Below are positions 1 to 64,000 of a stretch of DNA of 64,000 bases, one piece after another; position 1 is the first letter of the stretch; the number at the start of each line of letters is the position of its first letter. Below the pieces are notes generated by a model, which had not been told where the DNA came from, did no database searches, and worked only from the letters and a program-made list of their open reading frames with translations. Origin of the DNA: Rhodospirillales bacterium (GTDB lineage: Bacteria; Pseudomonadota; Alphaproteobacteria; BOG-932; Roseiterribacteraceae); NCBI GenBank assembly GCA_003165335.1, contig PLTD01000060.1:1-64000 (forward strand), given 5' to 3'. Both the position numbers and the translations under genes were made by a program.

Positions 1-53
1 TGCTCTATTTCAAAGACACAAGGGGGGCGAGCCAAACACACCCGCCTTGACGC

Positions 54-497
54 ATGACTTTTCTGTACGTACAAAATTGTAAATATTGTGTAGCCGTACT
101 TTTTGAGCGGGACACTGAAAAGGCGCAGGTAAATCTCGCCAAGCATGGGGTCTCGTTCGATCTGGCGCGGCGGGTCTGGGACGACCCTCTGCATGTCATC
201 TTCCCGGATCGCTTCGAGGCCGACGAAGAACGGTGGCATGCCATCGGCATGGTGGGTTCGGTCGCCATTTTGCTCGTCGTACATATATATCCGAATGCCG
301 AAGACGAGGGATTGGTGCTGATTATTGGTGCGCGGAAGGTAACCGCTCATGAAAGGAAGCGATATGAACAGGAAGGCGCTTATCCCCGACGAACTCGACC
401 AGCTGACAAAATTGGCTGCGTTACCCGAGGAACAAATCGATACTGCCGATATTCCCGAGGCTCCCGCCGGGAGTTGGATTCACGCAAGGCGGGGTGA
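54..497 (+). CDS. brnT: BrnT-family ribonuclease toxin
   Basis: BrnT toxins are small RelE-fold ribonucleases neutralised by the DNA-binding antitoxin BrnA. The core is clear: F-E-x-D-x-x-K-A-x-x-N-x-x-KHGVSF near residues 17-35, a D-P-L/F-P-D segment, a hydrophobic strand (AILLVVHIY), and the closing I-I-x-A-R-K-x-T-x-x-E-x-x-x-Y-E motif near residues 100-115. The usual family end is just after that motif. Here the frame stays open for about 35 more residues and runs deep into brnA. The ATG at 54 is the only usable start before the conserved core. A perfect palindrome TGTACGTACA (64-73) lies just inside the reading frame and could be part of an autoregulatory site. Confidence 0.87.
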   Translation: MTFLYVQNCKYCVAVLFERDTEKAQVNLAKHGVSFDLARRVWDDPLHVIFPDRFEADEERWHAIGMVGSVAILLVVHIYPNAEDEGLVLIIGARKVTAHERKRYEQEGAYPRRTRPADKIGCVTRGTNRYCRYSRGSRRELDSRKAG

Positions 498-651
498 ACT
501 CTATCGTCCATTGAAACAGCCGGTGACCCTTCGTCTGGATGCGGATGTCGTTATCTGGTTCAAAGAGCATGCCATGAGCGGCGGTTACCAAACGGAGATA
601 AACCGTGTCCTCCGCCGTCATGTGGCGGAAACGGAGAAACGCCACGCGTGA
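364..651 (+). CDS. brnA: BrnA-family antitoxin
   Basis: This is the partner antitoxin of the preceding BrnT. The C-terminal half carries the BrnA ribbon-helix-helix signature (VTLRLDADVVIWFK, then GYQTEINRVLRRHV), which dimerises and binds its own promoter; the N-terminal half is the toxin-contacting region. The ORF track opens at 349, but the ATG at 364 has a good ribosome site (AAAGGAAG) 4-5 bases upstream, so I prefer it; this gives 95 residues. The gene lies largely inside the 3' part of the brnT frame (134 bp shared), an unusually long overlap for this module. Confidence 0.88.
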   Translation: MNRKALIPDELDQLTKLAALPEEQIDTADIPEAPAGSWIHARRGELYRPLKQPVTLRLDADVVIWFKEHAMSGGYQTEINRVLRRHVAETEKRHA

Positions 652-654
652 AAT

Positions 655-707
655 GGCTTGCCGCTTTGCGGCAATCGGCGGATTACGTTGCGCTCATCCG
701 CCTTACG
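655..707. repeat. REP-like palindromic element, copy 1
   Basis: This is an imperfect palindromic unit of the REP/BIME type, with core CGGATTACG-n-CGCTCATCCG preceded by GCCGCTTTGCGGC. It sits just past the brnA stop. It matches the element at 1297-1348 at 47 of 52 aligned positions, in the same orientation. Confidence 0.75.
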
Positions 708-801
708 CTTTCGATCGGAGTCCGATTTCTCGTTATATGACGCTCGCAGATCGAACCACGTTTTCACAATCAACAAGTTTTGTAATTTATGCCGAAGGAA
801 A

Positions 802-1281
802 CTAGCGGTGTGCCCGCAGCGTCTCTTCGATGAATTGTGTTTTGCATTCGCGGTAGCCTTCCTCGTCAAGGTCGGCGGCCCCATGCTTGACTGCGTTGTA
901 GCGGTTGCGGAGGCCTTGGCCTCGATTCAACAGGTCGCGGAAAGTCCGGAAGAATTCGAATTCCGAGCCTAGGTCTACTAGCTGAACGGTCACATCCATC
1001 GGATATCGGTCGGTCACAAAGTGGTGGAGCTGCGTCGTCTGAAGTGTCTCCGGCTTGAGCCGAAACCCCACACGCTCGATTGTTGCGGCCGCCTGTTCGA
1101 ACTGGTCAGCGCTTACCCCAATGAAGACGTCCAGGTCACCCTTGGAGACCGCCCCGGGAATTGCCGAAGAACCAATGTGCTCGATTACCGCCCCTGGCAG
1201 GAGCAGCTGAAACTCGGCTGCCAGCGAATCGTATATCGCAGCTGCCCGGGGCTGATAATCGGACGTGTCGAGCAAACGCAT
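802..1281 (-). CDS. GrpB-family (UPF0157) nucleotidyltransferase-like protein
   Basis: This 159-residue protein belongs to the GrpB/UPF0157 family, which has a nucleotidyltransferase fold and no firmly established role. Visible hallmarks are the I-G-S-S-A-I-P-G motif near residues 36-43 and K-x-D-L-D-V-F-I near 47-54, equivalent to the GS and DxD metal-binding motifs of nucleotidyltransferases, followed by HHFVTDR and the C-terminal Y-x-x-x-K-x-x-F-I. Some family members are fused to dephospho-CoA kinase; this one stands alone. The ATG at 1281 has a TAAGGA ribosome site. The gene is bracketed by two direct REP-like repeats, so it may be an accessory insertion. Confidence 0.88.
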   Translation of the reverse strand: MRLLDTSDYQPRAAAIYDSLAAEFQLLLPGAVIEHIGSSAIPGAVSKGDLDVFIGVSADQFEQAAATIERVGFRLKPETLQTTQLHHFVTDRYPMDVTVQLVDLGSEFEFFRTFRDLLNRGQGLRNRYNAVKHGAADLDEEGYRECKTQFIEETLRAHR

Positions 1282-1296
1282 GAGGCATCCTTAGGG

Positions 1297-1348
1297 GGCT
1301 TGTCGCTTTGCGGCATTCGGCGGATTACGCTGCGCTTATCCGCCCTAC
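1297..1348. repeat. REP-like palindromic element, copy 2
   Basis: This is the second direct copy of the element at 655-707 (GGCTTGTCGCTTTGCGGCATTCGG and onward). It lies between the GrpB gene start and the 3' end of the acyl-CoA synthetase gene. The palindrome may also act in RNA as a hairpin at the synthetase transcript end. Confidence 0.75.
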
Positions 1349-1353
1349 TGTTT

Positions 1354-3300
1354 CTAAAGCCTTTCGCTGACGGCTTCTAAAATCGCATCCAGCGAGTCCG
1401 GGTCTTCCAACCCGGTCGTGTCGCTCGAGATTTTTCCGTCCTGCACAGCCTCGCGCAACAGGCGGCGCATGATCTTGCCGGCGCGGGTCTTGGGGATGGC
1501 GCGGGTGACATAGACGCGGTGAAGTCGCGCAATTCCACCGATCGCAGCGTCGACCGCGGTCGTTACCGCGGCCTCCACCTGGCTGCGATCGGCAGAGGGC
1601 ATCAGGGTGACGAAGGCGACCGGTACCGTGCCTTTCACCGCGTCGTCGACGCCGATCACCGCAGCCTCGGCCACGCCTGCCTGGGCGGTCACCGCGGATT
1701 CGATCTCCATCGTGCTGATCCGGTGTGCGGCCACATTGATCACGTCGTCCGTCCGGCCGATGACCCAGAGGTGGCCGTCCGGATCCAGTATCGCCCGATC
1801 GGATGTCTGGTACCTGCCGGGGAAGCGCGAGAAATAGCCGCTTAGATAGCGCGGATGATCACCCCAGATTGTGCGAGCGAGCGTCGGGAACGGGTGGGTC
1901 AGAACCAGATTGCCGGGTGTGCCAGGCGGCGCCGGTTCGCCGTCGTCGTCCAGAATTTCAAAACCGTGACCCGGGACGGTGCGTCCGCATGAGCCGGCCT
2001 TGATCTCATCGACTCCGGCAATCGGATAGGTCCAGGTCGAGCCGGTTTCGCTCTGCCCATAGGCATTGATGACCGGCACGCCAGAGCCCATGTGCTGCGC
2101 CGTCCAGCGGAAGGTGTCGATGTCGAGCGGTTCGCCCTGAAGGCTGACGAGCCGTAATTTGGGAAGAGGGTGGGCGGCGGCCAAGGTATCACCGGCGCTG
2201 CGCAACATGCGGGCCAGGGTGGGTGCGGCCAGCAGCTTGGTCACGCCATGGCGTTCCATGATTTCATAGAAGCGGGCGTGGCTCGGCGTATCCAGCGCGC
2301 CCTCATAGCACAGCATGGTCATGCCGTGGGCCAGGCCGCCGATGACGGCGTGGATCGGAAAGGTCAGCCAGCCGACATCGGCGGCGCACCAATAGACGTC
2401 GCCTTCCTCAGGATTGATCTGCCATTGAACATTCGCCCAAGTTCCGAGCAGGAAGCCCGCGACGCTGTGGACCAGGCCCTTGGGCTTGGCTTCGGTGCCG
2501 CTGGTGAAGATCAGGAACGACGGGGCGTTGGCCTCGAGCGGCAGGCACGGGCAGTCGGGGGATTGGGAGGCGACCAGGGCCTCATAGGCGGTCTCGCCAT
2601 CCTGCAAGGCGGGGCGCTTTCCGGTGCGGTCAATCACCAGGCTATGTTCGACGCTGGACGCCTTGCGGCGGGCCAGCCGCAGATTCTCCAGAAGCGGGAT
2701 ATTGCGGCCACGGCGCAGGCTGCTGTCGGCGGTGATCACCAGCTTGGCGTGGGCCGCCTGCAGTCGCAAGGCGACGGCATCGGGCGAGAAGCCAGCGAAA
2801 ATAACGGTATAGATCGCGCCGATGCGGTTGCAGGCATGAATTGCGACGAAGGCTTCGGGCAGATTCGGCAGATAAATGGCGACGACTTCGCCCTTGCCGA
2901 TGCCTAAGGATTTCAGGCCATTGGCCAGCCGCGCGACGGCATCTCGCAGCTCAAGATAGGTCAGGCGGCGGATGGCGCCGTCTTCGCCCTCCCAAATGAT
3001 GGCGGTGCGGCTGGCGACTACCGGGTTCTCGGCATGGCGATCGACGCAATTGTCCGCGACATTGATCGTGCCGCCGGCAAAATAGCTGAGGTCACCGAAC
3101 CCGCCGGCGCGGACCTGGTCCCAGGGGCGGGTCCAGCGGAAATGTTTGGCGACCCACACCCAATAGGCATCGGGATCCTCGGCCTCCAGCTGCCGGGCTT
3201 CGGCGAGGCGGGCGGTTTGGGCCTTAGATCGAAATCCCGGCGCGAGCGGCATGGCGGATTCGCGCAGAAGCGCGGCCAGAACAGAATCGGATAAGTTCAC
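1354..3300 (-). CDS. Acetyl/propionyl-CoA synthetase family (AMP-forming acyl-CoA ligase)
   Basis: This 648-residue ANL-superfamily enzyme should activate a short-chain acid to acyl-adenylate and then to acyl-CoA. The ACS N-terminal domain (YWVWVAKHFRWTRPWDQV) is followed by the phosphate-binding loop FTSGTEAKPKG near residue 265, YGQSETG near 418, and PKTRAGKIMRR with the adenylation lysine near 610. Two usually conserved places differ: the YQTGD-type motif reads YQTSD and the hinge reads INVAAHR rather than INVSGHR. Substrate could be acetate, propionate or a related acid. The start is GTG at 3300 with GAGG upstream. It is the last gene of the lptF–rsmA run, 16 bp behind rsmA. Confidence 0.88.
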   Translation of the reverse strand: MNLSDSVLAALLRESAMPLAPGFRSKAQTARLAEARQLEAEDPDAYWVWVAKHFRWTRPWDQVRAGGFGDLSYFAGGTINVADNCVDRHAENPVVASRTAIIWEGEDGAIRRLTYLELRDAVARLANGLKSLGIGKGEVVAIYLPNLPEAFVAIHACNRIGAIYTVIFAGFSPDAVALRLQAAHAKLVITADSSLRRGRNIPLLENLRLARRKASSVEHSLVIDRTGKRPALQDGETAYEALVASQSPDCPCLPLEANAPSFLIFTSGTEAKPKGLVHSVAGFLLGTWANVQWQINPEEGDVYWCAADVGWLTFPIHAVIGGLAHGMTMLCYEGALDTPSHARFYEIMERHGVTKLLAAPTLARMLRSAGDTLAAAHPLPKLRLVSLQGEPLDIDTFRWTAQHMGSGVPVINAYGQSETGSTWTYPIAGVDEIKAGSCGRTVPGHGFEILDDDGEPAPPGTPGNLVLTHPFPTLARTIWGDHPRYLSGYFSRFPGRYQTSDRAILDPDGHLWVIGRTDDVINVAAHRISTMEIESAVTAQAGVAEAAVIGVDDAVKGTVPVAFVTLMPSADRSQVEAAVTTAVDAAIGGIARLHRVYVTRAIPKTRAGKIMRRLLREAVQDGKISSDTTGLEDPDSLDAILEAVSERL

Positions 3301-3316
3301 AACCCCAGCGTCCTCT

Positions 3317-4162
3317 TTAGTGGGACATTCTTTCCCATATCATGGCGAGGCGCCGAAATGCATCGACGTTCAGCTCCTCCGCTCGGGAGGTTTGATCGAT
3401 TCCCGCGGCCTCCAATAATTTCAACGGCTCGGAGACGAAACCGCGCAGCCCTGCGCGGAGCATTTTGCGCCTTTGCCCGAAGGCGGCGGCCACGACGGTT
3501 TCCATCGCCGCGAAACTCGGTTCCTCCGCAGTCATCGTCCGGGGCGTCATCCTGACGACCGAGGAGACGACATTGGGTGGCGGGGTAAAGGCCGAGGCCG
3601 GAATGTCGAACTCGAGGGTGACATCCATCAGCCACTGGGTCATTACCGACAGCCGGCCGTATTCCTTGGTGCGGGGCTTTGCCGTCAGCCGAAGAGCGAC
3701 CTCCCGCTGGAACATCAGCGTCAGGCTGACAAATTCTTTTGCCTGCTTCAGCCAGCCGATCAGCAGCGGCGTGGCGACGTTGTAGGGTAGGTTCGCGATG
3801 ATCGCGCGCGGGGCGGGCGCCAAGGCGATCGGATCGGTTTCCAGCGCATCCCCATGGATGACGGTCAGTTTTCCCTCGGCTGCAGCGACCAGCGTTTGAA
3901 GGGCGGCGACGCAACGCGGGTCGCGCTCGATCGCGATCACTTTTTGCGCGCCTCCGTCCAGTAATGCGCGGGTCAAACCGCCGGGTCCGGGTCCGATTTC
4001 GATCGCGTTGACGCCAGTCAAGTCGCCGGCTGTGCGCGCTATTTTTGCGGTTAAATTCAGGTCGAGCAGGAAGTGTTGACCAAGCCTTTTGTCGGCATCG
4101 AGCTGCCAGGCCTTGATCACGTCTCTCAGTGGCGGGAGGTCCGAAACCGTGTCAGCCGCCAC
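3317..4162 (-). CDS. rsmA: 16S rRNA (adenine1518/1519-N6)-dimethyltransferase
   Basis: RsmA/KsgA dimethylates two adjacent adenines in helix 45 of 16S rRNA during small-subunit assembly. Family motifs are present in order: LGQHFLLD near residue 28, the SAM-binding EIGPGPGGLTRALL near 55, IERDPR, the catalytic N-L-P-Y-N near 124, and the FTPPPNVVSSVVR segment near 190. At 281 residues it is close to family length. The GTG start overlaps the 3' end of pdxA by 11 bp, implying translational coupling in the surA–pdxA–rsmA order common in proteobacteria. Confidence 0.96.
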   Translation of the reverse strand: MAADTVSDLPPLRDVIKAWQLDADKRLGQHFLLDLNLTAKIARTAGDLTGVNAIEIGPGPGGLTRALLDGGAQKVIAIERDPRCVAALQTLVAAAEGKLTVIHGDALETDPIALAPAPRAIIANLPYNVATPLLIGWLKQAKEFVSLTLMFQREVALRLTAKPRTKEYGRLSVMTQWLMDVTLEFDIPASAFTPPPNVVSSVVRMTPRTMTAEEPSFAAMETVVAAAFGQRRKMLRAGLRGFVSEPLKLLEAAGIDQTSRAEELNVDAFRRLAMIWERMSH

Positions 4163-5144
4163 GGGCTAGCCGGGCTGCGAGATTGAGGGCGGCGATCAGG
4201 CTGTCCGGCTTGGCGGTTCCTGTGCCCGCGATGTCGATCGCGGTGCCGTGATCGGGGGAGGTTCGGATGAAATCCAGGCCCAGGGTGACATTGACACCAT
4301 GATCGTAATCTATTGTTTTCAAGGGGATAAGTGCTTGATCGTGATAGTGACAGATCGCAACGTCGTAGGTTTCGCGGGCCCGCGGGTGAAACATCGTGTC
4401 CGGCGATTTCGGCCCCTCGACATTCCAGCCTTCGGCCTTGAGCGCGGCGATCGCCGGCATGACAATATCGATCTCTTCCCGGCCCAATGCCCCGTCTTCG
4501 CCCGCATGCGGATTGACGCCGGCCATGGCGATTCGCGGCTGCGCTATGCCGAATTGTCTCTGCAGGGCCAGGGCGGCGATGCGCGCCTTGGTGACGATTT
4601 CCTCCACGCTCAGCATGTCCAACGCAGTACGGAGAGACTGATGAACGGTAATCGGCACCACGCGCAGCCCGTCGATGACCAGCATCATGACGGGCGGTGT
4701 CTCGCTTCCGGCCAGTGCAGCCAGGAACTCGGTATGGCCGGGATAAGAAAAGCCGGCTGCATAAAGCGTGCTTTTCTGAATGGGATTGGTGACCATTGCC
4801 GCTGCCTGACCGGCGATTACCAGAGCATGGGCGCGGGTAATGCTTTCGATCACTGCATTTGCATTAGCAGGATCGAGCTGTCCAGGAGACGCAATTACAG
4901 CGTGTTCAAGCGACAAAACAGGCAGCGCGTCGCCGAATCGAGCCTGTGCGGGGGACTCGATTTTGGCAATCGGTATGTCGAGCCCCAACATGGCGGCCAA
5001 CCCCCGCAGCCTGTCTGCATGGTCGATCAGAAAGAACGGCGCTACCGGCTGGTTATCGCGCTCAAGCCATGATTTCAGTGCAATTTCCCCGCCGATACCG
5101 GCGGGCTCGCCCATCGTCAGGCATAGCGGCAGCAGATCCGCCAT
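4152..5144 (-). CDS. pdxA: 4-hydroxythreonine-4-phosphate dehydrogenase
   Basis: PdxA oxidises 4-phosphohydroxy-L-threonine in the DXP-dependent route to pyridoxal 5'-phosphate. The 330-residue protein shows TMGEPAGIGGEI at the N-terminus, the metal-ligand histidine segments GHTEFLA and VHQSLR, and HYHDQALIPLK followed by NVTLGLDFIRTSPDHGTA near the C-terminus, all diagnostic of PdxA. The ATG at 5144 is 10 bp behind the surA stop, and its end overlaps rsmA. Confidence 0.96.
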   Translation of the reverse strand: MADLLPLCLTMGEPAGIGGEIALKSWLERDNQPVAPFFLIDHADRLRGLAAMLGLDIPIAKIESPAQARFGDALPVLSLEHAVIASPGQLDPANANAVIESITRAHALVIAGQAAAMVTNPIQKSTLYAAGFSYPGHTEFLAALAGSETPPVMMLVIDGLRVVPITVHQSLRTALDMLSVEEIVTKARIAALALQRQFGIAQPRIAMAGVNPHAGEDGALGREEIDIVMPAIAALKAEGWNVEGPKSPDTMFHPRARETYDVAICHYHDQALIPLKTIDYDHGVNVTLGLDFIRTSPDHGTAIDIAGTGTAKPDSLIAALNLAARLARGG

Positions 5145-5154
5145 GACCTGTGCT

Positions 5155-6453
5155 TTAGACCCTGACGTCTACGAAGCCAGATGAGCGCAGATCGCTAAGA
5201 TATCGCTGCTGCTGCATATCCAGCCGGTCGAGAAATATCTGAGTGCCGACCTGTTCCTTCGTCGGTGGCTCACGCTTAGGCGGATCTTTCCTGGCGCAGA
5301 CCATGAACAGCATCATGCCGTCGTTGGTCGGAACCGGCTGGCTGATCTGGTTTACGGCCAGTGTGCCGACGGCCGCAGCTATGCCACGCGGCAAGCTGGA
5401 GACCTTAACCATTTGCCCGGGGGGGCCGAGATCTCCGCCTAGCCCATCGCGTTTGCCCTTGGCATCGATTGCAGCACAGTTGGACAGAGTTGCGCCAATC
5501 TGTTGGGCCTCTTGAACAAGGCGGGGCAGGTCCTCTTTCGTAGGTTGTTTGGTGAAGGGAATCAGTACGTTCTTGAGATGGATCTCCGCCAAGTTCGGAT
5601 CCCCCGCCAGTGCGTCACCTTTGGCGCGCAATAGCACGATATTATACCCGGCTTGAGACCTTACAGGTTGGCTGATGGTCCCCGGGGCCATTTTGCGGAT
5701 CGTCTGGTCGATTTCATCGGGTAGTTCGCCGTCCTGAACGGTCCCAAGGTCGCCGCCCTGGGCCGCGCCGGCGGCCTGGCTGAACTGCTGCGCGAGTTTG
5801 GCAAAATTGGCGCCGTGCTGGAGTTGATCTTCCAGATTATCCGCGAAAGCCTTAACACGGGCGTCGTCCGACGGGGAATCGACCGACAGGAATATCTCGG
5901 CAACGAGATATTGCTGCTTGTTAACGCTGGCCATCATTTTGGAATAGGCGGCGTCGATCTCTTCGTCCGTTACCTCGACGCGATGACGAATTTCCTTTTG
6001 GACAACTTTGCGCCAGGCCACTTGAGCGTTCGTCTGTTTTTCCATCGTGGAAAACGGAACACCCTGCTTGGCCAACAATTCCTTGAACTGATCCAATGTC
6101 TGATGATTGGACTCTGCGGTCTGCTTCAGCTCGTTTTGAACTTCTTCCTTGTCGACGGTGAGCTTCAGCCGTTTCGCTTCCTGAATGCGGAGCTGGTCGT
6201 CGATCAGGGAGCGAAGTACCTGTGGCATCAATTTCTCGCGAACCTCAGGCGTGTCGGGGTAACTGCCTGCCAGCATGGCAAGTTTTATACGCCCGTTCAG
6301 GTCGTCCTCCGAGATTGCCTCGTCGTTAACGACGGCAACGATCTTTTCCACGGGGTCTGCGGCATGCACCGAACTGGGGTGCAGCATCAGCACAACGGCG
6401 GCCAGAGCCGCGCAGGCAGAAGTTCGAAGAAGCGAAGGTCTAAGGTTGGTCAT
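5155..6453 (-). CDS. surA: Periplasmic chaperone/peptidyl-prolyl isomerase SurA
   Basis: SurA escorts outer-membrane proteins across the periplasm. The ORF track opens at 6555 inside lptG; I take the ATG at 6453, which yields a proper signal peptide (about 30 residues, hydrophobic core ACAALAAVVLML, cleavage after VHA) and 432 residues. The SurA N-terminal domain (VVNDEAISEDDLNGRI) is followed by one recognisable parvulin domain (EIFLSV...GGDLG...Y-N-I-V) at about 200-310 and a second, degenerate one at about 320-415. It lies 35 bp behind lptG in the same operon. Confidence 0.93.
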   Translation of the reverse strand: MTNLRPSLLRTSACAALAAVVLMLHPSSVHAADPVEKIVAVVNDEAISEDDLNGRIKLAMLAGSYPDTPEVREKLMPQVLRSLIDDQLRIQEAKRLKLTVDKEEVQNELKQTAESNHQTLDQFKELLAKQGVPFSTMEKQTNAQVAWRKVVQKEIRHRVEVTDEEIDAAYSKMMASVNKQQYLVAEIFLSVDSPSDDARVKAFADNLEDQLQHGANFAKLAQQFSQAAGAAQGGDLGTVQDGELPDEIDQTIRKMAPGTISQPVRSQAGYNIVLLRAKGDALAGDPNLAEIHLKNVLIPFTKQPTKEDLPRLVQEAQQIGATLSNCAAIDAKGKRDGLGGDLGPPGQMVKVSSLPRGIAAAVGTLAVNQISQPVPTNDGMMLFMVCARKDPPKREPPTKEQVGTQIFLDRLDMQQQRYLSDLRSSGFVDVRV

Positions 6454-6488
6454 GGCACTCGGTTCTAGAGAAAAGCGTCGATGACGCG

Positions 6489-7589
6489 TTAGCCGTCTTC
6501 CAGGTACAGCAACGCGCCGATCCCGCCAAGGAGGCTGAGGCCGGCAGGCGTCCAAGCAGCGAGTGCGATCGGTATCGTTTCCGACTCACCCAGCGCGCGA
6601 ACGACGTTGCCAAGGAAAAATAGCGCAAATGCGGCAACGATGCCGGTTGCTATAACAAAAAGAGTGCCGCCGCGTCGTGTCTGTCGAAGCGCGGCAGCGG
6701 CGGCGATCAACACCAACCCACTAAACAAAAAGGGGTCGGCTAACAGTTCCAGATATTGGAGCCGGAGCCTGATAGCAGAAATGCCGGTCGCCTCCATCGT
6801 TTGGATATAGTGCTGGATCGTCCAGAAAGAGTGGCTTTTGGGTGAGGCGAATATTTCCTGGATCTTGCCGGGGGTCATATCTGTTGGGACGGTGGTTTGC
6901 GGAACCAAGGTCGGTGGTTCGTCCGGACGGTTTGGATAATTGAGTTTGCCGCCGTTTACGACCCAACTCGTCCCGACGAGGGCTGCATCGGGGGCATCCA
7001 ATCGCCCGGTAAGCTGGTCGGAGTCGGTTAGGAAATAGATGGACACATCCTTGAGCCGCCATGTCGAAGAATCGACATTGCGCGCGTGAATGATGGTGTA
7101 GGAATCGGTTCCGCTCTGCCTTAGCCAAAGACCGCCGGCAGAGAGATCGATCGTGCTTGTCTTTCCTCTCAGCAGAGTATTGTCCATCTGCTCAAATTTG
7201 GCGCTGAAAGCAGAACCTATAGGATTGATGAGCGTTACCTTGACGACGCCGATTGTGATTGCGACGAGTATTGCGGGCATCAGGAATTCCCACGCCGACA
7301 CGCCGACAGCACGCAGCACAACGAGTTCGCTCGTGCGCGTCAGTCGCCAAAATGTGAAGAGGGCGCCGAATAACACGGCAAACTGAAACAGTTGCTGGCC
7401 GACTTCCGGCAGCTGGAAAAACGACATCTTCGCAATTTGAGCGAACGTCACTTCCGGATGGCTGGCAGCCCGTCGGATCAATTCCAACGTGTCGATCAGG
7501 TAGATCACCGTCAGCAGAACGCTGACGAAGATAAGGAAACTGGTCAGATATTGGCGGCTGAGATATCTCAGCAATGTGAACGATTTCAT
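6489..7589 (-). CDS. lptG: LPS export ABC transporter permease LptG
   Basis: This is one of two YjgP/YjgQ-family permeases that, with LptB ATPase, extract LPS (or an equivalent glycolipid) from the inner membrane. Six membrane segments are visible, three at each end, around a periplasmic beta-rich domain (about 130-270). The ORF track starts at 7646, but the ATG at 7589 begins the conserved MKSFTLLRYLSRQYL and forms an exact ATGA overlap with the lptF stop, so 366 residues is more likely. This is strong evidence of translational coupling. Confidence 0.93.
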   Translation of the reverse strand: MKSFTLLRYLSRQYLTSFLIFVSVLLTVIYLIDTLELIRRAASHPEVTFAQIAKMSFFQLPEVGQQLFQFAVLFGALFTFWRLTRTSELVVLRAVGVSAWEFLMPAILVAITIGVVKVTLINPIGSAFSAKFEQMDNTLLRGKTSTIDLSAGGLWLRQSGTDSYTIIHARNVDSSTWRLKDVSIYFLTDSDQLTGRLDAPDAALVGTSWVVNGGKLNYPNRPDEPPTLVPQTTVPTDMTPGKIQEIFASPKSHSFWTIQHYIQTMEATGISAIRLRLQYLELLADPFLFSGLVLIAAAAALRQTRRGGTLFVIATGIVAAFALFFLGNVVRALGESETIPIALAAWTPAGLSLLGGIGALLYLEDG

Positions 7590-8743
7590 GCCGGCTGCCA
7601 GAAAACCGCCCAGCGCGGCAGAACCCGAGGCAGCCACTGACGCCAAGGCTGAAATCCGTCATTGGCGCGGGCAAACAGAACAAATATCGTCAAACTTGGA
7701 CCGATTGCTGCGAGGTACAGGAGCGGAATTGCCAGCCAGTGGTTGCGGGCAAAATTCGCTAGGCCGATCGATGTGCCTTGAATAAGCAAAACAACTACGC
7801 TGCCGGTCATGATCCGCCGTGATTGCCCGCGTCGATCGAAATGGCCACCCAATAGTGTATAGAGGCCAACCATCGCAAGCGCGACTACGAACAGTGGGCT
7901 GCTGATACGGTTATGAGCTTCGGCGCTAAACGCCATCTCGAACCCTTTGTCGTCTGCGCTTTGCGAACCAGCGAGCAGCTCAGGCAAAGTTCTTTCGCTG
8001 GGTTCCCTCCAGCGCGTCGTTAGCGCCTCGGCAACCTGCTGCAAATCGACCGTGCCGCGTGCGAATTCGGTTGTTCTCGGACGCCCGGTAACCGCATCTA
8101 TCTCCTGGCGGCTGACGTCGAACACGATAATTTCTGGGCCATGATCCCCTTCGACCACAATGCCGCGTTTAGCGACGGTCGTCGTCGGCCGTCCATTTGT
8201 TTGCTCTTGGTAGATGAGAATCCCCGAGAGATCTCCATTAGCTTCGCGTTCACGGACGTAGATCGTCATCTTGTCGCCGATCGAGTTGAAAACTCCGGCA
8301 TTTAGAGGAGCGCCGGCAAACTGTGTTCGCGTCATATCCTGCACCGTCTTTAGCCTTTCGTTGGCTACGGGCGCGATGAAGGCGTTGAGCAGGAAAACGA
8401 AGGTCGCGACGATTACTCCCAAAGCCAGGGCAGGTTTTGCCAAGCGCCACTGACTAAGCCCAAGAGCGCGCAACACAATCAACTCGCTCTCTGCAGTCAG
8501 CTTATTATAGACGAAAAGAATCACCATGAAGAAGATGATAGGCAGAACCACGGCCACAATGGGCGGCATGGCCAGCAGTACCAGGTAGAGAAAAAGCCCG
8601 ATCGGAGCGCCGCCGTTGATCGCCAATTCAAAGAATTTCAGCGACTCGATCAACCAGGCAACAAGGCTCACGATTACAGTCGCAATCAGAGTCGAAATTG
8701 CGAGATTGCGGAACAGGTAGCGGGAGATCAGGCTGGGATTCAT
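7586..8743 (-). CDS. lptF: LPS export ABC transporter permease LptF
   Basis: LptF pairs with LptG in the LptB2FG complex. The 385-residue protein has the family opening (SRYLFRNL), the conserved ESELIVLRALGLSQW coupling-helix region near residue 95, a periplasmic domain and three C-terminal membrane segments. It is the first gene of the minus-strand run and is divergent from pepA across about 150 bp that must hold both promoters. Confidence 0.94.
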   Translation of the reverse strand: MNPSLISRYLFRNLAISTLIATVIVSLVAWLIESLKFFELAINGGAPIGLFLYLVLLAMPPIVAVVLPIIFFMVILFVYNKLTAESELIVLRALGLSQWRLAKPALALGVIVATFVFLLNAFIAPVANERLKTVQDMTRTQFAGAPLNAGVFNSIGDKMTIYVREREANGDLSGILIYQEQTNGRPTTTVAKRGIVVEGDHGPEIIVFDVSRQEIDAVTGRPRTTEFARGTVDLQQVAEALTTRWREPSERTLPELLAGSQSADDKGFEMAFSAEAHNRISSPLFVVALAMVGLYTLLGGHFDRRGQSRRIMTGSVVVLLIQGTSIGLANFARNHWLAIPLLYLAAIGPSLTIFVLFARANDGFQPWRQWLPRVLPRWAVFWQPA

Positions 8744-8893
8744 GCGATCGGCATTATGATGGATGAACTCAGTCTATCGTTTCGTCATTGGCTTTGACAA
8801 ATTTTCTTCGATAGGGTTCTGTCGGCCTCGCGAGATTGCGTGCGACGTTCCAGTTCAAGCCGCTTTTTAAGATAAATTTTGAGGGGTTCCGTG

Positions 8894-10387
8894 ATGGAGA
8901 TCAACTTCGTCAAACCCGCGCTGCCAGGCAACGGTACGATTGTTCTCGCAATATTCGAAGAACGCGGGTTGGGAGAGCTTGGCCAAACTGTCGACAAGGC
9001 GTCGGGAGGGCAACTGACGCGTGCCATGACCGCCGCCGGTTTCAGCGGTAAGTCTGACGAGACTCTGATGATACAGGCCCCAGCTTGGTTTGATCGCGTG
9101 TTGCTGATCGGGATGGGCAAGCTCGATCTGGTTAAGCCCATGGTAGCTGAGGCGGCAGGAGGGGGTATCTATGCTCAACTCGTCTCAGCAAAAGCCACAT
9201 CGGCCACGGTGATCCCCGATACGCCTAAGGACGTCCCTGCTGGATTCAATTTTGCCGCTGACATCGCCATGGGTGCGTTGCTGCGATCATATCGCTTCGA
9301 CAAATACAGGACGGTTCAAAAGCCGGGACAAAAGCCGGTCCTTACGGAGCTCACCATTGCGGCGGTGCATCCCAATGCAGCGCGAAGCGGGTTCAACAGG
9401 GCAAAGGCGGTTGCCGAGGCTGTTTTCTTTACGCGCGACCTGGTGTCGGAGCCCGCAAACATCCTTTATCCGGAAAGCTTTGCCGAGCGTGTGCGCGAGC
9501 GCCTGACCGGTCTCGGCGTCACAGTCGAGGTTCTGGGCGAGGCGAAACTCGCCAAGCTAGGAATGGGAGCTCTGTTGGGGGTCGGGCAGGGGAGCGAGCG
9601 AGAAACTCAGCTTGTCGTCATGAGTTACAACGGCGCACCGAAGGTTAAGAATAAACGGCCGGTCGCCTTCGTCGGCAAAGGCGTAACTTTCGATACCGGA
9701 GGTATATCGCTCAAGCCTGGTGCCGGAATGGAAGATATGAAGTGGGATATGGCAGGGGCCGGCGCAGTCGCCGGGTTAATCGCCGCTCTTGCGGGACGCA
9801 AAGCAAAGGTTAACGCCGTTGGCGTCATTGCATTGGTTGAAAATATGCCTGATGGCAAAGCGCAGCGACCTGGCGACATCGTCAAATCCATGTCAGGCCA
9901 AACTATAGAGGTTCTGAATACCGATGCCGAAGGTCGGCTCGCCCTTGCCGATGCGCTTTGGTACACCGTTGACCGATTTAAACCTCAGGCGATGGTCGAT
10001 CTAGCCACCCTTACCGGTGCCGTCATCATTGCACTGGGGAGTGAATTCGCTGCCGTGTTTGCCAACGACGATGGCTTGGCTAATCAATTGTTGGCAGCCG
10101 GGACGGAGACCGGGGAAAAACTCTGGCGCCTCCCGATGGTCGATTCCTACGACAAACAGATCGATACAGATGCAGCTGATATGAAAAACATATCGGATGG
10201 TCGGGGTGCGGGCAGCGCAATCGGAGCGGTATTCCTGAAGCGCTTCGTCAAGGATACGAAGTGGGCTCACCTCGATATCGCTGGGGTCGCATGGTCGAAG
10301 AAGGATTCGGCGACGGTGCCGAAGGGGGCAACCGCCTTCGGCGTGCGGCTGCTCGACCGGTTCGTGGCCGACTCATTCGAACATTGA
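8894..10387 (+). CDS. pepA: Leucyl aminopeptidase (M17 family)
   Basis: This dinuclear-metal exopeptidase removes N-terminal residues from peptides; in some bacteria PepA also binds DNA. The C-terminal catalytic domain shows GKGVTFDTGGISLKP, the MKWDMAGAGAV lysine/metal segment and the family signature NTDAEGRLALADAL. The N-terminal macrodomain is more divergent, as usual. The track starts at a TTG (8879); the ATG at 8894 has AGGGG at a good distance and gives 497 residues, the normal length. Confidence 0.96.
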   Translation: MEINFVKPALPGNGTIVLAIFEERGLGELGQTVDKASGGQLTRAMTAAGFSGKSDETLMIQAPAWFDRVLLIGMGKLDLVKPMVAEAAGGGIYAQLVSAKATSATVIPDTPKDVPAGFNFAADIAMGALLRSYRFDKYRTVQKPGQKPVLTELTIAAVHPNAARSGFNRAKAVAEAVFFTRDLVSEPANILYPESFAERVRERLTGLGVTVEVLGEAKLAKLGMGALLGVGQGSERETQLVVMSYNGAPKVKNKRPVAFVGKGVTFDTGGISLKPGAGMEDMKWDMAGAGAVAGLIAALAGRKAKVNAVGVIALVENMPDGKAQRPGDIVKSMSGQTIEVLNTDAEGRLALADALWYTVDRFKPQAMVDLATLTGAVIIALGSEFAAVFANDDGLANQLLAAGTETGEKLWRLPMVDSYDKQIDTDAADMKNISDGRGAGSAIGAVFLKRFVKDTKWAHLDIAGVAWSKKDSATVPKGATAFGVRLLDRFVADSFEH

Positions 10388-10827
10388 GCGAGGTCCGATT
10401 CTATCATCTGCAGCGCCAGCGCCTGGAAGATGCGCTGCCCGCCTTGCTGGAAAAGGCGCGGGATCGTGGACACAGGATTGTGGTGCAGGCCGGCTCGCCC
10501 GAGCGTGTAAAGGCGCTGGACGCACTGCTGTGGACTTATCGCCCCGAGAGCTTTCTGGCGCACGGCAGCGCGTCGGCCTCTGCGCCGGAACAACCTATCT
10601 GGCTCACTGCAGATGAGGAAAACCCGAACGCCGCCGATGTGCTGATCCTGGTCGACGGGGCGTCCGCCGAGGTCGCGCCCTACAAGCTGTGTTGCGAACT
10701 GTTCGACGGACAGGACGAAGACGCAGTCGCCGCCGCGCGCCAGCGGTGGAGCGAGTATAAGACCGCCGGTCACGCCATCACCTATTGGCAGCAGAGTGAG
10801 CGCGGCGGCTGGGAAAAGCGGGCCTAG
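10384..10827 (+). CDS. holC: DNA polymerase III chi subunit
   Basis: HolC (chi) links the clamp loader to SSB. The homologous part begins SEVRFYHLQRQRLEDALPALL and runs through the conserved WTYRPESFLAHG and PIWLTADEENPN to the C-terminus. The track ORF opens 123 bp upstream inside pepA, which is too long. A TTG at 10384 directly precedes the conserved start and overlaps the pepA stop (TTGA), so I call it as start, 147 residues. Its stop shares the palindrome CTAG with the convergent asd stop. Confidence 0.92.
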   Translation: MSEVRFYHLQRQRLEDALPALLEKARDRGHRIVVQAGSPERVKALDALLWTYRPESFLAHGSASASAPEQPIWLTADEENPNAADVLILVDGASAEVAPYKLCCELFDGQDEDAVAAARQRWSEYKTAGHAITYWQQSERGGWEKRA

Positions 10828-11867
10828 CTCTCCCGTTTCTTCAACAGCAACTCCGCGATCTGCACCGCGTTCAGCGCGGCGCCTTTCAGAAGTTGGTCGC
10901 CGGCGACGAACAACGCTATGGATCGGCCACTTGGGTCGCTCAAGTCCTGGCGGATGCGGCCGACCAGAATGTCATCCTGACCAGAGGCTTCGATCGGCAT
11001 CGGGAAGTGGTTGTTCGGCGCGTCGTCGACCAATCGAACGCCGGGGGCGTCGGCAATGAGCGCACGGGCCCGGTCGGGCGTCATCGGGTTTTCGAACTCG
11101 ACCGTGATCGCGACGCTGTGGGCGCGTAGCACCGGCACGCGCACGCAAGTGGCTGAGACCGCCAGATCCGGAGCGCCGAATATTTTGCGAGCCTCAGCGA
11201 TGACCTTGGACTCCTCGCCGTTATAGCCGGTCGCTGGGTCGATCGTGGTATTATGGCTGAATAAGTTGAATGCGTAGGGGTGGGGTAGGACGGTGTGCTC
11301 GTATTCGCGCCCTTCCAGATAGGCCCGGGTCGAATGTCGCAGTTCCTCCATCGCCGCCGCGCCGGCACCAGATGCTGCCTGGTAGGTGGCGACAATAAGT
11401 CGGCGAATGGGGTTACTGCGATGCAAGGGCCATAGCGGCGTCAACGAGATAATTGCCGCGCAATTCGGATTTGCAATGATGCCCCTATGGCCTTCCAGCG
11501 CATCCGGATTGATTTCGGGCACAACTAGCGGAATGTCGGCATCCATGCGGAAGGCAGAGGAATTGTCGACCACGACTGCGCCGCGCCGGACTGCAAGCGG
11601 TCCGAAATGCTTTGATGGGCCGCTGCCCGCCGAAAACAGTGTCAGATCGATATTGTGGAAATTTTCCTCGTTCAGTTCTTCAACCGCGGTATCCTCGCCG
11701 CGGAAGGGTAAGGTGCGGCCGACAGACCGTTTGGATGCAAACAGGCGCAGCGACGCCAACGGAAAATTGCGCTGTTCCAGGCAGTGAATTAGTTCGATGC
11801 CGACCGCACCGGTGGCGCCGACAATCGCGACGCGGGGGTTCGATAAAGTCTGGTAACTGGCGCTCAT
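10824..11867 (-). CDS. asd: Aspartate-semialdehyde dehydrogenase
   Basis: Asd makes aspartate semialdehyde, the branch point to threonine, methionine, lysine and diaminopimelate. The N-terminal NADP fold (VAIVGATGAVG) is near residue 15, the catalytic cysteine is in IIANPNC near 133, the substrate-binding Q-A-A-S-G-A-G-A follows, and the catalytic histidine region is LRAHSVAITVEFENP. The track opens with GTG at 11870; the ATG at 11867 has the better-spaced ribosome site GGAG. The gene is preceded by a threonine-rich leader peptide and a terminator (separate entries), suggesting transcription attenuation by threonine. Confidence 0.96.
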   Translation of the reverse strand: MSASYQTLSNPRVAIVGATGAVGIELIHCLEQRNFPLASLRLFASKRSVGRTLPFRGEDTAVEELNEENFHNIDLTLFSAGSGPSKHFGPLAVRRGAVVVDNSSAFRMDADIPLVVPEINPDALEGHRGIIANPNCAAIISLTPLWPLHRSNPIRRLIVATYQAASGAGAAAMEELRHSTRAYLEGREYEHTVLPHPYAFNLFSHNTTIDPATGYNGEESKVIAEARKIFGAPDLAVSATCVRVPVLRAHSVAITVEFENPMTPDRARALIADAPGVRLVDDAPNNHFPMPIEASGQDDILVGRIRQDLSDPSGRSIALFVAGDQLLKGAALNAVQIAELLLKKRES

Positions 11868-11875
11868 CACTCACT

Positions 11876-11901
11876 CCGATAATGCGGGCCGATAATGCGG
11901 G
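11876..11901. repeat. 13-bp tandem duplication in the asd 5' leader
   Basis: The 13-mer CCGATAATGCGGG occurs twice, exactly head to tail, between the leader terminator and the asd start. It touches the region just before the asd ribosome site. No function is evident; it may reflect slippage or help space the attenuator from the gene. Confidence 0.7.
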
Positions 11902-11917
11902 TGGGGTGGAGCCAGAC

Positions 11918-11950
11918 AACAAAAAGGCCCCGTCCGACACCGGCGAGGCC
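11918..11950 (-). terminator. Intrinsic terminator/attenuator upstream of asd
   Basis: Read on the minus strand, GGCC-TCG-C...GACGGGGCC forms a GC-rich hairpin (arms starting GGCC and ending GGCC, one bulged A) followed directly by TTTTTGTT. It lies 25 bp after the stop of a threonine-rich leader peptide and about 50 bp before the asd ATG. That is the position expected of an attenuator terminator, since no other upstream gene on this strand needs ending here. Confidence 0.82.
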
Positions 11951-11974
11951 TGTTTGGTTCGTTCTAGCCTGACT

Positions 11975-12055
11975 TCAGCCGAACAACTCCGCACAAGCGC
12001 CACCGGCGGTGGTCTTGGTCGTCGTCGTCGTTTTTTTAAACATGAAGCTGGGCAT
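11975..12055 (-). CDS. Threonine-rich leader peptide of asd (attenuator peptide)
   Basis: This 26-codon ORF, too short for the ORF track, reads M-P-S-F-M-F-K-K-T-T-T-T-T-K-T-T-A-G-G and ends E-L-F-G-stop. Seven threonine codons (ACG x4, ACC x3) fall within eight codons. A ribosome site (TTTAGGA) stands 7 bases before the ATG. The threonine run, the following terminator and the downstream asd gene together match the layout of thrL-type attenuation: stalling at Thr codons under threonine shortage would prevent the terminator. The coding is seen directly; regulation by charged tRNA-Thr is inferred. The leader segment CACCG could pair with CGGTG of the terminator 5' arm. Confidence 0.85.
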   Translation of the reverse strand: MPSFMFKKTTTTTKTTAGGACAELFG

Positions 12056-12117
12056 GGCGCGGTCCTAAAGCGACGACGGACGTTTGTAAAGTCTTCCGTA
12101 AAGAAGTCGGGTCAGGG

Positions 12118-12146
12118 TGGACGGTAGCGGGAGCGCCCGCTATAAG
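12118..12146 (+). promoter_or_regulatory. Probable sigma-70-type promoter of ndk
   Basis: TGGACG (-35) and TATAAG (-10) are separated by 17 bp and lie about 42 bp before the ndk start. This gives a plausible short untranslated leader. Confidence 0.5.
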
Positions 12147-12188
12147 GCGCGCAAATCTCCATCTTTTTTTAAACCGTAAGAGAACCGC

Positions 12189-12611
12189 ATGTCTGTCGAA
12201 CGCACCTTTTCTATCATTAAGCCCGACGCCACGCGGCGCAACCTTACCGGGTCAATTAACCAGAAGCTGGAAGCCGCAGGCTTGCGGATTGTTGGTCAAA
12301 AGCGACTGCAGCTAACAGAGGCGCAGGCCAAGGCCTTCTACGCTGTCCATGCAGAGCGTCCGTTCTACGGTGAACTGGTCAGCTTCATGATCTCCGGTCC
12401 GGTCGTGGTCCAGGTTCTGGAAGGCGATAATGCTGTCGCGAAAAATCGAGCGATCATGGGCGCGACCAATCCGGCCAATGCCGAATCAGGCACAATCCGT
12501 AAGGAATTTGCTGAATCAATCGAGGCCAACTCGGTTCATGGATCGGACAGCCTCGAGAATGCGAAGAACGAGATCGCGTTCTTCTTCTCCGAATCCGAAA
12601 TCGTCGGTTAG
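12189..12611 (+). CDS. ndk: Nucleoside-diphosphate kinase
   Basis: Ndk moves the gamma phosphate from ATP to other nucleoside diphosphates through a phosphohistidine. The 140-residue protein matches the family end to end: [11 protein letters not shown] at the N-terminus, the R-P-F-Y segment near 58, [11 protein letters not shown] near 100, and the active-site histidine in NSVHGSDS near 117. It stands alone, divergent from the asd leader, with its own promoter. Confidence 0.98.
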
Positions 12612-12626
12612 TGCCGCTTTCGTTGG

Positions 12627-12647
12627 CCGGGACCTATAAGGTCCCGG
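12627..12647. other. Perfect 8-bp-stem hairpin between ndk and the small oxidase-subunit gene
   Basis: CCGGGACC-TATAA-GGTCCCGG is a perfect inverted repeat that overlaps the last codons and stop of the minus-strand small gene and lies 16 bp past the ndk stop. It has no T-run on either side, so it is not a classical intrinsic terminator; it could stabilise both 3' ends. Confidence 0.6.
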
Positions 12648-12780
12648 TGACGAAACCAATGAACAGCACTAGGACGACCACGCCTATTATGCTGCGGACA
12701 AGCAGATGGGTGAACCCGCTCCACATCCGCTTGTGAGACTCTAGATCCGGGAAATCTTCTGTGGTGACCGGGCTGCTCAT
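12634..12780 (-). CDS. aa3-type cytochrome c oxidase subunit IV-like small membrane protein
   Basis: This 48-residue protein is below the ORF-track cut-off. It has a short polar N-terminus, then the segment H-K-R-M-W-S-G-F-T-H-L-L and a single membrane helix (IIGVVVLVLFIGFV). That layout, an E/S-H-x-x-x-[YW]-x-G-F motif before one helix, is typical of the alphaproteobacterial aa3 oxidase subunit IV family. The ATG at 12780 has a strong GAGGAAA ribosome site. It is not beside other oxidase genes, which is common for this family. Function is inferred from pattern only. Confidence 0.72.
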   Translation of the reverse strand: MSSPVTTEDFPDLESHKRMWSGFTHLLVRSIIGVVVLVLFIGFVTGTL

Positions 12781-12872
12781 GCTATTTCCTCGCTAACTGG
12801 TATTAATCTTTTAGACACGATGGCGCTTCGTCATCAAGTCGAATATCAAGATTTCGGGCGGTCTGCGGCGCT

Positions 12873-13541
12873 TTACCCGAGTGGGTTCAGCAATGGGGTC
12901 TGAGCGAATTTGCCGGCTGTAATACGGGCTATTTCGTCAACAATTTTAACGCGCCCTTCTGCGATCAGTCTAACCGCGAGCGGGTAGCAGCGATGTTCCG
13001 CCTCTAAGATGCGTCTGGAGAGAGCATCTTCGTCGTCGCCGTCATGGACCGGTACCGCAGCCTGAAGGATGATCGGACCTGCATCCATTTCGGGACGCAC
13101 AAAATGAACCGTGCAGCCGGAAAAGCGTACTCCGGCAGCCAATGCCTGTGCATGCGAATCAAGCCCCTTAAATGAGGGCAGAAGCGACGGATGGATGTTA
13201 ATCAGCCTGTCGTGCCAACTCTGAGCGAAGCCCGCCGTAAGCAATCGCATAAATCCCGCGAGGCAGACCAAGCCGACCTCTGCTTCGCAAAGAGCATTGT
13301 CGAGTGCAGCATCGAATGATTCGCGGTTGGTGAAGTCTTTATGTGGAATTACCAGAGTCCGAATGCCAGCATCAACTGCGCGCTGTAGCCCTCCAGCGTC
13401 TGCACGGTTCGAAATGACGAGTGCGATTTCGGCCGGATACGAGGCGTCGGTTGTTGCGTCGATCAGGGCTTGAAGATTACTGCCCCGCCCGGAGATCAGA
13501 ACGCCCAGTTTCAGCTTTGGAACTGAAGTGAGTCCTACCAT
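12873..13541 (-). CDS. purN: Phosphoribosylglycinamide formyltransferase
   Basis: PurN transfers a formyl group from 10-formyl-THF to GAR in purine synthesis. The 222-residue protein has [17 protein letters not shown] at the N-terminus, the [18 protein letters not shown] active-site loop near 120, and the [16 protein letters not shown] segment with the catalytic aspartate near 145. It overlaps the 3' end of purM by 7 bp, the usual purMN pairing. Confidence 0.97.
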
Positions 13542-14668
13542 GCTGACTCGACATGGGAAATCTGAACTCGATTTTCGTCCGGCGCCTTTACGACCGTGCC
13601 GATATCGCGTGCGCCGATATCGGCCAACAGGGCCAAGGTATCGTCTCGGTTGTTGGCTGCGACGATCGCGACCATGCCGATCCCGCAGTTGAATGTCCGA
13701 GCCAGTTCAGCGGCGGGAAGGCCGCCCACGCCGGCCATCCAGCGAAAAACCGGGGACAAGCTCCATTTATTGGCATCCAACGCGACACCCAGACCGTCGG
13801 GTAGTACGCGCGGAATATTCTCAGTCAAGCCGCCGCCGGTAATATGGGCGAAACCCTTCACTAGGCCAGAGCGCACTAATTTCAGGGCAGGCTGAACGTA
13901 AATCACGGTGGGAGTCAGCAACGCGTCGCCGAGCGTCTTGGCAGGCTCGAACGGGGCAGGAGCGGTCCAATCCAGCCCAGATTGCTCGACCAGCTTGCGC
14001 ACAAGCGAATAGCCGTTGGAATGTACACCGCTCGAAGGCAGCCCGATGACGACATCTCCTTCGACGATGTTTGTTCCGTCGAGCGCTTGGCCGCGTTCGA
14101 CTGCGCCGACCGCGAAGCCGGCCAGGTCGTAATCGCCTTCGGCGTAGAGCCCGGGCATCTCGGCTGTTTCGCCGCCTATTAACGCGCAGCCGGCGATCCT
14201 GCACCCTTCGGCGATACCCGCGATAATTCTGCGGGCGGTATCGACCTCCAGTTTGCCGGTCGCGAAATAATCGAGGAAGAAGAGCGGCTCGGCTCCCTGA
14301 ACGATCAAGTCGTTGACGCTCATGGCAACAAGATCAATGCCGATCGTGTCATGCAGGCCCGTCGCAATTGCGATCTTCAGTTTCGTGCCGACTCCGTCTG
14401 TGGTCGCAACCAGGATCGGGTCCTTGAAGCCTGCAGCTTTCGGATCAAATAACGCGCCGAATCCACCAAGTGACGCTGTCGTCCCCGAGCGCGCTGAAGC
14501 GCGCGCCAGAGGAGCGATCGCTTTTACCAGCGCCGCCCCGGCATCGATGTCTACCCCGGCAGCCTTATAGGCGCCGATGGGTTCGTTCTTTGGTGTGGTA
14601 ATGGCGTCCTCGCGCTCGCTAAGATATGGTCCGGGCAACCCAATAAGGCGATTGGCTTCGGCGGGCAT
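13535..14668 (-). CDS. purM: Phosphoribosylformylglycinamidine cyclo-ligase
   Basis: PurM closes the imidazole ring to form AIR. The family signature begins at [17 protein letters not shown] and continues through [13 protein letters not shown], the [10 protein letters not shown] segment, GGETAEMPG and [13 protein letters not shown]. The only ATG start (14668) adds about 30 residues before the conserved core and leaves just 12 bp to the divergent DUF2066 gene, with no ribosome site. Alternatives are TTG at 14638 or ATT at 14599; the latter has AGGA 4 bases upstream and starts I-T-T-P-K-N. The true start is therefore uncertain. It is coupled to purN. Confidence 0.95.
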
Positions 14669-14680
14669 AGATGAGCGAAC

Positions 14681-15916
14681 ATGAACTGCTTTGCAATGTT
14701 TAGAGGCTTAGAGAAGGTCCGAATCTCCGCGATTGCGGCAATTTTGGTTGCCAGCCTAACCTTGGCGGCGAATGGACACGCCGAAACCTATATGACGGTT
14801 AGCGACGTGCCCGTGGACGTTACTGCGAAGAATGCTGCTGCTGCGCGGGATCAAGCAATCGCGACCGCGCAGGGCAAGGCTTTCGATCGGCTGGTCAAAC
14901 GTTTGGTGCCCAATGCAGCAGATCAGGCGCGGATCCACCCAAGCCAAGAGATGATCGAAGGCTTCGTACAAGACTTTGGAGTCGAAAACGAACGGGTGTC
15001 GCCGGTTAGATATATCGGCCTCTATAGCGTGCGTTTTCGAGCGAGCTTGGTGAAAAAATATCTAACCGATTCGGGCGTCAATGCCGTAGGTGACCAGCAG
15101 CAGGTTTTGGTTGTGCCATTATACAGGACAGCTACCGGCGCGCTTCTTTGGGACGGCGGAAATGATTGGCGTGCGGCCTGGGATCGCGGCGGATTTGGCG
15201 ACGGACCGGTCACGCTGATTCTGCCGAATGGCGATTCGTTCGACACTGGATCTTTGTCCGCCGCGGCAGCGGGAAACGGCGATATGGGCGGGCTCGGTAC
15301 TCTGATCGGCCGATATCATGCTGCCGGGGTCATTGTAGCGACAGCCGCCCCTCGTGATCCCGCGCTTGGTGCATCATCAGGTTTGTCACTGACGCTGGCG
15401 ACCTACGACCAGACGGGGCCGAAGGGAGCGCAGACGCTGACGATCAATCCTGTTCCCGGCGAGCAAGCGCAAAAAACCCTGTTGCGCGGTGTATCCGCCT
15501 CGGCTGACCTGCTCGAGACAGGTTGGCGACAGGCGATTGCCAACGGCGGTTCTACGGGGCTGGTGGTATCCTCGGGGGCGCCCGAGCAAGCGGATGTCAG
15601 CGCTGGTCAAACGGCCTCTAGTGCAATCACAACTTATCGAATCGGATTGCCGCTGGTTGGCGTCGCCGAGTGGGTGAAGGTTCGCAATCAACTTGCGGCG
15701 ACAGGCGGAGTACAGCGTATTTCGCTCGATGCGCTTACGAGAGAAGGCGCAGCCTTTACGCTCGATTTTTCGGGCGATGCATTGGCCCTTCAAGCAGCCT
15801 TGTCGGGGAGCGGCTATGTGTTGGTTCAGACAACGCCTGCGAATGCCGCCGGACCTGGCTCATTCCAATTGCGCGCAGTAACCAGCGTGTCGCCCGGACC
15901 TTCGACTGCGCAATGA
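14681..15916 (+). CDS. Secreted DUF2066-domain protein
   Basis: This 411-residue exported protein has a signal peptide (hydrophobic [16 protein letters not shown], cleavage near GHAE). The body matches the DUF2066 pattern: short A-x-x-x-A-x-x-x-A-x-x-K-A-F-x-R-L-V-K-R helix near 60, [11 protein letters not shown] near 105, and the V-L-V-V-P-L-Y strand. No enzymatic role is known. It lies directly upstream of the AI-2E transporter with an ATGA overlap, as in other alphaproteobacteria, and heads a + strand group with hdaA. Starts at 14681 or 14696 are both possible. Confidence 0.8.
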
Positions 15917-17025
15917 TCGGCCGCGCGGAACTCCCTTTTGCGCGCCAGACTTTGTTCTGGATGGTCGTTGCAGCCGCTTTTATTCTACTCATATGGTTGC
16001 TGCGAGGGATGCTGCTGCCGTTTGTTTTAGGCATGGCGCTTGCCTATGTTTCGGCCCCCGCGGCCGACCGTCTTCAACAGGCTGGGGTGCCGCGCTGGAT
16101 AGCTACTTTGCTGGTCCTCGGGCTAGTCGTCGGTTTGGGCGTATTGGTGCTCGTCCTGGTGGTTCCTCTCATCATCAATCAGATCGCACAATTGGTGCAG
16201 CAGGCACCAGTTTATCTCGATGTTCTGCGCCATCGTATTTTGCCACAGATAACGGAGTTCGTTGCACGCATTGGTGGGCCGCGCGACGCGTTCGATGTCC
16301 AAAAGGCCGCCGGGGCCTATGTCGGCAGCGTTAGCTCGTGGATATTCGGAGTTTTGGGCCATATTTGGTCCAGTGGCTTGGCGATAGCCGATGTATTTTA
16401 TGTTTTGTTGCTGACACCTCTCGTGGCGTTCTATTTCCTGCGAGATTGGGATGGAATGATCGCGAAGCTCGATTCCTGGATTCCGTTGCGCCACCAAGTC
16501 CAGCTTCGTGGGTTGGCACGCGAAATCGATGATATTCTTGCAGGGTTCATACGTGGACAGGCCACGGTGTGCATTATTTTTGCTATCTATTATTCGGTTG
16601 CGCTGAGCGTAACCGGACTTGAGTTCGCTATTATAATTGGCATCGCTGCAGGGGTTCTTACGTTTATCCCCTACCTCGGAGCCAGCCTAGGGCTTCTCGC
16701 CAGCGTGATCGTCGGATTCATCCAATTCGACGATCACACGCGCGTAGCAATCGTCGCCGGCGTCTACATCCTCGGTCATTTGGTCGAAAGCAATTTGGTG
16801 ACCCCTTCATTGGTTGGCGACAGGGTGAAGCTTCATCCTGTCTGGATTATTTTTGCCTTGATGGCCGGTGGTGCTTTGTTTGGATTTACCGGAGTACTTC
16901 TGGCAGTGCCTGTTGCTGCGGTGGTCGGTGTCCTTGTGCGCTTCGGCCTTGGTCAATATCTCGACAGCAATTTCTACGACAATCGAGTGGCGCCACTACC
17001 GCCGGTTGACCCGGGCGACCTCTAA
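15913..17025 (+). CDS. AI-2E family (PerM-like) transporter
   Basis: This polytopic membrane protein of 370 residues belongs to the AI-2E exporter/PerM family. Two N-terminal helices (MVVAAAFILLIWLL; MLLPFVLGMALAYV) carry the family's A-x-x-L-x-P-x-x-x-G-x-x-x-A-Y-x pattern. A soluble central region follows, then the conserved PLVAFYFLRDWD and GVLTFIPYLGASLG, and VVESNLVTPSLVG-type motif (here LVESNLVTPSLVGD) near 300. The track ORF opens too far upstream; the ATG at 15913 overlaps the DUF2066 stop (ATGA). Substrate is unknown. Confidence 0.9.
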   Translation: MIGRAELPFARQTLFWMVVAAAFILLIWLLRGMLLPFVLGMALAYVSAPAADRLQQAGVPRWIATLLVLGLVVGLGVLVLVLVVPLIINQIAQLVQQAPVYLDVLRHRILPQITEFVARIGGPRDAFDVQKAAGAYVGSVSSWIFGVLGHIWSSGLAIADVFYVLLLTPLVAFYFLRDWDGMIAKLDSWIPLRHQVQLRGLAREIDDILAGFIRGQATVCIIFAIYYSVALSVTGLEFAIIIGIAAGVLTFIPYLGASLGLLASVIVGFIQFDDHTRVAIVAGVYILGHLVESNLVTPSLVGDRVKLHPVWIIFALMAGGALFGFTGVLLAVPVAAVVGVLVRFGLGQYLDSNFYDNRVAPLPPVDPGDL

Positions 17026-17030
17026 ATCCG

Positions 17031-17738
17031 ATGTCGTTACCTGAACAGCTGCCGTTCGAGTTTGATCATCGGATTGCAAGGGGGGTTGGTGATTTTCTGG
17101 TGGCCGCCGGCAATAGACGGGCGATCGAATGGATAGATCGGTGGCCCGAATGGCCCTTTACGGCTTTAGTTGTCGTCGGGCCGAAGGGGAGCGGGAAAAC
17201 GCACCTCGCGGCTCTATGGAAGGCTCAATCTTGTGCGGAAGTTGTCGAACTGAGTAGCGGCAACATCGAGCGGGCCGCGGCGATCGCCGGGTCGGGTCGG
17301 CCAGTCCTTATCGATGATTGCGATCTTGCTCTCCAAACGCCTGAAGCGGAGCGCGCGCTTCTTCAACTGTATAACCTTATGCGCGCGGCTCAAGGACAGC
17401 TTTTCCTTACAGCAGCTAGATCTCCCGGCGATTGGCATATCGACATTCCTGATCTGAAATCGCGATTGAAGAGTGCGATGATAGTCACGATCGATCCACC
17501 GGACGATGGGATGCTGGCTTCAGTTGCAGTTAAACTCTTCTCGGACCGCCAGGTGGTAGTAGGCGAAGACGTCATCGCTTATTTGGTTAATCGAGGCGAG
17601 CGCAGTTTTGAGGGTCTGGCGCGTGCCGTCGATGCGCTCGATCGAGCGGCGCTCGCCGCCAAGCGCCCGATAACATCCGTTCTGGCGCGAGAGATTCTTG
17701 CGGGAACGGAACAGTATGACGAGACGAACGAAGTCTAG
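17031..17738 (+). CDS. hdaA: HdaA: regulatory inactivator of DnaA (RIDA)
   Basis: HdaA works with the DNA-loaded beta clamp to promote DnaA-ATP hydrolysis after initiation. The clamp-binding motif E-Q-L-P-F-E-F-D-H-R lies at residues 5-14. A DnaA-type AAA+ domain follows with Walker A GPKGSGKTHL near 48, Walker B VLIDDCD near 90 and the arginine region DLKSRLKS near 140. At 235 residues, without a DNA-binding domain IV, it fits HdaA rather than DnaA. It follows the transporter by only 5 bp, an arrangement conserved in alphaproteobacteria. Confidence 0.93.
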   Translation: MSLPEQLPFEFDHRIARGVGDFLVAAGNRRAIEWIDRWPEWPFTALVVVGPKGSGKTHLAALWKAQSCAEVVELSSGNIERAAAIAGSGRPVLIDDCDLALQTPEAERALLQLYNLMRAAQGQLFLTAARSPGDWHIDIPDLKSRLKSAMIVTIDPPDDGMLASVAVKLFSDRQVVVGEDVIAYLVNRGERSFEGLARAVDALDRAALAAKRPITSVLAREILAGTEQYDETNEV

Positions 17739-17743
17739 TCTAT

Positions 17744-18244
17744 TCAGTGAGGCGTCAGAAACCGCCTCAAACTTGCTTGATCCGAAGACAGTCGATCCCA
17801 CGACCCGGCTTTAACGTCAAAGATCGCCAGTGCGCAGGTTGGAAATTTTTCACGCACCGCTGAAGCACCAGCACTGGAAGAATGTCCTGACAGCCATAAT
17901 GCGACTTCCTGCATGCAGGGATTGTGACCGATGACCAAAACATTCTCTATATTCTGCGGACACTCGCGCAGGCGCGCTATCAGTTTAGCGGCGCTGCATA
18001 GATAAAGTTCTCGTTCGATTGTCGGTTCTAGCGATTGTGCTAGCTCTGCGGCAGCTATTTCCCAGGTTTCTCGAGTGCGACACGCTGCAGACACAAGGGC
18101 CAAGTCAATGATCGTATGGGATAAAATTTTGCCTGCCCAGGCCGCATCTCGTCGTCCTCGCTCGGTCAGCGGGCGATCAAAATCCTGTTGGCCGAGAAGC
18201 GGTTGAGCTGCCTTTGCATGGCGAAGAAGAGACAAGACCGGCAT
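17744..18244 (-). CDS. sixA: SixA-type phosphohistidine phosphatase
   Basis: This is a small histidine-phosphatase-superfamily enzyme of 166 residues. The phosphate-binding motif LLRHAKA is near residue 7, the D-R-P-L-T-E-R-G-R-R-D-A segment near 24, and the second catalytic histidine in LVIGHNPCMQ near 107. SixA enzymes dephosphorylate phosphohistidine on HPt or PTS-type proteins; the partner here is unknown. It is convergent with hdaA (5 bp gap) and divergent from ppk. Confidence 0.9.
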   Translation of the reverse strand: MPVLSLLRHAKAAQPLLGQQDFDRPLTERGRRDAAWAGKILSHTIIDLALVSAACRTRETWEIAAAELAQSLEPTIERELYLCSAAKLIARLRECPQNIENVLVIGHNPCMQEVALWLSGHSSSAGASAVREKFPTCALAIFDVKAGSWDRLSSDQASLRRFLTPH

Positions 18245-18388
18245 GTCGAATCTTTCGGTATTCTTTGCGATTTGTGCATTTGATCAGCTTGTCTTTGGTA
18301 GCGCATTCGTCGCGATTTTGCTATGTACGTGGCGCGAGCGATGGCTGACTATTAAAGTCCGTCCGATTTCTGCATTTGCGAGGATGGA

Positions 18389-20563
18389 ATGGAATCGACC
18401 TCACCGGTGAAGGATGTCGAGACCCCTATTGTCGTGCTCGCACGCGATACGGACCGGCTTCTCAATCGGGAATTATCCTGGCTGGCATTCGATCAGCGTG
18501 TTCTTGAAGAAGCTCAAAATCCGCATCATCCGCTGCTTGAACGCGTTCGTTTCCTATCGATCATGTCTTCGAACCTGGACGAGTTCTTCATGGTCAGGGT
18601 TGCTGGGTTGAAGCAGCAGGTCTTGGCGGGCGTTGTCACGCCAAGTGCCGACGGACTGACGCCGATCCAACAGCTTCGCGCGGTCAGGGATCGCGTACAG
18701 GATATGATGGTAGATGCCCGCAACACTTGGCACACGCTACGCCGCGAGTTGCGGGAAAGCGGCATCGCGGTCATCGACGCAGCGGAACTCAGCGAGACTG
18801 AGCATGATTGGTTGGAAGCAAAGTTTCTGGGGGACATATTCCCGATTCTAACGCCACTCGCGATGGGGCCAACTCATTCATTTCCATTCATTGCCAATCG
18901 GGGAATCGCACTAGCAGTCCAAATGTTCGACGACCGCGCTGGGCGAGATCTGGATGCCTTGGTGCCGATACCGTCACAGCTTGAGCGGTTCGTCGCGCTC
19001 CCAGGGGCTGAGACACGCTTTATCCCTTTGGAGCAGGTGATCCTACTGTTTCTGAATTATTTGTTCCCGCCGTTCGCTTTGCGGGCGTCGGGCGTTTTTC
19101 GAATTCTGCGTGACAGCGACCTCGAAGTCGATGACATCGACATAGAGGAAGATGCACATCACCTGATGCAGAATATCGAGAGCGCGCTCAAGCGCCGTCG
19201 TCGCGGCAACGTAATTCGCTTGAATGCCAGCGACGACATGTCGTCCGATCTGCTTGATTTTTTGACCGAGGAGCTCGGTGTGCCCCACGAAGATGTCAGC
19301 ATATCCGAGGGGCTGATAGGCCTGGTCGATATTAAACAGCTTATCATCGACACACGGCCGGACCTCTTGTTCACACCTTATACTGCTCGTTTTCCTGAAC
19401 GCATTAGGGACTTCGGGGGTGACTGCTTCGCGGCTATTCAGGCCAAAGATATCGTCGTCCACCATCCGTACGAGAGTTTTGACGTCGTCGTGCAGTTCCT
19501 GCGTCAAGCAGCGCATGACCCGGATGTCGTGGCAATAAAGCAAACGCTTTACCGAACATCCAACGATTCTCCGATCATTAGGGCGTTGATCGAGGCTGCT
19601 GAAGCCGGCAAATCTGTAACAGCCTCAGTCGAGCTCAAGGCGCGCTTCGATGAGGAGGCAAATCTTCGTTGGGCTCGGGATCTCGAACGGGCCGGCGCGC
19701 AGGTTGTGTTCGGATTTGTCGACTTGAAGATCCACGCCAAGACCTCTTTGGTCGTAAGGCGAGAAGGCGGGACGCTCAGGTCCTACGTGCACTATGGCAC
19801 CGGGAATTATCATCCGGTTACTGCGAAGGTCTATACCGACCTTTCCTTTTTTACCTGCGATCCCGTGCTGACACGGGACGCGCAGCGCATGTTCAATTTT
19901 ATGACCGGCTATGCCCAGCCTGATGCATTAGAAAAAGTCGCAATTTCTCCAATCAACCTGCGACGGACGATCGTCGGGCTGATCGAGGACGAAATTCGTC
20001 ATGCGGAGAAAGGACGACCGGCTCAGATTTGGGCAAAAGTGAACAGCTTGGTGGATCCTGAGATGATTGATCTATTGTATCGCGCGTCTGCATCCGGAGT
20101 TGAGATCGAACTTATCGTGCGCGGCATCTGCTGTCTGCGACCTGGTGTCCCCGGTCTTTCTGAGCGAATAAAGGTTCGCAGCCTCGTGGGCCGTTTCTTG
20201 GAGCATGCTCGCATCTTATGCTTCGGTGCTGGCCATTCTCTCCCGTCAAAGCACATGAAGCTCTATATTTCTTCCGCCGACTGGATGCAGCGAAATCTGG
20301 ACCATCGTATCGAAACGTTGGTACCGCTGGAAAATCCAACAGTACGCCAGCAGGTTTTCGATCAGATTATGGTTGCCAATCTCAAAGACGATACGCAAAG
20401 CTGGCAGATGCTGCCCGACGGGACCTACTCTCGGATCAAATCGGGCCGAAATCCATTTTCAGCCCATAATTATTTCATGACAAATCCGAGCCTTTCCGGG
20501 CGTGGTAGTGCGTTGCAAGAAACCCGTAACCCGCCCCGATTACAGCTTAAGTCCAGTTTGTGA
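18389..20563 (+). CDS. ppk: Polyphosphate kinase 1
   Basis: Ppk1 reversibly polymerises the terminal phosphate of ATP into polyphosphate. The 724-residue protein opens with NRELSWLAFDQRVLEEA and SNLDEFFMVRVAGL, followed by the head domain and the two phospholipase-D-like catalytic domains. The autophosphorylated histidine is in YVHYGTGNYH near 470 and the second catalytic histidine in FLEHARILCFG near 605. The ATG at 18389 has GAGGA just upstream. The stop overlaps the ppx start (GTGA). Confidence 0.97.
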   Translation: MESTSPVKDVETPIVVLARDTDRLLNRELSWLAFDQRVLEEAQNPHHPLLERVRFLSIMSSNLDEFFMVRVAGLKQQVLAGVVTPSADGLTPIQQLRAVRDRVQDMMVDARNTWHTLRRELRESGIAVIDAAELSETEHDWLEAKFLGDIFPILTPLAMGPTHSFPFIANRGIALAVQMFDDRAGRDLDALVPIPSQLERFVALPGAETRFIPLEQVILLFLNYLFPPFALRASGVFRILRDSDLEVDDIDIEEDAHHLMQNIESALKRRRRGNVIRLNASDDMSSDLLDFLTEELGVPHEDVSISEGLIGLVDIKQLIIDTRPDLLFTPYTARFPERIRDFGGDCFAAIQAKDIVVHHPYESFDVVVQFLRQAAHDPDVVAIKQTLYRTSNDSPIIRALIEAAEAGKSVTASVELKARFDEEANLRWARDLERAGAQVVFGFVDLKIHAKTSLVVRREGGTLRSYVHYGTGNYHPVTAKVYTDLSFFTCDPVLTRDAQRMFNFMTGYAQPDALEKVAISPINLRRTIVGLIEDEIRHAEKGRPAQIWAKVNSLVDPEMIDLLYRASASGVEIELIVRGICCLRPGVPGLSERIKVRSLVGRFLEHARILCFGAGHSLPSKHMKLYISSADWMQRNLDHRIETLVPLENPTVRQQVFDQIMVANLKDDTQSWQMLPDGTYSRIKSGRNPFSAHNYFMTNPSLSGRGSALQETRNPPRLQLKSSL

Positions 20564-22113
20564 CGGAGTTTGTAGGGCGCCAGCGCGCTCGCAGGGCGGT
20601 GCGGACGCGAAGCGCCACACCGAGCAGTCAACGCGTTGCAGTGATCGATATTGGATCTAACTCCGTTCGACTTGTCGTATTCGATGGTCTGTCGCGTGCA
20701 CCAATTCCGCTGTTCAACGAGAAAGTCTTTGCCGCACTGGGAAAGACCGTCGGCGAGACCGGGAGGTTGAATCCGTCGGGCGTCGAACAGGCGTTTTCGA
20801 CGTTAACCCGATTCAGTCTGCTGCTTAAGGCGATGAAGGTCGAGGCGTGCCATGTGGTTGCCACTGCCGCGGTGCGCGATGCCGCTGATGGGGCCGGCTT
20901 CCTTCAGGAGGTGAAGGCACGATCCGAACTGGATGTAACGATCATAAGCGGCGAGGAAGAGGGACGACTTTCCGCTGAAGGCGTTCTGTCCGGTATCCCC
21001 GAGGCGGACGGCGCAATGGGAGATATGGGAGGCGGCTCGGTCGAGCTTGTTCAAATCAAGAACGGCGTTGTCGGTGAGCGCACCACCATGCCCTTCGGAC
21101 CGTTTCGGCTGATTGCCATGGGCGGCTCGCGGAGTACGCAAGTGTCGATGGTTGAATCGCGACTGGCAACTCTGCCTTGGCTGCCGGAGGTTCGTGGGGC
21201 GGCGGTGTATGCCGTAGGGGGCATTTGGCGGGCCTTTGCTAAAGTTCATATGGAGCATATTGGTCATCCGCTCCATATCATCCATCATTATGCGATCAAT
21301 GCGGTCGAAGCGATTGAGTTTGCGCAGCTTTTGTCGAGACAGAGCCGAGTGTCGCTCGAGGGGTCGGGCATTTCGCGCCGCCGGGTCGAAGCACTCCCCT
21401 ATGCGGCCATGTTTATGGAGTGTCTTCTGAAGCGCGCCCTTCCAGACAAGCTGGTATTTTCGGCTTACGGCCTACGCGAGGGCATTTTACATGACTTGCT
21501 CCCCTCCGAAACGCGTGCACTCGATCCGCTATTGTCGGCTTGCGACGAACTTGCTGGAAGGATCGGACGCTTCGGCGATGCACAAGCGCTTGTGTCCTGG
21601 ATCAGGCCCCTCGGCCAGCCCTTCGCGACGCAACCTCGTCTATGTACGGCCACCTGCTTGCTGAGTGATATCGGCTGGCTTGAGCATCCTGACTACCGCA
21701 GTGAACAGGCGTACCTCAGAGCGATACGAACTCCTCTTGGGGGGATAGACCACATGGGACGCGCCTTTATCGCGTTGGCGCTGCACCTGCGTTATGGAGG
21801 GAGAGTTGACGACCCGGTGGCGTTTGCCGCTCACGCGCTACTCACCGAGCAGGAAGTCGCGGATTCGGCATTGCTGGGTTTGGCGCTAAGGCTTGCCTAC
21901 ACGCTATGTGGCGGGGCTCTATCGTTGCTTGACGCAGCCTCGCTGACGCGTGACCGAGATCGCGTGATCCTGCGGATCGCACCGGAGTTCGCCGATCTTT
22001 TGGTCGATGTCGTCGAGCGTCGTTTGGAGGCTGTCGCCAAGCTGCTGGGATTGTCTGCCGAAATTATGATTGCTCCACTACCAGCCCCAATAAGAGACGC
22101 AATGACGCGATAG
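20560..22113 (+). CDS. ppx: Exopolyphosphatase (Ppx/GppA family)
   Basis: Ppx removes terminal phosphates from polyphosphate or acts on pppGpp. The 517-residue protein has the ASKHA nucleotide fold: VIDIGSNSVRLVVFD near 27, the VVATAAVRDA segment, ISGEEEGRLSAEGV near 128 and DMGGGSVELV near 155; the C-terminal third is the HD-like helical region. The GTG start overlaps the ppk stop by 4 bp, so kinase and phosphatase are translationally coupled, as in many proteobacteria. Confidence 0.95.
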   Translation: MTEFVGRQRARRAVRTRSATPSSQRVAVIDIGSNSVRLVVFDGLSRAPIPLFNEKVFAALGKTVGETGRLNPSGVEQAFSTLTRFSLLLKAMKVEACHVVATAAVRDAADGAGFLQEVKARSELDVTIISGEEEGRLSAEGVLSGIPEADGAMGDMGGGSVELVQIKNGVVGERTTMPFGPFRLIAMGGSRSTQVSMVESRLATLPWLPEVRGAAVYAVGGIWRAFAKVHMEHIGHPLHIIHHYAINAVEAIEFAQLLSRQSRVSLEGSGISRRRVEALPYAAMFMECLLKRALPDKLVFSAYGLREGILHDLLPSETRALDPLLSACDELAGRIGRFGDAQALVSWIRPLGQPFATQPRLCTATCLLSDIGWLEHPDYRSEQAYLRAIRTPLGGIDHMGRAFIALALHLRYGGRVDDPVAFAAHALLTEQEVADSALLGLALRLAYTLCGGALSLLDAASLTRDRDRVILRIAPEFADLLVDVVERRLEAVAKLLGLSAEIMIAPLPAPIRDAMTR

Positions 22114-22122
22114 GAACGGCCT

Positions 22123-23262
22123 TTAACCGACCGGAATTATCTTCACACGGCCTCGTTCAAGCCCGAGCATCAACTTTCCGTCGCGCAGAGCCTCGGCATC
22201 GGAACCAAAAAGCTCGTAACGCCAGCCCGATAAACCACCGTGCCCCGCTGCGATGCGCTCCAATTGATCGGTGGTGGCGAGCAAGCGTGCAGCGACTCCA
22301 TTCTTTTCCGCCTTGTGCTTGAGGAGAACCTTGAGCAATTCGACTGTCGAGCCGAGATTTCCAGGGGTTTCCGCAATTGTTTCCGGTTTCGGCAACGTAT
22401 CTGGCGACATTGCCATGACGCGCTCGATTGCTTCGATAACCGCAACGCCCCATTTGCCTTCGGCAAACCCACCAGGCAGGCCGCGTGTTCGGGCCAGCTG
22501 CGCCGTCGTTGTCGGCAGATGCGAGGCCAGTTCAATCAATGCTTCGTCGCGCAGTATGCGCCCCCGCGGCATGTCTCGCTTTTGTGCCTCGATCTCGCGC
22601 CAGGCTGCGAGCGCCTTTAAGGCGGCGAGAGTCCGCGGTTTGGGGTTGCGAAGCTTTAGTCGCCGCCAGGATTCAGCCGGGTCCAGGCGATAGATGGCGG
22701 GATCGCTAAGCACCGCCATATCCGCTTCCAGCCATGTCTCGCGGCCTGTTTTCTCGAGTTGGTCGCGAAGTTTTTCATAGACCGTTCTCAGATGGATGAC
22801 ATCGTCGAGGGCGTATGCCAATTGTCGTTCGGTTAAGGGGCGATAAGACCAGTCAGTGAATCGGCTCGATTTGTCGACTGCTGCTTTGGCCAGTTTGGCT
22901 ACGAGCGACTCGTAGCTGGCGCTTTCGCCGAAACCGCAAACCATCGCAGCGACCTGGCTGTCGAAAATCGGGCTAGGGACCTTGCCGGTAGCATGAAAAA
23001 ATATCTCCAAGTCCTGTCTGCCCGCATGGAAGACTTTCAGAACGTCTGGGGATTGCATGAGATCGTAAAGCGGCGCCAGGTCGATCCCTGGTGCCAGCGG
23101 GTCAATCGCCGCGACGGAGGTCGGACCGGCTAGCTGGACCAGGCAGAGCTTGGGCCAATAAGTCTGGTCGCGTAGAAACTCGGTATCGACGGCTACGAAG
23201 TCGGCAGAGGCCTGTTCCTTGCAAAACTGGGCCAATGTTTCGGTATCAGTGATTAGATTCAT
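22123..23262 (-). CDS. rnd: Ribonuclease D
   Basis: RNase D is a DEDDy 3'-5' exonuclease that trims tRNA and other structured RNA ends. The exonuclease motifs are FVAVDTEFLRDQTYWP near residue 23, FHAGRQDLEIF near 80 and YALDDVIHL near 185. The HRDC domain follows (about 205-290: KALAAWREIEAQKRDMPRGRIL). The track ORF runs on to 23784 through aspS; the ATG at 23262 gives 379 residues. It is convergent with ppx (9 bp gap) and divergent from aspS. Confidence 0.95.
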   Translation of the reverse strand: MNLITDTETLAQFCKEQASADFVAVDTEFLRDQTYWPKLCLVQLAGPTSVAAIDPLAPGIDLAPLYDLMQSPDVLKVFHAGRQDLEIFFHATGKVPSPIFDSQVAAMVCGFGESASYESLVAKLAKAAVDKSSRFTDWSYRPLTERQLAYALDDVIHLRTVYEKLRDQLEKTGRETWLEADMAVLSDPAIYRLDPAESWRRLKLRNPKPRTLAALKALAAWREIEAQKRDMPRGRILRDEALIELASHLPTTTAQLARTRGLPGGFAEGKWGVAVIEAIERVMAMSPDTLPKPETIAETPGNLGSTVELLKVLLKHKAEKNGVAARLLATTDQLERIAAGHGGLSGWRYELFGSDAEALRDGKLMLGLERGRVKIIPVG

Positions 23263-23367
23263 TCTGGCAGTTATACCGTTCGTTTGCGGTATGAATAGGG
23301 GCGGTTCTTGACATCCTAGCCTAAACTGACCTTCTTCCCGCCGAATCCCTTCTTGAGGCTCTCTACT

Positions 23368-25191
23368 ATGCATCCCTACCGCACTCATTCCTGCGGCGCA
23401 CTGCGCGTCACCGATGTAGGCGCCACGACCCGCATTTCCGGATGGGTGCATCGCAAACGTGACCACGGCAATTTGCTCTTCGTCGATCTGCGTGATCATT
23501 TCGGCGTTACCCAGTGTGTGGTCGATAGTGATAACCCCCATTTCGTTGCACTCGAAGGATTGCGGGTCGAATCCGTTGTTACCATCACGGGTCATGTCGT
23601 GGCGCGCAGTGCAGAGACGGTGAACCCGAAACTCGCGACCGGGGATGTCGAGGTGCGTGTCGAAGCTCTGACCGTACAGTCGCGGGCTGATTTGTTGCCT
23701 TTGCAGGTCAACAGCGAGACCGATGCCGCGGAGGAAATCCGACTTCGCTATCGGTTCCTGGATTTGCGACGCGACAAGATTCATCGCAATATTCTGCTGC
23801 GCTCAGCGGTCATATCCAGCCTGCGCCGCCGAATGCTGGACCAGGGCTTCACCGAGTTTCAGACCCCGATCCTGACCGCCTCCAGCCCAGAGGGCGCGCG
23901 CGACTTTCTGGTGCCCAGTCGACTACACCCCGGCACCTTTTACGCACTGCCCCAGGCGCCGCAGCAGTTCAAGCAGTTGCTTATGGTGGCAGGCTTCGAC
24001 CGCTATTTCCAAATCGCACCTTGTTTCCGAGACGAAGATAGTCGTGCCGACCGAAGCCCAGGGGAGTTCTACCAGCTCGATTTCGAGATGTCTTTTGTCA
24101 CTCAGGAAGATGTTTTCGCGGCGATTGAACCCGTGCTGCATGGCGTGTTTGAGGAGTTCGCCGGATGGACTGGCGACGGACGGACTGTCTCGGCCTTACC
24201 TTTTCCGCGCATCCCGTTCGAAGAGTCTATGCTGCGATATGGCAGCGATAAGCCGGATCTGCGTAACCCGTTGGTGATCACCGACGTTACGCGCGTGTTT
24301 GCACGCGATGACGTCGAATTCCGGGCCTTCAAGGGCACAATCGAAAAAGGCGGCGTTGTGCGCGCGCTCCGCGTTCCCGGCGTAGGCGCAAAGCCACGCA
24401 GTTTCTTCGATAAGCTGAACGATTGGGCGCGCGAGCAGGGCGCTCCGGGGCTTGGTTATATTATCATCGAGGGCGATGCGGGTAAGGGGCCGATTGCAAA
24501 GTTCGTTCCCCCGGAAGCTTTGGCCGCTCTGATTGAAGAGACCGGCCTGGTATCAGGTGACGCGGTATTCTTTGTCTGCGATCAAAAAGGTCCGGCGGCC
24601 AAGTTGGCAGGGCTTGCCCGTACGCGAATCGCGGATGAACTTGGCCTGATCGACAAAAGTCGGTTCGAGTTCTGTTGGATCGTGGATTTCCCCATGTATG
24701 AGTTGAATGAGGAAACCGGGCAGGTCGATTTCAGCCATAACCCCTTCTCAATGCCGCAGGGTGGGCTTGAGGCCCTAGAAACTCAGGATCCCCTGACCAT
24801 CAAGGCTTTTCAGTACGATATCGTCTGTAACGGTGTGGAGCTTTCTTCCGGCGCGATCCGAAATCATTTGCCCGAGATCATGGTCAAGGCCTTCGCCATC
24901 GCCGGCTATAGTGAGGAAGTGCTCGAAGCGCGCTTCGGAGGCATGATGTCGGCCTTCCGTCTGGGGGCTCCGCCCCACGGTGGCTCAGCTCCTGGGGTTG
25001 ATCGCATCGTCATGCTGCTGGCCGACGAACCGAATATTCGCGAGGTCATCGCCTTCCCGCTGAACCAGAAGGCTGAAGATTTGCTTATGGGTGCGCCTGC
25101 ACCAGTGGATCCGGCGCGTCTGAGGGATATCCATGTAAAGCTCGATCTGCCCAAGGCGAAACTCGCATCCGCCGCCAAGCCAGTGGAATAG
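23368..25191 (+). CDS. aspS: Aspartyl-tRNA synthetase
   Basis: AspS charges tRNA-Asp. The 607-residue protein has the bacterial architecture: an OB-fold anticodon-binding domain ([20 protein letters not shown] near 27), class II catalytic domain with motif 2 [19 protein letters not shown] near 220, an inserted GAD domain (about 290-410), and motif 3 [27 protein letters not shown] near 535. The ATG at 23368, with GAGG 9 bases upstream, starts the conserved [10 protein letters not shown]; the TTG at 23353 is not needed. Alphaproteobacterial AspRS is often non-discriminating, which the sequence alone cannot settle. Confidence 0.97.
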
Positions 25192-25200
25192 CGGTAACTG

Positions 25201-27366
25201 TCAGCGCTGCAGGGCGGCTACCTGAGTGCTGGTAAAGGCAAGTCGTTCGCCCTGTATGCGTACGGTGTAAATCAACAACGCTGCGGTCAGAGAGGGGTGA
25301 TGCTGACTCAATCGATCGTAAGCGGCTCTGCTTAGCGCCCATACCGACGCGTTGGCATCAACCCTCAGGCTCGCAGTACGGGGCACGCAAAGAAAGAACC
25401 CGACTTCACCCAAGATCGTGTTCGAGCCGAACATGCGGTGCCGGATCGGCGGCAGACCGGGGCGCTCAACTTCGACACTGACGCGTCCGTGTTCAACGAG
25501 AAACAAAGTGTCCGTCGGGTCACCGGTCCGGCATAGAAAACCATCTTCGGCGATTTGTGCGGGCTCAAGCTCCTTGATGAGGTGGCGCGCTCGCTCGGCG
25601 CTGCCAAGCGCTTCGGTTAGCCATATGCTGAGTGGTCGTTGAACCGCAATATTCAGCGTGACGTGATCAAGAAGGGTGTTTTCCGCATGCTCCAGCGCTT
25701 CGTCCAGGCTTTCGTATAGCAAGACCGCCTTGTTCAATGCACCTGAATCGCTCATGATATGGCGGATTTCTGCGGATGGACAGACAACTATTTGGAGAGT
25801 TTTGGAGTCGCTCAGCAGCTCATGAATCCGCCGCAGGCTGGAGCCTGCCGACGAATCGATGCCGTCGACGGCGGTGAAATCGAAAATAACGACCACGGGC
25901 CGTTTAGTGTGAATCATCGCCACCACTCTTTCCTGCAGGCGATAGGCGGAGCCGAAGAACATGAAACTGGCCAGCTGAAGAATTTGGACGTGATCGCTAT
26001 TGTTTGCGATTACCGCCATTTCTTCCGACGACCGCACCAACGATGATGAGCGTTCGGCTATTGTCAGTTGGCGTTTTACGATATCGACCCGGCTCACACT
26101 CACCGCGAAAATAATACATCCGCTGACGATGCCGATTAGCAGTCCGATGAGAACTCCGAATAGCGCGATCGTGACAACCATGATTGGAATAAGCAGCCAT
26201 TCCAGTAGAGAGAGTTTCCCTCGGCTGAGAACAACTTGCCGCCACATCGACTGGGTGCCGATATCCAGTAACAGTCCGGCGAGGACAAAACGCGGTATAA
26301 ACCCCACAATTCCAATACCACCGGCAAGTAACGCAAGAGTAATGGCGGCCGCGACAACACCAGCTACACGCCCTGTGCCGCCGGCCTCTTGAGCCATGGT
26401 CGTGCGATTTATGGATATATTCCCCGAAAAGCCACCCAGCAGCCCTGAAGCGATGTTTGCCAACCCGTGAACTCGCAGTTCCCGGTCGAGATCGATGTCT
26501 ACTCTGGCAGATTGCTCCAGGCCGGTGGAGGCCAACAAGACGGACAATGCCGCCATGATGGCAATGGCAGCTATCTCAGGCCAAGCGGTCAAAATCGCCA
26601 TCCAATCCACATGCCAGAAATTCGAATGGAGTGCTGGAAGTATAACGAATGCTTCATCCTTAACGTTGAACATCCAGTGTTCAATATTGAGGGGAAGGCC
26701 CCATTTCTGGAGTAGGCCGAACGCCAAGTCTGTAATGATGACTGCGCTTATAATCGCGACGGGCAGCGTCGCGAAGTGCTTGAAGCGCGCTGTCAGCCTG
26801 GAAAGAGCAATAGACCATCCGATTGTGATTGCTGCCATTGCAGCAATTTCCGGGTTGGCGAATTGCGGGACGGTCATCAATTTAATTGGGATTCCCGTTG
26901 AAATCCGGATCGCACCTAGGGCCATAAGCCCGCCGGACGCACCGCGGAACCCTGCTAGAACCGGGAAGGGGATAAAGCGGCCCAGGCGTCCAAGACGGTT
27001 GAGTCCGAGCAAATATAGAGAGGCGCCGCAAACCACGCTCGATACGGCGATCGCGGCGAGAGCGAGATAAAGCGCTCCATTGCCGGACTGTGCCGTTAGA
27101 GCCGGGCCAAGGGTGGCCATCATCGCGGCTAAGAACGCTACCGAGTTACTATCCCCGCCAGAGACTGAAATTGGAAAGCTGCTTAATAATGAAACGACGA
27201 CTCCAGTAACACCGGCGCATATTAACGCTGTTGCTATTCCTTGACCTAAATATGGCTGAAGGGGCCCCGAAAATATCAACGCTCCATAAGAAAAGCAGTA
27301 AGCAATTGATACTAATGATGTGACAATTCCGGCGCTCGAGTCCTTTATTATATTCGATATTTTCAT
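25201..27366 (-). CDS. SulP-family anion transporter with STAS and cyclic-nucleotide-binding domains
   Basis: Three modules lie in one 721-residue chain. Residues 1-400 are the SulP membrane domain (SVSGGDSNSVAFLAAMMAT near 70, GFSGNISINRTTMAQEAGGTGR near 310). Residues 440-555 are a STAS domain with VIFDFTAVDGIDSSAGSSLRR, including the serine that is phosphorylated in anti-sigma antagonists. Residues 590-715 are a cNMP-binding fold (L-F-L-V-E-H-G-R-V near 625, LGEVGFF...PRTASLRV near 665). SulP proteins carry sulfate, bicarbonate or dicarboxylates; the substrate here is unknown. The third domain suggests control by a cyclic nucleotide. It is convergent with aspS. Confidence 0.9.
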   Translation of the reverse strand: MKISNIIKDSSAGIVTSLVSIAYCFSYGALIFSGPLQPYLGQGIATALICAGVTGVVVSLLSSFPISVSGGDSNSVAFLAAMMATLGPALTAQSGNGALYLALAAIAVSSVVCGASLYLLGLNRLGRLGRFIPFPVLAGFRGASGGLMALGAIRISTGIPIKLMTVPQFANPEIAAMAAITIGWSIALSRLTARFKHFATLPVAIISAVIITDLAFGLLQKWGLPLNIEHWMFNVKDEAFVILPALHSNFWHVDWMAILTAWPEIAAIAIMAALSVLLASTGLEQSARVDIDLDRELRVHGLANIASGLLGGFSGNISINRTTMAQEAGGTGRVAGVVAAAITLALLAGGIGIVGFIPRFVLAGLLLDIGTQSMWRQVVLSRGKLSLLEWLLIPIMVVTIALFGVLIGLLIGIVSGCIIFAVSVSRVDIVKRQLTIAERSSSLVRSSEEMAVIANNSDHVQILQLASFMFFGSAYRLQERVVAMIHTKRPVVVIFDFTAVDGIDSSAGSSLRRIHELLSDSKTLQIVVCPSAEIRHIMSDSGALNKAVLLYESLDEALEHAENTLLDHVTLNIAVQRPLSIWLTEALGSAERARHLIKELEPAQIAEDGFLCRTGDPTDTLFLVEHGRVSVEVERPGLPPIRHRMFGSNTILGEVGFFLCVPRTASLRVDANASVWALSRAAYDRLSQHHPSLTAALLIYTVRIQGERLAFTSTQVAALQR

Positions 27367-27376
27367 TGTTGTTCTG

Positions 27377-27386
27377 TGTTATAACA
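27377..27386. promoter_or_regulatory. Palindrome upstream of the SulP gene
   Basis: The perfect 10-bp palindrome TGTTATAACA lies 11 bp before the SulP start codon inside an AT-rich 250-bp gap. It could be an operator; the short length makes chance possible. Confidence 0.3.
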
Positions 27387-27619
27387 ATAAATTAGCCCTA
27401 ATGTATTCAACATTTCTGATGTAAACTAGATGGTATTGTTGTTTAACGAAGGACTAAAACACGATTCCGACAGAGTATCATAACAACAGTTTATAAATGC
27501 CAAACATTGTCGGCAAATTGTTTTCGATCCCGATCAAGCTCAAAACTATCCGTTAATCCGAAACGCCTGATAGAGTTGATTTTAAGCGGGAGGCCTGCGT
27601 TGCGCAAAGTGGGGGATAG

Positions 27620-28588
27620 ATGTCAAGGCTGACACGACGCAGCGTCCTGCGGCTGGCGGGTGGCGGCTTTGCCTCGTTCGCAGGCTCTCCCGGCGCCAGA
27701 TCCCTGCAGAATACGGCGCTGGATTTCGCAGTTCCGCGTGGCGCATGCGATTGTCACGTTCATGTCATTGGCGACGCAGACCGCTTTCCAATGGCGCCCC
27801 TGCGGACCTACACACCACCGTTGGCTTCTCCGGAAGACCTTATTGCGTCGCTTCGTATGCTGCGTCTCGAGCGGGTTGTTATCGTTCAGCCAACCTTCTA
27901 CGGGACGGACAATTCCGCGATGCTCGACGGGATACAGAAAGTGGGCCCGCGACGAGCTCGAGGCGTAGCTGTAATCGACAACGCTACAACTTCCTCGGAT
28001 CTGAACAAGATGCGAAACGCCGGAGTACGGGGCATCCGCGTCAATCTCGAAACTATTGGTGTTGTCGATCCGGAAATTGCTCGGGTAACCCTTAAGACAG
28101 CGATTGAGCAGGCTAGACAGCAGGGCTGGCATATTCAGCTTTATACACGTCTCTCCATAATCTCGGCGCTTGTCAAAGATATGGAAGATTGCCCAGTGCC
28201 GATAGTATTCGATCATTTTGCCGGCGCTCAGGCTGCCCTGGGTCCGATGCAGCCCGGCTTTGAAACCGTACTTCGGTTGGTCAGTTCCGCCAGAGCCTAT
28301 GTCAAAATATCAGGTGCCTATCGCGCTTCGAGATCCTTGCCCCCTTATTCCGACGTAGAACCGCTCGCCAAGGCACTCGTTGCGGCGAATCCGGATCGGA
28401 TCCTTTGGGGTAGTGATTGGCCGCACACCGATGCAACGCACATTCAAGGACGCGCCGCTACCGACATAACGCCGTTTTTGCCGATCGACGACGCCCTCGT
28501 TTTTGATCAGTTGCCGCATTGGGTTCCGGATCCAGCGATTCGGCGGAAAATTCTTATGGATAATCCCACACGACTATATGGATTTTAG
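27620..28588 (+). CDS. Exported amidohydrolase-2 family metal-dependent hydrolase
   Basis: This 322-residue TIM-barrel hydrolase begins with a Tat-like signal (LTRRSVLRLAGGGFASFAG). The barrel starts GACDCHVHVIGDADRFP with the H-x-H metal motif near 46, and ends with the catalytic D-W-P segment ILWGSDWPHTD near 265 and the closing KILMDNPTRLYGF. The closest well-known relatives are 2-pyrone-4,6-dicarboxylate lactonase (LigI) and sulfomuconolactone hydrolase, so hydrolysis of a lactone is plausible. The substrate is unknown. It is divergent from the SulP transporter and has no partner genes. Confidence 0.82.
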   Translation: MSRLTRRSVLRLAGGGFASFAGSPGARSLQNTALDFAVPRGACDCHVHVIGDADRFPMAPLRTYTPPLASPEDLIASLRMLRLERVVIVQPTFYGTDNSAMLDGIQKVGPRRARGVAVIDNATTSSDLNKMRNAGVRGIRVNLETIGVVDPEIARVTLKTAIEQARQQGWHIQLYTRLSIISALVKDMEDCPVPIVFDHFAGAQAALGPMQPGFETVLRLVSSARAYVKISGAYRASRSLPPYSDVEPLAKALVAANPDRILWGSDWPHTDATHIQGRAATDITPFLPIDDALVFDQLPHWVPDPAIRRKILMDNPTRLYGF

Positions 28589-28690
28589 GTTGCCGGGCGC
28601 ACTTGCCAGCTGATGCCTTGTCGTCGGCATCTTTGTTCAATACCGTGATCGCCATCTTGGGCCAATCCTGCGCATAGACGGGGTAGTGCA

Positions 28691-29509
28691 TTGCCTGTAG
28701 GGGAAATAACCAATCTGCGGCGTCGGGAAGGTCGGCTCCGCCGGCTGTTGAAAAGATGGAGCCTGTGGGCGCCCTTGCTTATCGGCGCTCTCGCGGGGGC
28801 GGTTGCGATTCTGTCTTCCGGTTCATTCCAGCGATGTATGGTCGATAGCACGCGCGGGACCGGCTTTGCTCGAACCTCATTGCTGACCTTCCGCTGTGTC
28901 GGCGGTTTCGTGGTCGATTATGATGGTGCGATAACCGCTGTCACTACCGGTGTAATCGGAATCATAATCTTTGTATTGTGGGTCTATCTCTCGGACGTAC
29001 TGAAGACGGCCTCCGCGCAATCTGAGCTGATCCGTCACTCCGTCGAACTTACCCGAGCAGCGCTCGTTACGACCTATCCTCCAGCCCTTATTTTCCGGGG
29101 GTTTGGTTTGGTGGAGCGCAATTTCGGTGAGAACCAAAAGCTACAGGTGAGCTTCACCGTGACCAATAAGGGCGGCACGACGGCTACAATTACCGAAACC
29201 GGCGCTGCGGTTTTGGTGATCGAATCGTCGCAAATCCCCGGCGATGTCGCCTTCGTACGGCGGGCAATTACCAGCGTCGGTTTGCGAAGCGGTGAGGCGA
29301 GTCACTGGCCGGTATCTTCGGCTGCCAATCTGACAGCGGCGGAATCCAATTTATTGTGGCAAGGCTCCGCGAAGATTGTCTCTATCGGATACTTTACCTA
29401 CCGGGACGATTTCGGAACCGTAAGGAACAGCGGATTTTGCCGGGAATACGATATGGCGCGCCGTCGCTGGTCCGTCGTCAACGATCCGGATTACGAATAC
29501 GCATATTGA
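28691..29509 (+). CDS. Hypothetical two-helix membrane protein
   Basis: I do not recognise this 272-residue protein. The N-terminus is basic (LRRREGRLRRLLKRW), followed by a membrane segment at about 25-43, an extracytoplasmic loop with two cysteines (QRCMVDS; FRCVGGF), a second segment at about 82-103, and a C-terminal soluble domain of about 160 residues rich in beta strands (KLQVSFTVTNKGGTTATI). The only start that includes the first helix is TTG at 28691. It stands alone between the hydrolase and the Rieske gene. Confidence 0.65.
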   Translation: MPVGEITNLRRREGRLRRLLKRWSLWAPLLIGALAGAVAILSSGSFQRCMVDSTRGTGFARTSLLTFRCVGGFVVDYDGAITAVTTGVIGIIIFVLWVYLSDVLKTASAQSELIRHSVELTRAALVTTYPPALIFRGFGLVERNFGENQKLQVSFTVTNKGGTTATITETGAAVLVIESSQIPGDVAFVRRAITSVGLRSGEASHWPVSSAANLTAAESNLLWQGSAKIVSIGYFTYRDDFGTVRNSGFCREYDMARRRWSVVNDPDYEYAY

Positions 29510-29614
29510 CGGCGATCCGCGTTAATGGTTGCCGATCTTCGCGCCTATTTGAGAAAAATAGCTTTGTCGCCCCGTATTAGCGGGGGTAAATGGGCTTCCT
29601 GTCGGGGCGCCGCG

Positions 29615-30808
29615 CTATTTCCGCGCCCGACGCGTCTCGCGCTCGATATTTTCGATAACCTGTTGTTCCCACACCTCGTTGGCATAGCTGAGATCGGCGG
29701 TCCATTCGAAGCGCTTGGTCATCAATGGATCGATGTCGGCAAGGTCGCAATAGAACTGGTCGTGCCAGCGGCGCAATTGATACATCGGTCCATCGGCGTG
29801 GCAAAGTAGCGGATTGTCGATACGTGTCTTTGTCTTCCAGATATGAACGTCTTGGTAGAATGCGCCCTTCAGCATCTCCTGGATGAAATGAGCCCTGCCG
29901 GCATTCTGTTCTGCCGACAGTTGGGGGGCGTCTTTAACCATCACACCGATATGCAACATAAATCTATAGGGTGAAATCGGGTAGTGGGCATTGAACAGGA
30001 TAACTTCTACTTGTCCCTCCGCCGCGTTGCGCCACTGTGGATTAATCATATAGGACGGGCCGTAATAGACGCCTTCCGAGCGGAAGTTACCCGGGGCCAG
30101 ATCATTCACTGTGCCAAGGAAGGGGATGCCCGGATCGTGGATCATCTTCGATCCCTTTTCGTGGAACTCCATGTACTGATAGGCGATCTGGCCGTCGAAG
30201 ATGTTCCTGAAATAGGACGGCCCGTGGCGCTTGCCCTCCCCATGGACATAGAAGAAATGTGCGAGGTCCGACATGTTGTCGATCAGTTCGCGGACATTGG
30301 TTTCCATTACCTCGGATTTCCAGCTGAGATTGCTCCAGCCGCCTGAGAATTTATCTGCAAGGTCCGGGATTATGGTCGGATCTGGTACACCGTTCTCCGG
30401 GTCGTTCCAGACAAAAAGTTGCTCGTTGCGCACCATCGCCGGCCAAGATGCAGTTCTTGCACGCGGCGGCACATAGCGCGCGTAGGGAATATTCTTGCAC
30501 CGGCCATCGCTGCCCCAGCGCCAGTCATGGAAGGGACAGGCGATCTCCTCGCCCTTGACAGTCCCCTCGCTAAGATCGCCGCCCATATGCGGACAATAGG
30601 CGTTGAGCACGCCCAGCTTGCCGCTTTCGCCCTGGAAAACCACGAGCTTCGTACCGAACGCCTCGATCTTATGGGGTTCGCCGTCCATGAATTCGGAAGC
30701 CAATCCGAGGCAATACCATCCACGAGCATAGCGGTGCGACGGTGGCGCTGCTTCAATCCTACGGATCTCATCATCGTCGCCTGGGATGTCCATCCGATGA
30801 TCGTCCAT
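29615..30808 (-). CDS. Rieske oxygenase, 3-ketosteroid 9alpha-hydroxylase (KshA)-like
   Basis: This is the oxygenase component of a two-component Rieske non-haem iron system. The Rieske motif C-P-H-M-x16-C-P-F-H-D-W lies at about 72-96, and the mononuclear iron site D-x2-H-x4-H (NMSDLAHFFYVHG) near 180. The stretch YCPHMGGDLSEGTVKGEE and CPFHDWRWGSDGRC closely follow KshA of steroid degraders rather than ring-hydroxylating dioxygenases. At 397 residues the length fits. The ATG at 30808 has GAGGA upstream. No KshB reductase is in the window, so the electron donor is elsewhere. Steroid or another polycyclic terpenoid substrate is inferred. Confidence 0.82.
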   Translation of the reverse strand: MDDHRMDIPGDDDEIRRIEAAPPSHRYARGWYCLGLASEFMDGEPHKIEAFGTKLVVFQGESGKLGVLNAYCPHMGGDLSEGTVKGEEIACPFHDWRWGSDGRCKNIPYARYVPPRARTASWPAMVRNEQLFVWNDPENGVPDPTIIPDLADKFSGGWSNLSWKSEVMETNVRELIDNMSDLAHFFYVHGEGKRHGPSYFRNIFDGQIAYQYMEFHEKGSKMIHDPGIPFLGTVNDLAPGNFRSEGVYYGPSYMINPQWRNAAEGQVEVILFNAHYPISPYRFMLHIGVMVKDAPQLSAEQNAGRAHFIQEMLKGAFYQDVHIWKTKTRIDNPLLCHADGPMYQLRRWHDQFYCDLADIDPLMTKRFEWTADLSYANEVWEQQVIENIERETRRARK

Positions 30809-31201
30809 GTGTCCTCACGGAAATTTGCTATACGACCGTTCGGGGCGGGCGCGACGCGATTGGTATCAAAATGGCGGCTTTCACGCCACCTCTGTTTAAT
30901 ATTCCCGCGTTTCCCATGTGGCCGCAGACCCAGGACGAGAAATGAAGACCAGCCTGCGAGGCGTTCTAGTGAGACTGTGTTGCATGCCCTCATCAACCGC
31001 GCATCGCGAAGACTTCCTACTGGATCTGCCTGCGCTGTGCGCCTCGCCACCGAGTGGCTAGATACCAATTTTCGGAGATAACTCCTGGATTGCAGTCTCG
31101 CACTGGATGAGTGAAATGCGAAAACCTAATCCAGAACCAGCCTTGACCAAGAAAGCCGGGTTTCTATCCTCTCAGAGATAAGCTAACTCTCTGAAAAGAA
31201 A
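30809..31201. other. Gene-poor interval between the Rieske gene and tRNA-Lys
   Basis: About 390 bp without a convincing gene; the ORFs listed here are shadows. It must hold the promoter of the Rieske gene. At 31172-31194 the inverted repeat TCAGAGA-n9-TCTCTGA lies 8 bp past the tRNA-Lys 3' end and may be a processing or termination hairpin, although no T-run follows. Confidence 0.5.
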
Positions 31202-31277
31202 TGGTGATCCCGGTGGGATTCGAACCCACGACCACTCGATTAAAAGTCGGGTGCTCTACCAGCTGAGCTACGGGATC
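31202..31277 (-). tRNA. tRNA-Lys (anticodon TTT)
   Basis: Minus-strand cloverleaf: acceptor GATCCCG pairs with CGGGATC, D-arm GCTCAGCTGGTAGAGC, anticodon loop CTTTTAA (anticodon TTT), T-arm with GGTTCGAATCC, discriminator A and an encoded CCA at 31202-31204. The 76 nt are intact. Confidence 0.98.
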
Positions 31278-31310
31278 GCCGGTGGTCGGCGATAGTGGCC
31301 GACGCGGCGG

Positions 31311-31339
31311 ACAATATGGGGCGCGGGTCGCAGGGTCAA
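31311..31339 (-). promoter_or_regulatory. Sigma-70-type promoter of tRNA-Lys
   Basis: On the minus strand TTGACC and TATTGT are separated by exactly 17 bp, and the -10 box ends 33 bp before the mature tRNA 5' end. This is the best consensus-like promoter noticed in the window. Confidence 0.7.
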
Positions 31340-31388
31340 CGTCTCGGGCCGCACTCGGCGACTTAAGTGCAAAATCTAATGCGAAATT

Positions 31389-31928
31389 CTATACGGCGGT
31401 GCTGCCGCCAAGCTCCAATTTGACCGCGCTCGGGCGGGCGAAGCGGGTTTCCAATCGGGCAGCGACGCCCGCGGAAACAAAACTGGAGATGTCTCCGCCC
31501 AAGCTCCCGATTTCTTTGACGAAACGCGAAGAGATGAATTGCACGCCCTCCGAGGCCATCAGGAAGACCGTTTCGATATCCGGGTTCAGGCGACGGTTCA
31601 TGCCCGCCATTTGAAATTCATATTCGAAATCGGAAACGGCGCGCAGGCCTCGGATCAAGACGCTGGCGCCGACTGAAGCGGCAAAATGCATCAACAACGT
31701 GTCGAATGGCCGTACCTCGACCTCGAAGCCTTTCGCGACCAAAGGGCGGATCTCGTCGATGACCGTCTGGACGCGCTCGTCTGTGGAGAAAAGGGGACCC
31801 TTTCCCGCGTTGCGCGCAACCGCTATCACAAGGTGATCGACTGTTCCGAGCGCCCTTTCGATTATGTCCATGTGCCCGTTAGTGATCGGGTCGAAAGTGC
31901 CCGGGTAAACGCCTATACGGGTTTTCAT
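31389..31928 (-). CDS. coaD: Phosphopantetheine adenylyltransferase
   Basis: CoaD adenylates 4'-phosphopantetheine in coenzyme A synthesis. Motifs are GVYPGTFDPITNGHMDII at the N-terminus (T/HxGH nucleotidylyltransferase motif), V-R-P-F-D-T-L, and LIRGLRAVSDFEYEFQMAGMNR near 90. The track begins at a GTG overlapping the gyrA stop; the conserved protein starts M-K-T-R-I-G-V-Y at 31928, with GAAGG upstream, giving 179 residues. It is the next gene after gyrA on the same strand. Confidence 0.96.
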   Translation of the reverse strand: MKTRIGVYPGTFDPITNGHMDIIERALGTVDHLVIAVARNAGKGPLFSTDERVQTVIDEIRPLVAKGFEVEVRPFDTLLMHFAASVGASVLIRGLRAVSDFEYEFQMAGMNRRLNPDIETVFLMASEGVQFISSRFVKEIGSLGGDISSFVSAGVAARLETRFARPSAVKLELGGSTAV

Positions 31929-31954
31929 CGCCGCGCCTTCATCGCCATTTGGTA

Positions 31955-34729
31955 TCACTCCAGCGGCAGTGAAGAGGAATCCCCTTCCGCAACCGGGCTT
32001 TCGTCTAACTCATTATTGCCGGATTCGTCGCTATTGCCAGAGTCTTCAGCAATTCTAGCGACCGACACGACATGTTCGTCCGGTGAAACCTTAAACAAGG
32101 TCACGCCCTGGGTGCGGCGTCCGGCAATCCTGATCTCCTCAACACCTGTGCGAATTACTTGCCCGCCGTCGCTGACCAGCATGATCCCGTCTTTGTCTCC
32201 AATCGGGAAGGTGGCGACGATCTTTCCGTTTCGGTCGTTGACTTCCATGTTCTGGATGCCCTGACCGCCTCGGCCGGTTGCGCGATATTCGTAGGCGGAT
32301 GTTCGCTTGCCATAGCCGCGCTCGCTAACGGACAAGATAAATTGCTCCAGTCCTTCAAATTCGGCGGCGCGCTCGGGTGAAAGACTCGCATTCTCGATCA
32401 CGTCATCGTCGGGTTCTTCGCCCAAGCCGCTTTCGTCTGCCCCACGCTTCAGACGGGAGAGCTTGAGGTAAACGGCGCGTTCATCCGGAGTAGCCACAAC
32501 CCGTGTGAGGATGGACATCGAAATGACTTCATCGTCCGTCCCTAACCTGATGCCGCGGACACCGGTCGAAGTACGGCCTGCGAATACGCGAACTTCGGGG
32601 ATGGCAAAGCGAATGCATTTTCCGTCACGGGTTGCCAACAGAACATCCTGCTCATCGTTGCAGGTATGGACTGATATCAGACGTTCGCCTTCGTCCAGCT
32701 TCATTGCGATAAGGCCGTTGGCGCGAATATTCGCAAAGTCGGACAGCAAATTGCGGCGCACCGTGCCGCCCGATGTTGCGAACATCAGATGGTATTGGTC
32801 CCAAGTCGCCTCGTCGTCCGGCAAAGGCAAAATCGCGGAAATTGTCTCGTTGTCGGTCAATGGCAATAGATTGATGAAGGCCTTGCCCCGCGAGGTAGGC
32901 GAGCCGATCGGCAGGCGGTAGACCTTCAGCTTGTGAACCATTCCGCGCGTTGTGAAGAACAGAACCGGGGCGTGAGTGCTGGCTACGAACAGATCCGAGA
33001 CGACGTCTTCTTCTTTCGTCGTCATTCCCGTGCGGCCTTTGCCACCGCGTCGCTGAGCACGATAGGTCGAGAGTGGGACGCGTTTTACGTATCCGGTCAT
33101 CGATACCGTGACAACCATCTCTTCGCGTTGAATCAGATCCTCGATATCCGATTCGAACTCATTATCCTCGATCATCGTTCGGCGCGGGGTCGCGAAACGA
33201 TCTTTAATCTCGCGCAATTCGTCGCCGAGGATGCCGAGCAATTTTATCCGGTCGCCGAGCGTGGCCAAGAAATCGGAAATACGGTCGGTGATTTCTCTCA
33301 ACTCACCGGCGATTTTCTCGCGCTCGAGCCCGGTCAGTCTTTGCAGGCGCAATTCGAGAATGGCACGGGCCTGTTCTTCGGACAGGCGATAGGTGCCATC
33401 TTCCGCCACACCACGGCCCGGCTCGTCGATCAGCGCAATAAGCGGCGCCAAATCATGCACGGGCCATGACCGGCCGGTCAGCGATATGCGGGCCGCAGCC
33501 GGATCGGGCGCGGCACGGATGGCTTCGATAATCTCGTCGATATTGGCAACGGCGATGGCGAGGCCCGCCAAAATATGGGCGCGGGCGCGTGCCTCCTTCA
33601 ATTCGAATATCGTTCGGCGACGGATGACTTCCTCACGGAAATTGACGAACGCTGCGACGATCTCCTTCAAGTTCATCATGCGTGGCCGACCGCCGGTCAG
33701 CGCCAGCATATTGGCGCCGAATGAGGTTTGCAGCGGTGTGAAGCGATAAAGCTGGGCCAATACGACCTCGGCCATCGCATCCCGTTTCAACTCCATGACG
33801 ACCCGAACCCCGTCGCGGTCGGATTCGTCGCGCAGATCGGATATACCCTCTACGCTTTTGTCGTTGACGACCTCGGCGATCCGTTCGACCAGCCGCGATT
33901 TATTTAGCTGGAAAGGGATCTCGCTGACGATAATTGAGTGGCGATCCTTCCCGCGTTCCTCGATGAATGTCTTCGCTCGGACGATGATCGAGCCATGGCC
34001 GGTATGATAGGCCGAGCGGATGCCGGAGCGTCCGAGAATGATGCCTCCGGTCGGAAAATCAGGACCTGGGACCAGTTCAATCAGCCGGTCTATCGAGACA
34101 TTCGGGTCTTCGAGATAGGCAACGCAGGCATCGATCACTTCGCCAAGATTATGGGGCGGAATGTTGGTGGCCATGCCAACCGCAATGCCGCCGGCACCGT
34201 TGACCAGTAGATTGGGAAAGCGGGCCGGTAGGACGAGAGGTTCTTTCAGCGACTCGTCGTAATTCGGCTGAAAATCGACGGTTTCTTTGTCTATATCTTC
34301 AAGGAGAGCCTCGCCGGCCTTGGCGAAGCGTGCCTCGGTATAGCGCATGGCTGCGGGGGAATCGCCGTCCATCGAGCCGAAATTACCCTGTCCGTCGACC
34401 AGAGGCAGGCGCATCGAAAAGTCCTGCACCATGCGGACCATGGCGTCATAGATCGAGGAGTCCCCGTGAGGATGGTATTTACCCATCACGTCGCCGACGA
34501 TCGCCGCCGATTTCTTGAAAGGTTTGTTGGAAGCGAATCCGGACTCGTTCATCGCAAAAAGTATGCGGCGATGGACCGGTTTGAGACCGTCACGCACGTC
34601 GGGAAGCGCCCGCGACACGATCACGCTCATGGCGTAATCGAGGTAGGAACGCTTCATTTCCTCTTCGATGGCGACCGGCGTGATGTCGCTGGGGGGCGCC
34701 GTCGGGCCGGCGCTGTTCGGATCAGTCAC
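31955..34729 (-). CDS. gyrA: DNA gyrase subunit A
   Basis: GyrA is the cleavage–rejoining subunit of gyrase. The 924-residue chain has the N-terminal [30 protein letters not shown], the quinolone region [14 protein letters not shown] (serine and aspartate of the classical resistance positions both wild type), the catalytic tyrosine in AAMRYTEAR, and the GyrA box QRRGGKG near 560 that marks gyrase rather than topoisomerase IV. An acidic insertion ([23 protein letters not shown]) interrupts the C-terminal beta-pinwheel. The start is GTG at 34729. Confidence 0.97.
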
Positions 34730-34823
34730 AAATCATATCTTGGGAATCGGAATCATAGGATTGGTGTAGCACCCGCGGCTTTCGCGAACAACTTTGCCGA
34801 AGGCTAAGAAGCAATTCTCCGGC

Positions 34824-35252
34824 CTATCCGAGTGGCACCGGCACCAATTCGTCCCACACCGGTGCGAACATGATTCGCAGCATCTCCTCTTCGGCATAAA
34901 TCCGTTCACCCGACAGAAGTTTTTCGCCGAAGGTCAGGATGCCCAGGATGCGGAAAGTGCGCACTGCGCCGTTGTCGTGCCGGTAGGTGACGTCATATTC
35001 CTGGCAGACGCCATTGGGATTTATCCATTCGGCGACAAGTTGATAATGGGCAATGCGCGGCGCAACTTCGGCGAAATAATGCTCGTAATAGCGGCGGGCG
35101 CGATCCATGCCGACCATCCGCAACCCGACGGGGAAAAGATCATAAATCGGCTCGTTTTCCAGCGTCGCCAGCGTTCCGGCCATATCGAAGGCGCCCTCCG
35201 CTTCGGCATGGCGCAAGGCGTTCTTGACGAGATCAGACTGCGAAAAATCCAC
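34824..35252 (-). CDS. SnoaL/NTF2-like small protein
   Basis: This 142-residue protein has the cone-shaped NTF2-like pattern: an N-terminal helix (VKNALRHAEAEGAFDMAGTLATL), a P-x-Y-D-L-F-P strand, the helix DRARRYYEHYFAEV, and alternating strands to the C-terminus (AEEEMLRIMFAP). Such domains act as isomerases, dehydratases or ligand binders; no catalytic residue set can be assigned. It lies about 95 bp upstream of gyrA on the same strand, probably independently transcribed. Confidence 0.7.
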   Translation of the reverse strand: MDFSQSDLVKNALRHAEAEGAFDMAGTLATLENEPIYDLFPVGLRMVGMDRARRYYEHYFAEVAPRIAHYQLVAEWINPNGVCQEYDVTYRHDNGAVRTFRILGILTFGEKLLSGERIYAEEEMLRIMFAPVWDELVPVPLG

Positions 35253-35328
35253 TGTCGATCCTCCCGTGATGGTTATTTTATTGCCAGCCTATACGCCCGC
35301 CCGGAAACGCGAAAGATGCTGCGGCGAA

Positions 35329-36078
35329 CTAACTTTTCATTTCATCTTCCGCATAGTGGGTTGCCGTATTGGTTGCCCCGCCGACTGAGCCGCCAGTTGT
35401 GTTCTGGGGCTTGAAATAATGGCGTACTGCGTGGCGAGCCTCATCGTTATCGTCCAATGTCGACGCATCTGCTGCAGTGAGTGATTTTGCCAAAAGCGTG
35501 TCGGCGTGAGGGTCGAAACCGACCCATCCTTCGGCAGACCAGGCTGCCCCACGCTTTCCGATGTCAATCGCGCCATGACCGATGAATATCCGGCTGATCG
35601 CCTCGATCTTGGCTTCATCGGCAATCACCGTCACCAGAGTGCCGCCCCGTTTGAGGCCTTCGGCGTAAAGATGGGCGTCCTTGTTTGAGATGTCGTGGGA
35701 CGTCAGCAAGCCGATTACGCCGCCGACCACACCGCCGGTGGTCACGCCTGCTGCTATGGCAGCCCAGGCGCCTGCGGCGATCAGTGGCCCGATCCCCGGT
35801 ATGACTATCGCACCGGATCCAACCAGGAGACCGGCTAGGCCGCCCAAGCCGATACCGAATTCGGCCCCCGTCACGACCCCGGGCTGACTCTCTTCCTTGG
35901 CGTCGATTTCCTCCCGCGCATAGGCGGGATTTGTTATCAGCGCCGGATGGTCGCCAGTTAACGTATTGGCGAGAAGAGAAATTTTGTCGGACGCCGCGCC
36001 TGCCTTTATTATGTCGCGGACCGCCTGACCGGCTGTTTCGTAATGGTCAAAAAGTGCGACGATCGTTACTTCCGACAT
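35329..36078 (-). CDS. General stress protein (YflT-like domain) with glycine-rich hydrophobic core
   Basis: This 249-residue protein begins with the heat/general-stress N-terminal pattern (TIVALFDHYETAGQAVRDIIKAGAASDKISLLA). A strongly hydrophobic, glycine- and alanine-rich stretch follows at about 70-125 (GLGGLAGLLVGSGAIVIPGIGPLIAAG...) that could insert in or coat a membrane, then a second strand–helix unit GGTLVTVIAD, similar to DUF1269/YflT proteins. The exact function is unknown. It stands alone between ssb and the SnoaL-like gene. Confidence 0.72.
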   Translation of the reverse strand: MSEVTIVALFDHYETAGQAVRDIIKAGAASDKISLLANTLTGDHPALITNPAYAREEIDAKEESQPGVVTGAEFGIGLGGLAGLLVGSGAIVIPGIGPLIAAGAWAAIAAGVTTGGVVGGVIGLLTSHDISNKDAHLYAEGLKRGGTLVTVIADEAKIEAISRIFIGHGAIDIGKRGAAWSAEGWVGFDPHADTLLAKSLTAADASTLDDNDEARHAVRHYFKPQNTTGGSVGGATNTATHYAEDEMKS

Positions 36079-36166
36079 TTTGAGGCATCCTGTGTTGTAT
36101 CACGGGGGCCGCTAAGCCTCCACCACGAACTAACGGGACGAGTGTCGGTTGGTTCCGCAGTCGTTG

Positions 36167-36658
36167 TCAGAAGGGAATTTCGTCGTCGAGATCGGGGCCC
36201 GACGGCGCGAATCCACCCGCGCTTCCACCGCCGCTGCCCCCGCTGGGCGCGCCGCCGCCGCCGCCGCCAAAGCCGCCTCCTCCGCCGCCGTACCCGCCGC
36301 CGCCTTCGCGGCTGTCAAGCAGAGTCAGTTCACCGCGAAACGGTCGCAAGACGACTTCTGTCGAGTATTTTTCCTGACCGGACTGGTCCGACCATTTGCG
36401 GGTCTCGATCTGGCCCTCGAGATAAACCTTGGAGCCTTTCTTCAAATAGCGCTCGGCGACGCTGATCAAATTTTCGTTGAAGATGACGACGCGGTGCCAC
36501 TCGGTCCGCTCTTTGCGCTCGCCCGAGCCCTTGTCCTTCCAGCTTTCCGATGTCGCGACGGAAAGATTGCAGACCTTGCCACCATTCTGCATCGAACGGA
36601 CTTCGGGGTCTTTGCCCAGATTGCCGATGAGGATCACCTTGTTGACGCTGCCGGCCAC
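36167..36658 (-). CDS. ssb: Single-stranded DNA-binding protein
   Basis: SSB coats single-stranded DNA and recruits partners through its acidic tail. The OB fold spans about 1-112 ([55 protein letters not shown]). A glycine-rich linker of about 40 residues ([18 protein letters not shown]) leads to the conserved tip D-D-E-I-P-F. The gene is divergent from uvrA, the standard ssb/uvrA arrangement. Confidence 0.98.
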
Positions 36659-36723
36659 GGGAACACCTGTCGTTTTGAGACTCTGAAGATAAGCAGACTA
36701 GGCGGTGGAGCGTCGGCTGGCAA

Positions 36724-36750
36724 CGAACTGAATCGACACGAACTGAATCG
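36724..36750. repeat. 12-bp direct repeat in the ssb–uvrA intergenic region
   Basis: CGAACTGAATCG occurs twice exactly, 15 bp start to start, between the divergent ssb and uvrA starts. The GAAC half-sites are spaced 11 bp apart, not the 7 bp of the alphaproteobacterial LexA box (GTTC-N7-GTTC and its complement). Confidence 0.6.
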
Positions 36751-36830
36751 CCTCTGGGGTGTCGCCAATCGACGAAGGATGCACCATATTAGCCTCTCCA
36801 GCGAAATCCCCGGTAGGTCACGTCCCGTCA

Positions 36831-39680
36831 ATGCATAAGTTCATCAGCGTGCGCGGCGCACGCGAACATAATTTGAAGAATGTCGATGTCGATCTGCCGC
36901 GCGACTCGCTGGTGGTGATTACCGGCCTGTCGGGTTCGGGGAAATCATCGCTCGCCTTCGATACGATCTATGCCGAGGGGCAGCGGCGCTATGTTGAGAG
37001 TCTCTCGGCTTATGCCCGTCAGTTCCTCGAGCTGATGCAGAAACCCGATGTCGATTCGATCGAAGGTCTGTCGCCGGCGATTTCGATCGAACAGAAGACG
37101 ACATCGCGCAATCCGCGTTCCACCGTCGGCACCGTGACCGAGATTTACGACTATATGCGCCTGTTGTTCGCGCGTGTCGGTGTACCCTATTCGCCGGCGA
37201 CGGGCCTGCCGATCGAAAGCCAGACGGTCAGCCAGATGGTCGACCGGATCGCCGCACTGCCGGAAGGTACCCGCTTACTTTTGCTGGCGCCGATCGTGCG
37301 CGGCCGCAAAGGCGAATATAAAAAAGAGCTGCAGGAGCTGCGCAAGCGCGGCTTCCAGCGGGTAAAGATCGATGGCGTTCTCTACGAAATCGACGAGGCG
37401 CCGGCGCTCAATAAAAAGCTTAAGCACGATCTGGAAATCGTCGTCGACCGCATCGTCGTGCGGGAGGGGCTGGGCAATCGTCTGGCCGACTCGCTGGAGA
37501 CCGCCTTGAGTCTGGCGGACGGGCTGGTTTTCGTCGAACTCGCCGATAGCGGGGAGCGAATTACCTTCTCGTCGAAATTCGCCTGCCCGGTTTCCGGTTT
37601 CACCATCGCCGAGATCGAGCCCCGGCTGTTTTCCTTCAACAGCCCCTTCGGCGCCTGTCCGGTCTGCGACGGGTTGGGCGTCAAGATCATCTTCGACGGC
37701 GAATTGGTCGCGCCGGACGAGGAGAAATCCTTAAGGGAAGGGGCCATTGCGCCCTGGGCGGCATCGTCATCGCAATATTATGCCCAAACGCTGGATTCGA
37801 TCTGCCGACATTTCAAAGTCAGCATGAACAAGCCGTGGGGCGAACTGCCGGAATATGTGCGTGACACGATCCTCAACGGGTCGGGCACGACCCCGATCAA
37901 GATGCGCTATGACGACGGACTTCGCACCTACGAGACCGAAAAGCCGTTCGAGGGCGTCGTGCCCAATCTGGAGCGCCGATTCCGCGAGACCGAAAGCGCC
38001 TGGATTCGCGAGGAAATGTCGCGCTATCAGTCCAATCTGCCCTGCGAGGCCTGCAACGGCTATCGCCTTAAGCCGGAAGCGCTGGCGGTCAAAGTCGACG
38101 GGCTGCATATCGGCCAAGTATCGAATTTTTCCATCGCCGAGGCCGGGCAATGGTTTGCCGCGCTCAATGATACGCTGACTCCTCAACGGCGGGAGATCGC
38201 TGCCCGTATCCTCAAGGAAATCAACGAACGGCTGGGCTTTCTGAACGCGGTCGGCTTGGAATATCTGACGATGAGCCGCAATTCCGGAACGCTGTCCGGG
38301 GGGGAAAGCCAGCGCATCAGGCTGGCCTCGCAAATCGGCTCGGGTTTAACCGGTGTGCTCTATGTACTGGACGAACCGTCGATCGGGTTGCACCAGCGCG
38401 ACAACGACAGGCTTCTGACCACCCTGCGCAGGCTGCGCGACCTCGGCAATACGGTCATCGTCGTCGAGCATGATGAGGATGCGATCCGCGCCGCCGACTA
38501 TCTGGTCGATATGGGACCCGGGGCAGGCGTGCACGGCGGCGAAGTCATAGCTGCCGGGGAGCCCTTGGCAGTGATGCAGCACCCCGACAGCATAACGGCG
38601 CAATATCTGACCGGACGAAAGCAGATTGCAGTCCCGCAGAAACGGCGGCCAGGCCGCAAAGGGCAGTTTCTGGAGATCGTGGGCGCGACCGGAAACAACC
38701 TCAAGAATGTCAGCGTAAAGATCCCGCTGGGTACCATGACCTGCGTCACCGGCGTGTCGGGTGGCGGGAAGTCGACCTTAATAATCGATACGCTTTACAA
38801 GACCTTGGCGCGTAAGCTGATGAAGGCACATGAGCATTCCGCGCCGCATCAGGCGATCCGTGGAATCGAATTCCTCGATAAGGTGATCGATATCGATCAG
38901 TCACCCATCGGCCGCACGCCGCGTTCCAATCCCGCGACCTATACCGGCGCTTTTACGCCGATCCGCGACTGGTTTGCCGGTCTGCCGGAATCCAAGGCGC
39001 GCGGTTATGGCCCGGGCCGCTTCTCCTTCAACGTCAAAGGCGGTCGATGCGAGGCCTGCGACGGCGACGGTGTGCTGAAAATCGAGATGCACTTCCTGCC
39101 CGACGTCTATGTAACCTGCGACACCTGCAAGGGGACGCGCTATAATCGCGAAACTCTTGAGGTGAAGTTCAAAGACAAGTCCATTGCCGATGTCCTTGAT
39201 ATGACTGTCGAAGAAGGGCGTGCTTTCTTCCAGGCCGTGCCCTCGATCCGCGACAAGCTTGAGACATTGGGTCGGGTCGGACTCGACTATGTCAAAGTCG
39301 GCCAGGCCGCCACCACGCTGTCGGGCGGTGAAGCGCAACGCGTGAAATTGGCGAAAGAATTATCGCGGCGGGCAACGGGCCAGACTCTCTATATTCTCGA
39401 TGAGCCGACAACCGGATTGCATTTCGCCGATATCGCCAAGCTGCTGGAAGTGCTCCAGGCGCTCGTCGATCAGGGCAATACGATCCTGGTGATCGAGCAT
39501 AATCTCGAAGTCATCAAGACGGCCGACTGGATCATCGATCTAGGACCGGAAGGCGGGGATAAAGGCGGACAGATCATTGCCACCGGTACGCCCGAGAATG
39601 TCGCCAAGAACCCCGCAAGCTATACGGGGCAATATCTGGCTCCACATCTCAGCCCCGCCAAATATGCGCGAAGCGCATGA
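36831..39680 (+). CDS. uvrA: Excinuclease ABC subunit A
   Basis: UvrA is the damage-recognition ATPase of nucleotide excision repair. Two ABC modules are visible: Walker [17 protein letters not shown] near 30 with signature [16 protein letters not shown] near 490, and Walker [17 protein letters not shown] near 640 with signature [16 protein letters not shown] near 830. Zinc-binding CPVCDGLG and [14 protein letters not shown] lie in each half. The ORF opens at 36759; the conserved start [17 protein letters not shown] is the ATG at 36831 (949 residues). Its stop overlaps the trmFO start (ATGA). Confidence 0.97.
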
Positions 39681-41029
39681 TGAGCGGTGCGATTCATATT
39701 GTTGGTGCTGGTCTCGCCGGCAGCGAGGCGGCCTGGCAGATCGCATCCGCCGGCGTGCCAGTCATTCTGCATGAGATGCGGCCCGTGCGACCGACCGAAG
39801 CGCACAAGGGCGAGGGTTTTGCTGAGCTGGTCTGTTCCAATTCCTTCCGGTCCGACGACAAGGACTATAACGCGGTCGGACTACTGCATGAGGAAATGCG
39901 TCAGGCCAGATCGCTGATTCTCGCCGCGGCCGACCGCCAAAAGGTGCCGGCGGGCAGCGCGCTCGCCGTCGACCGCGATGCTTTCTCGGACGACGTCACC
40001 AAGGTACTGACCGAACATCCTTTGATCGAGATTAGACGCGAAGAAGTAACGGGTCTGCCGCCGGCCGAATGGGGCGCGACCATTATCGCAACCGGACCGC
40101 TGACAGCGCCTTCGCTGACCGAATCGATCAAAGTGGAAACCGGAGAGCAGTCTCTCGCATTTTTCGACGCGATTGCGCCGATCGTCTATCGCGACAGTAT
40201 CGATTTTTCGATCTGCTGGATGCAGTCGCGCTACGACAAGGAAGGGCCGGGCGGGGGGATTGCCGATTACATCAACTGCCCGATGGACCGTGAACAATAT
40301 CACGCCTTCATCGAAGCGTTGACCGCCGGCGAGAAGACCGAATTCAAGGATTGGGAGAAGGACACGCCGTATTTCGAGGGCTGCTTGCCGATCGAGGTGA
40401 TGGCTGCGCGCGGCCCGATGACGCTGCGCTTCGGACCGATGAAGGGCGTCGGCCTGGACGATCCGCGGACCGGCCGCTGGCCCTTCGCGGTGGTTCAGCT
40501 GCGCCAGGATAATGCTCTAGCTACGCTCTATAATATGGTGGGCTTCCAGACCAAGCTGAAACACGCGGCGCAGGTCGAAATCTTCCGAACGATTCCGGGT
40601 CTGGAAAAGGCCGAATTCGCCAGGTTGGGCGGCATCCACCGCAACACATTCATCAATTCTCCGCGCCTGCTGGACCGGAACTTGAGATTGAAGTCGCATC
40701 TCCACATTCGTTTCGCCGGCCAAGTCACCGGCTGTGAGGGCTATGTGGAAAGCGCTGCCATCGGGTTGCTGGCAGGGCGGTTCGCTTTGGCGGAACGGAT
40801 TGGCCTGGAACCGGTTTTGCCTCCTGTAACCACTGCGATGGGGGCCTTGTTGGCTCACATAACTGGCGGCGCCGCAGCCGAGAGTTTTCAGCCGATGAAC
40901 GTCAATTTTGGCCTGTTCCCGACGCCTGTGGGAAAACTGCCGAAGGGGCGCGACCGCAAGCGCGTATATACTATGCGGGCACTGGCAGACTTGGCCGGTT
41001 GGCTGGAATCGACCTCCGCCGGTTCCTAA
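39677..41029 (+). CDS. trmFO: Methylenetetrahydrofolate–tRNA-(uracil54-C5)-methyltransferase
   Basis: TrmFO uses FADH2 and methylene-THF to make ribothymidine at position 54 of the tRNA T-loop. The FAD-binding [16 protein letters not shown] is at the N-terminus, followed by HEMRP, the conserved [28 protein letters not shown]-type segment (here [15 protein letters not shown]), [11 protein letters not shown] and the C-terminal [14 protein letters not shown]. The start ATG overlaps the uvrA stop; a second ATG follows at 39680. The 450-residue length is typical. Confidence 0.96.
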
Positions 41030-41049
41030 TAGATGATATGGAGGTTTTC

Positions 41050-41241
41050 ATGCTCCAGCGTGCGATTATGGGAGTCTTGCGGCCCCTGATGCTGTTGACC
41101 GTCACCGCCGGTCTTGCCGGTTGCGGTGCGCTGGCTGCACCTTGCCGTGTCGGTTCGGCGGCACTGAAAGTCGTGCCGCTGGTGGGGCATGTCGCAGCGG
41201 CGCCGACAGATGCCTGTGCCGGCGCAATAGATCCGGATTAA
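41050..41241 (+). CDS. Small conserved lipoprotein
   Basis: This 63-residue protein has a lipoprotein signal (hydrophobic LRPLMLLTVTAG followed by lipobox LAGC). The mature part, GALAAPCRVGSAALKVVPLVGHVAAAPTDACAG, resembles a small alphaproteobacterial family (probably DUF6726) of unknown function. The track opens at 40999 inside trmFO; the ATG at 41050 has a near-perfect GGAGG ribosome site 5 bases upstream. It follows trmFO by 20 bp and is the last core gene before the accessory zone. Confidence 0.75.
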   Translation: MLQRAIMGVLRPLMLLTVTAGLAGCGALAAPCRVGSAALKVVPLVGHVAAAPTDACAGAIDPD

Positions 41242-41256
41242 CCCCGGGTTTCAGCA

Positions 41257-41296
41257 TCATAACCTGAAGGTCGCAGGTTCAAATCCTGCCCCCGCA
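41257..41296 (+). pseudogene. 3' fragment of initiator tRNA-Met (possible att remnant)
   Basis: TCATAACCTGAAGG...GGTTCAAATCCTGCCCCCGCA reads exactly like the anticodon loop, variable loop, T-arm and acceptor 3' strand of bacterial tRNA-fMet, but no matching 5' half precedes it and no CCA follows. Integrases that use tRNA genes typically duplicate this anticodon-to-3'-end segment. Confidence 0.78.
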
Positions 41297-41532
41297 TAGA
41301 ACTCAGATCGAGTAGCTTTCTAAGTATATCAATGGCTTAAGTTTTGAAGTTCAAATCGCCCTGTGCTTGCCCGATTTCCGGCTGGCCGAGCCAACGGAAA
41401 ATTGTAAGCGACAGCTGAACTGCGGTCTTATCGTAGCATCGCCGATCGGGATTCTGGCAATTGTACACCGCCCATATCATAATAATGATACATGTTGTAA
41501 ATCAATAAGTTATCCTGTATTTTTGTGAACGG

Positions 41533-41565
41533 TTTGCATGATTTATCAATAAGAAATCTTGCAAA
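41533..41565. promoter_or_regulatory. Large inverted repeat, operator-like, before the truncated antitoxin gene
   Basis: TTTGCATGATTT and AAATCTTGCAAA form 12-bp arms with one mismatch around a 9-bp spacer. The element ends 28 bp before the ATG of the DUF6088/AbiEi-like fragment, in an AT-rich stretch. The size and position suit an autoregulatory antitoxin operator. Confidence 0.6.
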
Positions 41566-41593
41566 TTGTCGCCATGAGGTTTAGTTGTTAGCA

Positions 41594-41806
41594 ATGAGCA
41601 AGTTTGAGCAATTCAAACGGCGGCTGCGTCCCGGGCAAGTATACCGCCGAGCTGACTTGGCCGAATGGTCGAGTGCCGTGGATCGTCACCTCAAAGCTCG
41701 GGCCTACCTCAAGCCCGCCGCAATCCGGCTTTGGACGCGGTGGCGGGCCTCGCTTGATTTCGCCGTCGCCGGTGACGGTGAAATCTTCTGCGATCTCTAC
41801 CGGTAG
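41594..41806 (+). pseudogene. Truncated AbiEi/DUF6088-type antitoxin
   Basis: The N-terminal 36 or so residues (M-S-K-F-E-Q-F-K-x-x-L-R-P-G-x-V-Y-R-R-A-D-L, then S-S-A-V-D-R-H-L-K) match the winged-helix start of DUF6088/AbiEi-like transcriptional antitoxins. After D-R-H-L-K the expected continuation of the family (L-x-x-x-G-x-x-x-K-L-x-x-G-x-Y) is absent and the frame runs through unrelated, compositionally odd sequence to a stop at 41806. No nucleotidyltransferase toxin partner follows. A broken gene is more likely than a functional short protein. Confidence 0.6.
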
Positions 41807-41915
41807 GCGATCGTCCGGTTGCAGCGAGAGCCAAGCCACTAGTCGGATGAACTTTGGTGCAGGGATCTTGGAAAACCATTTAGATACAGATGCTTAGTAA
41901 ATTTCGCTCTCGGCT

Positions 41916-41935
41916 TAATCCTGCCCCCGCGACCA
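41916..41935 (+). pseudogene. Second, shorter tRNA-fMet 3'-end remnant
   Basis: TAATCCTGCCCCCGCGACCA matches the last 20 nt of initiator tRNA (T-stem 3' strand, acceptor strand and CCA) with two differences, 620 bp after the first fragment and in the same orientation. Unlike the first, it keeps the CCA end. No tRNA 5' half is nearby. Confidence 0.55.
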
Positions 41936-42091
41936 TAAAGCCCCATTGATATCGATTGATTATCCCGCCTCATCTGGCTGGCTTTTTTGTTGTCCAAAAT
42001 TTCTGAAAGCATGCTCGAAGCAAAAAAGTGCAGAGGTGGAGTGCTAACACATGCGCATCGATCTCAGTGCCGCTCATGCGTTTTGTTTCGG

Positions 42092-42622
42092 TCATAATGA
42101 AAGCTTTCCAGCTTCCTTGAGCAGTTTCTCGATGGCAGCCAGCGGCAGGGCAAGCGTTCTTTCCGCATCGAGAAGCGGCATAGCTCCATAGTCGACGTAC
42201 CAAGCAGAGGCTCTGTCATTCTTGGCGTCGATTATAAGGATTGTGCCGCCAACAACCGCTGCCGCCATCAGGCAGCGTCTTCCGGCCGCGAGCAGAAGCT
42301 GTCCGCCAAGGCCTTGCCCCTGCTGTGCGCGATCGATGGCGATGCGCGCGAGTCGAAAGCCGGGAACGTCATGGCGCGCAAGGCCGCGGCACACGATTTC
42401 GGGCACCCGATGATAGGCGAGGGACGCAGGCGCCAAACTGTAGAAGCCAAGAATGGCTCTCGTGTTGTCCTCTATCGCCAGGAAGGTCTTCGCAGCGCCC
42501 TGGTCGTGGCTTTGGCGCGCGTAGCGCTGGAGAAAGTCGTTCAGTTCCGCATCGCCGCAGTCGAATGCGCCGCGGTCGTGCTTCCGTGTAATAGCTTCTT
42601 CATGCCATGCGGGAACCGTCAT
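42092..42622 (-). CDS. GNAT-family toxin (TacT-like)
   Basis: This 176-residue GCN5-related acetyltransferase pairs with the DUF1778 antitoxin just upstream; TacT-type toxins acetylate aminoacyl-tRNA to block translation. The opening HDRGAFDCGDAELNDFLQRYARQ is characteristic of the toxin group, and the acetyl-CoA loop is seen as FRLARIAIDRAQQGQGLGGQLL near 90-110. The ATG at 42622 overlaps the antitoxin stop (ATGA). All main motifs are intact, so this module could still be active. Confidence 0.9.
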   Translation of the reverse strand: MTVPAWHEEAITRKHDRGAFDCGDAELNDFLQRYARQSHDQGAAKTFLAIEDNTRAILGFYSLAPASLAYHRVPEIVCRGLARHDVPGFRLARIAIDRAQQGQGLGGQLLLAAGRRCLMAAAVVGGTILIIDAKNDRASAWYVDYGAMPLLDAERTLALPLAAIEKLLKEAGKLSL

Positions 42623-42897
42623 GCAGGCGACGGCATGGCCATGGCGGCGGCGCGGAGCCTGGCGTTCGCCGGGGGCGGATTTTCGAGCAGTTCAAGGACG
42701 CGCAAACTGTCCCGCTCGGACAGATTCAGGTGATCAGCTGCTTCGATGATGGCCGCCGCCTCGCGGAGCGCCGGTTGCAGCACAAAATCCGTCAGGTCTG
42801 TATTCCTGAGGGCCGCCGCCCGCATGAGCGTCGCTTTTTGCTCCGGACGTACCCGAAGGTTCATCCTCTTGTTGTCGTCCACCGCTGTTCTGGGCAT
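42619..42897 (-). CDS. DUF1778 ribbon-helix-helix antitoxin (TacA-like)
   Basis: This 92-residue antitoxin has an RHH fold at the N-terminus (R-M-N-L-R-V-R-P-E-Q-K-A-T-L-M-R-A-A, then LTDFVLQPALREA) and a C-terminal toxin-binding tail containing LSERDSLRVLELLENPP, typical of DUF1778. The ATG at 42897 has a GGAGG ribosome site, better than the upstream 42909. It is followed by the GNAT toxin with ATGA overlap, and preceded by a repeated-motif operator. Confidence 0.92.
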   Translation of the reverse strand: MPRTAVDDNKRMNLRVRPEQKATLMRAAALRNTDLTDFVLQPALREAAAIIEAADHLNLSERDSLRVLELLENPPPANARLRAAAMAMPSPA

Positions 42898-42917
42898 GAA
42901 AGCCTCCAAGGGTATGT

Positions 42918-42988
42918 GTACTTATTGAAAGAGTACATGATTCGTTCTGGCTTATCAATCCGTACTCATTGAAGCCGTACACATTGAA
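42918..42988. promoter_or_regulatory. Four-copy GTAC repeat operator of the TacAT module
   Basis: Four units of pattern GTAC-n-n-ATTGAA occur at 42918, 42933, 42962 and 42977 (second one degenerate). Units within a pair are 15 bp apart and the pairs are 44 bp apart. They sit directly upstream of the antitoxin start, where RHH antitoxins bind repeated sites to repress their own operon. Confidence 0.62.
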
Positions 42989-43232
42989 TGCCTGCCGAGA
43001 ACGTTCCCCCGCCGCCGACGTCAAGCATGATACAGATGAGGACGTTTTCATGCATGACGAAGGCGTGACTATCAGATTGTCACGAGCAGCGAGTGTCGGT
43101 TTCGGCCAAAGCGTGACCCAGAAACCAAAAATATTAATCTAACTCAATGGGTTATCGTAATTGTGATTCCTGCGCTTATGTTCCGCCCCAGCGCCATGGA
43201 CGCAAAAGGAAGGAAATTCCGCGTAATTCCGA

Positions 43233-44402
43233 TCATTCCGGAAGCTCCGTGCCGACGCGCAGTCGGTCAAGATAAGCCCGGTAGGCAAATGACCGATCGC
43301 GTCGGCGGCCAGTCGTCTCAGCGAGGATGCCGGCGTCGGCTAGCGTCTGGATTGCCCGTGTTGCCGTAGGTTTGCTGGCGTCGATCAGTTTCATCGCCGA
43401 AGCGACGGTGATGATCGGATGGTGGGGCAACGCCTCGAAAAGGCATAGCGCGGCAACCGATGTGGTTCCGCCCTCCAGAACGCGGAGGCGGTCAGCGCTG
43501 ACCACCGCGAACAGGTCGCGCGCCGAGGCCACCGCCTCGTCAGCAATGGTGGCGACGCCGTCGAGGAAGAAGTCGAGCCATCCCTCCCAATCGCCGGTCG
43601 TGCGCACGGCATCGAGGCGGCGGTAATATTCGGTCTGATGCCGTTTGAAAAACAGGCTGAGATAGAGCAGCGGTTTGGCGAGCAGCCCCCAATGCTCCAG
43701 CAACAGGGTGACAAGTAGTCGGCCGATCCTGCCGTTGCCATCGAGAAATGGATGGATAGTCTCAAACTGTACATGGGCAAGGCCGGCACGCAACAGCTTG
43801 GGCAATCCTTCGTCTGCGTGGAGATACTTCTCCAGAGCGGTGAGCAGTTCGGGCAGCGCCTGCGGCGGAGGCGGGACGAAGACAGCGTTGCCCGGCCGGC
43901 TTCCACCGATCCAGTTCTGGCTGCGCCGGATCTCCCCCGGCTGCTTGGTGGCAACGCGAACCCCGGCCATCAGCCGGCGGTGCGTTTCGCAAAGCAGCCG
44001 CATCGATAGCGGCAATCCCTGGTCGGACGCCATCTGTTCGCGGGCGTAGGCAAGTGCGTCCAGGTGGTTGCAAACCTCCTCTACGCCGGCCGTGGAGGCT
44101 GCTTGGTCCTGCGCCTCGAAGGTCAGCAGATCGACCAGCGTGGCTTGGGTGCCCTCGATCTGCGACGACAGCACCGCTTCCTTGCGCACGAAGGCGTAAA
44201 TGAACCAGTCCGGCGACGGTAGCATCTCGCCGGCAAGCTCCAGTCGGGTCAGGGCATTTTCGGCGTTGCGCAGCCGCTCGGCGAGCGTCCCGTCGATGAT
44301 CAGGGGGGGATCGGCCGGAGGCAGCGGCGCCGGAATGAATGCCGGCACCTCCTCCCCGCCAACGGAAACCCGTTCGCTCCTTCCTGTGATTCGCTCATCC
44401 AT
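43233..44402 (-). CDS. Fic/DOC-family protein (class II AMP-transferase type)
   Basis: The 389-residue protein carries the full Fic motif HPFLDGNGRIGRLL near 223, catalytic for AMP transfer to target hydroxyls. Upstream, SSQIEGTQATLVDLL near 81 matches the inhibitory (S/T)xxxE(G/N) helix, here in the same chain ahead of the Fic core, so it is a class II self-inhibited form. A C-terminal winged-helix-like part (HPIITVASAMKLIDASKPTATRAIQTLADAGIL) resembles DNA binding. The ATG at 44402 follows GAGGAAGGG; the track ORF is longer. It stands alone among broken genes. Confidence 0.9.
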   Translation of the reverse strand: MDERITGRSERVSVGGEEVPAFIPAPLPPADPPLIIDGTLAERLRNAENALTRLELAGEMLPSPDWFIYAFVRKEAVLSSQIEGTQATLVDLLTFEAQDQAASTAGVEEVCNHLDALAYAREQMASDQGLPLSMRLLCETHRRLMAGVRVATKQPGEIRRSQNWIGGSRPGNAVFVPPPPQALPELLTALEKYLHADEGLPKLLRAGLAHVQFETIHPFLDGNGRIGRLLVTLLLEHWGLLAKPLLYLSLFFKRHQTEYYRRLDAVRTTGDWEGWLDFFLDGVATIADEAVASARDLFAVVSADRLRVLEGGTTSVAALCLFEALPHHPIITVASAMKLIDASKPTATRAIQTLADAGILAETTGRRRDRSFAYRAYLDRLRVGTELPE

Positions 44403-44497
44403 AATCCCTTCCTCGCGACGGCCGCCAATCGTGGGCAAAGAACGAGATCGTTCCTTGCACATGCCGTTAAGAACGAACTCTTTACTAACGGCGCCCA

Positions 44498-44655
44498 TTG
44501 GTCAAGGTTTCGTCCCTAAGGCCGACCGTGGCAGTTCATCCCCTCACCATGAACTGGAATTGCGAGCGCATAGCGACGGCAATCCATTGCGCATCTTCTA
44601 TGCGTTCGATCCTCGCCGGACGGCCATCTTGTTTCTCGGTTGCGATAAAACTGGC
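44498..44655 (+). pseudogene. Frameshifted remnant of a HigB/RelE-type toxin (Gp49-like)
   Basis: Two frames together recall this toxin family: S-L-R-P-T-V in one frame (44510-44530) and, in another, H-H-E-L-E-L-R-x-x-x-D-G-N-P-L-R-I-F-Y-A-F-D-P-R-R-T-A-I-L (44545-44655), ending G-C-D-K-T-G. The expected RFYE C-terminus is missing and no start is present. Two palindromic operator-like sites follow, but no antitoxin gene remains. Confidence 0.6.
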
Positions 44656-44799
44656 GTCTTTGAAGGCAGCCTCATCGACATTCTGGTTGCTCCAGTGCGC
44701 CGAACGATCGACCGTTTCCCAAAAGAGTCAGCGACATATGGATAATTGAAAGCCGGGGAAGACCGCTTACCATACCGGTTGCTGAAGTGCGGTAGTCCG

Positions 44800-44835
44800 G
44801 CACTTGTGCAAACACTGTATTTTGCACTTGTGCAA
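44800..44835. promoter_or_regulatory. Paired GCACTTGTGCAA palindromic sites
   Basis: GCACTTGTGCAA occurs at 44800-44811 and again at 44824-44835, where the context extends it to the palindrome TTGCAC-TT-GTGCAA. The spacing is 24 bp. These look like regulator binding sites left behind from a lost gene or toxin–antitoxin operon. Confidence 0.5.
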
Positions 44836-44843
44836 GAGACGGT

Positions 44844-44960
44844 GCGATTTCCCAGCTTCATGTTATTACGGGTCCCGAACGTCGCCGCCGTTGGAGTGGC
44901 GAACAGAAGCGAGCGCTTGTGGCTGCGGCGTTCGCGCCAAATGTTCAGACGACGGACATG
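44844..44960 (+). pseudogene. IS66-family tnpA N-terminal fragment
   Basis: In one frame the sequence reads V-I-T-G-P-E-R-R-R-R-W-S-G-E-Q-K-R-A-L-V-A-A-A-F-A-P-N-V, the start of the small IS66 accessory protein (HTH, Orf1/TnpA). The recognition breaks off after about 35 codons, with no HTH second half, TnpB or TnpC. It is a scrap of an insertion sequence. The actual frame lies within the ORF 44919-45116 on the track. Confidence 0.65.
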
Positions 44961-45015
44961 GTGTTTCCTTCATTGCTTGTAGACAGAACCCGTCACTCTC
45001 GATTATTTCCACAGC

Positions 45016-48000
45016 ATGATCCCACGCATCACCGATACCCTGATCCACGACGCGATCCAGACCGAGAATATGGTGCGCGCGGGGCACACTTATTGGCGGC
45101 AGGGCAGGGTGGGTGATCTGGAAATCGACAGCGAACTGGATGTGATCACTGCCTATGTGAAGGGCGGCGCTAGGCAGCCCTATGAAGTGACGATCTTCTT
45201 TGGCGACGATAACCCCGACGGGCTGGTCGAGGTCGATTGTTCTTGCCCGGTAGGGTATGGCTGCAAGCATGGAGCGGCGTTGCTCTATGCGGCGATGGCG
45301 GAGTTTTCGCTGGGCGGGCAGGTTCCTGCAAAACAGTTGGAAGATCAGCTGAGGAGTGCTTTTGCGGCAACACCTGCGCCCCTGCCGCAGCCATTGCTAT
45401 TCTGGCTGGCTGATGCGCAGGCCAACGCTCCGGTGCTCGCTCCGGTCGCGCCGGACATCGCCTATGTCTTCAGGCCGCGCGCGCTGCATCTAATCAAAAA
45501 AGCGAAGGGCAAGCCAGTTTCGGCACCCACGGATATCATGCCCTCGGGGATCAATGTCAGCGTCTGGTACAAGCGGGCAGACCCTGACGGGCGCATGGTC
45601 TGGGCAGAGCCATCGCGCTATGATCGCACCTGGCCCGAGCAGAATTTGGGACCGCTTGATGCCTGGCTGATCAAACGGCTACAGCACTACGACGGCGATA
45701 TGGGTGGCGGTGGATCGCCCAGGGGGATTGGCGGATCGGACTGGATCGAACGGGCCATCGCCACGGGCAAAGCTCGCTGGGGGAGAGCCGATGGGCCGAC
45801 GATGACGCCGGGCGATTCGGTGGCGGCATCGTTCTACTGGGCCGTTCAGCATGACGGGCAGCAGCGTCTGACGTTGGCCGACATACCCGCCGGCAAGGTG
45901 CTACTTGCGCTCATGCCGCCGTTGCTGGTTGACGGCGAGACTGGCGCCGTCAACCAGATTGAAACCGGGGTTGAGGCTGAACTGGCGCAGCGCCTGCTCC
46001 AGCTTCCGCCGGTCCCGCCCCATGCCGTCGCCACGCTCGCCCCGCAGTGGGTGACCGTCGCCGGGGATCTGGTCCCGCCGCCCTCGTTTTCCAATCTGGT
46101 GGATCGGGGCCGTCTGACCCCGGTGCCCGTTCTGACCTTCCGCGAGGAAGGTATCGAAGTCTTTCTGCCGCAGCGCACCCGTTATTATTCGGCGGGCACG
46201 ATGAAAAGCCAGATGGCGACTGCGCGGGTCAGCTTTGATTATGACGGTTATCCGGTCACCCACGCGACCGATGCGACGCTGATAATCTATGCAGGTGACG
46301 GCGGCATGGTCCAGTTTCAGCGCAACACTGAGGCCGAAGCAAAGGCCTTCGCCCGGCTCGTCGAGATTGGCCTCAAGCCAATCCGGAGTTTTCACGAGGC
46401 CAAAGCCAAGGCGGGACAGGCATGGGATATGGCGGTCGCGATTGGTGCCTCGCCGATCCATTATGCCGACATATTGGAAAACCATTGTCCCAGATTGCAG
46501 ACCGAGGGCTGGCGTATCGCCTATGCGCCGCGCTGGTCGCTGTCCTTTGTCGAGGTCGAGTCCGGCAGTCTGTCGTTCGATGTCGCACCTTCGGGGATCG
46601 ACTGGTTCGATATCAGCCTGGGCGCGCGGATTGACGGCATGGCCGTCGATATTCTTCCGGCGCTGCGGCGGATGCTGGGGCAGCACGGCGCGGGTTTGCT
46701 TGAGTCCCCCGGGCTGACGCTTTCGGTGGAGATTGCGCCGGGCAAACTCGCGCGGCTGCCGATGGATAAGGTCAAGCCGGTGCTGAGGCTGCTGCTCCAG
46801 TTCGCGTTGGAGGACCGCACCGGCAACGATCGGCTGCGGTTACCGTCGCGCGATCTGGCGGCACTGGCGGATTTTGAGAGCGGCACATCCGCGCACGTCC
46901 CGTGGAGGGGAGCGGAATCGCTCCGCGCCCTGGCCCGCGCGCTGGGCCAGCTTGATCTCAAGCCGACCAAAACGCCGAAAAATTTCACTGCCTCGCTACG
47001 CCCCTATCAGCAGCAGGGTCTGGACTGGCTCCAGGCGCTCCACGGCGCGGGTTTTGGCGGGGTGCTCGCCGATGATATGGGGCTGGGCAAGACCGTCCAG
47101 GCGCTCGCGCATATCACGACGTTAAAGGCAGCGAAGGCGCTCGAGGGTCCGGTGCTGATTGTCTGCCCGACTTCGGTGCTGCCCAATTGGCAGGCCGAGC
47201 TGGCGAAGTTCGCGCCGGAGCTCAGCTGCCTGCTCTGGCACGGAGCCACCCGCAAGACGCTCGCTCCCGAAATTGGCAGCCATGACGTGATCCTGACGAG
47301 CTATCCTTTGCTCGTCCGCGATATCGAGTCGCTGAAAGGGCAAGTCCTGAGCCTCGCTATCTTCGATGAAGCCCAGATACTCAAGAATCCGCGAACGGCC
47401 GGTTTCAGGGCGGCGAAGCAACTCAAGGCGGTGCAGACCATCGCGATGACCGGCACCCCGGTCGAGAATCAGCTCACCGACGCGTGGAGCCTGATGGAAC
47501 TGGTGACGCCGGGGCTGCTTGGCACGCTCGATCAGTTCAACCGCAGTATCGCCAAGCCTATTTCGCGCGACAGCGATGAAAGCGCCAAGGCGATGCTGGC
47601 GCGGCGTCTGCGGCCCTTCATGCTCCGCCGCACCAAGGATCAGGTGGCGAGCGACCTGCCGCCCAAGACCGAAATCCCCGAATGGATCGATTTGGATAGC
47701 GGGCAGCACGCGCTTTATGAATCGATGCGCCTGCTGATGCAGAAGAAAGTCCGCGATGAAATTGCCCGCGTTGGCCTGATGCGTTCACACATCATCTTCC
47801 TCGATGCGCTGTTGAAGCTCCGCCAGATCTGCTGCGATCCGAGGCTATTGGCGGGGCAGGGGGATACGCCTGCCAGTTCGGCCAAGCTCTCGCGCCTGAT
47901 GGAAATGCTTCCCGAGTTGATCGCCGAAGGGCGGCGGTTGATCCTGTTCAGTCAATTCACTTCGATGCTAGATTTGATCAAGCCGGTGTTGCGTGATGCG

Positions 48001-48384
48001 GGCATCGCGTTCACCGAAATTCGCGGCGACACCAAGGACCGACAAGCCCCTGTCGCTGCATTCCAGGCGGGCAAGGTACCGGTCATCCTGGTAAGCCTTA
48101 AGGCCGGTGGGACCGGCCTTAACCTCACCGCCGCCGACACCGTCATCCTCTACGACCCCTGGTGGAACCCTGCCGTCGAGGCCCAGGCCATCGACCGCGC
48201 CCACCGCATCGGCCAGACCAAGCCCGTCTTCGTCCATCGCCTGATCGCGCGTGGAACGATCGAAGAGAAAATCCTGTCGCTGCAAGACAAGAAGCGCACG
48301 CTCGCCGCAACGCTCTGGGGCGAAGGGGAGGGGACAGCTCCTGCCAGGCTAACCGACGCGGACGTACAGTTTTTGCTGGGGTGA
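45016..48384 (+). CDS. SWIM zinc finger–SNF2 family helicase
   Basis: The 1122-residue protein combines an N-terminal SWIM zinc finger (VDCSCPVGYGCKHGAALL near 75-92), a long middle region, and a C-terminal SNF2/Swi2 ATPase. Motor motifs are DDMGLGKTVQALA (I) near 690, IFDEAQ (II, DEAQ) near 785, AMTGTPVENQ (III) near 815, and the lobe-2 set LKAGGTGLNLTAADTVILYDPWWNP and QAIDRAHRIGQTK (V and VI) near 1030-1070. SNF2 proteins translocate on DNA and remodel protein–DNA complexes; the bacterial role is unclear. It lies in the accessory zone without a partner methylase or nuclease. Confidence 0.92.
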   Translation: MIPRITDTLIHDAIQTENMVRAGHTYWRQGRVGDLEIDSELDVITAYVKGGARQPYEVTIFFGDDNPDGLVEVDCSCPVGYGCKHGAALLYAAMAEFSLGGQVPAKQLEDQLRSAFAATPAPLPQPLLFWLADAQANAPVLAPVAPDIAYVFRPRALHLIKKAKGKPVSAPTDIMPSGINVSVWYKRADPDGRMVWAEPSRYDRTWPEQNLGPLDAWLIKRLQHYDGDMGGGGSPRGIGGSDWIERAIATGKARWGRADGPTMTPGDSVAASFYWAVQHDGQQRLTLADIPAGKVLLALMPPLLVDGETGAVNQIETGVEAELAQRLLQLPPVPPHAVATLAPQWVTVAGDLVPPPSFSNLVDRGRLTPVPVLTFREEGIEVFLPQRTRYYSAGTMKSQMATARVSFDYDGYPVTHATDATLIIYAGDGGMVQFQRNTEAEAKAFARLVEIGLKPIRSFHEAKAKAGQAWDMAVAIGASPIHYADILENHCPRLQTEGWRIAYAPRWSLSFVEVESGSLSFDVAPSGIDWFDISLGARIDGMAVDILPALRRMLGQHGAGLLESPGLTLSVEIAPGKLARLPMDKVKPVLRLLLQFALEDRTGNDRLRLPSRDLAALADFESGTSAHVPWRGAESLRALARALGQLDLKPTKTPKNFTASLRPYQQQGLDWLQALHGAGFGGVLADDMGLGKTVQALAHITTLKAAKALEGPVLIVCPTSVLPNWQAELAKFAPELSCLLWHGATRKTLAPEIGSHDVILTSYPLLVRDIESLKGQVLSLAIFDEAQILKNPRTAGFRAAKQLKAVQTIAMTGTPVENQLTDAWSLMELVTPGLLGTLDQFNRSIAKPISRDSDESAKAMLARRLRPFMLRRTKDQVASDLPPKTEIPEWIDLDSGQHALYESMRLLMQKKVRDEIARVGLMRSHIIFLDALLKLRQICCDPRLLAGQGDTPASSAKLSRLMEMLPELIAEGRRLILFSQFTSMLDLIKPVLRDAGIAFTEIRGDTKDRQAPVAAFQAGKVPVILVSLKAGGTGLNLTAADTVILYDPWWNPAVEAQAIDRAHRIGQTKPVFVHRLIARGTIEEKILSLQDKKRTLAATLWGEGEGTAPARLTDADVQFLLG

Positions 48385-48394
48385 TCTCAAACGG

Positions 48395-48559
48395 GTGGCT
48401 TTTGAGCGCCAGGCCCTGACATCCGTCGAATATGGCCTGTCTCATCAGGCCGCCGTGGCTTTGCTAGGCCCGCGGCAAGTGGGCAAGCAGACGCTCGCTC
48501 ATCAGGTCGCTGAGTATAAAAACGCGCCCAACGATGACCCCACTCATCATCGGTATTAA
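48395..48559 (+). pseudogene. N-terminal fragment of an AAA_14/DUF4143 ATPase
   Basis: Ten bases after the helicase stop, a 54-codon frame reads V-A-F-E-R-Q-A-L, then A-V-A-L-L-G-P-R-Q-V-G-K-Q-T-L-A-H-Q-V-A-E. This is the Walker A start of AAA_14 (DUF4143) ATPases, where GPRQVGKTTL is usual; here T is Q. The frame ends soon after and no C-terminal DUF4143 domain follows. Too short for the ORF track. Confidence 0.7.
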
Positions 48560-48778
48560 GCCATTGATATAGCGGTCAGGTCTCAAACCCGCAAAGGGTC
48601 GCGCTTGGGCGCGAAAGGCGTGCCACTTGGTTTGATCAATCTGTGGCGAATCCAGTGACTTACGCGGTCTGGGTTGTCGGGTCATTATTGAGAGCGATTT
48701 TGCAGCCTTGACGCCCGCGCGGCCCGGCCACGCTCGGGGCGGCAAGCACCAACGGCTGTTCAGCACGGGTGCCCCGGA

Positions 48779-49325
48779 CGTGCGGCGCAGGCGCCTCACG
48801 TCGGCCAGAGTGGAGCGAAGCTGTGGCCACGGGTTTTTGGATCGTCCGGGCCGGTTGAGCAGAGTTCGACGACCAGCGCGATCTTGATTTCGATGCCTGC
48901 CAGACTTGAGGCTCGTCCGCGGAAGATCGCATCGCTCGCCTGGACCTTCCTGACTCCAGGCTTCGGCCTCCTGTCGCCTGATTTCGTCGAAACCGAGCCT
49001 CACGGCTTCAGCGTTCCATAGTGCTTGATGGAATGCAAAATCGGCATGCAGGGCAGCAGCGATCTCGATAGAGTTGGTGGCCGTCTCAAGCGCGCGATCG
49101 ATCTCTGCGTGAGACAGAGCGCGGAAACCAATGGGATTCTCAGGCGACGTTATCAGCACCTGCGGGACGCCGATCGTTCGCATGAGATGTGTTTCGATGT
49201 CCTGGCATCGGTGGCAAAGGCCTGTAGCCCGCGAATGCAGGCGCCGCCATTCTTACCAGAGCGACACAATCGGGGCCGATACTTCGGATGTCTCCTGCGA
49301 ATGCGATGCAGCCGCCGGAAATAGG
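48779..49325 (-). pseudogene. Decayed paralogue of the Tat-signal-like protein at 49742
   Basis: Pieced across three frames, this strand reproduces the neighbour: W-stop-E-W-R-R-L-H-S-R-A (stop codon TAA at 49253-49255 where the intact copy has R), C-Q-D-I-E-T-H-L-M-R-T, S-H-A-E-I-D-R-A-L, L-G-F-D-E-I-R-R-Q-E-A-E-A-W, then after a frameshift A-G-I-E-I-K-I-A-L-V-V-E-L-C, and back to P-Q-L-R-S-T-L-A-D-V-R-R-L-R-R. One premature stop and at least two frameshifts show it is non-functional. The track entry 48464-49183 covers only part of it. Confidence 0.75.
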
Positions 49326-49384
49326 GGCACGGTCTCCGATCATAACGTGTGCGTTAAGAATTTCAGCGATCTTGGAGTGAATCA

Positions 49385-49648
49385 CTAATCCCCCCGAGAT
49401 GTCTGTTTCTGAGACAAAACCGCGTTCTTTCTAACCCTCACACCCAGCCCATCACCGTTTTCAGGGATGAACTCAACTCCCCCGATTTCCAGCGCTGTCT
49501 GTAGGGCCTGAAGAGTTGCGGCGTTTGCAGGTTTGTCTGCCTCAATCCGAGTGATGGTCGCTGGCGACACTTTAGCCCTCGCCGCTAGCTCTCTGACTCC
49601 CCATTTCAGCGCTGAGCGGGCCATCCTTAGTTGTATCCCTGTTATCAT
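49385..49648 (-). CDS. XRE-family helix-turn-helix regulator
   Basis: This 87-residue protein contains a single Cro/CI-type HTH (QLRMARSALKWGVRELAARAKVSPATITRIEADKPANAATLQALQTALE) and a short C-terminal tail. Length and layout match small orphan XRE regulators common in alphaproteobacteria. The ATG at 49648 has AAGGA 7 bases upstream; the track start at 49723 is too early. It is divergent from the Tat-signal-like protein gene (93 bp between starts) and may regulate it. Confidence 0.85.
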   Translation of the reverse strand: MITGIQLRMARSALKWGVRELAARAKVSPATITRIEADKPANAATLQALQTALEIGGVEFIPENGDGLGVRVRKNAVLSQKQTSRGD

Positions 49649-49741
49649 ATAATGTCCTTGACATAACTCAGCGTCGGCCCCACTATGCCATTCGGGGTTT
49701 CGGGGCCTCAGTCGAAATCCCAAGCAAGGAAGCGCTTGGAT

Positions 49742-50386
49742 ATGGTTGATTTCGAGAATAGCACGAGTCTGTCTTTCGTCAGCCGCCGCAAGCTGCTTAC
49801 TGGTGCAGGTGCAGTGCCCCTCCTGGGTGGTCCGCTCCAGCCTTCGAGGCAGCTGCCCGCAACGCCCGACCCCATCATCCTACTCTGGCGGGAATGGCAG
49901 CGCCTGTTTGCTCGTGCCTCAGCTCTGTGTTGCCTGTTCCAGGATATGGAAACCCATCTCATGCACACAGTGGACATCCCGCAAGTGTTCATCCCGTCGC
50001 CTCAGGGCTCCCGGGCCATCTGCGCCCAATCGCATGCCGAGATCGACCGGGCGCTGACCGAGAGTGATTGCTCCCCCGAAATCAGTGCCGCCTTGCACGT
50101 CGAGTTCGCCGACCGTCGCGCACGGTGGGATGCGGCGGCGGACCGACTCGGCTTCAACGAGATTAAGCAGCAGGAAGGCGAAGCCTGGGACGAAGAGGCC
50201 AGGGCTACGACGGCAATCTTCCAGACGCGCGCGACAACCCTGGCGGGCGTCGAGATCAAGATCGCGCTTATGGTCCAGCTTTGCGCCACCGGCTCCGACG
50301 ATCCAGATTTTCCTCTGCCGCAGCTCCGCACTACCATGGCTGACTTAAAGCGCCTCCGGCGCAACCTCGAAGCGCTTCGGTGCTGA
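49742..50386 (+). CDS. Hypothetical protein with twin-arginine-like N-terminus
   Basis: This 214-residue protein has no assigned function that I know. It begins with a basic pair before a hydrophobic run (VSRRKLLTGAGAVPLLGG), which looks like a Tat signal. A helical body follows (LLWREWQRLFARASALCCLFQDMETHLM; SHAEIDRAL; PQLRTTMADLKRLRRNLEAL). The ATG at 49742 with AAGGAA upstream is preferred to 49685. A decayed inverted paralogue lies 0.4 kb away on the other strand, with the XRE gene in between. Confidence 0.7.
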   Translation: MVDFENSTSLSFVSRRKLLTGAGAVPLLGGPLQPSRQLPATPDPIILLWREWQRLFARASALCCLFQDMETHLMHTVDIPQVFIPSPQGSRAICAQSHAEIDRALTESDCSPEISAALHVEFADRRARWDAAADRLGFNEIKQQEGEAWDEEARATTAIFQTRATTLAGVEIKIALMVQLCATGSDDPDFPLPQLRTTMADLKRLRRNLEALRC

Positions 50387-50487
50387 GACAGTTCCTATTG
50401 ATAGTCGGCTTCGTCTTCGATTTTTTTCAGCACCAGAGTCTTTCACGAGTAGTCAGTTGACCGGTGTCTATTGAGGCTATGCACAGC

Positions 50488-50759
50488 TCAGTGAAGCGAA
50501 GGCTTAGACAGAATGGCCTTCATGTGGCGCAAGACCGTTTCCCATAACAGCAGCTCCTCCGCGGGACGCTCGGCCGCAGCTTGATTGCAGGCATCGATTG
50601 CCAGCGTCATGTGCGTCGTTTCGGGCCGTGCCGATTGCGGTACTGAATGACGAAGGTTTTGGCACCCGAAGCCTTGGCCTGAAGGCTGCTATCCCAAAGC
50701 GCGACTTCCTGGCCAGTCGGGTTGATGTCGTCGATCAGTGTTTTCGAAAGCTCTGACAT
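50488..50759 (-). pseudogene. Truncated tyrosine-integrase N-terminus and short trailing ORF
   Basis: From ATG 50759 a 50-residue frame reads M-S-E-L-S-K-T-L-I-D-D-I-N-P-T-G, then L-W-D-S, then S-G-A-K-T-F-V-I-Q-Y-R-N-R-H-G. This is the arm-binding N-terminal domain of phage-type integrases (DUF4102-like), lacking the usual PGFGLRV piece, and it stops at 50607. An ATGA overlap opens a further 40-residue frame (50610-50488) that I do not recognise. The core-binding and catalytic integrase domains are gone. Confidence 0.65.
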
Positions 50760-50932
50760 CCAGCCTTATCCGGTAAGCGGGAAGTAAGTATACAGGATAA
50801 ATTATGAACGAATGCCATAATATCGTATCTAAGATAATATGTATGAAATATACCTGAAATTGTGGGATAAATAACAGTATATCGTATTAGAGAGGGCGAC
50901 AGTATACTTGTGTATATGTTACAAATAATATC
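50760..50932. other. AT-rich interval between the integrase remnant and the LpxR-like gene
   Basis: This stretch is markedly richer in A+T than its surroundings and contains several GTATA runs (AAGTATACAGG, CAGTATATCG, CAGTATACTTG) and the short palindrome TATCT-A-AGATA. No gene is seen. It may be the edge of foreign DNA. Confidence 0.45.
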
Positions 50933-51988
50933 TCAAAAGTTAAACGAGGCGCTGATGCTGCCGAATACGTCGTTGCCGTGTTGCCCGACGAATTCCTCGG
51001 TGCGCACAACTTCGGTCGCGGTCAGCCTGACGCCGTAGACGATGACCGCCGCGCCGGCTTGGAAATCTGCGACCAGGGTCTTTTTGGGGACGCTCTGGCT
51101 TTTGGCGAACGTATTGCCGTCGAGGAAAATATCATGGGCCACGGCACGGCCCTCGGCGCCGGCAAACAGGTACCAGCCGAACCGACGGCCGGTGTCACTG
51201 TCGGATAAAAAGAAATCAGAGCCGGCCAAACCCGGTCGGATGCGCGGCGGACCATAGTCACTCGGCAGATCGCGTCCGAAGCGGATCATGCCCCCGACCG
51301 ATGCATCGATCTGGACGTTGCCGAGATCGAAGCCGACACTGGGCGTGAAATCCGCCCCCAAATGACCGAACTCCATTTGCGCCAATGCCCGCCACTTATG
51401 GTCATAGGATATCAGAAGGCCTGGCTCGCTTTTCAGCTGATTATCCCATCCTCGGAGTTGTTCATTACCGAAAGCGAAGGCGTGGAAGCTGTTCTGAACC
51501 TGCTCTCCCAGTGCGGCACGGCCGACGACCCCGAGGTCGACTTCCAATGTGTCGATCTCATCGACACGCGAATAGGCCGCCGGGTCCGGCTTGGGCGCCT
51601 TGATCAGCGTTAGGCCGGCGTATAGCCAGCCGGCATAGGGACGATCGTTCAATATAGGGGCCGTGGCGGTCTTGTTTTGGGGCGTGAAGATACTCTGCCC
51701 CAGAGACCAGCCAATCCGGCCGACGCTGTTTTCGTCTCCGACAAAGGGAATGGCTTCTGCGGTTTGCTCGATCCAGCTTTCATCGCCTGGCTCGCTCGGC
51801 GCGGGGAGCCAATCGAAGCGCAGGCCGTTCGTATAATGGCGATCCCGGTTGTCGGGACTGAAATAGTCGTTTTCCACCTGGATGCTGAGCGTGCCGTTGT
51901 CCGGCGCGCCATGTGCATGAAAGGCTGCGACCGCAGTAAGGGTAAAGCCTGCAAGCGCGAGGCAACCAGAAGCCAAGTGTATTCGCAC
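50933..51988 (-). CDS. LpxR-like outer-membrane protein (DUF2219 family)
   Basis: This 351-residue protein has a signal peptide (LALAGFTLTAVAAFHAHGA) and the hallmarks of LpxR lipid A 3'-O-deacylase: VENDYFSPDNRDRHYTNGLRFDW near 38-60, holding the N-D active-site pair, and NDRPYAGWLYAGL near 115. The chain alternates amphipathic strands and ends in phenylalanine (SASFNF), as outer-membrane barrels do. LpxR removes acyloxyacyl chains from lipid A. Sphingomonads are known for glycosphingolipids in place of LPS, so the substrate here may differ. It is isolated, next to the accessory zone. Confidence 0.85.
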   Translation of the reverse strand: MRIHLASGCLALAGFTLTAVAAFHAHGAPDNGTLSIQVENDYFSPDNRDRHYTNGLRFDWLPAPSEPGDESWIEQTAEAIPFVGDENSVGRIGWSLGQSIFTPQNKTATAPILNDRPYAGWLYAGLTLIKAPKPDPAAYSRVDEIDTLEVDLGVVGRAALGEQVQNSFHAFAFGNEQLRGWDNQLKSEPGLLISYDHKWRALAQMEFGHLGADFTPSVGFDLGNVQIDASVGGMIRFGRDLPSDYGPPRIRPGLAGSDFFLSDSDTGRRFGWYLFAGAEGRAVAHDIFLDGNTFAKSQSVPKKTLVADFQAGAAVIVYGVRLTATEVVRTEEFVGQHGNDVFGSISASFNF

Positions 51989-52130
51989 GACGGACGCTCC
52001 GATATGCCGCCGGAGACCGATTTTCGGGCAAGGTTATTAACGGCGGCACCGCGGAAACCCCGAAGAGCTTGGGGAGGTCCAATCGCCTGCCAGATTCTCC
52101 CCATTCGTGACATTTCGGGTACAGCCGGAC

Positions 52131-53099
52131 CTAAAGATCTGCGGCGGCCGCCTGGAAGAGGGATCTCAGCCAGACCAGGGCAGGTTGGTTGCCTAGCGTC
52201 TTATGCCACAGAGCCATAATCTCGAACGGAGAGGACGCGTAGGGCGGTGTAAACAGCTTCAGGCGATAGCGGCCGGCGTAGGCGAGCGCGATTCGTCTCG
52301 GCAGCAGGGCTGCAATATCGGAGTCGGAAACGATAGTTGGTGCGGTCAGGGCGTTCGGAATCGTCAGGCTGATCCTTCGGCGCATACCCTGAGCGCCCAG
52401 CGCGTCAGCAAATGCCGATGCATCGTCCCGCAAAACCCGCCGCTCCAGCCCGTGATCGGCGACGACGCCGTCGATTGCGGAATCGTCTTCGCCGGGCGCA
52501 ACGATCAGATGCTGCAGTTCGACCAGCCGGTCGAGGGTCAGCGGCCATCCGGCCAATGGGTGGTCGGCGCGCAGCGTCCAGACCATCGTGTCGGTGAAGA
52601 GCAGCTCGCGGGCAAATCGCTCGGGGATGCGCCCAAAGCCGCCGAGCGCAAGGTCGGCACGGCCGCTGTCGAGATCTTCGACGATGTGGCTGCTGCTTGG
52701 CCTGATCCTCAGTTCGGATAAGGGTGCTTCAGCCCGCAGCCTGGCCATTACACCCGGCAACAGAACCGCGCCGACATAATCTCCGCAGATGACGGTGAAC
52801 TGCCGGTCCGACAGTTCCGGTACGAACTCCGCGGGGGTCAGCGCTTGTTGTAGTTGGAGAAGTCCCTGACGCAAGCCGGGGCCGATTTCCGCCGCCCGCG
52901 CCGTCGGCTGCATGCCGTTGGACCCGCGTACGAACAGGTCGTCTTTCAGCAGATATCGCAGACGATTGAGCGCATGACTGATCGCCGACGGTGTTAGTCC
53001 CAAACGCGCCGCGGCGCGCGTCACGCTGCGCGCCTCTGTAAGCGCATCGAAAACCCTAAGCAGGTTCAGATCGAGCGAAGCAAATTGAATCTGGTGCAT
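52131..53099 (-). CDS. LysR-family transcriptional regulator
   Basis: The 322-residue protein has an N-terminal winged HTH (DLNLLRVFDALTEARSVTRAAARLGLTPSAISHALNRLR) and a periplasmic-binding-protein-like effector domain from about residue 95 on. The helix and the LKDDLFVRG wing are of the NodD/aromatic-catabolism LysR subgroup. It is divergent from the DUF1214–sulfotransferase–MBL–VOC genes, with 99 bp between starts, so it is probably their regulator. An inverted repeat lies 11 bp before its start. Confidence 0.92.
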   Translation of the reverse strand: MHQIQFASLDLNLLRVFDALTEARSVTRAAARLGLTPSAISHALNRLRYLLKDDLFVRGSNGMQPTARAAEIGPGLRQGLLQLQQALTPAEFVPELSDRQFTVICGDYVGAVLLPGVMARLRAEAPLSELRIRPSSSHIVEDLDSGRADLALGGFGRIPERFARELLFTDTMVWTLRADHPLAGWPLTLDRLVELQHLIVAPGEDDSAIDGVVADHGLERRVLRDDASAFADALGAQGMRRRISLTIPNALTAPTIVSDSDIAALLPRRIALAYAGRYRLKLFTPPYASSPFEIMALWHKTLGNQPALVWLRSLFQAAAADL

Positions 53100-53110
53100 T
53101 TTGATCCTGA

Positions 53111-53124
53111 CGAATTCTCATTCG
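53111..53124. promoter_or_regulatory. Inverted repeat, candidate LysR operator
   Basis: CGAAT-TCTC-ATTCG is a perfect 5-bp-arm repeat in the LysR/DUF1214 intergenic space, flanked by GATCC on one side and GATC on the other. It is close to the regulator's start, suiting autoregulation, and about 75 bp from the DUF1214 gene. Confidence 0.45.
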
Positions 53125-53198
53125 GATCATGCGACTTGCAGCCTTAGAAGAGAAGCGCGATCTGGAAAGTGAGCGCGATCAGGCAAATGGGAGGAAAC

Positions 53199-54314
53199 AT
53201 GAGCGGACCCGATATTCATGAGCAGCGTGTCATGGACGGACGCGCCTGGGCTGATTTCTGCGACGGCCTTAAGGCGGCAGGGGACACGATCTTCCGTCCA
53301 GAGGCTCCGGAGACGGTGCTGGACCGCGCGGAGGGCTGGCGCTGGCTGACGCGTCTGACGCGTGCGGCGCTCGACATGGCGGTCGAATATTCCAACGTCG
53401 ATTTTCCGGGCTTTTACGCGCTGTCGAACCAGACGATTCGGATCGGGGCGGACAATCCCGACAACACCTATTTCAATTCGACGATTTCGGGTGCGCACGA
53501 ATACCGGATTTCCGGCACGCGCGGCACGGCGCCTTATCTCACATTCGGGTCCAAGGCCAACCGCTATGCCGTCGACGGTACCATGGCGACGACCGGCGAG
53601 ATCAACGCCAAGGATATCGACATCAACCCGGACGGCACCTTCGAGATCATCGCAAGCGCCAAACCGCATAACCGCAATTGGCTGCCGTTGGCGGCGGATT
53701 CCGACATGATCATCGGGCGCGAAACCTTCCTCGACCGAACGCTCGAAGTGCCGTGCAAGATCAAGATCGAACGGATCGATGCGCCGAAGGCGCCGCCGCC
53801 GTTAACCGCCGAAAAGCTGGACAAAGACCTGCAGGCAACGGTCAAATGGGTTCAGGGTACGGCCAAAACTTTTGCCGACTGGACTCAACTGTTCATGCAG
53901 GCGCCGAACCAGCTTCCCCCGATCCACCAGAGCATGTCTGTGAACGGCGGCGGCGATCCGAACATCCGCTATTATCACGGCTATTGGAAACTCCAGTCCG
54001 ACGAAGCGTTGGTCATCGAGAGCGAAGTGCCGGACTGCGTATTCTGGAACTTCCAGCTCGATAACTATTGGATGGAATCGCTCGAATATCGCTGGCTGCC
54101 TGTTTGGGTGAACAAACACAGCGCAAAATATCAGCCGGACGGCAGTATTATGCTGGTGATCGCAGATAGAGACCCAGGAGTCGGTCATTTCATCTATACC
54201 GATCATCATTTGAGCGGCACGATGCTGCTGCGCTGGGTCAGCGCCACAAGCGATCCGCAGCCGCGCTGCCGTGTCGTGAAACTGGCCGAGCTAGAGAATA
54301 CCGCGAAAGCGTAA
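53199..54314 (+). CDS. DUF1214-domain protein
   Basis: This 371-residue protein carries the C-terminal DUF1214 pattern: a beta-rich part with YYHGYWKLQSDEALVIESEVPDCVFWNFQL near 260 and LVIADRDPGVGHFIYTDHHLSGTMLLRW near 325. The preceding half resembles proteins often annotated with DUF1254/1214 in degradation clusters; no catalytic role is established. The ATG at 53199 has a strong GGGAGGA site, better than the upstream 53169. It is the first gene of a four-gene group divergent from LysR. Confidence 0.82.
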   Translation: MSGPDIHEQRVMDGRAWADFCDGLKAAGDTIFRPEAPETVLDRAEGWRWLTRLTRAALDMAVEYSNVDFPGFYALSNQTIRIGADNPDNTYFNSTISGAHEYRISGTRGTAPYLTFGSKANRYAVDGTMATTGEINAKDIDINPDGTFEIIASAKPHNRNWLPLAADSDMIIGRETFLDRTLEVPCKIKIERIDAPKAPPPLTAEKLDKDLQATVKWVQGTAKTFADWTQLFMQAPNQLPPIHQSMSVNGGGDPNIRYYHGYWKLQSDEALVIESEVPDCVFWNFQLDNYWMESLEYRWLPVWVNKHSAKYQPDGSIMLVIADRDPGVGHFIYTDHHLSGTMLLRWVSATSDPQPRCRVVKLAELENTAKA

Positions 54315-54349
54315 CGGCTCCGCCGAGACGAAAACAGGGAAGGGATCTC

Positions 54350-55522
54350 ATGGACGACGCGGTCGCGGCCACGCCGACGTTGACGTTCGAGGCACTGACG
54401 GACGAGGCGCGGCGGCGCACCGGACTGGACGATTTCGGATCCGCAGGCTTCGTCGAGCCGATGCAGATGCTGCTGAAATCGATCAGGGAGGAAGCGCGGC
54501 TCAGCGAGATGGGCCGCATCATCCAGTTCGAAAATATCGTCAATCTTCTGAGCATTCGCCTCAGTACGACCGAGGCGATCAAGCGACATCCGGAGATATT
54601 GGATGAGAAGGTAACGGTTGCCGCGACGATCGTCGCTCTTCACCGAACCGGCAGCACTCTGACCCATCGCATGCTGTCCAGCGCACCCTCTATGACCGCG
54701 ATGTCCTGGTGGGAGTGTCAGTATCCTGTTCCCCTGCCGGGCGAAGTGCGCGGTCATCCGGTTGAACGGCGGCAGCTATCGCAAGAAAAACTCGACATGT
54801 GGCTCCAGGCGATGCCGGACCTGATGTCGATCCACCCGATGTCGCTGGACCAGCCGGACGAAGAGACGACGATTATGGAGGCTGCCTTTTGCGGGTTGTC
54901 ACCGGAATCGTTCCTGCGGGTGCCGTCCTATGCGAAATGGAGCGCCCAGGCGGACCACTCACACGCCTATGAAGATCTACGGACCACGCTCAAATTCCTT
55001 CAATGGCAGGTTCCGTCTCGCCGTGGTCGATCCTGGGTCCTCAAGACACCGAGCCATCTGCCTTCGCCGGCCGCCCTGGCCAAAGCCTTCCCGGAAACGC
55101 TGATCGTGATGACCCATCGCGATCCGTTGAAGACGACACCGTCTTTCTGTTCCATGAGCTATACGCTTCAGACCATGCAATCGAATGATGTCGACCCGCT
55201 CGAACTCGGCGCCCACTGGTCCAAACGCCTGGCCCGATTGATGGACCGCCTGCTGGAGGCGCGGGCGCAGATCGGTGAGGATCGTTTCCTGGATCTGCGC
55301 TACGAAGATCTGATCGCCGATCCGCTGGGCGCGGCACGCAAGGTCTATGCCCGAATCGGGCGCGACATGACGGTGGCGGACGAGGCAGCGATGCGGGCCT
55401 GGTTGGCTGTGAACGGACGCGACAGCCGACCTTCCCATCAATATAGTCTTGCGCAGTTCGGTCTGTCTGCCGATCAGCTGAAATCGGATTTCGCGGCCTA
55501 TCGTCAAAGATTTATCCTTTGA
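54350..55522 (+). CDS. Sulfotransferase-family protein
   Basis: The 390-residue protein has the PAPS-binding P-loop A-L-H-R-T-G-S-T-L-T-H-R near 98 and the second nucleotide-binding part VLKTPSHL and VMTHRDPLKTTPS near 230-260, matching the Sulfotransfer_3 group. Such enzymes move sulfate from PAPS to hydroxyls, though many bacterial members in catabolic clusters have no tested activity. It follows the DUF1214 gene by 35 bp. Confidence 0.87.
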   Translation: MDDAVAATPTLTFEALTDEARRRTGLDDFGSAGFVEPMQMLLKSIREEARLSEMGRIIQFENIVNLLSIRLSTTEAIKRHPEILDEKVTVAATIVALHRTGSTLTHRMLSSAPSMTAMSWWECQYPVPLPGEVRGHPVERRQLSQEKLDMWLQAMPDLMSIHPMSLDQPDEETTIMEAAFCGLSPESFLRVPSYAKWSAQADHSHAYEDLRTTLKFLQWQVPSRRGRSWVLKTPSHLPSPAALAKAFPETLIVMTHRDPLKTTPSFCSMSYTLQTMQSNDVDPLELGAHWSKRLARLMDRLLEARAQIGEDRFLDLRYEDLIADPLGAARKVYARIGRDMTVADEAAMRAWLAVNGRDSRPSHQYSLAQFGLSADQLKSDFAAYRQRFIL

Positions 55523-55591
55523 CTGCGGATCGATAGTCCGAAAAACTACAATCCCCTTGATAGGGGAGGCGCTGGTTCTGGAGTTATCTCA

Positions 55592-56491
55592 ATGAAAACC
55601 AGGCAGATCGGGTCGATGGAAGTTCAGAAGGTCGTGGAGCTGGACGGGATGGCGCTGCCCGCCAGGCTGGTCTTTCCAGGTGCGAATTCCGATATCGTCC
55701 GGCAGGGGCGGAAAATGTTCGATGCGCGCTTTATCGCGCCCGATTCGGATTCTCTGCTTTGGAGCTTCCATTCCTATGTCGTGCGCAGCCGGGGCAGGAA
55801 TATTCTGATCGACACCTGCCATGGCAACGACAAGAACCGACCGGAACCGGTCGCCTATGCGCATATGATGAATACCGACTATCTTGGCAATCTCGGCCGC
55901 GCAGGACTGCGCCCCGAGGATATCGATATGGTGCTCTGCACCCATCTTCATATCGATCATGTCGGCTGGAATACCCGGCTCAGCGATGGTAAGTGGGTAC
56001 CGACCTTCCCCAACGCAAAATATCTAATGACCAGAGCAGATTACGAGCGGTTCGAGCATATTTCTCCTGACGATCAAGAGGGTGCGATCGGATATTATTC
56101 ATTTCATGACAGTGTCTTGCCGGTGGTAGCTGCGGGACAGGCTGAGCTTATCGAAACCGATCATGTGATCGAGCGCGAGCTCGACCACGGCCTGTGGATG
56201 GAGGGAGCGCCGGGTCATACGCCCGGAAGCGTCATCATCCACGCCCAGGATGGTCACGGTCATGCACTTTTTGCCGGAGACGTCATCCACCACCCCCTCC
56301 AGATGGCCTGGCCGTCTCTGCATGTTGCCGGGGAATATGACACAGGACTGGGCATGCGGACGCGCCGACGGATGTTCGAATCCTGCGCTGACACCGATAC
56401 ACTGTTGCTGCCGGCGCATTTCCCGTCCCCGACAGCGGCCCGTGTGATCAGCACCGCTGAGGGTTTCGGCCTGACTTTCGAGGAAGACTAA
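55592..56491 (+). CDS. MBL-fold metallo-hydrolase
   Basis: This 299-residue protein has the metallo-beta-lactamase metal motif THLHIDHVGW near 115, later ligands in GAPGHTPGSVIIH near 208 and FAGDVIHH, and the final LPAHFPSP histidine. It belongs with AHL-lactonase-like hydrolases, so opening a lactone or thioester ring is plausible; the substrate is unknown. Its TAA stop overlaps the VOC start (TAATG), so the two are coupled. Confidence 0.88.
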   Translation: MKTRQIGSMEVQKVVELDGMALPARLVFPGANSDIVRQGRKMFDARFIAPDSDSLLWSFHSYVVRSRGRNILIDTCHGNDKNRPEPVAYAHMMNTDYLGNLGRAGLRPEDIDMVLCTHLHIDHVGWNTRLSDGKWVPTFPNAKYLMTRADYERFEHISPDDQEGAIGYYSFHDSVLPVVAAGQAELIETDHVIERELDHGLWMEGAPGHTPGSVIIHAQDGHGHALFAGDVIHHPLQMAWPSLHVAGEYDTGLGMRTRRRMFESCADTDTLLLPAHFPSPTAARVISTAEGFGLTFEED

Positions 56492-56994
56492 TGGTCCATC
56501 TGCGCATAAACCCAGCCTTCGTCCAATTGGGTTATGTGACCAACGATCTGAAGCGTGCCTGCCAGGCTTTTAAGGAGATGCGGGCGGTTCCGGATTTCTT
56601 CATCTGGAACAATGTGCCGGTCCATATGGAATTGTATGGCAAACCGGCGACCGCCGAAATGAACCTCGGCTTTGCCTGGGTGGGCGACACGATGATCGAG
56701 TTGATCATGCCGGTGTCAGGTTCGATTGAGGTCTATATGCCGGGCATCGAGGGGCCGGACTTCGGGCTTAAGCTTCACCACATCGGCTATGGTGTCGCCG
56801 GAGACCAGGATCGTTTCGATGCGAAATTGAAATTGCAAATGGAGTTGGGGCACCCGCTGGTAAATATCAGCCGCGCTGCGATGGGCAGCTATAGCCTGTT
56901 GGACGCCCGTAAGACCTTCGGCCATTACATTGAATATCTTTGGAATAATGCCGACGGCTTGGAGTTCTTCGCGAAGATTCCGCGCTCAAGTTAA
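56491..56994 (+). CDS. VOC-family (glyoxalase/dioxygenase-fold) protein
   Basis: This 167-residue protein shows two beta-alpha-beta-beta-beta modules of the vicinal oxygen chelate fold: FVQLGYVTNDLKRACQAFKEM in the first and LHHIGYGVAGDQDRFDAKLKLQ in the second, ending TFGHYIEYLWN where a metal-ligand glutamate is expected. It could be an isomerase, epimerase or non-haem dioxygenase. It is the last gene in the + strand group. Confidence 0.84.
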   Translation: MVHLRINPAFVQLGYVTNDLKRACQAFKEMRAVPDFFIWNNVPVHMELYGKPATAEMNLGFAWVGDTMIELIMPVSGSIEVYMPGIEGPDFGLKLHHIGYGVAGDQDRFDAKLKLQMELGHPLVNISRAAMGSYSLLDARKTFGHYIEYLWNNADGLEFFAKIPRSS

Positions 56995-57791
56995 GCTGGT
57001 GCCGACAGACTTCGTGCGCCGACCACGGCCCGATGCACGCGCTCTTCCGGGCCGATGCCCTGCGCTTGCAGCGAGCCCATTGGAACCTCGATCCCGACAA
57101 CGGTGCCGCCTGGCAGAGTCTTCAGAAACTCGGCAAGCGGCAGCTCTCCGTCTCCCGGGACTAAGCGATTGCTGAGTGCTTCATCGAATTGTCTATCGAT
57201 AGGCATTTCAGCCGGTCCGTCGGAAAGTTGCGCCCGCCCGACGATGCTTGGGGAGAGCTTGGCTATGTCTGCGGCGGTAAATCCGGCGCGATACAGATGC
57301 AGTGAATCGAACTGAAGTTTTGCATTGGTCCGATTCATCGCGGCGAGAAAGGCCGCGGCTTGCGCCGGCGACGGCAATGGCGTGCGTCTCGACCATTCCG
57401 TGACGACATCCAACCCGTATTCGCAGGCGATATCGCAAAAAGCAGTGAAATTATCCTTTAGGCGACAGAGATCGGGGTCGCGCAGCAGCACATTGACGCA
57501 TCGCGCCTCCAGCCACCCGCTGGCGTCCAAGGCGCGGCGAAAATCGGCGACATCGGTCTCGGGTTTCAACAGGAAGCCCTCGGTCATGTCGATCGAGATG
57601 CCCAGATCGCGGCAGCGCCGCCGCACTTCCCGGCGCATCGGCGTATCCCGGTCCATGCCAAAATCGGGGACCCCATCGGCTGGATGGGTCATGATTGCGA
57701 TCAGGTCCAGGCCGTTCGCCGCGGCCAATTCCGCCAGTTCGACCGGGCTGGCTTCCACTGCGGTCAGGAAATCGAGGCAAAGCGGATGCAT
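56991..57791 (-). CDS. Xylose-isomerase-like TIM-barrel (sugar phosphate isomerase/epimerase)
   Basis: The 266-residue protein has the AP-endonuclease-2/xylose isomerase barrel layout: CLDFLTAVEASPVELAELAAANGLDLIAIM at the N-terminus, V-V-T-E-W-S near 145, LQFDSLHLYRAG near 182 and VGIEVPMG near 243, which hold the usual acidic and histidine metal ligands. The reaction is unknown. It is convergent with the VOC gene (4 bp overlap) and 4 bp downstream of the SDR gene, so it is co-transcribed with that. Confidence 0.82.
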   Translation of the reverse strand: MHPLCLDFLTAVEASPVELAELAAANGLDLIAIMTHPADGVPDFGMDRDTPMRREVRRRCRDLGISIDMTEGFLLKPETDVADFRRALDASGWLEARCVNVLLRDPDLCRLKDNFTAFCDIACEYGLDVVTEWSRRTPLPSPAQAAAFLAAMNRTNAKLQFDSLHLYRAGFTAADIAKLSPSIVGRAQLSDGPAEMPIDRQFDEALSNRLVPGDGELPLAEFLKTLPGGTVVGIEVPMGSLQAQGIGPEERVHRAVVGARSLSAPA

Positions 57792-57795
57792 CTCG

Positions 57796-58578
57796 TCAGG
57801 CCGCCATATATTGGCCGCCGTTGATGTCGAGCGATGTGCCCGTCACCATGCGGGAATAGTCCGAGACGAAGAACAACACCGACTTCGCACATTCCTCGTC
57901 CGGCGGAATGACGCCGAGCGGGATCGTGGCTGCGATTCCGTCGATTATCTCCTGCTCCGACACGCCGCGGGACTTGGCCATATGGTGTAGGTGGCTTTGC
58001 ACCGGTGCGCCCCACAGCCAACCCATGCGGGGTGCGTTGACACGGATATTGAATGGGCCCAGTTCGGCTGCAAGCTGCCGTGTCGCACCGTGTAGAGCCG
58101 CCTTCGCCGCCACATAGGCGCCCTCGCCGGCGATCGGTTGGACGACGGACCTGGTGCTGACATTGACGATGGCGCCGTCGCGCTGCCGCTTCATTACCGG
58201 CGAGACGGCCTCGATCATGCGCATCGCGCCGTAAAATGTGACGTCCATATTGGCTGACCATTGGTCCAGCCCGTAAGGGTCGAGCGGCCTGCCGCCGCCG
58301 AAGATATAGGCGCTGTTGATCAGCCCATCGACCCGGCCGAAGGCTTCGACCGTGGCCGCTGCCAGCCGTTTGCACTGCGCGGCATCGGCCACGTCGGTTG
58401 GAACGGCGATGGCTTGTCCGCCGGTCGCGGCAATTTCGTCCGTTACCTCACGCACAAAATCGCTCGATCGTGCGGCGACGGCGATTTTTGCTCCTTCGGC
58501 GGCGCCGATCACGGCGAGTTTGCGCCCCATGCCAGGCCCGACTCCCGTGACGATGACGACCTTGTCCTTGAGCAGCAT
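57796..58578 (-). CDS. Short-chain dehydrogenase/reductase
   Basis: This classical SDR of 260 residues has the cofactor motif TGVGPGMGR near 13 (TGxxxGxG), the catalytic serine in NVSTRS near 138, and the Y-x-x-x-K pair in GAYVAAKAAL near 152. It ends with the family's G-T-S-L-D-I-N-G-G-Q-Y. It should oxidise or reduce an alcohol/ketone with NAD(P). The ATG at 58578 with GGGGAGA just before it is a better start than 58599. Confidence 0.93.
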   Translation of the reverse strand: MLLKDKVVIVTGVGPGMGRKLAVIGAAEGAKIAVAARSSDFVREVTDEIAATGGQAIAVPTDVADAAQCKRLAAATVEAFGRVDGLINSAYIFGGGRPLDPYGLDQWSANMDVTFYGAMRMIEAVSPVMKRQRDGAIVNVSTRSVVQPIAGEGAYVAAKAALHGATRQLAAELGPFNIRVNAPRMGWLWGAPVQSHLHHMAKSRGVSEQEIIDGIAATIPLGVIPPDEECAKSVLFFVSDYSRMVTGTSLDINGGQYMAA

Positions 58579-58602
58579 GTTCTCCCCCCTTTTTGCCACA
58601 GT

Positions 58603-60531
58603 CTAGCGGCAGAATGGCCCGGGCGACAGTTCCGTCGTCCAGCGCTCGGGTGCCGCAATTATGGGATAGGGATGGGTGGCGACGAGTTTCCAGGCGCTAT
58701 CGTCCTTCACCAGCAAGACGGCCTGGCCGGCAGCCAGTTTCAGGCTTTGGCCGGTCTGCGAGGCGGCCAGGGCCGCGGGTACGCAGGAAATCAACGCATA
58801 ATCGTCGCCTTTGCCATGTGCGGCGCTTAGCGCGGCCGGGTCGGCGCGGGGCATATCGTCGAAATTGGTCAGTGCGTGGCCGGGGTGGCTGAGCTCTATG
58901 GCGACGCGCAGCATGAATGCGACGCTGCGATTGTCACCCGGCAGCAGCAGGGCAACGTGATCGCCGTCATGCAGATAGGGGGCGACCCATGAGGCTATAT
59001 CCCAGATCAGGGGTTGCGGTTGGCGGCTGTCGCTGCGGGTCCATCCTGCCGTTGCTAATGGCGCGAGAACGGCGAGCATGATCGCGGCGGTCCCAACCGC
59101 GCTCCAGCCCTGGCCCAGAGCCGGTGAGCCTCGCCTGATCCAGGTCTCACGCGCATAAACGACGATCGCCAGCGTCGCCAGCAGCCCGAGATGGATATTA
59201 TAGCGGAAGAACGAATGGGCCGACGCCCCGATTTCGCCTGGGAAATGGCTGATATAGGTAAAGATCAAAAATGCCGTGTAGAGCAGCGTCACGCCGAGCG
59301 TCAGCAGGAACAGCCTTGCCGCCGGAGTTAACCCTCGGCGCAGCACGACCGGAATCGCGCTCAAGGCGACGCCATAGAGCAGCACGAAAAATGGCAGGCG
59401 ATCCCAGATATGGAGCGCCATATTCGCCAGGATGGCGGGGATATTGGCAAAGCCCCATTCGCTTGGGGGCAGAAAGCGCAGTTCGTCGTCGGGTGCAAAA
59501 TGGGTCTCTACATAGAACCGCCAGACTCCCACCAGTAGGACCGCCGGCAGGAAGGCCGCTATCAGCGAGAGAAAGGCTTTGCCAGGGCCGATGCGGCGGT
59601 CGAACGCGCCCAGCAGGAAGGCTACGGCGACGACACTGCCCATCAGAAAGACGCTGACCTGCTTAATCGCCACGCCGGCGAGAAGCACGAGCACGAGCTT
59701 GAGCCGTTCCTCGGCGACCGTTCGATCGCCGGCGAGGGCAGCCAGCATGCGTTCCGCCTGCCATGCTGCAAAGGCGACGGTGACGGCGACTGCAGGGTCG
59801 CCATAGCTGCTGAACTGGATTTTCGGGTCGAAGCCGGGGTTGAAGAAGGTCGTCAGCAATATGCCTCCGGCAATCGCCGGCCAGCTCGGCGCGAGCGTTC
59901 CGGCCGCCTGAGGTCCGCGCAACGACCCCGCCAACAGCAGGGCGAATGCCAGCTGCAGTAACAGATTGACGTGGGTCAGAATATTCGGCGGAAAGGTTGG
60001 AACCAGCAGGGCTGGCAGAAAGGCCGCCAACTGTAAATTATAGGGAAATGCCGGCCAGACCGCGAGCATCGGCGCGCGGTTGCCCGCTGGAAACTGCCCA
60101 TGGTCATAGAGATAGGCCGCGTTCGGCAGTTGGTTCGTAAAAGTGTCCGGTCCGGATGGATAGGCCGCCGTCAGTAGCACGATCAGCGGGAGGCCGAGCA
60201 AAAGCAGCTTGCCGAGGGCGATCAGATCCGTTCCTGAAAGGCGCCCGCGCGGCAGAAAAGCGGCGACAGCGGCGATGGCAACCAAGGCGGCTGCCGCAAG
60301 CCGCATGGTCTGCGGCGTGCTGGCCCCCCAGAGGGTCAAAACCAGGCACACTGCGCCCCAGCCGCAGATCAGGGCAAGTTCGGGTAATGTGCGCGGCCCG
60401 ACTATCGCGCGCCCGAGAACCAGCATGACGAGGGCCGAGGCGAAGACTGCCAGTAAGCCTTCCGCCTGGATCGCCGTCGGCAGAAAGGCGGACTGCAAGG
60501 CGGCGGCGGAGTACCAGGGCCAGAATGTCAT
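58603..60531 (-). CDS. Polytopic membrane protein, GT-C-like
   Basis: This 642-residue protein has about 12-14 membrane segments and a C-terminal soluble tail of about 120 residues (from about 520: DGDHVALLLPGDNRSVAFMLRVAIELS). The first long periplasmic loop holds YPSGPDTFTNQLPNAAYLYDHG near 120-145, with acidic residues where GT-C glycosyltransferases keep theirs. I cannot name the family; transfer of sugar from a lipid carrier is a guess. Its ATG overlaps the upstream gene's stop (ATGA). Confidence 0.72.
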   Translation of the reverse strand: MTFWPWYSAAALQSAFLPTAIQAEGLLAVFASALVMLVLGRAIVGPRTLPELALICGWGAVCLVLTLWGASTPQTMRLAAAALVAIAAVAAFLPRGRLSGTDLIALGKLLLLGLPLIVLLTAAYPSGPDTFTNQLPNAAYLYDHGQFPAGNRAPMLAVWPAFPYNLQLAAFLPALLVPTFPPNILTHVNLLLQLAFALLLAGSLRGPQAAGTLAPSWPAIAGGILLTTFFNPGFDPKIQFSSYGDPAVAVTVAFAAWQAERMLAALAGDRTVAEERLKLVLVLLAGVAIKQVSVFLMGSVVAVAFLLGAFDRRIGPGKAFLSLIAAFLPAVLLVGVWRFYVETHFAPDDELRFLPPSEWGFANIPAILANMALHIWDRLPFFVLLYGVALSAIPVVLRRGLTPAARLFLLTLGVTLLYTAFLIFTYISHFPGEIGASAHSFFRYNIHLGLLATLAIVVYARETWIRRGSPALGQGWSAVGTAAIMLAVLAPLATAGWTRSDSRQPQPLIWDIASWVAPYLHDGDHVALLLPGDNRSVAFMLRVAIELSHPGHALTNFDDMPRADPAALSAAHGKGDDYALISCVPAALAASQTGQSLKLAAGQAVLLVKDDSAWKLVATHPYPIIAAPERWTTELSPGPFCR

Positions 60532-62051
60532 TGCGCGTGCTCGGTTTCGGAAGGCCGCGCAGGGTGCGAGAGATGGACGAGCATCATCCGCGGGACCGCA
60601 AAAGTGACCGTGCCGGGAAGCTTGGCCGGGTCGAGCTTGGCCTGAGGGTCCACGATGATCATGTCGTCATAGCCGTCTAGGGGCGGCAGCGCGCCGTCTG
60701 CCGCCGCCTGCCATAAGACAGCCGGCAGATGCTTGGCCCAAAGCGGATAGACGCAGTCCTGAAGTCTAAGCGGCTGCTGATGTGGATCGGCAAACATAGT
60801 GTCCACAAAGGCGTGCCGTTCGATCACCGCCAGCGTGGCAAAATGATAGAGCGGCACACCGCCGGCCTGGACATCGGTCACCGGGGCTGCAACTGTGACC
60901 TTGGCGCCGGGCGCGATTTTGTCGAACATGGGGCGCAATGCGTCATATTCGCGGTCTGCGCGCAGCCAGACTGTTTCGATCACCGCCATGCGAACCAGCA
61001 GCAGCGCCAGCAGCAGGCCGGTGATCGTCTGCCGGCGTTTCGTGCTCACGGCGCCCCAGCCGCTGACGGCGACGAAGACGAGTGCTATCGCGATGGGCAA
61101 TCGGTGATCGATGCCCGAGGCCGATAAAAGGCGGGTCGGTACGATGACGAATGCCACCAGCAGCGCGGCCAGGCACCAGCGCAGCCGGTCGTGCAGTATA
61201 ATTGCGCGCCACTTCAGACCGGCGATCACCGCGATCAGCACCACCGCGAAAGTCGTGCCGTCGAATATCCGATTGTAATTATCGAAGACCGACACCGGCA
61301 GATCGAACTTCCGCAAGGGGTTGCCGTAACCAAAATGGGTCGAGGCGCCGGACGTCGGGCCGTCCAGGAACAGGATGATGCCGGGGAGCAGCGAGACAAG
61401 CGCGGGCGCGGCGCGGCGAAGTTTCGCAATAACGTCGACACGCTCCGTCCCGTGCGGGGCGAGCGAGAAGGCGACAATGGCGACGGCATAGCAGCCGAAT
61501 GCGGCCAGATGGGCCAGATAGATCGCCGTCGCGGCAATAGCGCCCACAGCCACGCGCAGCAAGACTGGCTTGCGTTCCATGGCAACCCATGCGGCCAGCG
61601 CCCACAGCATCAGGGCAAGGCCGGCGAGATAGTTCAAAAATCCCCACAGCAGGACGCGGTTATAAAGCAGCAGGAAGGCAAATAGCGGCCAGAGCGACCA
61701 TCGGTGGAAGGCGGCGCGATGCAGCGCGATACACCCGCCGGCAAGCGCCAGAAGCGTTACGCCCAGGGCAAGCTGCATCGCGACCTCGACCGACATTCCA
61801 TGCATCAGCCAGGGTACGACCGCATCGAAGGCCAGATCGGGCAGCGGATCCCACGCGATGCGGTAGTACCGGGCCAGATCGGTTGCGCCGGGCAGGACCG
61901 CGATCAGATACATCCGCGCCATATGGTTGGGATAATCCAGGATCGGCGGCAGCTTCACCGTTACCAGTGGAATGGCCGCGAGCAATGACAGCAAAACAAA
62001 ACCCAATGCGACGAACCGCCGGCGGCCTTCGGCCTTTTCGATCAGGACCAT
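60528..62051 (-). CDS. Polytopic membrane protein with DYPNH loop, GT-C-like
   Basis: This 507-residue protein has about 10 membrane segments. Just after the first helix comes PPILDYPNHMARMYLI (near 36-51), in the position of the conserved acidic loop of GT-C enzymes. A C-terminal soluble part of about 130 residues begins near 375 (KIAPGAKVTVAAPVTDVQAGGVPLYHFATLAV). Function is unknown. The stop overlaps the start of the next membrane protein (ATGA), so the two may form a complex. Confidence 0.72.
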   Translation of the reverse strand: MVLIEKAEGRRRFVALGFVLLSLLAAIPLVTVKLPPILDYPNHMARMYLIAVLPGATDLARYYRIAWDPLPDLAFDAVVPWLMHGMSVEVAMQLALGVTLLALAGGCIALHRAAFHRWSLWPLFAFLLLYNRVLLWGFLNYLAGLALMLWALAAWVAMERKPVLLRVAVGAIAATAIYLAHLAAFGCYAVAIVAFSLAPHGTERVDVIAKLRRAAPALVSLLPGIILFLDGPTSGASTHFGYGNPLRKFDLPVSVFDNYNRIFDGTTFAVVLIAVIAGLKWRAIILHDRLRWCLAALLVAFVIVPTRLLSASGIDHRLPIAIALVFVAVSGWGAVSTKRRQTITGLLLALLLVRMAVIETVWLRADREYDALRPMFDKIAPGAKVTVAAPVTDVQAGGVPLYHFATLAVIERHAFVDTMFADPHQQPLRLQDCVYPLWAKHLPAVLWQAAADGALPPLDGYDDMIIVDPQAKLDPAKLPGTVTFAVPRMMLVHLSHPARPSETEHAQ

Positions 62052-62059
62052 GCGTAAGC

Positions 62060-62470
62060 TTAGAACCGGGCCGATGAGATCACGCCGAAAATAGCCAGGG
62101 CGGATGACAGAAGAATCATAAACCAGGTCAACAGAATGCCGCCCGCGCGGCCCAGCGAGGTGCCCGCACTACGGTTCAAGCCGAAGCTGTGCAGTGCCCG
62201 ACCCAGCACGAGCATCACGCCCAACGTATGGATCACCGCAGCGCTGAACGCCTGCGCTTCGATCGAGGCGAGCAAGATCAAACCCAGAGGGGCATTTTCG
62301 GTCAGATTCGCGTGGGCGCGGATCGCCCGCCGCAACGCCGGGTGATCACCGTCGCCGAGGGGGATCTTGAGGCCCACGCGATAGCGCGAAACATTGAAAG
62401 CGAGAAAGATCAGCAAAAGACCGAGCAGCCCGGCATAAAGCGGGGTAATAAAGTTTGTTATTTCGTCCAT
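62060..62470 (-). CDS. MAPEG-family membrane protein
   Basis: The 136-residue protein has four helices and the MAPEG signature: L-x-x-F-L-A-F-N-V-S-R-Y-R near 21-33, then ALRRAIRAHANLTENAPLGLILLA near 45-70 and VLGRALHSFGL near 88-98. MAPEG proteins include glutathione transferases and leukotriene-type enzymes; bacterial members are mostly untested. It is 8 bp upstream of the DYPNH membrane protein on the same strand. Confidence 0.87.
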   Translation of the reverse strand: MDEITNFITPLYAGLLGLLLIFLAFNVSRYRVGLKIPLGDGDHPALRRAIRAHANLTENAPLGLILLASIEAQAFSAAVIHTLGVMLVLGRALHSFGLNRSAGTSLGRAGGILLTWFMILLSSALAIFGVISSARF

Positions 62471-62531
62471 TAAAGCGCCCCATTCTGCCGGGCGCAGACC
62501 ATAGCGCCCGCGGGTGCGACGCTACAAGAGA

Positions 62532-62855
62532 TTACCCTGCCGCTCCGGGGCTTTGGCCGCCTACCGCCGACTCTATCGCCTGCGCGACCTCTTCCTTTTT
62601 CGCGCGCGGCAACAGCTTCATCGTCAAAATGAACGCGGACAGGACCAGACAGATGCTGTTTGACACGATGACCGGCCAAGCCGGCAGAAGAGCGCCATAG
62701 GCTGTCCAAAGGGTAAAACCGGCCACCGTCACGATATACATCCCGGTCGAGATACTGCTGGTGTCGCGGCTGCGGATGATTTTGATGGCCTGAGGTAGGA
62801 AGCTGACCGTGGACAACACGGCCGCGACCGCACCGACGATCGTCTCAATATTCAA
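62532..62855 (-). CDS. SemiSWEET/PQ-loop family transporter
   Basis: This 107-residue protein has one three-helix bundle with the PQ-loop: V-L-S-T-V-S-F-L-P-Q-A-I-K-I-I-R near 14-28, followed by T-S-S-I-S-T-G-M-Y and the helices AGFTLWTAYGALL and PVIVSNSICLVLSAFIL. SemiSWEETs dimerise to move small sugars. A charged tail (RAKKEEVAQAIESAVGG) is cytosolic. It is alone between the MFS and MAPEG genes. Confidence 0.88.
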   Translation of the reverse strand: MNIETIVGAVAAVLSTVSFLPQAIKIIRSRDTSSISTGMYIVTVAGFTLWTAYGALLPAWPVIVSNSICLVLSAFILTMKLLPRAKKEEVAQAIESAVGGQSPGAAG

Positions 62856-62897
62856 GTCGAACTCCCGAGCGTGTGGGCGAAGATCGCCCCTCGAGAG

Positions 62898-64000
62898 TCA
62901 TCCGCTTTGCGGGGCGGGTTGTTCCCTTGCGCGCTTCGTCCGCGCCGGCAGGAGAATTTGCAGCGCGCTGATCGCGACGATGGTGCCGACCGACAAGAAC
63001 GTGTTGTGCATCCCGATTCTACCGGCGATCGGGCGCAGCAGGAAGGGGTTGAGCAGATCGCCGAAATAGATCGCGGTGAAGAACAGTCCCACTGCGCGGC
63101 CGCGGGCCGAGGCCGGCGCCCGCCCCAAGATCAGCCGGCTGAAATGGGGAATCATCCAGCCTGCGCCCGTCCCGGTCAGCCCAGCGCCGATGGTGGCATC
63201 GAACTGCCCATGCGACAGTCCGAGCAAGATTCCGCCGGACCCCAACAGCAGTGCCGGGGCGGAATAATTGCCGCGCAACCCCAGACGGGGCCCGAGCAGG
63301 CTATAGAGCACCGAGCCCAGCATCGTCATCGACGACCCGGCGATGGCGACATGCGAAATCCGTACCGGGCCGGTGACGCCGTTTTCGGCCAGCAGAAAGG
63401 GAAGCTGGGTCGAGTTCATCATCATCGCGACCGCCAGAAAGACGCCCAGGATAAAGATCGGCCAGAGAAAGCTGAGCGACTCTTTGGCAGCGGTTTCGGC
63501 GTATTTGCTGAGCTTTGGCACGGCCGGAGCGATGGCGAACAGCGTTGCCGGGATCAAAAGCAAAGGCAGCAGGAACAGCATGAACACGCCATGCCAGCCA
63601 AGGCTCTCGGCTATATATCCCGCGAATAGGGCCGAGCTTAGCCCGGAGACGCCGCCGGCGATGTTGCGATAGCTGAGCCACCGCGCGCGGGCCGCGTCGT
63701 CGAACCGCCCGCCGATCAGCCAGATTGTCGCCGAACCATAGGCGATCGCGGCAAAGCCGAGGGCAAGGCGCGAGACCAGCAGCCAAACCGGGTCGTCGAT
63801 ATAAAGCCCGGCCGAGCCGAAAAGGGCGAAGGCGGCCAATGCGCCCAACAGAACCCGGCGGACACCGAACCTGTCGATGGCCAGGCCCGTCGGCCCGCCG
63901 CCCAGCATCAGCCCGACGCTGGGCATCGTCGCGATCAACTGCGCGAAGAACGGCCCGTCGACGCCGAAGCCGAAGATGGTAAAGGCCGGTTGCCCGCCCG
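62898..64000 (-). CDS. MFS transporter (5' end cut by the window)
   Basis: This is a major facilitator superfamily permease. The ORF track opens at 63938, but the same frame is open to the window edge (reading F-G-V-D-G-P-F-F-A-Q-L-I-A-T-M-P-S-V-G), so the N-terminus is missing. Helices and the MFS loop are visible: GGPTGLAIDRFGVRRVLL (G-x-x-x-D-R-x-G-x-R) between helices 2 and 3, LSYRNIAGGVSGLSSALFAGYIAESLGW, and a second half from about GPVRISHVAIAGSSMTMLGSVLYS. The substrate is unknown. Confidence 0.88.
   Translation of the reverse strand, partial: GGQPAFTIFGFGVDGPFFAQLIATMPSVGLMLGGGPTGLAIDRFGVRRVLLGALAAFALFGSAGLYIDDPVWLLVSRLALGFAAIAYGSATIWLIGGRFDDAARARWLSYRNIAGGVSGLSSALFAGYIAESLGWHGVFMLFLLPLLLIPATLFAIAPAVPKLSKYAETAAKESLSFLWPIFILGVFLAVAMMMNSTQLPFLLAENGVTGPVRISHVAIAGSSMTMLGSVLYSLLGPRLGLRGNYSAPALLLGSGGILLGLSHGQFDATIGAGLTGTGAGWMIPHFSRLILGRAPASARGRAVGLFFTAIYFGDLLNPFLLRPIAGRIGMHNTFLSVGTIVAISALQILLPARTKRAREQPAPQSG

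Follow-up and report, generated by a model that had tools for sequence, protein, structure and literature searches.

The window analyzed here, a 64,000-nucleotide stretch of a Rhodospirillales assembly (contig PLTD01000060.1, positions 1 to 64,000), carries on its minus strand a predicted promoter, a short leader ORF, a U-tailed hairpin and a gene for aspartate-semialdehyde dehydrogenase, in that order. This gene is the second asd copy of the genome and is referred to below as asd2. The features of the locus, given as positions in the window, are the following:

10823 to 12109, minus strand: inserted cassette of ~1287 bp between holC and ndk, comprising promoter, leader ORF, terminator and asd2, as delimited by alignment to a congener
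12062 to 12090, minus strand: predicted promoter, with TTTACA (12090-12085), a 17-nt spacer and TAGGAC (12067-12062), a geometry that recurs in 35 leaders
11975 to 12055, minus strand: leader ORF of 26 codons, MPSFMFKKTTTTTKTTAGGACAELFG, with conserved counterparts in relatives
12008 to 12031, minus strand: putative sensing codons 9-16, T-T-T-T-T-K-T-T, read from the sequence, with threonine enrichment of this kind confined to asd and thrS cassettes
12000 to 12012, minus strand: hairpin 1:2, CCACC-GCC-GGTGG, located where the threonine run ends, found in folds of the free RNA and expected when no ribosome is stalled upstream
11993 to 12008, minus strand: segment 2, CGCCGGTGGCGCTTGT, codons 16-21, the 5' half of the proposed antiterminator, which forms a duplex with segment 3
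11938 to 11953, minus strand: segment 3, ACAGGCCTCGCCGGTG, common to antiterminator and terminator according to duplex energies and folds
11917 to 11951, minus strand: terminator hairpin and U-rich tail, -21.3 kcal/mol, with covariation
11874 to 11877, minus strand: Shine-Dalgarno sequence of asd2, GGAG, read from the sequence
10824 to 11867, minus strand: asd2, assigned by NCBIfam profiles, with its ATG at 11867

The asd2 protein scores 424 bits against PRK14874 (cut-off 223) and 394 bits against TIGR01296 (cut-off 324), and on these matches the gene is a bona fide asd. In the leader that precedes it, seven of the eight codons from 9 to 16 specify threonine, within the peptide stretch KKTTTTTKTT. 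The window has 884 ORFs with lengths of 12-60 codons, of which this leader alone reaches at least six threonines per eight residues; no ORF did so in 60 dinucleotide-shuffled windows (~1196 ORFs each). A simple ACG repeat makes up part of the run, as would be expected if a low-complexity sequence had by chance come to stand before a gene that has a terminator-like hairpin; however, the failure of all 60 shuffles to produce such an ORF and the conservation of the leader at 34 asd2 loci, where it is written in mixed codons, rule chance out, and we assign it a negligible probability. The threonine-run leader is real and beyond chance, and the core of the original prediction, a 26-codon threonine-rich ORF (seven of eight codons) followed by a GC-rich hairpin with a T-run and then by asd, is borne out by the sequence and by the shuffles.

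asd2 had been described as a lone gene, which is correct in that no other gene shares its operon; it is not the sole asd, however, since the assembly holds another copy (on contig C77) that is 45% identical to asd2 and matches the asd of a congener. This canonical asd accompanies asd2 without such a leader, both in the window genome and in relatives. The Asd2 group, whose members share 60-75% identity, occurs in a minority of the 386 class genomes, mostly alongside a canonical asd, and the genes next closest to it are cyanobacterial asd genes. In two genomes of the same genus (G001 and G002), both of which are free of the insertion, holC and ndk are adjacent, and the alignment to G001 stops at 10822 and restarts at 12110. 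Because the inserted segment consists of exactly the promoter, leader, terminator and asd2, these elements were gained together as a unit; the alternative, loss of the cassette by both congeners, accounts for the arrangement less simply. On this genomic evidence asd2 is a horizontally acquired second copy. A contaminant contig was ruled out, as purM occurs once and shares 89% identity with its G001 counterpart, and synteny is maintained on both sides.

The leader is present at 34 asd2 loci from many families, made up of 19 of the 28 readable loci of the class, five named records (Acetobacteraceae and Bradyrhizobium MAGs and one Pseudomonadota MAG) and ten further genomes. Typical peptides are MMRFATKTTTTKTTTFGGPARTCA, MFTTTKRTTKTTTAPGARGGVRA and MSKRTQTTTTMTKKTTLRGGLFVMRAA; across the loci threonine is encoded by ACC, ACG and other codons, and conservation of the peptide is confined to the Thr/Lys run and a GC-rich tail. 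The alignment of upstream regions that had been proposed as a check thus shows threonine runs with variable flanking codons and a covarying terminator in relatives; its proposed setting in Sphingomonadales is unsupported, because the order of the assembly is represented here by only five genomes that form a single family. Degenerate leaders also exist (zero threonines at L008, two at L066). When mapped on the Asd2 tree, presence of the leader can be explained by 2 changes (mean of 13 after shuffling), consistent with a single gain and a single loss, the latter in a clade of eight rows with 99/98 support. A threonine leader as a general trait of canonical asd was considered and rejected, since only 3 of 40 upstream regions carry one (L220, L222 and L229); the region at L235 resembles a piece of the upstream gene, and no convincing leader was found at the canonical asd of eight asd2-bearing genomes.

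The geometry of the promoter bears on how the leader is translated. The original prediction had credited the leader with its own ribosome site; AGGA, the sole purine stretch before the leader ATG, instead sits within the predicted -10 (TAGGAC), which ends 6 nt upstream of that ATG. In nearly all of the 35 related leaders the -10 ends 6-10 nt before the ATG and a Shine-Dalgarno sequence is absent, and at this spacing 77% of their upstream regions match at least 8 of the 12 positions of the promoter (0.9% of shuffles). Since the -10 abuts the ATG and this arrangement recurs without a Shine-Dalgarno sequence in relatives, the mRNA of the window leader is probably leaderless, a mode of translation for which rnTrpL of S. 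meliloti offers a precedent among leader-peptide attenuators (PMC10117765).

Downstream of the ORF, the GC-rich hairpin AGGCCTCGCCGGTGTCGGACGGGGCCT begins at 11951 and has TTTTTGTTG as its 3' end; it follows the leader stop as predicted, albeit at ~23 nt rather than 25 bp. The stem covaries in the leader family, with 11 cells altered on both sides among 25 leaders, a value that none of 500 shuffles equaled. Hairpin 1:2 is likewise kept in relatives, as CCACC/GGTGG or CCGCC/GGCGG. As a candidate antiterminator, pairing of CACCG in the leader with CGGTG in the terminator arm had been put forward; this 5-bp pairing exists, but we rejected it as the likely antiterminator, as its leader half would lie under a stalled ribosome and it is much shorter than the duplex available between segments 2 and 3. 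In the window, the latter (CGCCGGUGGCGCUUGU with ACAGGCCUCGCCGGUG) reaches -23.9 kcal/mol (p = 0.005), and none of 60 shuffles offered as good a pairing.

Folds of the RNA bear on the expectation of mutually exclusive hairpins. When the window RNA is exposed from codon 16 onward, corresponding to a ribosome stalled near T12, it folds into the antiterminator, and when it is free, or when the ribosome is placed at the leader stop, it folds into the terminator. The stalled-state fold varies with the 3' end chosen, and a slightly shorter end returns the terminator; therefore, the order in which the RNA is made must be important. Among the cassettes, the minimum-energy fold switches in 7 of 53, only slightly more often than in shuffles (~3 expected), and base-pair probabilities computed for the RNA before segment 4 is made give a modest excess over shuffles. 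Family covariation in support of the antiterminator was not detected in the leader-family alignment (A1), a weak test in which MAFFT shifts the window hairpin by 3 nt.

These structures also raise the possibility that control is chiefly translational, with the position of the leader ribosome selecting a hairpin near the asd start and an SD-hiding hairpin as the output. Most relatives do carry a hairpin over the Shine-Dalgarno sequence of asd2 or thrS2 (a truncated threonyl-tRNA synthetase gene, see below), in which pairing is preserved although the sequences differ (mean z -1.2 to -1.8). Segment 4 is also able to pair with the SD-hiding strand (such hairpins were the best found in L056, L068 and L110), and the U-run is missing in some relatives (L069, L072 and L076-L079). 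In the window, however, the hairpin over the asd2 Shine-Dalgarno sequence is weak (z = +0.96 vs a family mean of about -1.2) and the terminator has a good U-run, and we regard a chiefly translational mechanism as unlikely. Because SD hairpins are frequent and some cassettes have no U-run, a translational layer probably exists in relatives; SD-hiding control is probably a second layer there and not the main output in the window. Directly before the asd2 Shine-Dalgarno sequence lies a direct repeat, two tandem copies of CCCGCATTATCGG (11904 to 11878, minus strand); it may have weakened the SD-hiding hairpin in the window, at a place where relatives carry one.

To extend the comparison beyond asd2, a covariance model was built from 25 leaders and searched across the 386 class genomes. 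Downstream genes were not selected by function, and the model, having been trained on threonine-rich leaders, is biased toward threonine-rich matches. Twelve strong matches precede thrS2, a gene for a protein of ~400 amino acids that has the catalytic and anticodon-binding domains of threonyl-tRNA synthetase but neither the TGS nor the editing domain (L145, L147, L150, L152, L154, L155, L158, L160, L162, L163, L170 and L172; one protein was scanned against profile libraries and the others were recognized by sequence). A representative thrS2 leader peptide is MHRVAHLCTTTTTTTRFGGPDGVVMR. Another cassette (L166) lies before a thrS that is longer and includes a TGS domain, six matches precede other asd lineages, and outside the class thrS2 is again found with a threonine-run leader at L242, L243 and L245. 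The threonine fraction of the leaders is 0.27 before asd2, 0.21 before other asd genes and 0.21 before thrS2, compared with 0.03 and 0.075 before other genes (p = 2e-8); overall, it ranges from 0.21 to 0.31 before asd and thrS vs 0.03-0.075 elsewhere, and threonine runs are absent from cassettes of the same build that precede dapA, DUF1127, GNAT and ABC genes. Lysine makes up 0.10 of asd2 leaders and 0.026 of thrS2 leaders. This difference would be expected were asd, a gene that serves threonine as well as lysine, to monitor lysine too; asd leaders probably sense tRNA-Lys in addition to tRNA-Thr. This match between codons and gene is the strongest evidence for threonine sensing, and the prediction of a threonine-codon attenuator on asd in an alphaproteobacterium gains accordingly, with threonine runs, terminator and promoter recurring at the asd2 loci of many families and the element found also before thrS.

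Several other cassettes were recovered by the same approach. Leaders with lysine codons (SKK, AKAKA, RKKLFALK, VVKWKLF) and few threonines precede dapA-type genes of the DHDPS family (L171, L180, L182, L184, L186, L194, L195 and L200) and constitute a candidate lysine attenuator. Those before DUF1127 genes (L161, L164, L251, L253 and, in the genome of the window itself, L002 at C29:1873-1995, minus strand) share a conserved MTR(F/S)xWAVxGVxR-like end and have no run of a single amino acid. Outside the class, a threonine leader also precedes a homoserine dehydrogenase-type gene, and at three loci of another class in the same phylum (L244, L246 and L247) five to six threonine codons and a terminator precede isochorismatase-family genes, whose connection to threonine is not obvious.

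Cassettes located before GNAT genes (L146, L179 and L183) and ABC-transporter genes (L165, L173 and L189), with peptides such as QTHSGGPSEAIAF and SLHVCILKEAM, possibly respond to antibiotics or stress. Both gene types are typical of antibiotic-induced attenuators, which invites the reading that the asd2 leader, too, senses ribosome-targeting antibiotics or generally slow translation instead of threonine. Some inhibitors stall ribosomes through the context of the nascent chain, and an antibiotic-sensing uORF has a place in this argument, one having been described (PMC12121999). The threonine-rich leaders, however, accompany asd and threonyl-tRNA synthetase genes and not the GNAT or ABC genes, and for asd2 we consider antibiotic sensing very unlikely. 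It is harder still to credit that the ORF encodes a threonine-rich small protein with a function of its own, the hairpin merely ending a short transcript: SEP5 of S. meliloti is indeed a stable tagged small protein (PMC10117765) and peTrpL acts in trans (PMC7298713), but the peptide is unconserved beyond the Thr/Lys run and the GC-rich tail, the codon content tracks the downstream gene, and the cassette moved together with asd2.

We therefore favor, as very probable, control of the acquired second asd by a leader-peptide transcription attenuator whose signal is charged tRNA-Thr. Transcription would begin at the leader AUG or immediately beside it, and the first ribosome would load on a leaderless mRNA. 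With ample Thr-tRNA, the ribosome would pass codons 9-16 and reach the stop, where segment 2 would be covered or refolded into hairpin 1:2, leaving segments 3 and 4 to pair; the resulting 3:4 terminator would halt transcription before asd2. Under threonine shortage, the ribosome would stall on the threonine codons and segment 2 would stay free to pair with segment 3 before segment 4 is synthesized, so that no terminator would form and asd2 would be expressed, adding flux toward threonine.

More broadly, the cassettes may represent an unrecognized family of leaderless leader-peptide attenuators, mainly in Alphaproteobacteria, in which a single RNA chassis is combined with sensing codons fitted to the gene, and at least some members of which would have spread with their gene by horizontal transfer, so that an unregulated copy is joined by a second one that starvation induces; we judge the case for such a family to be evenly balanced. 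The matches suggest a chassis that consists of a promoter abutting the AUG, an ORF of ~25 codons, a GGCCCCGCCGG...GACGGGGCC hairpin and often an SD-hiding hairpin, with codons for threonine and lysine before asd, threonine before thrS/thrS2 and lysine before dapA-type genes. The logic of thr attenuation would thus operate on asd and on a truncated threonyl-tRNA synthetase, in another class and probably with a leaderless start, and the attenuator would travel together with a second gene, horizontally acquired, in one compact unit. Such an arrangement suggests a reason for having two asd genes, one constitutive and one starvation-inducible, and the cassettes provide a natural set, with one chassis and different codons, for testing how the codon set determines amino-acid specificity.

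Threonine attenuation is textbook knowledge for the enteric thrABC operon. Like the window leader, enterobacterial thrL-thrABC (RF00506) combines a short ORF carrying a run of threonine codons, an intrinsic terminator and an aspartate-pathway gene, and it has a competing upstream pairing, of which the window carries a candidate; it differs in controlling thrABC and not asd or thrS, in sensing threonine and isoleucine codons and in having a Shine-Dalgarno sequence, whereas the window leader is probably leaderless and was inserted with a second gene copy. Rfam Thr_leader (RF00506) is the best Rfam match, at 18.7 bits against a cut-off of 55 (E = 0.28), and no Rfam family matched eight related loci; with a score below cut-off and a single asd downstream in place of a thrABC-type operon, membership in that family was rejected. 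In Bacillus, the thrZ/thrS T-box places a second threonyl-tRNA synthetase gene under antitermination in response to threonine starvation. The thrS2 cassettes are parallel in that they, too, concern a second such gene, although the T-box reads the uncharged tRNA directly and without a leader peptide.

The literature searched yielded no threonine attenuator for either thrS or a second asd, with an earlier prediction possible in Vitreschak 2004 or Lopatovskaya 2010 (the latter cited in PMC4833913). The original prediction knew of no threonine attenuator for asd in this group, and this stands except that a Thr/Lys leader has been suggested once before. SEP5 of S. meliloti (Hadjeras et al. 2023, PMC10117765) is a translated sORF with six threonine and three lysine codons that lies in the 5' UTR of a gene called 'aspartate dehydrogenase', which is probably asd; the sORF was proposed as a possible leader peptide and is, according to its authors, conserved only in Sinorhizobium. 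SEP5 is the closest precedent, and the region upstream of canonical asd at L220 resembles it, but its ORF is longer and a terminator, an antiterminator, a second copy, a leaderless start and a link to thrS are undescribed for it. In its probable mode of translation the window leader resembles rnTrpL/trpL of S. meliloti, a leaderless leader-peptide attenuator of an alphaproteobacterium (PMC10117765), which differs in that it senses tryptophan and controls trpE(G).
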